From a virus, in the IMG/VR virus record IMGVR_UViG_3300036770_008697, positions 1 through 23,923 of that record: DNA of 23,923 bases; one strand, written 5' to 3'. The notes beneath the pieces were generated by a model. The model searched no databases. It worked only from the letters and a program-made list of their open reading frames with translations, and was not told the origin of the DNA. Positions 1 to 23,923 of this stretch are shown here, piece by piece. Positions within the stretch are counted from its first letter, which is position 1, and each line of letters begins with the position of its first letter. Position numbers and translations under genes: made by a program.

Positions 1-393
1 TCACACCACCTCACAGCCAAATAATTCGCCCTGTTCATGCCAGAGGCTTGGAATGTTTTGCATGAGATCGGCGAGTTTCATATGACGGGGTTGGTGTCCT
101 AAAAGAATAGCTTCTTTGAGTTTTGGAGCAAGGAAATTGAGCCTGAGAATCAGCTGAACATATTTGGCTGTGACTTTATTGGCATCGCATAAGTCCTGCA
201 TGGTTTGGTATTTGCCGGATTTAAGCTGGCGTTGCCATAGGTGGGCACGCACTAAAGCTTTGACCAATGTGGTATCTATAGATGCATTTTGAACGGCTAA
301 TTGCACTTTGCCTTCCGGAACCAGCACCATCTTTCTACCGCCTCGTTTTTTAAGGCGCATGGGCATAAATACGGATAATTCCTCTTTGCTCAT
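1..393 (-). CDS. Recombinase C-terminal-domain-like protein, encoded as a separate gene
   Basis: A 130-residue protein that resembles, from memory, the extreme C-terminal region of alphaproteobacterial large serine recombinases: a basic beta-strand segment (MRLKKRGGRK, about residues 12-21) followed by a helix-turn-helix-like stretch (about 45-90, including TAKYVQLILRLNFLAPKLKEA). In those recombinases this part is usually fused to the catalytic protein. Here it is separate, immediately downstream of the recombinase. I chose the ATG at 393 rather than 399 because GGAGG lies 7 bases upstream of it and its ATG overlaps the recombinase stop as ATGA, a typical coupled start. Its likely role is DNA binding or accessory work in site-specific recombination, which is inference. 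A generic HTH protein is the alternative. The stop codon lies at the window edge (1-3), so the gene is complete. Confidence 0.75.
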   Translation of the reverse strand: MSKEELSVFMPMRLKKRGGRKMVLVPEGKVQLAVQNASIDTTLVKALVRAHLWQRQLKSGKYQTMQDLCDANKVTAKYVQLILRLNFLAPKLKEAILLGHQPRHMKLADLMQNIPSLWHEQGELFGCEVV

Positions 394-1703
394 AGGCATG
401 CCTCCATACCGGCGTGGAGTAATAAACTCTGCAGTCCATCTGTATGAATGCGCACGTCAATGCCATCTTCTCGCACCAAAACCGCTTTGATCAGCAAACA
501 GATGATTCGGTATTGCTCAATCGGAAAGAGCGAATCCCAAATCACATCAATTTGCTGCAGCATGGCAAAAGCTTCATCTGTAGAGATTTGCCCCTCAAGA
601 GATTTGAGGGTTTTAGCGGTAATTTCAGGGCATTTAAGAAGCTCACGCACTTGCTGTACCACGAAACGCTCAACCTCGTTGGATGCAATGGTTTTATGAT
701 GAGAGGTGCAACTTTTGCCGCGTAAATGGTTGCTGCAGGCATAATATCGATAGCGTTTGTCTTTCTTTTTTGTGTAGGTCGGTGTCATGGATACATCACA
801 CACTTGGCAACGAATCAGATTTTTCAGTAATGCCTGGTCTTTAGCAGTAGATTCTCTACCCCGAACATGCGGGCATTTTTCAAAAACGTGCTGTACTTCA
901 TCAAATAATTCGGCTGCCAGAATACCTTCATGCTCACCTTCATACACAGCATCTTTGTGGGAAACAAATCCCTTATAAACCGGGTTAACTAGGGTTCTGC
1001 GTAAATTGGCTTTTGTGAACAACTGCGCGCCATATTCTTTGCCGGTTTTGCTGACGATACGTTTGGTGCGATGGCCTTGCTGATTAAGCTCACGGGCCAG
1101 ATTGGTGGTAGAACGCAAAACCAAAAACCGGCTAAAGATATGCCGAATCAGTTTTGCTTCTTCTTGGTTGATCACAAGTTTACGATCACAAATGTCATAA
1201 CCAAGCGGTGGATTTCCGCCCATCCACATGCCTTTTTTCTTTGAGGCGGCAAACTTATCGCGGATACGTTCCCCCGTTAATTCTCTTTCGTATTGTGCAA
1301 AAGAAAGCAGAACATTAAGCATCAACCTGCCCATGGAGCTTGATGTATTGAATGATTGGGTTACAGCAACAAATGTCACTTGATGCTTATCAAATAGTTC
1401 TACAATCTTGGAAAAATCAATCAGAGATCTGGACAGCCTGTCTATCTTATAAACCACCACACAGTCAACCAAACCATTCTCAATATCTTGAAACAACTCT
1501 TGCAAAGCCGGACGGTTCAGAGTGCCACCTGAATAACCACCGTCATCATAAGATTTGCTTAAAGCGACCCATCCTTCATGTTGTTGGCTGGCGATATAAC
1601 TTTCAGCGGCAAGTCGTTGCGCATCAAGGCTGTTAAAGGCTTGTTCTAATCCTTCCTCATGGGATTTACGGGTATAAATGGCGCAGCGTATTTTTTTGTT
1701 CAT
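390..1703 (-). CDS. Large serine recombinase (phage integrase)
   Basis: 437 residues. The N-terminal resolvase domain (about 5-155) has the catalytic serine in YTRKS (Ser14), the YKIDRLSRS motif (85-93) and the helix E region with YERELTGERIRDK (138-150). A Recombinase domain follows (about 165-275). Then comes a zinc beta-ribbon with Cys299, Cys302, Cys323 and Cys332. The short C-terminal part lacks a long coiled coil. The family catalyses integration and excision between attP and attB through a 5'-phosphoserine intermediate. AAGGAGG lies 4 bases before the ATG at 1703, and the start overlaps the upstream DUF2924 stop (TGATG). It sits at the end of the window, as an integrase does at a prophage end, divergent from the repressor. 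Att sites were not identified. The class is certain; the exact target is unknown. Confidence 0.95.
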   Translation of the reverse strand: MNKKIRCAIYTRKSHEEGLEQAFNSLDAQRLAAESYIASQQHEGWVALSKSYDDGGYSGGTLNRPALQELFQDIENGLVDCVVVYKIDRLSRSLIDFSKIVELFDKHQVTFVAVTQSFNTSSSMGRLMLNVLLSFAQYERELTGERIRDKFAASKKKGMWMGGNPPLGYDICDRKLVINQEEAKLIRHIFSRFLVLRSTTNLARELNQQGHRTKRIVSKTGKEYGAQLFTKANLRRTLVNPVYKGFVSHKDAVYEGEHEGILAAELFDEVQHVFEKCPHVRGRESTAKDQALLKNLIRCQVCDVSMTPTYTKKKDKRYRYYACSNHLRGKSCTSHHKTIASNEVERFVVQQVRELLKCPEITAKTLKSLEGQISTDEAFAMLQQIDVIWDSLFPIEQYRIICLLIKAVLVREDGIDVRIHTDGLQSLLLHAGMEACL

Positions 1704-2155
1704 CAGGCCTCCTTGTTACTGCGCAGGCCAAAGAAAGCCGGTCCATTCCAACGAGTGCCGGTGATTTTGCGGGCAATGGCAGACAAGGATTTATAGCTTT
1801 GCCCTTGGTATATGAAGCCATTTTCCGAGACCAGAACCTCATGCAAGTCACCCTGGAACTCACGAATCAGCTTGGTGCCGGCCAAAGGTTTAACAGCCAT
1901 ATAGTGATTGGTGAACTTTTTACCTTTCTCCATTTGATCGGCTAAATTATCCAGCTGCTTTGCTGACTTTTCAGCCATAGGGCCATAAGCAAGCTCTTGC
2001 AGGCGATAAGCCAACCTTGGGATAAGATAGGTTTTAGAATGAGGCGGCGCATCCGTATCAAAGATACTACGCCACAATTCTTTAAGTTCTGCGGTGCTTT
2101 TACTTTGCAAAGCCAGAACTTGCTTAATAACAGATTCTTTCATGTTCTTGACCAT
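1703..2155 (-). CDS. DUF2924 family protein
   Basis: 150 residues. The C-terminal half carries the family signature: LAGTKLIREFQGDLHEVLV (91-109), the FIYQGQSYKSLSAIARKITG stretch (114-133) and GTRWNGPAFFGL (133-144). DUF2924 genes are known to lie next to large serine recombinases in alphaproteobacteria and their phages; the biochemical role is unknown. An accessory function in recombination or recombinase control is inferred from this pairing. The gene is translationally coupled to the recombinase by a one-base overlap. At its 5' end it overlaps the preceding hypothetical ORF by 32 bases. No strong Shine-Dalgarno sequence is visible before the ATG at 2155, and Met5 (2143) is an alternative start. 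Confidence 0.9.
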   Translation of the reverse strand: MVKNMKESVIKQVLALQSKSTAELKELWRSIFDTDAPPHSKTYLIPRLAYRLQELAYGPMAEKSAKQLDNLADQMEKGKKFTNHYMAVKPLAGTKLIREFQGDLHEVLVSENGFIYQGQSYKSLSAIARKITGTRWNGPAFFGLRSNKEA

Positions 2156-2501
2156 AATTAGTTTTCTCTAACAAACCTGCTCTAGAAGCGCTTCCTTTTG
2201 AAGGGAAGTCAAGAGAAATTTTCTCTGAAAGCCTTGATTTATCTAGGTTTTTACTAGATTGCGCGCGTACAATTGCTGTAGCGATAATATGTGCAACTTC
2301 TTTTAGGCGATCATAGTTTTGGGCTGTGGTGAACTGCATACGGAACCTCATCTGATTGGTATGTGGGTTATTTACAGCTTCCGGAGAGATTTCGTTCACA
2401 AGAACTTCATAGTCCCCCTCTAAGAAATAGAGAGTTGGTAGGCGTGAGGAGCGATGTGTACAAACTCGTACATGAGCGACGAACAACACACCAACTCTCA
2501 T
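2124..2501 (-). CDS. Hypothetical protein upstream of DUF2924
   Basis: 125 residues, not recognised. The middle (about 30-82) reads like a folded protein: a strand-rich YEVLVNEISPEA followed by RFRMQFTTAQNYDRL and a helix KEVAHIIATAIVRAQ. The tail after about residue 83 is polar and Ser/Lys-rich. No membrane segment or zinc ligands are seen. It is the first gene of the leftward integration module and overlaps the DUF2924 gene by 32 bases, so the two are probably co-transcribed. No good ribosome-binding site precedes the ATG at 2501, so the true start may be further downstream. The position beside the repressor operator means the LexA-like protein could also control it. Existence is likely but not certain. 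Confidence 0.55.
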   Translation of the reverse strand: MRVGVLFVAHVRVCTHRSSRLPTLYFLEGDYEVLVNEISPEAVNNPHTNQMRFRMQFTTAQNYDRLKEVAHIIATAIVRAQSSKNLDKSRLSEKISLDFPSKGSASRAGLLEKTNYGQEHERICY

Positions 2502-2527
2502 TTATCAGAGGGGGGTTACAATAGCTC

Positions 2528-2557
2528 TTGACTAACCTAACGCTTGTTAGGTATGAT
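2528..2557 (+). promoter_or_regulatory. Promoter of the lexA-like operon with an operator palindrome in the spacer
   Basis: TTGACT (2528-2533), an 18-base spacer and TATGAT (2552-2557) form a near-consensus sigma-70 promoter, with transcription expected to start near 2564 and the repressor ATG at 2581. The spacer contains the perfect inverted repeat ACCTAAC-GCTT-GTTAGGT (2535-2552). A dimeric repressor bound here would block RNA polymerase. The natural candidate is the LexA-like protein encoded directly downstream (autoregulation), which is inference. The half-site differs from the classical alphaproteobacterial GTTC-N7-GTTC box and the enterobacterial CTGT-N8-ACAG box. The site also lies between divergent genes and could affect the leftward integration module. 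Confidence 0.75.
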
Positions 2558-2580
2558 AAAGTTAAGTTAAATTTTAGGAT

Positions 2581-3291
2581 ATGAGGTTCAACTACAAAGC
2601 AATGGAAAACCTTAAGAAAACCAAACCGGGTCCCGTTAAGTCCGTAGGGCTGACCAAGGCTCAAGAGGACACCTTTTCTGTTATTTGCCGTCTTAAAGAG
2701 CAGCATGGTGTTGCTCCTACAGTGCGGGAAATTGCAGCTGAGCGTGGCGTTTCTGCCGTATCAGCGCTGGAGATTATTCAGCAGCTGGAGGCTAAAGGTT
2801 ATTTGCGTCGAGGTCATGGAAAAGCTCGCGCCATTGAAATCTTGGATCAACCCCTAAAGTCAGATCAAATTCCGCATATTGTGCCTATTCAAGTGATAGG
2901 TCGTGTGGCGGCAGGATATCCGATTTTAGCGATTCAGGATGATTTGGGTGAGTTTTGCTTGGATTCGGCTCTTGCACGCGGTGATTGCTTTGCGCTGCAA
3001 ATTTGTGGGGATAGCATGATTGGTATCGGCATTCATGACAAAGATTATGTTGTGGTCCGGTCTCAGCCCACTGCGATGAATGGTGAGGTTGTGGTGGCTC
3101 TGATTGATGAGGAAGCGACCTGCAAAACCTTTTATCAAACTTTAACCGGTGTGGAACTTCGGCCTGAAAATCCGGAGCATGAGGTCATCCATGTCAAAAA
3201 GGGCCAAGATTTAAGGATTCTTGGGAAAGTGATTGCAATTAGAAAAACAGTGGAGGTTAAAACGAATGCTGCAAATGGTGTTAAACAATGA
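2581..3291 (+). CDS. LexA-like repressor, S24 self-cleaving family
   Basis: 236 residues. The N-terminal LexA-type winged helix (about 24-88) includes VAPTVREIAAERGVSAVSALEIIQQL; the C-terminal S24 peptidase domain covers about 99-225. Key residues are visible: the Ala111-Gly112 cleavage site in RVAAGYPI, nucleophile Ser145 in CGDSM and general base Lys182 in ATCKTF. Such repressors bind DNA as dimers and cleave themselves when RecA is activated by DNA damage. Here it most likely maintains lysogeny and controls the two following genes, and probably binds the palindrome in its own promoter. The first ATG (2581) has AGGA almost touching it; Met8 (2602) is an alternative start. The 3' end overlaps the next gene by 26 bases. 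It could be a phage CI-equivalent rather than a cellular LexA; the sequence fits a LexA architecture. Confidence 0.92.
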   Translation: MRFNYKAMENLKKTKPGPVKSVGLTKAQEDTFSVICRLKEQHGVAPTVREIAAERGVSAVSALEIIQQLEAKGYLRRGHGKARAIEILDQPLKSDQIPHIVPIQVIGRVAAGYPILAIQDDLGEFCLDSALARGDCFALQICGDSMIGIGIHDKDYVVVRSQPTAMNGEVVVALIDEEATCKTFYQTLTGVELRPENPEHEVIHVKKGQDLRILGKVIAIRKTVEVKTNAANGVKQ

Positions 3292-4522
3292 AGTGCTGAT
3301 GGCCAAGATCCATCCGAATCGTGAATTTTGGGAGAGTCATCTGGAAATGCCCCTTGATAGGCTGATCCAGGATTACCAAGATGCTAAGATTCGTAAAGAT
3401 TGGCTCGATTCCCTATCAGGACGCCAGCTTGGCCTGTTGTTTGACCTATCCATGCAAAAACCTCCCCATGAACTTTCCGTGCAGCAAATGCGCAAGACTT
3501 TAACTGACTTTCCTGAAGAATTGCTCAATTATTTTCTGGTTCACCATTTTAACCACGCCAAACTTGAAGCTGCTATCACTGAAATTGCAAAGCCTGTTCT
3601 TTCCCCTGAAACCATGGCCAAGCTACTGGTCAAAGACGATAAATATGACAAGAAAGGCATGCTATTTGCTCTCTTTAAAGCTGATCCTGAATTGCTCAAG
3701 CATGTGTACCATTTTGATAAGGTGCAAAAGAAAGGGTTTGGCTCCTTTGTGCTGAAAAACCCGCCGCGCCAACCTGCTGTTTCTTTCAAAGAATTTGCAA
3801 TCGAAGATGTGGTTAGGTCTGCTCTTAAAGCACATGATGAAGAGCAAAATGACAGTTTTGAGACTCATCTTCAGGGTTTGTTTTATCATGAAGATCGTTT
3901 GTATTTGTTTATCCGCAGAGCCAGTGATGAAGATTTGCTGTTAAGCTCTAACCGCATTATTCATGGCCATAAGCCGGATTGGATTATCCTGGATTTTGCT
4001 GCAAATGCTAATCAAGTGAATCTTTGTGCCAAATGCTCCAACCAAGGATTGAAAATAGCCGATCGTTTGGTAAGTTCTTACTTCGATAAAGACTGCTCCT
4101 TCATCAACATGCAGGATTACAATTTTGCTGCTCAAGTGAAGACTTTCTTGCGGTCGTGCGCAAGTGAAATTGATAAGGAAATCAAACTCTTTGAACTCAA
4201 ATTTAGATCTGCTCACCTTAAAAACAACACTCATCTGATTTTAACAACGCACCCGACTGACCCTATTGCGGAAGAGCTTGAAGCGCTGCACCAGGCCGTT
4301 GGTGATGTACTGGATGATATTGCCATGATCGATTCAGTAAGAGTGGTGTTTCAAGGAAAAAAGGTAACCCTGTTTTTCAGGGTGGATGCGTCTGATCCGG
4401 GTCATGTTATGATTTGTTATTCAGAATATGTGTTGGATAAAAAGGGACGCTCAGCTTTTAAAACATGGATGAAGGATTGCTATGGCCTTACGATCTTGCC
4501 TAAAGCAAAATGCTGCGCATGA
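3266..4522 (+). CDS. Unknown protein A of the lexA-like operon
   Basis: 418 residues, no family recognised. I chose the ATG at 3266 because GGAGG lies 9 bases upstream; an upstream in-frame start at 3233 would lie deeper inside the repressor gene. Residues 1-190 look mostly helical and charged (for example FPEELLNYFLVHHFNHAKLE). Residues about 195-400 look alpha/beta, with predicted strands such as RLYLFIRR, PDWIILDFA, HLILTTHP and KVTLFFRVD, and a CxxC pair at Cys254 and Cys257. No Walker, nuclease or HTH motif stands out. The gene overlaps the repressor by 26 bases and the next gene by 41 bases, so it sits in a tightly coupled three-gene operon. DNA-damage control through the LexA-like protein is inferred. 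The location between integrase and replication modules is where phages often carry cargo genes. Confidence 0.85.
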   Translation: MLQMVLNNEVLMAKIHPNREFWESHLEMPLDRLIQDYQDAKIRKDWLDSLSGRQLGLLFDLSMQKPPHELSVQQMRKTLTDFPEELLNYFLVHHFNHAKLEAAITEIAKPVLSPETMAKLLVKDDKYDKKGMLFALFKADPELLKHVYHFDKVQKKGFGSFVLKNPPRQPAVSFKEFAIEDVVRSALKAHDEEQNDSFETHLQGLFYHEDRLYLFIRRASDEDLLLSSNRIIHGHKPDWIILDFAANANQVNLCAKCSNQGLKIADRLVSSYFDKDCSFINMQDYNFAAQVKTFLRSCASEIDKEIKLFELKFRSAHLKNNTHLILTTHPTDPIAEELEALHQAVGDVLDDIAMIDSVRVVFQGKKVTLFFRVDASDPGHVMICYSEYVLDKKGRSAFKTWMKDCYGLTILPKAKCCA

Positions 4523-5621
4523 AGATGCCTTGCAAGCTTTGCTTGAGGCCAGCAATTCATGGATCAACCCAAATCAGGTTTATCTAGAGGCGGCTTATCA
4601 TCTTGGAGAGCTTGGCTTTATCCAGCTTAAAGAACATTATTTTATAAAATGCGCCAATCCTTTAGATGCGTTGGATTTTGACAGTCTAATCAATCCAGAT
4701 TGCGAGAACAAAATCCCACTCCCTGATGATTTTGATGAATCCTGTGATGATCTGATCTGCGAAGAATGCGGTCGTTACATCTTACCGATCACCCAACAAA
4801 AACAACGTTTTCATGTCGTGTCTCTATCCCTACAAAAGCAGGCTATAGTGAAGTGGTTTGAGGCAGAACTGAGAGAGCTTGTATTTAAGAATCCTAGTGC
4901 CGGCGTTTATCATGTGCTACTCGATAACGGATTCGTGACTGTGATCTTGCCTGATTTTATCGATAACCCTTCATATTTAGCTTTAGAACGACTCAAAGCG
5001 CAGCCGACACTAATTATTACACTACGAAAAACCTTACCGCACTTGCCGCTTGATGTGCATGCTATAAAATTATCGGATTTCATCAATGGCAATCTCTCTT
5101 TACAGCAAGGTTTGAATATGGCGATGGAGCATGGCGTACCAAAAGAGATCCCAAACGTTTCAAGGCAAATATTGCCTTTTGTGTCGCTTCACACACAAAA
5201 ACCAGCAGCACTTCCTGCAACCTACAGCATCACCATTGATAGTGAGGGTATTTTTGTTGGCGGCATTCATGTCATTGGCAAACAAGCGCCAAGCCGTATT
5301 CAAATTTTTAGGATTTTACTGGAGCAATATTGGCGAGATTTTGAAGAAGGAAAACCTAAAGAAATGCACACACCGCTTAATTTACATCAAATTGCTGAGC
5401 GCCTGGAGCCACATATGGGATTGATTGATGATTTAGAACAGCAAATCCGAAGGCCACTTAATAAAATGCAAAAGGCTATTGAAGAGACTCTGGCCAAAGA
5501 GCTGGGCGTTAATATTAAACGTGATGATATCATTCAAACCCTTGGCTGGCCTGGGTTTAAAAAGCAGGAATATGGATATCGGCTCAACCCTTTCAATCTG
5601 GTTTTTACAAAACATAGCTGA
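4482..5621 (+). CDS. Unknown protein B with C-terminal OmpR-type winged helix
   Basis: 379 residues. Four parts are visible: a helical N-terminus (1-60) that may be a small winged helix; a Cys-rich knuckle with CEEC (Cys93, Cys96) plus Cys74 and Cys88; an alpha/beta middle (about 110-215); and a C-terminal segment (about 248-370) that looks like an OmpR/PhoB DNA-binding winged helix. That last segment has an initial beta-sheet (YSITIDSEGIFVGGIHVIGK), a helix with RIQIFRILLEQY, a recognition-helix-like LIDDLEQQIRRPLNKMQKAI and the closing EYGYRLNP hairpin. No receiver domain is present. It starts 41 bases inside gene A, with AAGGA 5 bases before the ATG, so the two products are probably made together. 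A regulator or sensor partner for protein A is the best inference. Confidence 0.85.
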   Translation: MALRSCLKQNAAHEDALQALLEASNSWINPNQVYLEAAYHLGELGFIQLKEHYFIKCANPLDALDFDSLINPDCENKIPLPDDFDESCDDLICEECGRYILPITQQKQRFHVVSLSLQKQAIVKWFEAELRELVFKNPSAGVYHVLLDNGFVTVILPDFIDNPSYLALERLKAQPTLIITLRKTLPHLPLDVHAIKLSDFINGNLSLQQGLNMAMEHGVPKEIPNVSRQILPFVSLHTQKPAALPATYSITIDSEGIFVGGIHVIGKQAPSRIQIFRILLEQYWRDFEEGKPKEMHTPLNLHQIAERLEPHMGLIDDLEQQIRRPLNKMQKAIEETLAKELGVNIKRDDIIQTLGWPGFKKQEYGYRLNPFNLVFTKHS

Positions 5622-5717
5622 CTCCTATAATCTGGTTATGCGTCACTACGTCGCTTATGTACTTTTAGTACACTTCGCTCCTCGTTCCTATAACCAAATT
5701 AAATTAGTTCAGCTATA
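5613..5717. repeat. Long imperfect palindrome between convergent operons, possible two-way terminator
   Basis: The arms 5613-5639 and 5690-5717 are inverted copies with a few mismatches (for example ATCTGGTTAT against ATAACCAAAT, and CATAGCTGA against TCAGCTATA). A second small hairpin, TGTACT-TTT-AGTACA, sits in the middle near 5659-5673. The element begins over the stop codon of the rightward gene and ends at the stop codon of the leftward primase gene. Folding in either direction would give a large stem, so a bidirectional terminator is plausible, although no clean T-run follows. It could instead be a copy of a dispersed palindromic repeat. Confidence 0.6.
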
Positions 5718-5718
5718 G

Positions 5719-7908
5719 CTAATCATGATAAAACCAAAGTGAAGGATTTTCTAAAGGGATAATCGTCCCATCTTCAGCAGACTTATAATGGGTTGGTAAA
5801 ATAGGCTGAAAATGGCTGGTTTCTTCGCCTGTTTCAGGATCAACCTTTGTTTCTTTTAAATCCATAGCCTCCACACATAAGAAGCCATATTTTGATTTGC
5901 GGACTGCGGTTTTACAGAATTTGATATAGCCTTTGGTGGCAAGTACATCAATGCGGTCGCGAATGGAATGCTGACCGCCAAGGCCTGACCTATTTTCAAA
6001 GGCTCTGCAGAACTGACTTGCGGTATAAAGCTTGCCTTTGCGTGCCTCATCGTAAATCAGCTGCAAAATAATATCGTGTTTGCGCCGGCGCTCTGCATCC
6101 AACTTTTCACCGTAATGCTTATTCACCAAACGCTCTGATTCTTCTTCGAGTACCGACCATTTGCCGGCTATTTTATCGACCCACTTATTATCAATGCGCT
6201 CACCGTTGCGCAGTTCAAAAATCAATTGCCGCGGTGTTTTGGTTTCATCGGGTCTAAAGAGAATAATACCGGTGGTATAAAAACCTCTGAGGGCGCCGGC
6301 ACCACTCAATGATTGAAAAGGATCTTCTTCCAAAAGCTTCTTGGTAATCTTTTTAGTATGATGAGCAACAATCATCCCAGCATTAGGATTCACCAAATGA
6401 CGCAGTCGTTCCAATCTCTCTTGCAGGAAAAACAACATGGCGTTGTTATCATTTTCTGTGCCGTGATCTCCCGCATCAAAGATGTTACGCAAAGGGTCAA
6501 TCACAATGAGGTCGAGGGTTTTTGGATCAAAAAAGTCATTAATGGTTTGTACAATCTGCGTAATGCCTTCATCATTGAGTAACATTCTGGTTTGAGGCGT
6601 GATCACTAGATTATTGCTCATTTGCTCGAGCACGTCAGGATCAAGCTCCAGTTGTTTAAGACGTTCACGCAAATAATGGTAGCCAATCTCTGTTTGTAGA
6701 TAAAAAATCTTCAAGGGCTTTGCGGGTTGCATTCCCAAAAAATGTTTGCCTGCTGCCATATGCACAAGCCAGCTGATAAGAAAATCGCTTTTTCCAACTT
6801 TGGGTGCACCACCAAAAATCAACAGCCCACCGGGTGTTACGATACGCGGGGCAATCACATCGCAAGGCATGGGGGAATCATCCTGTAGTAATTGCCCCAA
6901 GGTAAAAGCCGGGACCATCTTATTAACGCTGACTGTCTTTTTCGGGCAAAGATCGATAAAATTCTCTAAATCAACGCCTTCTGCATCAGAATCTGCTGCG
7001 TCATAACCTAAAGGCTTATCCTCAGGAATCTGAAGAATTTGAATAGATGCTAGCCCTAAGTTTTTGAGTTTTAATGACACTTTATCGGCATATTGTCGGC
7101 CTGGCTCATCATGATCCGGCCAAATGATCACATGTTTGTTTTTAAGCGGCTCCCAATCTGTTTTATCAATGGGTGCATTGGCGCCAAACATCGCAGTGGT
7201 TGCAGTAATGCCATGTTTAATGAGGCTATCTGCTGATTTTTCCCCCTCAACAAGCACAACTGTTTTAGCTTTTAAGATGCCTGGGATATTGTAAAGCGGC
7301 CTTGGGTTTGGCGCCCGATTACGGCAGGTTTTAACGTCCCATGGTCTATATTGCTTACCGGAATCTGTTTCATAGCGATAAACGCAGGCAATCAATTTGT
7401 TTGCTTCATCAAAGTAATCCCATCTGGCTGTGGGAGCCCCGAGCAGCTCAGGTCCTTCTTCCTCTTGCGTAGCCTCGTGCTTTTTCTTAATTTCATAAAC
7501 CATAGCATATACGCTTTTAGTTCGCTCACCAGACCACTGAGCAATATCAGCTAAAATTTCAGGAAATTGAGAACGTGTATCTTTGCCCGTGACCGCTGCC
7601 CATAAACTGATAATGTCACCTCCTTCACCGGTTGCAAAATCATGCCACATACCGATGCGATTACCTTCAAGCTCGACAACTAAGCTTTGGCCGGGATTAC
7701 CTTGCACATCACCCACATAAAACTTATTGCGCTGGAAAACGCCGCCCGGCAGCAAATAGGATAAGCAGGATTTAAGGCTGTAGAGTAATCTGGCTTTTAG
7801 CTCTGACACTTGTTCTGATGGCTCCCAAGGTGATGCGCTTTCAAAGCAGTTCTGTGGGATGGCTGTGTTGAAGTTAAAGAAATCCTTCATATCAATGACA
7901 TTGCTCAT
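5719..7908 (-). CDS. Toprim primase / RepA-type replicative helicase fusion
   Basis: 729 residues. The N-terminal part (about 30-150) resembles the DNA-binding region of phage primases but lacks a CxxC zinc ribbon. The Toprim domain (about 214-300) has VVLVEGEKSAD with Glu221 and the DHD motif (Asp265, Asp267). A RecA-fold ATPase of the RepA/AAA_25 type (about 335-565) has Walker A GGAPKVGKS (366-374), Walker B LDLIVID ending at Asp471 and AHHTKK (515-520). The C-terminal region (about 600-690) may be a winged helix. Known relatives prime and unwind DNA at phage or plasmid origins. GGAG lies 7-8 bases before the ATG, and the start overlaps the nuclease stop as ATGA. It is the last gene of the leftward early operon and the likely user of the repeat-rich origin candidate near 13.2 kb. 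Confidence 0.92.
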   Translation of the reverse strand: MSNVIDMKDFFNFNTAIPQNCFESASPWEPSEQVSELKARLLYSLKSCLSYLLPGGVFQRNKFYVGDVQGNPGQSLVVELEGNRIGMWHDFATGEGGDIISLWAAVTGKDTRSQFPEILADIAQWSGERTKSVYAMVYEIKKKHEATQEEEGPELLGAPTARWDYFDEANKLIACVYRYETDSGKQYRPWDVKTCRNRAPNPRPLYNIPGILKAKTVVLVEGEKSADSLIKHGITATTAMFGANAPIDKTDWEPLKNKHVIIWPDHDEPGRQYADKVSLKLKNLGLASIQILQIPEDKPLGYDAADSDAEGVDLENFIDLCPKKTVSVNKMVPAFTLGQLLQDDSPMPCDVIAPRIVTPGGLLIFGGAPKVGKSDFLISWLVHMAAGKHFLGMQPAKPLKIFYLQTEIGYHYLRERLKQLELDPDVLEQMSNNLVITPQTRMLLNDEGITQIVQTINDFFDPKTLDLIVIDPLRNIFDAGDHGTENDNNAMLFFLQERLERLRHLVNPNAGMIVAHHTKKITKKLLEEDPFQSLSGAGALRGFYTTGIILFRPDETKTPRQLIFELRNGERIDNKWVDKIAGKWSVLEEESERLVNKHYGEKLDAERRRKHDIILQLIYDEARKGKLYTASQFCRAFENRSGLGGQHSIRDRIDVLATKGYIKFCKTAVRKSKYGFLCVEAMDLKETKVDPETGEETSHFQPILPTHYKSAEDGTIIPLENPSLWFYHD

Positions 7909-8609
7909 AGGCTCACTCCAAAACAGGCTTTATGGTAAGGGCACCATTTGCACTCAAAGTAATTGGGATCTTGGCTTAAACGCGGCAATAGCTCAGAAGC
8001 GCTTGATGCTTGTAATATTTGCACGGCGCGATCGGAGTATTTTTGCGCCACAGCCCCATCAAAAGCTACCCACTCAAAATAAAGCTCTGAAGTATCTTTA
8101 TTGAGCGCCACCAATAAGGCCGGCGCTTCTGTTAGCTGCATATAAGCCATATAAAGCTGAATTTGCACGTAGTAGCCTGGCTTGCTTACAGCCAGTCCAT
8201 GCTTTTCAAGGTCTTTCCAGGATTTATTATTAAGCGTTTTGCACTCAAAAAGTGCCGGATAGATAAATCCTTCAGGACCGGCTACAATCACGCCGTCAAT
8301 ATGCCCGGCTATGCGGTCACCTGCGACTGAAAAGCTATATTGCTGGCCGTCTTTATTGTGAGTTCTGATATCAAACCCGGCATCTTTCATCCATGAGATC
8401 ACTAACGATTCCAGATGATGACCCATTGCAAAAGTCCGCAGCTGCCTGCCGGTAAAAGGCTGATCCGCTTCTGCGCCCATAAATTCATACTGCAATTTAC
8501 GCGCGCAATTTTCCCCTAAACGCGAAGCACCAAGATATGATCTTTTTGGCTTTTGCTGGTGCTCACGCGCAATAGCGCTATCCAGCATCGCTGCTAATTT
8601 ATTTTCCAT
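7905..8609 (-). CDS. Cas4/RecB-like PD-(D/E)XK exonuclease with probable Fe-S cluster
   Basis: Numbering from the upstream ATG at 8621 (238 residues); I prefer the ATG at 8609 (234 residues) because GAGGCAGGTC precedes it. The nuclease core shows GHHLE (67-71), Asp109 in GHIDG, Glu126-Cys-Lys128 (FECK) and the QxxxY helix (Gln153-Tyr157). Four cysteines placed as in Cas4 and AddB nucleases, Cys39 and Cys224/Cys227/Cys233 (FECKWCPYHKAC), suggest a 4Fe-4S cluster. The family degrades or resects DNA ends. Beside a Sak4-like ATPase and a DUF669-like ssDNA-binding protein, it probably makes the single strands for phage recombination; no adjacent cas1 or cas2 is present, so a CRISPR role is unlikely. 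ATGA overlap with the primase gene. Confidence 0.88.
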   Translation of the reverse strand: MENKLAAMLDSAIAREHQQKPKRSYLGASRLGENCARKLQYEFMGAEADQPFTGRQLRTFAMGHHLESLVISWMKDAGFDIRTHNKDGQQYSFSVAGDRIAGHIDGVIVAGPEGFIYPALFECKTLNNKSWKDLEKHGLAVSKPGYYVQIQLYMAYMQLTEAPALLVALNKDTSELYFEWVAFDGAVAQKYSDRAVQILQASSASELLPRLSQDPNYFECKWCPYHKACFGVSL

Positions 8610-8823
8610 GACCTGCCTCATCTATGATTTGGCACCATTTGATTAAATCAGCGACGGTAAGGCTTCCGATAGGCGCTGCCAGATTCGCGTGTTTCGCCAG
8701 ATGATTGAAGAGGACCAGAGCATTCTTGGGGGCGTTTCGGATAATATGAATCGGGACGGAAGTAACACTCCCTTTGTTCCGGTTGGAATCGTGTGAATCG
8801 CTTCCGCCAGCTGCTAAAGGCAT
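8599..8823 (-). CDS. Small ORF overlapping the zinc-ribbon ORF in another frame
   Basis: In this frame the reading extends back to an ATG at 8976, but the part before about 8823 looks like a shadow of the zinc-ribbon gene. From the ATG at 8823 it would give 74 residues. The C-terminal half (VPIHIIRNAPKNALVLF, then KHANL, SLTVADLIKWCQIIDEAG) has the helical pattern of a genuine protein. Its stop overlaps the nuclease start. Either it is a separate small protein, or it is the true C-terminus of the zinc-ribbon gene reached through a frameshift near 8800-8820. No function is known. Confidence 0.4.
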   Translation of the reverse strand: MPLAAGGSDSHDSNRNKGSVTSVPIHIIRNAPKNALVLFNHLAKHANLAAPIGSLTVADLIKWCQIIDEAGHGK

Positions 8824-8965
8824 CCTGGCACTTCTTGCTGCAAAACCACCAATGTTTTGAATAATGGTTGTTTGGCTGGCGCCGCCCTCCGGGTGAATGA
8901 AACCATCCAAAGCCGCCGGCTTTACTGTGACAGAATGCGCACCACGGTTCTTGATTTTTTGACAT
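8648..8965 (-). CDS. Zinc-ribbon phage protein, possibly frameshifted
   Basis: 105 residues. The first 53 contain a clear treble-clef or zinc-ribbon: WCAFCHSKAGGFGWF (Cys9, Cys12) and WWFCSKKCQDAF (Cys42, Cys46). This matches, from memory, short alphaproteobacterial phage proteins (DUF6511-like). In those relatives the ribbon is followed by an acidic helical region. Here the remaining 52 residues are basic and low in hydrophobics, while the neighbouring frame looks more protein-like there, so a frameshift is possible. The ATG is one base after the stop of the upstream gene, so translation is probably coupled. The role is unknown; zinc binding and nucleic-acid contact are inference. Confidence 0.55.
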   Translation of the reverse strand: MSKNQEPWCAFCHSKAGGFGWFHSPGGRRQPNNHYSKHWWFCSKKCQDAFSSWRKRFTRFQPEQRECYFRPDSYYPKRPQECSGPLQSSGETRESGSAYRKPYRR

Positions 8966-8966
8966 G

Positions 8967-9218
8967 TTATGACCATTTGAGTACCTTTTGAAGATGTTGA
9001 ATATTTTTCGTCATGAGCGCTTTGAAGAAGTGATCGCGTACTGCATCTGGATCAAGCTCGGCAAGATCACAAACAAAGCAAAAAGACTGAGGTGATTTTT
9101 GAAAAAACCAGCGCATCGCTTGGTGCCTATAGAGGCTGGAATCTGTGCATCCAAAGGCATCCCGTGCGGCTCTATCAATCACAGCCCGCCATAGTAGTAT
9201 TTCTCCTGTAACGTTCAT
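8967..9218 (-). CDS. Small conserved phage protein (WRAVID type)
   Basis: 83 residues. LWRAVIDRAARDAFG (9-23) followed by a helix with AMRWFFQ (34-40) and FCFVCDLAELDPDAVR (46-61) matches a short protein repeatedly found in replication regions of proteobacterial phages (pattern WRAVI..A..DA, W-F, VCDLAGLDP..VR). Its function is not established. GGAG lies 7 bases before the ATG, within the end of the upstream Hint/LAGLIDADG gene, and the two overlap by ATGA. It is all-helical and soluble, without a metal site. The family assignment is from memory; no function is claimed. Confidence 0.8.
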   Translation of the reverse strand: MNVTGEILLWRAVIDRAARDAFGCTDSSLYRHQAMRWFFQKSPQSFCFVCDLAELDPDAVRDHFFKALMTKNIQHLQKVLKWS

Positions 9219-10258
9219 GGCTGCTCTCCTTGCATCACCATGAAGTCAGATTTCAGGTAAAGGCTATTCGACCCTTGTAAAACCAACTTCAGACATTGCT
9301 GCGCAGGTAGCGGATGCACGGTAAATCCAGTGCGAAGAACATGGCGTTTTTGCACCCTTGGCCCCGGAATTTTACGCCCCACGCGAAGTGGGATGTCTTT
9401 GAAAGCACCATAAATGCAAAAGCGGTAATAGATTTGCCCCTCAACGGTTCGCTCTTTAGGAAGCGCCATCAAACCCAAGCTTTGGGCCACAAACGCAATA
9501 TCTTGGGCGAGTTGCTTACTTGAAGTCGTATACTCAAAGGTTTTGTGGAGCATGTGACCATCTGTATCAAGCAACCCTGCCAAAATCTCTTGTCGTACTT
9601 TTTGAGAAGCACGCTTATAGATGTCCGGGATAAACTTTTCCGGTGAGCTTTTGTTGTATAAACCAAGGTTGCGCAAAGCATCAGTCAGTGGGTTGGTTTT
9701 TCCGCTTATACTGCTAAAATAATAGCCATTAGCTTGATTCCCCGGGATTTGATCGATACGCACCGAAAGCCCCATTTGATCGGCCATCATAAAGCAATAA
9801 TCCACAATCTCAGGATCGGGCGTGGTAATGCTTGGTGAGGTATTACGAAAACAGCCATCACCAAGTAAAATGCCTAAGAAATAGGGATCAAGCGGCAGAG
9901 CCGGCCCGTCACTAAAATTCACAGGCATGCGGTATAGCAAATGCACACCCTTAAAATGCGGTGATTGCTTGAGGTATTCCCACATCGGAATAGATTTCAG
10001 GTCATAAAGATCAAGGCTTGTGGAGCGCACCAACGGCAAAGATTGGCTGGCACCTAAAAGAAATGACGCTCCCTTAATCGGTCTGATTTCAAAGGCATCT
10101 TCTACAGATGTTCTGATATCAATTACCGTTCGTGGCAGGCTATCTGCACCCATGATTTCATCGCCTACTTCAATGGTTGTAATTGGCTTTATTGCACCAC
10201 TTGCCATCAGAATATCGATGGGCTGAGGTGAGGTTTTTGGAGGATGATGTCGTGTCAT
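9215..10258 (-). CDS. Stand-alone Hint-like / LAGLIDADG homing endonuclease protein
   Basis: 347 residues with intein-like order but no exteins. An N-terminal Hint-like half (about 13-78) has IDILMASGAIKPITTIEVGDEIMGAD and FLLGASQSLPL. Two LAGLIDADG helices follow, FLGILLGDG (127-135) and ILAGLLDTDG (225-234), both with the acidic metal-binding residue. A C-terminal Hint-like strand pair has TGFTVHPL and DFMVMQ (338-343). Splicing residues are missing: no Cys or Ser at the Hint start, Gln instead of the block B His (GASQSLPL), and MVMQ where inteins have His-Asn. It therefore should not splice. It has its own AGGAGG 6 bases before the ATG, so it is a real independent gene. Homing nuclease activity or a recruited regulatory role are both possible. 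It sits between the ssDNA-binding gene and a small gene in the early operon. Confidence 0.85.
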   Translation of the reverse strand: MTRHHPPKTSPQPIDILMASGAIKPITTIEVGDEIMGADSLPRTVIDIRTSVEDAFEIRPIKGASFLLGASQSLPLVRSTSLDLYDLKSIPMWEYLKQSPHFKGVHLLYRMPVNFSDGPALPLDPYFLGILLGDGCFRNTSPSITTPDPEIVDYCFMMADQMGLSVRIDQIPGNQANGYYFSSISGKTNPLTDALRNLGLYNKSSPEKFIPDIYKRASQKVRQEILAGLLDTDGHMLHKTFEYTTSSKQLAQDIAFVAQSLGLMALPKERTVEGQIYYRFCIYGAFKDIPLRVGRKIPGPRVQKRHVLRTGFTVHPLPAQQCLKLVLQGSNSLYLKSDFMVMQGEQP

Positions 10259-10268
10259 AATTTACCTC

Positions 10269-10859
10269 CTACCTATTAATCCAGCTTGGTTGTGCAGAAG
10301 AAACAGGTGTTTCTGGCGCATCTGAAGCTTGAGGCTTATGGCCGCTTACACCCATCACAGAAACATAAGAACTGTAGTTAGGGGTAACGATGGAAAGCAC
10401 TGTATTTTTAGGCTGGTAATTGCCGCTTTTATCCTCCTCAACACCGATTTTGATGACAAACTCTATGCCCATCAGTTCAAGCAGATCGTTTATGGTTCGA
10501 CCTTCAATGGCACTTTGAGATCGATCATTTGGGTGGATGTTCCTGGCGGACTCCAAGATAGATCTGATCATCGTTCTGCCGTTCATGCCCCAGGTATCTT
10601 CACCCTTAGCGTTACGTTTAGCCCCTTCAATGCCGATTAAATGGTAAATTTTGCGTTTGGCATAAGGCCCTTCCAGAATGGTCAGCTCGGTATTGAGATA
10701 GACAGAACCGGTGCGATCGCTTTTAGTGAGCCACTGGCCAGGCCCAAACCCACCGGGGCGTAAGGTCATGGTCACCTTAGCTAACGTTCCGGCTGGAATA
10801 AGGGCCGAATCATTTTGTGGCAAAGCATTATTGAAATCTGTTGAAAATTCGTATGTCAT
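10269..10859 (-). CDS. DUF669-like phage ssDNA-binding protein
   Basis: 196 residues. A beta-rich core includes IPAGTLAKVTMTLRPGGFGPGQWLT, a cell-surface-free soluble profile and YLNTELTILEGPYAKRKIYHLIGIEG, followed by a helix with RTMIRSILESARNIHP. The C-terminus is low-complexity and Pro/Ser-rich (SDAPETPVSSAQPS), as in SSB-like tails. Genes of this type lie directly after Sak4-like ATPases in many phages, where they are thought to be single-strand-binding partners. AGGAG is 10 bases before the ATG and the gene overlaps the ATPase by ATGA, which supports a joint function. The binding activity is inferred from family and context, not seen directly. Confidence 0.8.
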   Translation of the reverse strand: MTYEFSTDFNNALPQNDSALIPAGTLAKVTMTLRPGGFGPGQWLTKSDRTGSVYLNTELTILEGPYAKRKIYHLIGIEGAKRNAKGEDTWGMNGRTMIRSILESARNIHPNDRSQSAIEGRTINDLLELMGIEFVIKIGVEEDKSGNYQPKNTVLSIVTPNYSSYVSVMGVSGHKPQASDAPETPVSSAQPSWINR

Positions 10860-11728
10860 AGTGTTGGTGCTCCTTTAATATTGAGGGTTGCGCTGGACTC
10901 TCCGGTAAAGTCAGGGGTCGAAATCTGGTTCTTTGCCGGAGAGGTCTTAATTTTTTTGAGTAATTTGCCAAGATGGGCTTCTTCCACCATATCAAGCCTG
11001 CCGCTGCGATCTTTGGCCGGATATCCCCAAGGATTGAGCGTCTGGCATACAAAGGCTCTTTTATCCGGTGCATCTTCGGTCTTCATGGCCACCATACTGA
11101 TGACTTCATCTAGTACGCCCGGTATCTTATTGGCTGTTTTGCTACCCTCGCATTGAGGTACCCAAAGGGGGCGATTAAAATCATCCAGGCGCTGCTCTAG
11201 AATACCCACCAAAATCACATCTTTTTGCGGGATATGCTGGAATTGGTTCAGCCAAGCCATCATTTCAGAAGCCAAGAGTCCATAGGCAGCTCTGGTATCT
11301 GACTTGCCTGTTTTATCGGAAAAGCTTTCAGGCTGGGATTTAGCCCAAGTCAGGCAAAGGCGTGAGGCAACAGTGATGCTATCGATGAAGATACATTTGT
11401 ATTTTTCCATCGCTTTAGGATCGCCATAATGAGCGCAAACATATTCATAATGCTTTTGGCTATAGGCTTGATCCGGTCTTAGTGCCGGATTAGGCCCACC
11501 AATAAGGCAAGCAATATCACGGGCTTCGTTCCAGGTGCGGATACTAATGGCGTCACCCTGCCAGTCTTGAACTGCGAGTAAACCAGCTTCTAAATCGATG
11601 CATAGGGTTGGTTCATCAAGCGTTGTAAGCAGGCGAGTTTTGCCGATTCCAAAGCCGCCAAAGATCACCATTTTGACGCCGGTTTGTTGTGTTAAGCGCT
11701 GATCGGCGCTGATAATTTTCATGCTCAT
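10856..11728 (-). CDS. Sak4-like phage recombinase ATPase (AAA_24)
   Basis: 290 residues. A RecA-fold NTPase with Walker A GGFGIGKT (24-31), TLCIDLEAG (41-49) and Walker B CIFID ending at Asp116. Further motifs include DVILVGILEQRLDDF and LDEVISMV, the usual layout of AAA_24/Sak4 proteins. Known Sak4 members promote single-strand annealing or strand exchange together with a phage SSB. Here the partner is the DUF669-like protein just downstream and the end-processing nuclease is three to four genes on. The start at 11728 is supported by GGAG 9 bases upstream. The first 113 bases overlap the 3' end of the upstream gene in another frame, which is unusually long. Sak4 is the most likely subgroup; a generic phage P-loop NTPase is the fallback. 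Confidence 0.88.
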   Translation of the reverse strand: MSMKIISADQRLTQQTGVKMVIFGGFGIGKTRLLTTLDEPTLCIDLEAGLLAVQDWQGDAISIRTWNEARDIACLIGGPNPALRPDQAYSQKHYEYVCAHYGDPKAMEKYKCIFIDSITVASRLCLTWAKSQPESFSDKTGKSDTRAAYGLLASEMMAWLNQFQHIPQKDVILVGILEQRLDDFNRPLWVPQCEGSKTANKIPGVLDEVISMVAMKTEDAPDKRAFVCQTLNPWGYPAKDRSGRLDMVEEAHLGKLLKKIKTSPAKNQISTPDFTGESSATLNIKGAPTL

Positions 11729-12197
11729 TATTCGTTACTCCATCAATAATTTGAAATTTGGGTTTGCCTAAATGGACGCTGCGCGCCTCATCAAAGAATT
11801 TGCGAAGGTCATCAGACCAGCTCAGATATTTGCGCTCATCAATCGCATAGGTGGCTTTGACGTAATGCTTGCGTTCACCGGCGGGGATTTTGTCGATAAT
11901 GGTTTCGAGTTTTTCTTGATCCCAAACAACCTTCTTAGGCATTTCAGCAACAATGGTGTAAGCGCCGTCATCAAAGCGAATGGTCCCAGTATCCCTGCCA
12001 TCTAGCTTCAGTCTGTCTTGAGCCGTTTGGGTGAATTTAAGGTTTAGACCGTCTTCTAAAAGGGTTTTGCGCTTTTTAAGGCACTCAGCCATCTCGGTTA
12101 GTCTTTCCATCAGCGAGCGTAAATCCTCGGAAGAAAGCTGGCTGATTTCAGTAGATTTAGCTTCATCTAGAAACGATAGTGGTATTAAATTTTGCAT
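11616..12197 (-). CDS. Conserved phage protein of unknown function, with extended tail
   Basis: 193 residues. Residues 15-60 form a charged helix that could be a coiled coil (SSEDLRSLMERLTEMAECLKKRK). A compact domain (about 60-150) follows with GTIRFDDGAYTIVAEMPKKVVWDQEKL and KYLSWSDDLRKFFDEARSVHLGKPKFQI. This gene type commonly precedes Sak4-like ATPases in proteobacterial phages, and the homologues I recall end near the GKPxF motif. Here about 40 extra residues continue into the ATPase gene in a different frame and look non-conserved, so the original stop may have been lost. AAGGAG lies 6-7 bases before the ATG. No function is known; a recombination accessory role is inferred only from position. 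Confidence 0.8.
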   Translation of the reverse strand: MQNLIPLSFLDEAKSTEISQLSSEDLRSLMERLTEMAECLKKRKTLLEDGLNLKFTQTAQDRLKLDGRDTGTIRFDDGAYTIVAEMPKKVVWDQEKLETIIDKIPAGERKHYVKATYAIDERKYLSWSDDLRKFFDEARSVHLGKPKFQIIDGVTNNEHENYQRRSALNTTNRRQNGDLWRLWNRQNSPAYNA

Positions 12198-12219
12198 ACA
12201 GTTCTCCTTGGTATGGTTG

Positions 12220-12795
12220 TTATATTCCGCATTGGGGAAAAAATTGTTCGCACCTTCTGATGTAAACAGACGTGGGAAAAAACATCGGCCGCATGAGCTC
12301 TAAATCCCGGTAAATGGCGGCTCTTGAACGACCACTCATGTGCGATACTTCCGTGATCGTGAAAATCTTGAGCTGCTCACAAAGCGCTTGAAAGCTTTCC
12401 GGCAATTGATCAATCGCCTTACTCACATCAATGCGGATGCTAACGGCGTCCTCAAAGCAGTGATCATCAGCCAAATAATCCATGAGGGTCTGGCCGTTCT
12501 CATCTTCTTGATCCAAAGATAGGGTCTGGGTTTTGCCACCCCGTTTGATGCACATTTGCTTGTGAATCAAATTGTTGCTGCGACGGGTAAGAAGTTTATC
12601 GACAAAGGTTGCAAGACTACTTTTTGAGCGGTCGAACTTGGATAAAGCCGGCCAAATCTCAAGCAGCAAGTCTTGTTCAATGTCCTCTATTTCCTGGGAT
12701 TCAAAGCATTTCATTTGCTTTAAGCGCCAGGCATGGTATTTCAGTTGTTTGACAATCTCAGGCTCTAAACCTGAGTAGTTATTACGTGATCTCAT
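12220..12795 (-). CDS. Sigma-70-family phage regulator
   Basis: 191 residues from the ATG at 12795, preferred over 12819 because AAGGAGG sits 6 bases upstream. A region 2-like helical bundle (about 14-80) contains EIEDIEQDLLLEIWPALSKFD and SLATFVDKLLTRRSNNLI. A region 4-like HTH (about 125-172) contains AIDQLPESFQALCEQL and ITEVSHMSGRSRAAIYRDLELM. This is the layout of ECF-like sigma factors, which direct RNA polymerase to specific promoters. As first gene of the leftward early operon, next to the repeat-rich non-coding region, it could redirect transcription to phage promoters. It is shorter and more divergent in region 2 than cellular sigma factors, so a sigma-like transcription regulator is the safe wording. 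Confidence 0.8.
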   Translation of the reverse strand: MRSRNNYSGLEPEIVKQLKYHAWRLKQMKCFESQEIEDIEQDLLLEIWPALSKFDRSKSSLATFVDKLLTRRSNNLIHKQMCIKRGGKTQTLSLDQEDENGQTLMDYLADDHCFEDAVSIRIDVSKAIDQLPESFQALCEQLKIFTITEVSHMSGRSRAAIYRDLELMRPMFFPTSVYIRRCEQFFPQCGI

Positions 12796-12925
12796 ATGAA
12801 GCCTCCTTGATTGGTTCATGCTTCAAGGATGCGATTTTTGGCGGTTTTTCTGACCGGACGCGCCTAAATCAAATAAGACCGCGGGCAATGTAAGGGCCTG
12901 GAAATAAGCCCACTCAAAAACAAAG

Positions 12926-12955
12926 AATCAGACTTCTAGAAAATTAAATCAGACT
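12926..12955. repeat. Paired 9-base direct repeat around TTCTAGAA, upstream of the early operon
   Basis: AATCAGACT occurs at 12926-12934 and again at 12947-12955, exactly 21 bases apart (two helical turns), with the palindrome TTCTAGAA (12934-12941) between them. The spacing and the position upstream of the leftward operon suggest an operator, but the binding protein is unknown. Confidence 0.4.
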
Positions 12956-12958
12956 GCT

Positions 12959-13180
12959 TGGATGAGATGTTGGAATGAGATCAAGATGAAGGGAGATTTT
13001 TAGAACATTCAGCATGTGGAATTGGTACTGTGAACTTTCGATAAAAATAATTTTTCAGCTCATTTGTCACATGGCACTGGTGCTATGAACTTTGAATGAA
13101 AGGTGTTTTGAAGAGTGTTGCCCCCATGGCATTGGCAATATGAGTTCTAAATGAGGGGTGATTTTTGTAAATCTAGACCC
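12959..13180. repeat. Four degenerate tandem repeats of about 55-57 bp
   Basis: Units begin near 12959, 13013, 13070 and 13125. The shared core reads roughly CATGGCAYTGG followed by TATGARYTYT and AATGARRGG; units 1 and 4 also share GATTTTT after the core. The units have diverged strongly and have no constant-repeat plus unique-spacer structure, so this is not a CRISPR array. They lie between the divergent early operon and the RuvC-like gene, directly before the CTAG-rich iterons, and are likely protein-binding sites of an origin or switch region. Confidence 0.5.
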
Positions 13181-13334
13181 AGATTTTGTAAATCTAGAAT
13201 CTACAGAAATCTAGAAATCCAGGTAAATCAAGGGGTTGAGGGCTGTTTCTAGATTTACAAGAAATCTAGGCGTCATTCTAGGAAATCTAGCGCAAACCCC
13301 TGATTTTACTAGGGTTACAGAGGATTTCTAGATT
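13163..13334. repeat. CTAG-centred iteron array, candidate replication origin
   Basis: The 9-mer AAATCTAGA or close variants recurs on both strands. TTTTGTAAATCTAGA is perfectly repeated at 13163-13177 and 13184-13198. Further copies are AAATCTAGA at 13207, the inverted TCTAGATTT at 13248, AAATCTAGG at 13262, AAATCTAG at 13283 and TCTAGATT at 13327. CTAG occurs nine times between 13173 and 13331. An imperfect inverted repeat (13223-13238 against 13293-13309) encloses the middle copies. Iterons beside AT-rich DNA are typical of phage or plasmid origins; the primase-helicase of the adjoining operon would act here. Operator sites for the sigma-like or LexA-like protein are the alternative. Confidence 0.6.
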
Positions 13335-13345
13335 CGGGAGAAACT

Positions 13346-13395
13346 CCCTATATATAAATATATAGGGTAAGTGACCCTGACGGGCACTTGCCCCG
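13346..13395. other. AT-rich palindrome and GC hairpin at the edge of the iteron region
   Basis: A perfect palindrome of CCCTATATAT, central AA, ATATATAGGG occupies 13346-13367. It is followed by the hairpin GGGCA-CT-TGCCC at 13382-13393 and a CGCGCGCG run at 13415-13422. The AT-rich palindrome could be the melting site of an origin or a promoter region for the rightward RuvC-like gene. No -35/-10 pair with good spacing was found for that gene. Confidence 0.45.
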
Positions 13396-13531
13396 ATATT
13401 TATAAAAGGTATTTCGCGCGCGTAAAAGTTCCTGTTCCTCACTGAATATTTTTGCGAACACAACTTCAAACAAAGCTGAACATAAACACCAGAAAATAAA
13501 TTTTGTGAATAGCATTTTTTGGATGGTGGCT

Positions 13532-13990
13532 ATGGAAAACATCTTGGCTTTAGATTTAGGAACACAAACCGGATGGGCTTTGCGGAGTGACGGTCGTGTC
13601 TTCAGCGGAAGCGAGAGCTTTCATACCTCACGCTTTAGTGGGGGCGGTATGCGTTTCTTACGCTTTCGCCATTTTCTCGATTCCCTCAAACAAAAAGCGG
13701 ACATTAAGGCTGTGTATTTTGAAGAAGTACGTAGGCATTTAGGTGTTGATGCAGCGCATACATACGGCGGGTTTTTAGCGCATCTCACCGCATGGTGTGA
13801 AGATCAGGAAATTCCTTATCAAGGTGTAGGGGTTGGCACGATTAAGCGTCACGTAAGTGGCAAAGGTAATGCGAGCAAAGAGGAAATCATCACCGCTATC
13901 AAGGCCAAAGGATTTAATCCGGTGGATGATAATGAAGCCGATAGCTTGGCGTTATTACTATGGGCACAAGATAACATGGAGGCAAAATAA
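13532..13990 (+). CDS. RuvC-like Holliday junction resolvase
   Basis: 152 residues from the ATG at 13532, chosen because the conserved first strand ILALDLGTQTGWAL begins four residues later; GTG 13505 and ATG 13523 are upstream alternatives without better ribosome-binding sites. RNase H-fold acidic residues are visible: Asp8 in ALDLGT, Glu64/Glu65 in VYFEEV, and the final DDNEADSLALLLWA with Asp137. Phage members cut branched DNA before packaging or during recombination. The gene is the first rightward gene after the control region and overlaps the next small gene by one base (TAATG). Together with the Sak4-like ATPase and nuclease it completes a recombination set. The family is clear; the exact substrate is inferred. 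Confidence 0.88.
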   Translation: MENILALDLGTQTGWALRSDGRVFSGSESFHTSRFSGGGMRFLRFRHFLDSLKQKADIKAVYFEEVRRHLGVDAAHTYGGFLAHLTAWCEDQEIPYQGVGVGTIKRHVSGKGNASKEEIITAIKAKGFNPVDDNEADSLALLLWAQDNMEAK

Positions 13991-14118
13991 TGAACAGCAA
14001 ACGATTACTGGAGCAATCCATCTCAACCATCGAAGAACGACAGAAGACTTATGGGTCACCTAAAGAAAACTTTGAGCATATTGCCAAACGCTGGTCCTTG
14101 TTGTTAGGCACAACCTGA
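13990..14118 (+). pseudogene. Truncated DUF6378-like phage gene, cut by a MITE
   Basis: Forty-two codons remain, reading TIEERQKTYGSPKENFEHIAKRWSLLLG before the stop. This matches the N-terminal part of short phage proteins with the pattern ERxxxYGDPxENFxRIAxxW (DUF6378-like, from memory), which normally continue for several tens of residues. The stop TGA (14116-14118) is the first three bases of the inverted-repeat element inserted here. GGAGG is 7 bases before the ATG and the start overlaps the RuvC-like stop, so the gene was once translated normally. The expected C-terminal half is not recognisable after the element, so sequence was also lost or replaced. Confidence 0.7.
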
Positions 14119-14222
14119 ACTGACCCCCAAAAACAAGAGTCAAAGTTAAGCAACACTGATAAAGTAAAAACAAAAAAGCAGGAGTTGCTTAACTTTGACT
14201 CTTGTTTTTGGGGGTCAGTTCA
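14116..14222. mobile_element. 107-bp MITE with 39-bp perfect inverted repeats
   Basis: The left arm 14116-14154 (starting TGAACTGACCCCCA) and the right arm 14184-14222 (ending GGGGGTCAGTTCA) are perfect reverse complements, separated by a 29-base A-rich spacer (14155-14183). The TG...CA ends and the TGAACTGACCCCC start resemble IS3-family termini, from memory. No transposase is present, so it must be moved in trans. No obvious target duplication flanks it (left CAACC, right TTGAT). Transcribed, it would fold into a very stable hairpin and could terminate or protect RNA. Confidence 0.8.
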
Positions 14223-14513
14223 TTGATGGACAAAAAATTATTTCCGCAAAAATATTTGGTGAAGTGCGGACGTTTTTAACATCACTGCTGAATATAACCT
14301 ATAACAGTAAGCGAAAGGATTTAAAAATTATGACTTAAGAGGTGTTCAAGGCCTAAAAATACAATTGAATCACGAGCGTCTCGGCACATGGCGTGCACGG
14401 GTCCTTCCCCATACCTATGCCATGCGGGTGGCAAAGCCCCGGGCTTTTGCTAGCGTCAGAAATCGCCCAAACCTTGACACTTGAGAGCAATATTAAAAGG
14501 AACAGGGGCGCAC
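14223..14513 (+). other. Non-coding stretch with a GC-rich structured block, candidate cos region or RNA
   Basis: No convincing gene lies here. From 14371 to 14470, 62 of 100 bases are G or C, against AT-rich flanks. Hairpins are visible: 14431-14450 (GCAAAGCC paired with GGCTTTTGC, one bulged T), GCAC-GTGC near 14384-14396, and GCG-CGC at 14453-14466. Lambda-like phages place cos just before the packaging genes, and this is the only sizeable gap before the terminase, so cos is a fair inference; a structured leader RNA of the methyltransferase gene is the alternative. AGGGG at 14503-14507 precedes the methyltransferase ATG. Confidence 0.4.
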
Positions 14514-15761
14514 ATGACTGAGCTACAAATAGACCATATCCCAATCGACAATCTCATCGAATACGCACGCAATCCCCGCAAAAATGATGCAGTAGTTGAT
14601 AAGATGTGTGCTTCCATCAAAGAATTTGGTTTCCGTATTCCCGTTATTGCTAAAAGCGATGGCAGTGTTGTCGATGGCCACTTGCGCTTAAAAGCTGCTA
14701 AAAAATTGGGTTTACAATTAATTCCGGTTATCTTAGCTGATGATTTAACACCTGCACAAATCAAAGCTTTTAGATTGCTTGCCAATCAATCGGCGAATTG
14801 GGCTGACTGGGATGAAGATTTACTCAAACTTGAACTGGAAGATTTGCAGGCACTTAATTTTGATCTGGAATTAACCGGGTTTGATTTTGATGAAATTCAA
14901 AAACTCTTGGATGCAACCGACGTTGATTTTGAGGAACCTGCTGAAAACAATGCAGCTGATCCTGCAGACGACGTCCCAATCATTAGCAAGCCCGGTGATT
15001 TATGGATTTTAGGTGATCACCGACTGTATTGTGGTGACAGCACCCTCATTGATTCCTACCAAATTGTTTTAGAGGGCGAGCAAGCCGATATTACCGTGTG
15101 TGATCCTCCTTATAACGTCAATTATGGTGCTAGCATTAAAGATACGCTGCGCAATAAATCCCGCGAAAATAAACATAAAATTCTAAATGACAATCTCGGA
15201 GAAGGCTTTGAAAGTTTTCTCTATGATGTCTGCTCCAACATCATCATGAATACCAAAGGTGCAATTTACATTTGTATGGCGGCTTCAGAATTGGCCGTAC
15301 TACAAAAAGTCTTTAAACAAGCAGGTGGTCATTGGTCAACATTCCTCATTTGGGCGAAAAATCATTTTTCTTTAGGCAGAGCGGACTATCAACGGCAATA
15401 TGAACCTATCCTTTATGGCTGGCCGGAAGGTGCTGAACGTCATTGGTGCGGCGCTCGTGATCAAGGAGACGTCTGGTTTATCGATAAGCCAAATGCAAAT
15501 GATTTGCATCCCACCATGAAGCCGGTTGCACTTATGGAGCGTGCTATCACGAATAGCAGTAAGGTAGGCGATATCGTTCTTGATCCCTTTGGTGGATCTG
15601 GTACCACCTTAATGGCCGCAGAACGCACCAAAAGACGCTGCCGGATGATTGAGCTTGATCCAAAATACATCGATACTATCATTAGACGATTCCAGACACA
15701 CACCAAAACAAAGGCCATTCACGCTGCCACGCAAAAGACCTTTGATGAACTATGTACGTGA
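14514..15761 (+). CDS. ParB-domain DNA adenine/cytosine-N4 methyltransferase
   Basis: 415 residues from the ATG at 14514 (AGGGG 5 bases upstream; an upstream TTG at 14481 is in frame but weaker). The N-terminal ParB/Srx-like domain (about 5-95) has ARNPRKND (18-25) and DGHLRLKAAKKLG (54-66). The methyltransferase domain (about 160-395) has motif IV CDPPYNV with DPPY at 197-200, HPTMKP (332-337) and the SAM-binding motif I DPFGGSGTT (357-365). This beta-type motif order and DPPY predict amino-methylation of adenine N6 or cytosine N4. No restriction enzyme is adjacent. Phage homologues sit just before the terminase, as here, and may protect phage DNA from host restriction or mark it for packaging, which is inference. 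Confidence 0.93.
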   Translation: MTELQIDHIPIDNLIEYARNPRKNDAVVDKMCASIKEFGFRIPVIAKSDGSVVDGHLRLKAAKKLGLQLIPVILADDLTPAQIKAFRLLANQSANWADWDEDLLKLELEDLQALNFDLELTGFDFDEIQKLLDATDVDFEEPAENNAADPADDVPIISKPGDLWILGDHRLYCGDSTLIDSYQIVLEGEQADITVCDPPYNVNYGASIKDTLRNKSRENKHKILNDNLGEGFESFLYDVCSNIIMNTKGAIYICMAASELAVLQKVFKQAGGHWSTFLIWAKNHFSLGRADYQRQYEPILYGWPEGAERHWCGARDQGDVWFIDKPNANDLHPTMKPVALMERAITNSSKVGDIVLDPFGGSGTTLMAAERTKRRCRMIELDPKYIDTIIRRFQTHTKTKAIHAATQKTFDELCT

Positions 15762-15767
15762 TAGCTT

Positions 15768-16238
15768 ATGGAACTTATCAAGCAATCGCAATGGGCAAAG
15801 CGGCATGGATTTTCAAGGCAATATGCCGGTCAACTTGTACAAAGTGGGCTCATTCAATTGGTTGATGGGCTTGTAGATGTAGAACAAGCTGATACTGCTT
15901 TGGCGGCTATGCGTGATCCAAGTCAACCTGAACGACGCAAAAGTACCTCTGATGTCACTGAGCTTTCAACGCTTCTTCTTAAAACCCGAATCAAAAATGA
16001 AATGGAACGGGGCAAGCTTTTAGAAGCCCGCGCCAAAGCAGAAATTGGAGCCCTGGTTTCGGTAGAAGACATCAAAGTATCAGCTTTCAACAAAGCTAGA
16101 ATTGTACGCGATAGCTTGATGAACATTCCCGATCGCGTTGCCTCACTTTTAGCATCTATCGATGATCCCCATAAAATTCATGAGGTGTTATTACAAGAAA
16201 TTCGAACCGCATTAGAGGAACTCAGCCGTGATACTTGA
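15768..16238 (+). CDS. Terminase small subunit, Nu1-like
   Basis: 156 residues. An N-terminal winged-helix segment (about 3-40: QSQWAKRHGFSRQYAGQLVQSGLIQL) recognises DNA in the Nu1 family. A long charged helix follows (about 66-95: LLLKTRIKNEMERGKLLEARAKAEIG), and a C-terminal helical region (about 97-150) would bind the large subunit. In lambda, Nu1 binds cosB and positions the large subunit. The gene begins 6 bases after the methyltransferase stop with no strong Shine-Dalgarno sequence and overlaps the large terminase gene by 11 bases, so both are probably coupled. Position and size fit lambda Nu1 (181 residues), slightly shorter. Confidence 0.85.
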   Translation: MELIKQSQWAKRHGFSRQYAGQLVQSGLIQLVDGLVDVEQADTALAAMRDPSQPERRKSTSDVTELSTLLLKTRIKNEMERGKLLEARAKAEIGALVSVEDIKVSAFNKARIVRDSLMNIPDRVASLLASIDDPHKIHEVLLQEIRTALEELSRDT

Positions 16239-18105
16239 AGCTTATCAAACCAGTTTTAATGGCGGGCTTCGACCTGATCCATTGCTTAAAGTTTCTGAAT
16301 GGGCGGATGGGTTTCGTATGCTCTCGCAAACCGCATCCTCTGAACCCGGCAGATGGCGCACCGAACGCACGCCTTATCTAAAAGAAATCATGGACGCCTT
16401 ATCACCATCATCCTCTGTTGAAAAAGTGATTTTTATGAAAGGCGCACAAATTGGAGGAACCGAAGCCGGCAATAACTGGATTGGTTACATCATTGATCAA
16501 GCACCCGGTCCTATGTTGGTGGTTCAGCCCACCGTTGAAATGGGTAAGCGTTGGTCTAAAGGACGTTTAGCGCCACTCATTGATGACACACCAGCGCTTC
16601 GCGATAAAGTCAAAGATCCACGATCTCGGGATTCAGGCAACACCGTGCAAAGTAAAGAATTCACTGGCGGTATTGTTGTGGTGACTGGCGCTAATAGCGC
16701 TGTGGGTTTGCGCTCTATGCCAGTGCGCTATTTGTTTTTAGATGAAATTGATGCTTATCCGGGCGATGCTGACGGCGAAGGCGATCCGGTCTCGCTGGCT
16801 ATTCAACGTACTGCTACCTTTGCAAGGCGCAAAATTTTGTTAGTCTCAACGCCTACCATTCAAGGCTTAAGCCGTATTGAACGCGAATTTGAAGCCTCCG
16901 ATCAACGCTACTATTGGGTACCATGTCCAAATTGTCATACTTTTCAAATTCTCAAATGGCCGCAAGTCAAATGGGATGATGATCCGCTCAATGCTTATTA
17001 TGTTTGCGTGGAGTGCGAACAGAAAATTCACCATCATCAAAAAACTTGGATGCTGGCAAATGGTCAGTGGCGATCTGCTAATGAGAGCAATAGTAAAATT
17101 GCTGGATTTCACCTATCAAGTCTTTATAGCCCAGTGGGTTGGCTAAGCTGGGGACAAGCAGCACAAAACTTCTTACATGCTAAGGATAATGAACAGCTAC
17201 TGAAAGTTTGGGTTAACACAACTTTGGGTGAAACTTGGGTTGATAAAGGTGAGGCACCGGATTGGCAGCGCTTGTTTGAGCGTAAAGAAAGCTATCCTAT
17301 TGGGGTTGTCCCCTTTGGTGGGTTGGTTCTGACTGCAGGTGTTGACCTACAAAAAGACCGCATTGAGGTTGAGATTGTTGCTTGGGGTAAAAACCGAGAG
17401 AGTTGGTCTGTTGATTATCGTATCTTTGATGGCGATCCTGCTAAATCGAGCACTTGGCAGCATCTCTCTACTTTGATGAGCACTTTATTCCCGAGCGAAG
17501 ACGGCTTAGATCGAGGAATTTCCATGATGGCCGTTGATGCCGGTTATGCCACTCAAGAAGTCTATGGTTGGATTCGAAGCCAACCGCCCGGACGAGTCAT
17601 GGCTGTAAAAGGTGTTGATAAGGCACTTGTGCCGCTAGGTGCACCAAGTCGTGTCGATGTTACTGTGCTCGGTCAAAAACTTAGACGTGGTGCCAAGCTT
17701 TGGCCCGTAGGTGTCTCGGTTTTAAAGTCAGAGCTTTACCATGCGCTTAAGCTTTCTCAAGGAGACGAAGGCTTTCCTCCGGGTTATTGCCATTTTCCAG
17801 CTTACGGCCCAGAATATTTTAAACAGCTGACCTCAGAGCAGCTTGTGACCAAAATCCACAAAGGCTACCCAAAACGCGAATGGCAAAAGATTCGTGATCG
17901 TAACGAGGCTCTTGATTGCCGTATTTATGCCAGAAGCGCAAGTATCGCAATCGGTATCGACCGCTGGCAACTTTCCAAATGGGATAGCTTGATGGGATAC
18001 AAAACACCCGGTCAACCTATAGAGAAAAAGCAAATGCAGCAAGTTACTTCCGGACAGACGAAATCAACAAGACCCCGCGTTATGAGAAGCAGATTTATGG
18101 GGTAA
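16228..18105 (+). CDS. Terminase large subunit, GpA family
   Basis: 625 residues starting at GTG 16228 with GAGG 9-10 bases upstream; the overlap with the small-subunit gene and the conserved N-terminus support it. The ATPase domain (about 45-330) has the GpA-type Walker A KGAQIGGTE (71-79) and Walker B YLFLDEID (168-175), then SSTP-like LLVSTPT (204-210). A zinc knuckle has Cys233, Cys236, Cys260 and Cys263. The nuclease domain (about 365-590) has Asp373 in AGVDLQKDRIEVE and Asp437 in MMAVDAGY. The enzyme cuts concatemers at cos and pumps DNA into the prohead. Lambda gpA is 641 residues, so this copy is full length. It is intact and followed directly by the hipBA insertion. Confidence 0.96.
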   Translation: MILEAYQTSFNGGLRPDPLLKVSEWADGFRMLSQTASSEPGRWRTERTPYLKEIMDALSPSSSVEKVIFMKGAQIGGTEAGNNWIGYIIDQAPGPMLVVQPTVEMGKRWSKGRLAPLIDDTPALRDKVKDPRSRDSGNTVQSKEFTGGIVVVTGANSAVGLRSMPVRYLFLDEIDAYPGDADGEGDPVSLAIQRTATFARRKILLVSTPTIQGLSRIEREFEASDQRYYWVPCPNCHTFQILKWPQVKWDDDPLNAYYVCVECEQKIHHHQKTWMLANGQWRSANESNSKIAGFHLSSLYSPVGWLSWGQAAQNFLHAKDNEQLLKVWVNTTLGETWVDKGEAPDWQRLFERKESYPIGVVPFGGLVLTAGVDLQKDRIEVEIVAWGKNRESWSVDYRIFDGDPAKSSTWQHLSTLMSTLFPSEDGLDRGISMMAVDAGYATQEVYGWIRSQPPGRVMAVKGVDKALVPLGAPSRVDVTVLGQKLRRGAKLWPVGVSVLKSELYHALKLSQGDEGFPPGYCHFPAYGPEYFKQLTSEQLVTKIHKGYPKREWQKIRDRNEALDCRIYARSASIAIGIDRWQLSKWDSLMGYKTPGQPIEKKQMQQVTSGQTKSTRPRVMRSRFMG

Positions 18106-18108
18106 ACT

Positions 18109-18136
18109 TTGACAAAAACACTAGATGTGGTATGAA
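18109..18136 (+). promoter_or_regulatory. Possible rightward promoter just after the large terminase gene
   Basis: TTGACA (18109-18114), a 16-base spacer and TATGAA (18131-18136) form a reasonable sigma-70 match. It points into the 3' end of hipA in antisense. It may once have driven the head genes before the cassette arrived, or it may be fortuitous. Confidence 0.35.
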
Positions 18137-18182
18137 TATGCACAGATACTCCGGATGTTCTTCCCCTGGGCTTGCTCAGTGA

Positions 18183-19382
18183 TCAGATGCCGGAGTTTTT
18201 GCGAATCGTACGAAAAGCCTCCCCAATATTTTTGGTTTGTATTGCAGAAACGCCAACTTCACCTGCAAAAGCATCCCATTTTTGGGTGGCAGCTAAAACC
18301 TGATCAATAATCTCTAATGCCTTGTCTTGCTTAATACCTACGGTACCGGCTAGTTTTAATAAATGGTTTTTTGTAGGATTTTTCCCTTCGCCCATAATCA
18401 TCGTCGAATGCTCGCCCGCAGGGCCTGAGGAAAAAGTTAAATCGTACGCAGGCGATACAGTCCAGTTACCTTGTGCGTCCATTAAAAATGAAAAATTCTT
18501 TGAATGATCATCTCGATTATGACTTAAGACATTAAAAACCGCATTTCTAAATTGAATTTCGCACTGTCTGATATCTTTTGTTAAATACAGTGTTGCTTTC
18601 ATGATGCTTTCATAATCAAGGGAAGGCTCCCGGTGATCGGCATGGAGGAGACCTGCAATTGTATGCATATGAATACGGCTATCACCATTTCTATCAAATC
18701 GCTTAACTCCAAAAAAACCTAAGCCCTTTCGGGATGGAAAAAGCTTTGCTTCAGGTACAATCAAACCAGCATCAATTGCCATAAGGTGATAGGCGTATTC
18801 GATAGCGCTTATATCTTTAGGGTCAAGGTGAGATCTAAACTTAATCAGCCAATCCACGCCATCAATATTAAGCAATACTTTAGGACGCGCTCCCGCCGAA
18901 GATCCTCCTAAAATCAGCAAATCCTCAACATAATCATCATTTTCATCTAAGGTTGCTTGTATTTCGCTATCAATTTCATCTAAATCATTGGTGATATGAG
19001 ACATAGCGCTTGAATTTTCAGGCTCATAAGACAAAGCTCCCATACCGCTTGTTCCTACAAAACAAAGGCGATCTAGAGGTGAAAGGCTTCCGGGATTAAG
19101 TCCTACATTCATCAATTTGCGGTCTAGGAGTAACCGACCCCAGCCATCAGGCAAGCTGTCATTAAAGACGCCAAACAACCCTTCAAAGGTGCGATCATTC
19201 GATTCTATGACACCTGCTTTAAGCGGTAGCTTGAAAGGCGATAACTCAAGACCGGTTTTGATAAAATCAGCATCATATTCAAAAAATATTTGCCTGTTTT
19301 TAAGCAATAACCTTCCTGTGAGCTGCTTCTCCCCTGAGCCATGATAATATACATAAACAAGATTTTGATTTGAGAATCTCAT
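18183..19382 (-). CDS. hipA: HipA-family serine/threonine kinase toxin
   Basis: 399 residues. An N-terminal subdomain (about 8-105) includes FGVFNDSLPDGWGRLLLDRKL. A kinase core has the P-loop-like GGSSAGARPK (159-168), Lys181 (WLIKF), the catalytic loop HNRDDHSKNFSF (288-299) with catalytic Asp291 and Asn296, and the metal-binding YDLT (Asp314). E. coli HipA phosphorylates glutamyl-tRNA synthetase and induces growth arrest and persistence; the target here is unknown. All key residues are present, so it is probably active. It overlaps the HipB gene by ATGA. It runs against the late genes between terL and gpW, so it is a cargo (moron) pair probably expressed from the prophage. Phage exclusion or lysogen stabilisation are plausible roles. 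Confidence 0.92.
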   Translation of the reverse strand: MRFSNQNLVYVYYHGSGEKQLTGRLLLKNRQIFFEYDADFIKTGLELSPFKLPLKAGVIESNDRTFEGLFGVFNDSLPDGWGRLLLDRKLMNVGLNPGSLSPLDRLCFVGTSGMGALSYEPENSSAMSHITNDLDEIDSEIQATLDENDDYVEDLLILGGSSAGARPKVLLNIDGVDWLIKFRSHLDPKDISAIEYAYHLMAIDAGLIVPEAKLFPSRKGLGFFGVKRFDRNGDSRIHMHTIAGLLHADHREPSLDYESIMKATLYLTKDIRQCEIQFRNAVFNVLSHNRDDHSKNFSFLMDAQGNWTVSPAYDLTFSSGPAGEHSTMIMGEGKNPTKNHLLKLAGTVGIKQDKALEIIDQVLAATQKWDAFAGEVGVSAIQTKNIGEAFRTIRKNSGI

Positions 19383-19684
19383 TTTCTACCTCTTTTTCTT
19401 TTTCCATTTTCCAGAAGATCATCAAGCGATAAGGCTTCTTCAGCGCTTTTAAGTGCAAACAACCCGCTAAAATCATCCATACACCCAAGTATCACGGCCA
19501 GCTTCAGCAAAGATTCCAACGATATTTGTCCTGTTTGCTCAAACTTTTTTAAAGAGCCATAACTAACCCCGGACTTTTCTGATAAGGTCTGCTGACTTAA
19601 ATTGAGTTCAAGCCGAAGGTCACGCGCTCTACTTGCTACCCTCTTTTGCATTTCACTTGGCGTCATCATGTTAACTGATATCAT
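19379..19684 (-). CDS. hipB: HipB-like antitoxin, XRE family
   Basis: 101 residues from the ATG at 19684. The in-frame ATG at 19711 is rejected because it lies inside the -10/operator region, whereas AAGGGA sits just before 19684. A Cro/CI-type HTH (about 13-67) contains RARDLRLELNLSQQTLSEKSGVSYGSLKKFEQTG. The C-terminal tail (about 75-101) is acidic, then basic (NGKRKRGRK). HipB-type proteins bind HipA and repress their own operon. The ATGA overlap with hipA gives coupled synthesis. The operator palindrome over its promoter supports autoregulation. Confidence 0.88.
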   Translation of the reverse strand: MISVNMMTPSEMQKRVASRARDLRLELNLSQQTLSEKSGVSYGSLKKFEQTGQISLESLLKLAVILGCMDDFSGLFALKSAEEALSLDDLLENGKRKRGRK

Positions 19685-19709
19685 AATATCCCTTAAATCT
19701 CCAAAACCC

Positions 19710-19749
19710 ATATAATAGATATTATATTATCTTTTAAGTTACAAGTCAA
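19710..19749 (-). promoter_or_regulatory. hipBA promoter with overlapping operator
   Basis: Read leftward: TTGACT (plus-strand 19744-19749), a 17-base spacer and TATAAT (plus-strand 19721-19726), a near-perfect sigma-70 promoter. The palindrome ATATAAT-AGAT-ATTATAT (19710-19727) covers the -10 and the start region, a suitable operator for the HipB-like protein. Transcription would start near 19714, about 30 bases before the preferred hipB start. Confidence 0.75.
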
Positions 19750-19845
19750 GTCGTTCTTGTTCTAACATCCGGACACATCCTTCATCTTTCCTGAATAAGA
19801 CACCTAAAGAGCAATCTTGAGCCGAGCTTATTGAGGGATAATTTT

Positions 19846-20067
19846 ATGTACACAGAAGATGATCTGGTCAAAATTGAGCAAGCCATCACCAAACTACAGA
19901 TGGGTGAGCGCGTTGTATCTGTGGCTTATGGCGATCATATCGTTAAATATGCGGAAGTGGATTTAAAAGATCTCTTGAACTTACGCAGCCGCATTAAATC
20001 AGATTTAAAAAGCAGCACGTCCTTAAAGCGGAGCATTACCTTTGCCACACATAAGGGGATTTGCTGA
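19846..20067 (+). CDS. Head-tail joining protein, gpW family
   Basis: 73 residues, close to lambda gpW (68). A first helix (DDLVKIEQAITKLQMG), a short beta-hairpin (RVVSVAYGDHIVKYAEV) and a second helix (DLKDLLNLRSRIKSDL) match the gpW fold. The protein plugs the portal and provides a platform for the tail connector after DNA packaging. I chose the ATG at 19846 over the TTG at 19831 because GAGGG lies in good position. It overlaps the portal gene by one base (TGATG), as in the lambda W-B order. The upstream 80 bases separate it from the hipB promoter region. Confidence 0.9.
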   Translation: MYTEDDLVKIEQAITKLQMGERVVSVAYGDHIVKYAEVDLKDLLNLRSRIKSDLKSSTSLKRSITFATHKGIC

Positions 20068-21500
20068 TGCTGCTGAAAACCTTCGCACAACTCTTCAAAC
20101 GCCCTAAAAGCAAAGCCTCTGCTTGGGATGCGGCAGGTTCTGGTAAACGCTTAACTTATTGGCAGCCGGAAAATAGCGCTATCAATAGCCTTCTCGGAAA
20201 TCACTTAGAAACGCTGCGTAGCCGCGCACGTGATATGGTGCGTAAAAATCCTTATGCTTCCAACATTATCGAAACGCTGGTGAGTAATGCTGTTGGTACC
20301 GGTATCAAACCGCAATCTAAAGCCAAAAATCCTGAGTTTCGTAAAGCTGTGCAGGCTTTGTGGCTGCGTTGGTCCGATGAAGCGGATAGCCATGGCGTGC
20401 ATGATTTTTACGGATTACAGTCTTCAATTTGTCGCAGCATGATTGAAGGTGGTGAATGTTTTGTGCGTTTTCGTGTAAGGCGCGCTGAAGATGGATTATC
20501 GGTTCCCCTACAACTGCAAGCCTTAGAATCTGAACATCTTGATACGTCAGTAAATCGCATTTTAACCACGGGTAATATGGTTCGAAACGGTATTGAGTTT
20601 AATAAACTCGGACAGCGGGAGGCTTACTATCTATTTCGTGAACATCCCGGTGAAAAGCTGCTTGTCTCAAACGGTGAATCAGTCCGTATTCCAGCCTCTG
20701 AAGTATTGCATATTTATAAACCGTTGCGTCCCGGTCAAATTCGCGGAGAGCCTTGGCTAAGCCGTGTGCTACTAAAACTTTACGAGCTGGATCAATACGA
20801 TGATGCCGAACTGGTGCGCAAGAAAACGGCTGCTATGTTTGCAGGGTTTATTACGCGACTTGATCCTGAAGCCAACATGATGGGTGAAGGTGCTGCTAAT
20901 GAACAAGGGATGGCCCTTGCCGGACTTGAGCCTGGTACCATGCAGTTATTGGAAGCCGGCGAAGATGTTAAATTTTCTAATCCTTCGGATGTTGGAGCAA
21001 ATTACGAAGCCTTCATGCGTCAACAGCTCAGGGCCATTGCTGTTGGCATGGGCATTACCTATGAACAGCTGACGGGTGATTTAACCAACGTCAATTATTC
21101 CTCAATTCGTGCTGGCCTCATTGAATTTCGTAGGCGCTGCGCCACCTTGCAACATCATGTGATGGTATTCCAATTTTGCAGGCCTGTTTGGAATCGCTGG
21201 ATTGAACTTGCTTTACTCTCCGGTGCCTTACCTTCTCAAGACAAAGACACTTCGATCAAAGACGTCAAATGGATACCCCAAGGTTTTGACTGGGTTGATC
21301 CGCTTAAAGATCAGCAAGCACAACAAATGGCGGTGCGTAATGGCTTTAAAAGCCGCAGCGAAGTGATATCTGAACTTGGCTATGACGCTGAAGAAATCGA
21401 TCAAGAAATTGCAGCTGATAACAACAGAGCTGATGAAGCGGGATTTGTTTTAGATTCCGATCCAAGGCATACAACACCGCCTAAAAAACGAGGTTTTTGA
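20067..21500 (+). CDS. Portal protein, lambda gpB family
   Basis: 477 residues from the ATG at 20067 (AGGGG 8-9 bases upstream). Family features include the N-terminal RARDMVRKNPYASNIIETLVSNAVGTGIKP segment (about 50-80), the WLRWSDEADSHG region, HIYKPLRPGQIRGEPWLSRVL (about 215-236) and the C-terminal GMGITYEQLTGDLTNVNYSSIRAGLIEFRR block (about 325-355). Twelve copies form the ring at one capsid vertex through which the GpA terminase loads DNA. Lambda gpB is 533 residues; this copy is typical for proteobacterial relatives. It overlaps gpW upstream and the S49 protease downstream by one base each. Confidence 0.94.
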   Translation: MLLKTFAQLFKRPKSKASAWDAAGSGKRLTYWQPENSAINSLLGNHLETLRSRARDMVRKNPYASNIIETLVSNAVGTGIKPQSKAKNPEFRKAVQALWLRWSDEADSHGVHDFYGLQSSICRSMIEGGECFVRFRVRRAEDGLSVPLQLQALESEHLDTSVNRILTTGNMVRNGIEFNKLGQREAYYLFREHPGEKLLVSNGESVRIPASEVLHIYKPLRPGQIRGEPWLSRVLLKLYELDQYDDAELVRKKTAAMFAGFITRLDPEANMMGEGAANEQGMALAGLEPGTMQLLEAGEDVKFSNPSDVGANYEAFMRQQLRAIAVGMGITYEQLTGDLTNVNYSSIRAGLIEFRRRCATLQHHVMVFQFCRPVWNRWIELALLSGALPSQDKDTSIKDVKWIPQGFDWVDPLKDQQAQQMAVRNGFKSRSEVISELGYDAEEIDQEIAADNNRADEAGFVLDSDPRHTTPPKKRGF

Positions 21501-22618
21501 TGAATGATATTTACTTAAAATTTGCTATGAAACCGATGATGCTTGAGCGTCGCAGCTTTGAGTGGCTGGCAGCCCACATGGCATCAAACAAGGCTTTTAA
21601 ACTTGCAAAATCTTCATTAGTACAGAGTTCTAGTAATACCATCGCCATCATTCCGATTCACGGCATTTTAACCAAACGTTCCGGGATATTTGACGGCATG
21701 TTGGGTATGACTTCTTATGATGAACTACAACAACAAATCAGTGCTGCTTTGTTGGATGATGCCGTACAAACGCTTTTGCTCGATATTGATAGTCCCGGTG
21801 GCGAAACCAGTGGCCTCTTTGATTTAGCCGATTTTATTTATCAAGCACGAAGTCAAAAAACCATTTGGGCCGTATGTAATGATGAGGCCTATTCTGCCGC
21901 TTACGGCATTGCATCCAGCGCTGAAAAAGTCTTTATCAATCGTACGTCTGGTGTAGGTAGCATTGGCGTGATTGCCAGTCATATTGATCAAAGTGCCTTT
22001 GATGAAAAACAAGGCGTGAAATACACCACTGTTTTTGCCGGTAACCGCAAAAATGATTTAAACCCTCATGAGCCCTTAACTTCTGAATCCATGCAAACAC
22101 TGCAAAGTGAAGTTAGCAGGTTGTATGACATGTTTGTAGAGTTGGTAGCCCGTAATCGAGGTCTTACAACAGAAGCCGTAAAGGCTACAGAGGCTGGCCT
22201 TTATTTTGGCCTTGATGCTATTCAAACAGGACTTGCGGACGAAATTCTCACCTTTCCTGAATGTATTCAAAAAGCAGCCTCTCAATCTTTTATAAGGACC
22301 ATAGCTATGACTGAAACAGTACCGACCATTAACCCAGAAGAGTTACTTACCCAAGGGAAAATCCAAGGGCGCAGCGAATATCACACGGAAGCTTTAGAGC
22401 TTTTTCGTTTATGCAAACTCTCGAAGATGCCGGAAAAACTAGGAGATTTTCTTGAGCAAAATATCCTGGTTAACGAAGCACGCGAGCAACTTATGCAGTT
22501 ACTCGCTGATCATACCGGCACTGAAATCTTGAGCACCGTGAGCCTTGAGCCACCTATCCAAGAAAACCCGGTGATCCAAGCTGCTAGAGCTCGTAATCAC
22601 ATGAAATTAACCGCATAA
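21500..22618 (+). CDS. Head maturation protease, S49/gpC family, with C-terminal scaffold region
   Basis: 372 residues from the ATG at 21500, with GAGG 6 bases upstream and its ATG overlapping the portal stop. The S49 (SppA-like) domain (about 45-255) has the LDIDSPGGE oxyanion region (94-102), nucleophile Ser132 in NDEAYSAAYGIAS and likely base Lys184 in AGNRKNDLNP. The C-terminal part (270-372) is helical and charged and can also be made on its own from an internal start. In lambda the equivalent gene C gives the protease and the nested Nu3 scaffold, and the protease clears the scaffold before DNA entry. No signal peptide is seen, unlike cellular SppA. Confidence 0.92.
   Translation: MNDIYLKFAMKPMMLERRSFEWLAAHMASNKAFKLAKSSLVQSSSNTIAIIPIHGILTKRSGIFDGMLGMTSYDELQQQISAALLDDAVQTLLLDIDSPGGETSGLFDLADFIYQARSQKTIWAVCNDEAYSAAYGIASSAEKVFINRTSGVGSIGVIASHIDQSAFDEKQGVKYTTVFAGNRKNDLNPHEPLTSESMQTLQSEVSRLYDMFVELVARNRGLTTEAVKATEAGLYFGLDAIQTGLADEILTFPECIQKAASQSFIRTIAMTETVPTINPEELLTQGKIQGRSEYHTEALELFRLCKLSKMPEKLGDFLEQNILVNEAREQLMQLLADHTGTEILSTVSLEPPIQENPVIQAARARNHMKLTA
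22307..22618 (+). CDS. Nested in-frame scaffold protein (Nu3-like)
   Basis: An internal ATG at 22307 is in frame with the protease and has AAGGA exactly 8 bases upstream (22294-22298), a good ribosome-binding site within the coding sequence. It would give a 103-residue protein starting MTETVPTINPEELL, equal to the C-terminal third of the protease and mostly helical. This mirrors lambda, where Nu3 is translated from the 3' end of gene C and scaffolds prohead assembly. Expression is inferred from the site and the analogy. Confidence 0.7.
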   Translation: MTETVPTINPEELLTQGKIQGRSEYHTEALELFRLCKLSKMPEKLGDFLEQNILVNEAREQLMQLLADHTGTEILSTVSLEPPIQENPVIQAARARNHMKLTA

Positions 22619-22633
22619 ATGGAGGAAACCCTT

Positions 22634-23008
22634 ATGACCGTTGCCATAGAACAAAACAATTTAGGAGATCTTCTGAAGTTTGAAGCTCCTAATCTTTATT
22701 CCCGTGAAGAGGTAACCGTTGCTCAGGGCCAAAAACTAGCCCTTGGTGCCATTATCGGCCAAGACAGCGAGACGGATTTGATTAAAGCATTAAATCCTGC
22801 TGCCACAGACGGCACACAAAATGCCATTGGGGCGTTGATTGCTGAGGTAGATGCAACAAGCGGCAACACCAAAGCCGTGATTGTGACACGCGATGCCATT
22901 CTTGCCGATCATGCTGTTGTTTGGCCATCTGCAATCACACTTGAACAAAAAACCGCTGCCATCAAACAGCTTGAAGCGCGCGGCGTCATTATTCGTAAAG
23001 GGGTATAA
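22634..23008 (+). CDS. Head decoration protein, lambda gpD family
   Basis: 124 residues from the ATG at 22634, with GGAGG 8 bases upstream; the upstream in-frame ATG (22619) would place that ribosome-binding site inside the gene. Beta-rich sequence: LYSREEVTVAQGQKLALGAIIG near the N-terminus, GTQNAIGALIAEVDATSG and KAVIVTRDAILADHAVVWP, with a final helix (TLEQKTAAIKQLEARGVIIRKG). gpD trimers stabilise the expanded capsid after packaging. Length (lambda gpD 110) and the position between the protease and the capsid gene fit. It lies 3 bases before the capsid ORF and is co-transcribed. Confidence 0.88.
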   Translation: MTVAIEQNNLGDLLKFEAPNLYSREEVTVAQGQKLALGAIIGQDSETDLIKALNPAATDGTQNAIGALIAEVDATSGNTKAVIVTRDAILADHAVVWPSAITLEQKTAAIKQLEARGVIIRKGV

Positions 23009-23011
23009 TTT

Positions 23012-23923
23012 ATGCAAAATCCATTCTCACATCCGGCATTTAACATGGCAGCATTGACGGCTTCCATTAATTTATTGCCAAACACCTATGGCCGCACTGA
23101 ATCACTAGGTTTATTTCCTTCTAAATCGGTACGCTTTAGGCATATAGCCATTGAAGAGCGTAATGGCGTCTTAAGCTTACTTCCAACCGCAAGCCCAGGT
23201 GCGCCCGGTACTGTTGGTAAACGCGATAAACGCAAAGTCAGAACCTTTACCATTCCGCATATCCCTCACGATGATGTGGTCTTGCCTGAAGAAGTACAAG
23301 GCATTCGGGCTTTTGGTACTGAAAATGAGTTGCAAGCTATTGCGAATGTTATTACCGATCACCTGCAATCCATGCGCAACAAGCATGCGATTACCTTAGA
23401 GCACTTAAGGATGGGCGCTTTAAAAGGCATTATTTTAGATGCTGATGGTACAGAGCTTGTCAATCTCTATAACGAATTTGAAATCACGCCAAAAGTTGTA
23501 AGCTTTGCATTAGGAACTGCCGGCACTGATGTTAAACGCAAATGCATTGAAGTTTTGCGCCACATTGAAGATAACTTGCGCGGTGAATTCATGAACGGAG
23601 TTCATGCACTGGTTAGCCCTGAATTTTTTGATGCTCTAACTTCTCATGCTAAAGTCAAAGAAGCCTATGACAGGTGGCAGGAAGGTGCAGCACTGCGTAA
23701 TGATATGCGTTCAGGATTTACCTTTGGTGGGATTACTTTTGAAGAATATCGTGGTCAAGCAACCGATCCTGATGGCAACGTCAGACGCTTTATTGCCCAA
23801 GATACAGCGCATTGTTTCCCACTTGGAACAGCTGAGACATTTTCAACCTATTTTGCACCGGCTGATTTTAACGAAACCGTCAATACTCTAGGGCAACCGC
23901 TTTATGCGAAACAAGAGCCATGA
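23012..23923 (+). CDS. Major capsid protein, lambda gpE family, short C-terminus
   Basis: 303 residues from the ATG at 23012 (AAGGGG 8 bases upstream). Family features include FNMAALTASINLLPNTYGR near the N-terminus, the RRKVRTFTIPHI-like strand (GKRDKRKVRTFTIPHIPHDD, about 68-90), the EVQGIRAFG segment, RGEFMNGVHALVSPEFFDAL and the C-terminal FAPADFNETVNTLGQPLYAKQEP. Homologues I recall, including lambda gpE (341 residues), continue for roughly 35-40 residues after the YAKQE motif. Here TGA follows directly at 23921-23923, the last bases of the window, so the protein appears truncated or its remaining reading frame lies beyond. It forms the hexamers and pentamers of the head. Confidence 0.88.
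   Translation: MQNPFSHPAFNMAALTASINLLPNTYGRTESLGLFPSKSVRFRHIAIEERNGVLSLLPTASPGAPGTVGKRDKRKVRTFTIPHIPHDDVVLPEEVQGIRAFGTENELQAIANVITDHLQSMRNKHAITLEHLRMGALKGIILDADGTELVNLYNEFEITPKVVSFALGTAGTDVKRKCIEVLRHIEDNLRGEFMNGVHALVSPEFFDALTSHAKVKEAYDRWQEGAALRNDMRSGFTFGGITFEEYRGQATDPDGNVRRFIAQDTAHCFPLGTAETFSTYFAPADFNETVNTLGQPLYAKQEP

Follow-up and report, generated by a model that had tools for sequence, protein, structure and literature searches.

A LexA-headed operon in a relative of Wolbachia phage WO carries the conserved gene pair WO-PC1, with a predicted RdgC-like first protein

The analysed stretch of viral DNA (23,923 nt, hereafter the window) comes from a Holospora-type phage related to Wolbachia phage WO, of the proposed genus Undavirus. 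It possesses an operon in which a LexA-like autocleaving repressor is followed by two overlapping genes, A and B. The original prediction had regarded them as a possibly undescribed cargo pair; instead, they represent the conserved phage cluster WO-PC1 and are not specific to this element. The pair thus matches a known phage module in identity, but this module had no known function. Predicted structures suggest that A combines a helical domain with an RdgC-like domain of the fold found in RdgC, lambda RexA and CENP-L/N, and that B is its zinc-binding, DNA-binding partner. We propose that lexA-A-B is a prophage-switch operon whose A-B products would form a DNA-binding pair, released at induction and modulating recombination/replication together with the lytic switch, a reading that we hold to be evenly poised between right and wrong. 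The occurrence of A-B as a pair (WO-PC1) and of LexA in Undavirus was already known; new are the recurrence of the pair beyond WO, its interchangeable upstream gene, the predicted RdgC-like character of A, the architecture of B and the conserved operator.

2528–2557, + strand: sigma-70-type promoter of lexA-A-B (−35 TTGACT at 2528–2533, −10 TATGAT at 2552–2557)
2536–2551, strand unspecified: candidate operator, palindrome CCTAAC-N4-GTTAGG with conserved arms, inside the promoter spacer
2581–3291, + strand: LexA-like S24 autocleaving repressor, 236 aa (TIGR00498, Pfam S24 and LexA_DNA_bind)
3266–4522, + strand: protein A, 418 aa, WO-PC1 first protein/WOcauB gp2 family (phrog_21102, WO gp10)
3320–3730, + strand: N-terminal helical domain of A, residues 19–155 (predicted model)
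3716–4498, + strand: putative RdgC/CENP-N-like alpha/beta domain of A, residues about 151–411 (VIA-align to RdgC)
4471–4476, + strand: GAAGGA Shine-Dalgarno sequence of B, within the 3′ end of A (sequence)
4482–5621, + strand: protein B, 379 aa, WO-PC1 second protein/WOcauB gp3 family (phrog_25990, WO gp9)
4650–4769, + strand: four-Cys probable zinc site of B, C57, C74, C93 and C96 (alignment)
4803–5132, + strand: alpha/beta domain of B, residues 108–217 (VIA rows for 120–216)
5223–5618, + strand: predicted C-terminal OmpR-type winged helix of B, residues 248–379 (BaeR match)

The operon and its identity with WO-PC1

The three reading frames are co-directional; lexA overlaps A by 26 bases (3266–3291) and A overlaps B by 41 bases (4482–4522), as had been anticipated for a single operon headed by a LexA-type switch. 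Protein A starts from the ATG at 3266, with a GGAGG Shine-Dalgarno sequence 9 nt upstream. The repressor scores 166 bits against TIGR00498 (cut-off 111), also matches Pfam S24 and LexA_DNA_bind, and retains the A111-G112 pair, S145 and K182. Judged by these residues, which agree with the intact cleavage site noted originally, it should be autocleavage-competent. Host RecA is present in 13/13 carriers tested (hosts of relatives).

The promoter has an 18-nt spacer and matches 10/12 consensus positions. Within the spacer, the arms of CCTAAC-N4-GTTAGG are invariant and the N4 is variable in the window and in loci L002, L013, L014, L016, L093 and L092; the latter, a distant relative, keeps the palindrome although the rest of its upstream DNA has diverged. 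Every Holospora-type relative, and L092 too, has the −35/operator/−10 elements in this order, and the palindrome occurs only once in the window. It is probably where the LexA-like repressor binds. No RNA families were found in the window.

WO-PC1 corresponds to gp2-gp3 of WOcauB2/WOcauB3 and was named in 2022 as a cluster of hypothetical proteins only (PMC9203015). In KY695239, gp2 and gp3 occupy 1906–3104 and 3070–4179 (Table 2, PMC5447182), and the matches of A and B (1950–3101 and 3106–4176) fall inside these intervals. In phage WO (AB036666), A shares 45% identity with gp10 and B matches gp9. Overall, the WO-PC1 proteins of these phages (proposed family Symbioviridae) are homologous to A and B at 38–49% identity, with the gene order kept and a 35-base overlap between the genes. 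The homologues of gp2 and gp3 in the window are adjacent and lie between recombinase and replication module, the position that the cluster also occupies in sr1WO. The difference lies upstream: no repressor precedes the pair in WO, whereas LexA heads the same operon in the window.

Undavirus is defined by LexA and YqaJ without ankyrin or eukaryotic association genes, and also by a GH108 endolysin and a PAAR protein; LexA is included in its gene list (PMC9203015). The window encodes LexA and a YqaJ-type nuclease (7905–8621), and no ankyrin match was present among the proteins scanned of this partial record (23.9 kb, ending within the capsid gene). HOObt1-type Holospora prophages, placed in the same proposed genus, share 89–96% identity, the same lexA-A-B operon and the same operator. 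Relative to them, the window copy carries two extra palindromic repeat insertions; the 17-base core of the repeat at 5649 had no exact match in IMG/VR.

Predicted architecture of proteins A and B

Searches of A and B against Pfam, NCBIfam, PADLOC and PDB sequences returned nothing above cut-off, either singly or (Pfam, PDB) as 13-member families. The earlier statement that neither protein matched a recognised family stands for Pfam, NCBIfam and PADLOC, but not for PHROG, where both match function-less families over their full length (A to phrog_21102, E 4e-213; B to phrog_25990, E 5e-191).

The predicted model of A (pLDDT 84, pTM 0.77) consists of a helical part (residues 19–155) followed by an alpha/beta part, in accordance with the original description. 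The CxxC motif also described there exists (C254/C257). However, its residues are not conserved, so it is not a family feature, and a metal site at this position was rejected. Foldseek matched the model to E. coli RdgC (E 3.4e-5, probability 1.00). In a viral model library it also matched phage proteins named RdgC or recombination-associated, those of Xanthomonas phage FoX4 (1.4e-5), Hafnia phage Enc34 (2.8e-4), ct8Hx23 (3.9e-4) and Serratia phage JS26 (2e-3). VIA-align superimposed residues 151–409 on RdgC with 212 aligned positions and a moderate Z of 7.3 for a predicted structure, while the best rows, CENP-N and CENP-L, gave Z 8–9 at a weak 5–6 Å rmsd, these Z values being partly within the range reachable by unrelated models. 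Since the structural scores are moderate (TM about 0.3–0.4), the domain arrangement of A differs from that of its RdgC-type matches.

The kinetochore matches fit the match to RdgC, as a resemblance of Chl4/Iml3 to RdgC has been reported (PMC4080450). Sequence comparison gave no corresponding signal: 0/13 members searched matched PF04381 (RdgC), and profile–profile alignment (hhalign) of A, both to a 23-sequence RdgC profile and to lambda RexA, yielded a probability of about 0 (0.2% for RdgC). RdgC and RexA also show no signal against each other in hhalign, so this test is powerless here. A would share the fold of RdgC and differ from it by an additional helical domain at the N-terminus, by having B as a fixed partner and by its phage context. 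CENP-N comprises a helical N-terminal part and then an RdgC-like core. The same gross arrangement is predicted for A, although CENP-N and CENP-L (Chl4/Iml3) are eukaryotic kinetochore proteins and their structural match to A is weak. The models suggest that A belongs with RdgC and RexA among the DNA-gripping proteins.

Protein B (model pLDDT 80) was expected to join a Cys cluster and an alpha/beta domain to an OmpR-type winged helix, with no receiver domain present, and the model agrees. C57, C74, C93 and C96 are invariant in 24/24 aligned members, unlike C88, hinting at a site that probably binds zinc. The winged helix aligns with BaeR ahead of other VIA rows (Z 9.2, 98 aligned, rmsd 3.0). 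The alpha/beta domain faintly resembles PD-(D/E)XK nuclease folds (VC1899, Z 5.5; Bax1, Z 5.3–5.4), but these rows fall below the noise threshold and the E-x-K motif is missing, arguing against an active nuclease. Foldseek gave no match for B at E ≤ 0.001, and profile comparisons of B with RdgC and of A with B gave no signal. Neither protein is strongly basic.

Distribution of the pair

The A-B pair also turns up well outside WO, in prophages of many other Pseudomonadota and in viral contigs from this phylum, invariably as A then B and overlapping; plasmid-borne copies of A were searched for and none was found. Order and overlap are kept in about 30 loci, in line with the strong coupling suspected from the window, and dN/dS of both genes is 0.05–0.11 among close relatives. 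Together, these observations indicate that the pair is real beyond chance. In WO-like phages it forms part of the core region for recombinase and replication. Its neighbours are genes for a serine recombinase, a sigma factor, AAA_24, Gam-like and primase/helicase proteins and YqaJ.

The gene upstream varies: LexA, an XRE repressor with an IrrE protease, or none, with a repressor of some kind directly upstream in several non-Wolbachia members. LexA is therefore not a constant partner of A-B, and since Wolbachia keeps the pair without it, SOS control cannot be general. In WOVitA1, of the WO subgroup sr2WO, A is gone and the winged helix of B survives as a stand-alone 159-aa gene, so strict interdependence of A and B is not universal.

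Proposed role and alternatives

Wolbachia is a symbiont used in insect control. WO-PC1 is conserved in its phages and had no functional lead before; an RdgC/RexA-type fold with a DNA-binding partner provides a testable hypothesis, RecA modulation or tuning of the prophage switch. RdgC is a recombination protein that lowers RecA activity and RecA-dependent LexA cleavage, and lambda RexA, encoded beside cI, has an RdgC fold in its crystal structure, shows non-specific DNA binding and biases the lytic switch (PMC11077077). In lambda cI-rexA-rexB, as in the window, an autocleaving repressor comes first and an RdgC-fold gene next (for A, by prediction), suggesting a recurring layout with differing repressors and second partners. 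The differences are a LexA-type rather than a CI-type repressor, an extra helical domain in A and, in third place, a predicted soluble zinc/winged-helix protein instead of the four-helix membrane protein RexB; sequence similarity between Rex and A-B is not detectable.

In the mechanism that we infer, the LexA-like repressor would occupy the palindrome between −35 and −10 and repress its own promoter, so that lexA-A-B may be repressed as a whole. Upon DNA damage, activated host RecA would trigger self-cleavage of the repressor and raise A-B output. Protein A, probably as a dimer or in a complex with B, may grip DNA with little sequence preference, and the zinc-stabilised B could bring it to particular sites through its winged helix. 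Both might then work as the prophage passes into lytic growth, where they would modulate LexA cleavage and RecA-dependent recombination and/or assist the adjoining phage recombination and replication genes. As A is predicted to grip DNA and B to bind it, the module probably acts at the switch from the dormant phage to replication; a role in phage regulation, one of those originally suggested, is probable.

Lysis and defence found no backing: no observation supports a lysis function, and PADLOC defence models gave only a chance-level Cmr1 match (E 0.013). Exclusion of superinfecting phages by an analogue of RexA-RexB would account for the RexA fold and the repressor-adjacent position common to the known system. 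We nevertheless consider it improbable, because the second protein should carry four transmembrane helices and B has no transmembrane segment by hydropathy (19-residue peak 1.32 versus 2.39 in RexB), its model being soluble alpha/beta plus winged helix; moreover, the pair lacks a PADLOC match and is core, never loose cargo, in the loci seen.

The pair could instead be a replication/recombination factor proper, for example an origin-binding B with an accessory clamp A, forming the first early-region unit rather than tuning a switch. This is consistent with the primase/helicase, AAA_24, Gam-like and YqaJ genes that always adjoin wherever the contig is long enough, with loci L060–L066 and L085–L091, where A-B is co-directional with sigma-factor and recombination genes, with its retention in Wolbachia without a repressor, and with the recombination role of RdgC. 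However, transcription of A-B in WO and Undavirus converges on the primase block instead of sharing its direction, and WOVitA1 keeps its replication genes without A, which is hence not strictly needed; we regard this alternative as somewhat unlikely. Speculatively, and with considerable doubt, A-B may be a separate phage-borne lineage of the DNA-embracing RdgC/RexA/CENP-L-N fold, a fixed two-protein complex in which A is CENP-N-like in both helical domain and core and B provides zinc-dependent, sequence-specific loading. It would then serve as a widely distributed device for recombination or the lysogeny switch that can follow repressors of unrelated kinds (LexA, XRE/IrrE). A is a possible phage relative of the fold common to RdgC and inner-kinetochore CENP-L/N.

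Finally, B may control transcription of either the divergent recombinase or the early operon, with A as co-regulator and DNA gripping incidental. We think this unlikely, as the sole conserved palindrome found is that of the lexA promoter, single-copy in the window, and an RdgC-like fold would be unusual for a co-regulator. Its OmpR-type winged helix and four-Cys site would nonetheless suit a regulator, and this winged helix survives on its own in WOVitA1 and at two sites of a further genome from the order Rickettsiales.

The LexA-led operon and its identity

The operon consists of a LexA-like repressor gene followed by genes for two interlocked proteins, A (418 aa) and B (379 aa):

2581–3291: LexA-like repressor (TIGR00498), containing S24 and LexA DNA-binding domains
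3266–4522, + strand: protein A; ATG at 3266, with a Shine-Dalgarno motif GGAGG 9 nt upstream
4482–5621, + strand: protein B; its own Shine-Dalgarno motif, GAAGGA, lies inside A

The repressor gene overlaps A by 26 bases and A overlaps B by 41, the arrangement described in the original prediction, and the start codons producing these overlaps are credible since a ribosome-binding motif precedes each. The repressor scores 166 bits against TIGR00498 (cut-off 111) and possesses the complete cleavage and catalytic set (Ala111-Gly112, Ser145, Lys182), in line with the intact S24 repressor expected there.

The lexA promoter (TTGACT-18 nt-TATGAT) has its spacer filled by the palindrome CCTAAC-N4-GTTAGG, which occurs once in the window. 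Six Holospora-type loci and the related locus L092 share its arms without any change, and only the four central bases vary; L092 retains the arms even though its LexA is only 56% identical and the remaining upstream sequence differs. Locus L060, with a 44% identical LexA, carries a different palindrome. The element is positioned where an autorepressor site would be expected, and we infer that the repressor binds it. A recA gene was present in each of the 13 carrier genomes checked.

Proteins A and B each align end to end with a PHROG family of unknown function, and among named phages their homologues are found only in Wolbachia phage WO. Their matches in KY695239 are the gp2 and gp3 intervals of WOcauB2 (PMC5447182, Table 2); the corresponding gp2–gp3 pair of WOcauB3 has been named WO-PC1 (PMC9203015). 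The pair, earlier suspected to be undescribed, is a real, well-conserved module that had already been catalogued, though without a function. LexA and YqaJ are listed as genes of Undavirus, a proposed WO-related genus from Holospora and aquatic samples (PMC9203015). By these gene criteria the window belongs to Undavirus, since its A and B share 89–96% identity with those of Holospora prophages and close viral contigs carrying the same operon, it also encodes a YqaJ-type nuclease, a gpA-type terminase and a lambda-type portal, and no ankyrin genes were found among the window proteins scanned.

Conservation and distribution of the pair

Low dN/dS ratios among close relatives (0.05–0.07 for A, 0.06–0.11 for B) indicate that both are real, constrained proteins. 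Distances of A and B correlate across 23 loci (r = 0.98), weak evidence for an interaction because this is expected of linked genes anyway.

Profile searches recovered the pair in 7–8 of 217 genomes of a Wolbachia genome's order, 3 of 10 of the Holospora order and, counting fragments, 4 of 385 genomes sampled from the class and 9 of 398 from the phylum; several IMG/VR contigs carry it at 28–32% identity. Wherever both genes are intact they share a strand, with A first, and overlap by 35–80 bases (4 in one clade). DUF2924 and a serine recombinase recur on one side, and a sigma factor, Gam-like, AAA_24, p196, primase/helicase and YqaJ proteins on the other. Among the members whose upstream genes could be assigned, LexA lies immediately upstream of A in the window, Holospora, L092 and L060; an XRE-type regulator and, after it, an IrrE/M78 peptidase take this place in L090, L091 and, judged by gene sizes alone, L094; Wolbachia loci have no repressor there. 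Hence A–B is the stable unit and the repressor an exchangeable part, and the pair recurs in other genomes both with and without lexA.

Predicted structures and a possible role at induction

The model of A (13-sequence alignment, pLDDT 84, pTM 0.77) comprises a helical domain (19–155) and an alpha/beta part (159–411). Foldseek against the PDB placed E. coli RdgC first (E 3.4e-5, probability 1.00), followed by CENP-N and CENP-L, and matches among viral models include four phage proteins annotated as RdgC or recombination-associated. VIA-align gave Z 8–9 for CENP-N and 7.3 for RdgC over 151–409, moderate values in a range about which the tool cautions, so an RdgC-type fold is likely rather than proven. 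The centromere-protein matches are consistent with it, as Chl4/Iml3 is reported to resemble RdgC (PMC4080450). RexA of phage lambda, encoded beside cI, also has an RdgC fold by crystallography (PMC11077077); any likeness of A to RexA is by way of RdgC. Sequence profiles linked neither A to RdgC or RexA nor these two to each other. The CxxC motif singled out in A proved restricted to close relatives.

In the model of B (pLDDT 80, pTM 0.49) a small N-terminal domain is followed by a Cys-rich segment and an alpha/beta domain, and the protein ends in an OmpR-type winged helix (Z 9.2 to BaeR), in agreement with the architecture originally proposed. C57, C74, C93 and C96 are invariant in all 24 members; C88 varies. 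The middle domain bears a sub-threshold resemblance to the PD-(D/E)XK fold and lacks a catalytic motif of that type. Of B, WOVitA1 retains just the winged helix, as a stand-alone gene of 159 aa (L007, 5905–6384); its group, sr2WO, was scored as lacking WO-PC1 (PMC9203015). One Rickettsiales-order genome carries a B-type winged helix alone at two places.

From structure prediction the pair gains its first functional lead, along with a lambda-like context. RdgC lowers strand exchange by RecA as well as the LexA cleavage that depends on RecA, and RexA binds DNA non-specifically and pushes the lambda switch toward the lytic side (PMC11077077). For a protein with this likely RdgC-type fold, lying behind a LexA-type or XRE/IrrE switch and next to recombination genes, the simplest reading is that it would act on DNA at prophage induction. 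Candidate targets are RecA, re-establishment of the repressor and the start of replication. We hypothesize that B serves A as a site-finding partner, and give this combined reading about an even chance. That the pair is a pure replication or recombination factor seems rather doubtful, a role as transcription regulator slightly more so, and an exclusion system improbable; these four readings overlap, and their likelihoods should be read accordingly.

Other elements of the window and related loci

Two related palindromic intergenic repeats (2412–2520 and 5622–5716) flank the operon, share the core GAGGAGCGAWGTGTAC...GTACATRAGCGACG and are missing at the same places in Holospora relatives. The first has a much stronger predicted fold than shuffled versions of it (z −4.6), and both resemble miniature repeats that moved recently.

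Genome G615 (L091, L094) contains three near-identical A–B copies; of their neighbourhoods, the two that were read share one gene layout ahead of A, identified in L091 as the XRE-type regulator and peptidase. The prophages of Holospora obtusa (L014) and H. curviuscula (L017) have a frame-disrupted or decayed A; their B remains open from end to end in the former and partly in the latter.

A free-standing Hint and LAGLIDADG homing-endonuclease protein is encoded among phage genes at 9215–10258. It is full length in L092 and L093 and split into two frames in H. undulata (L013) and H. obtusa; those Wolbachia WO loci that were examined gave no match to it. An ECF/sigma-70-region-2-like factor (12220–12819), possibly a phage-specific sigma factor, is kept in most A–B loci and adjoins the pair on the same strand in non-WO members. 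Between the terminase and portal genes, a HipA kinase gene occupies the opposite strand (18183–19711), with a small ORF upstream in a HipB-like position.
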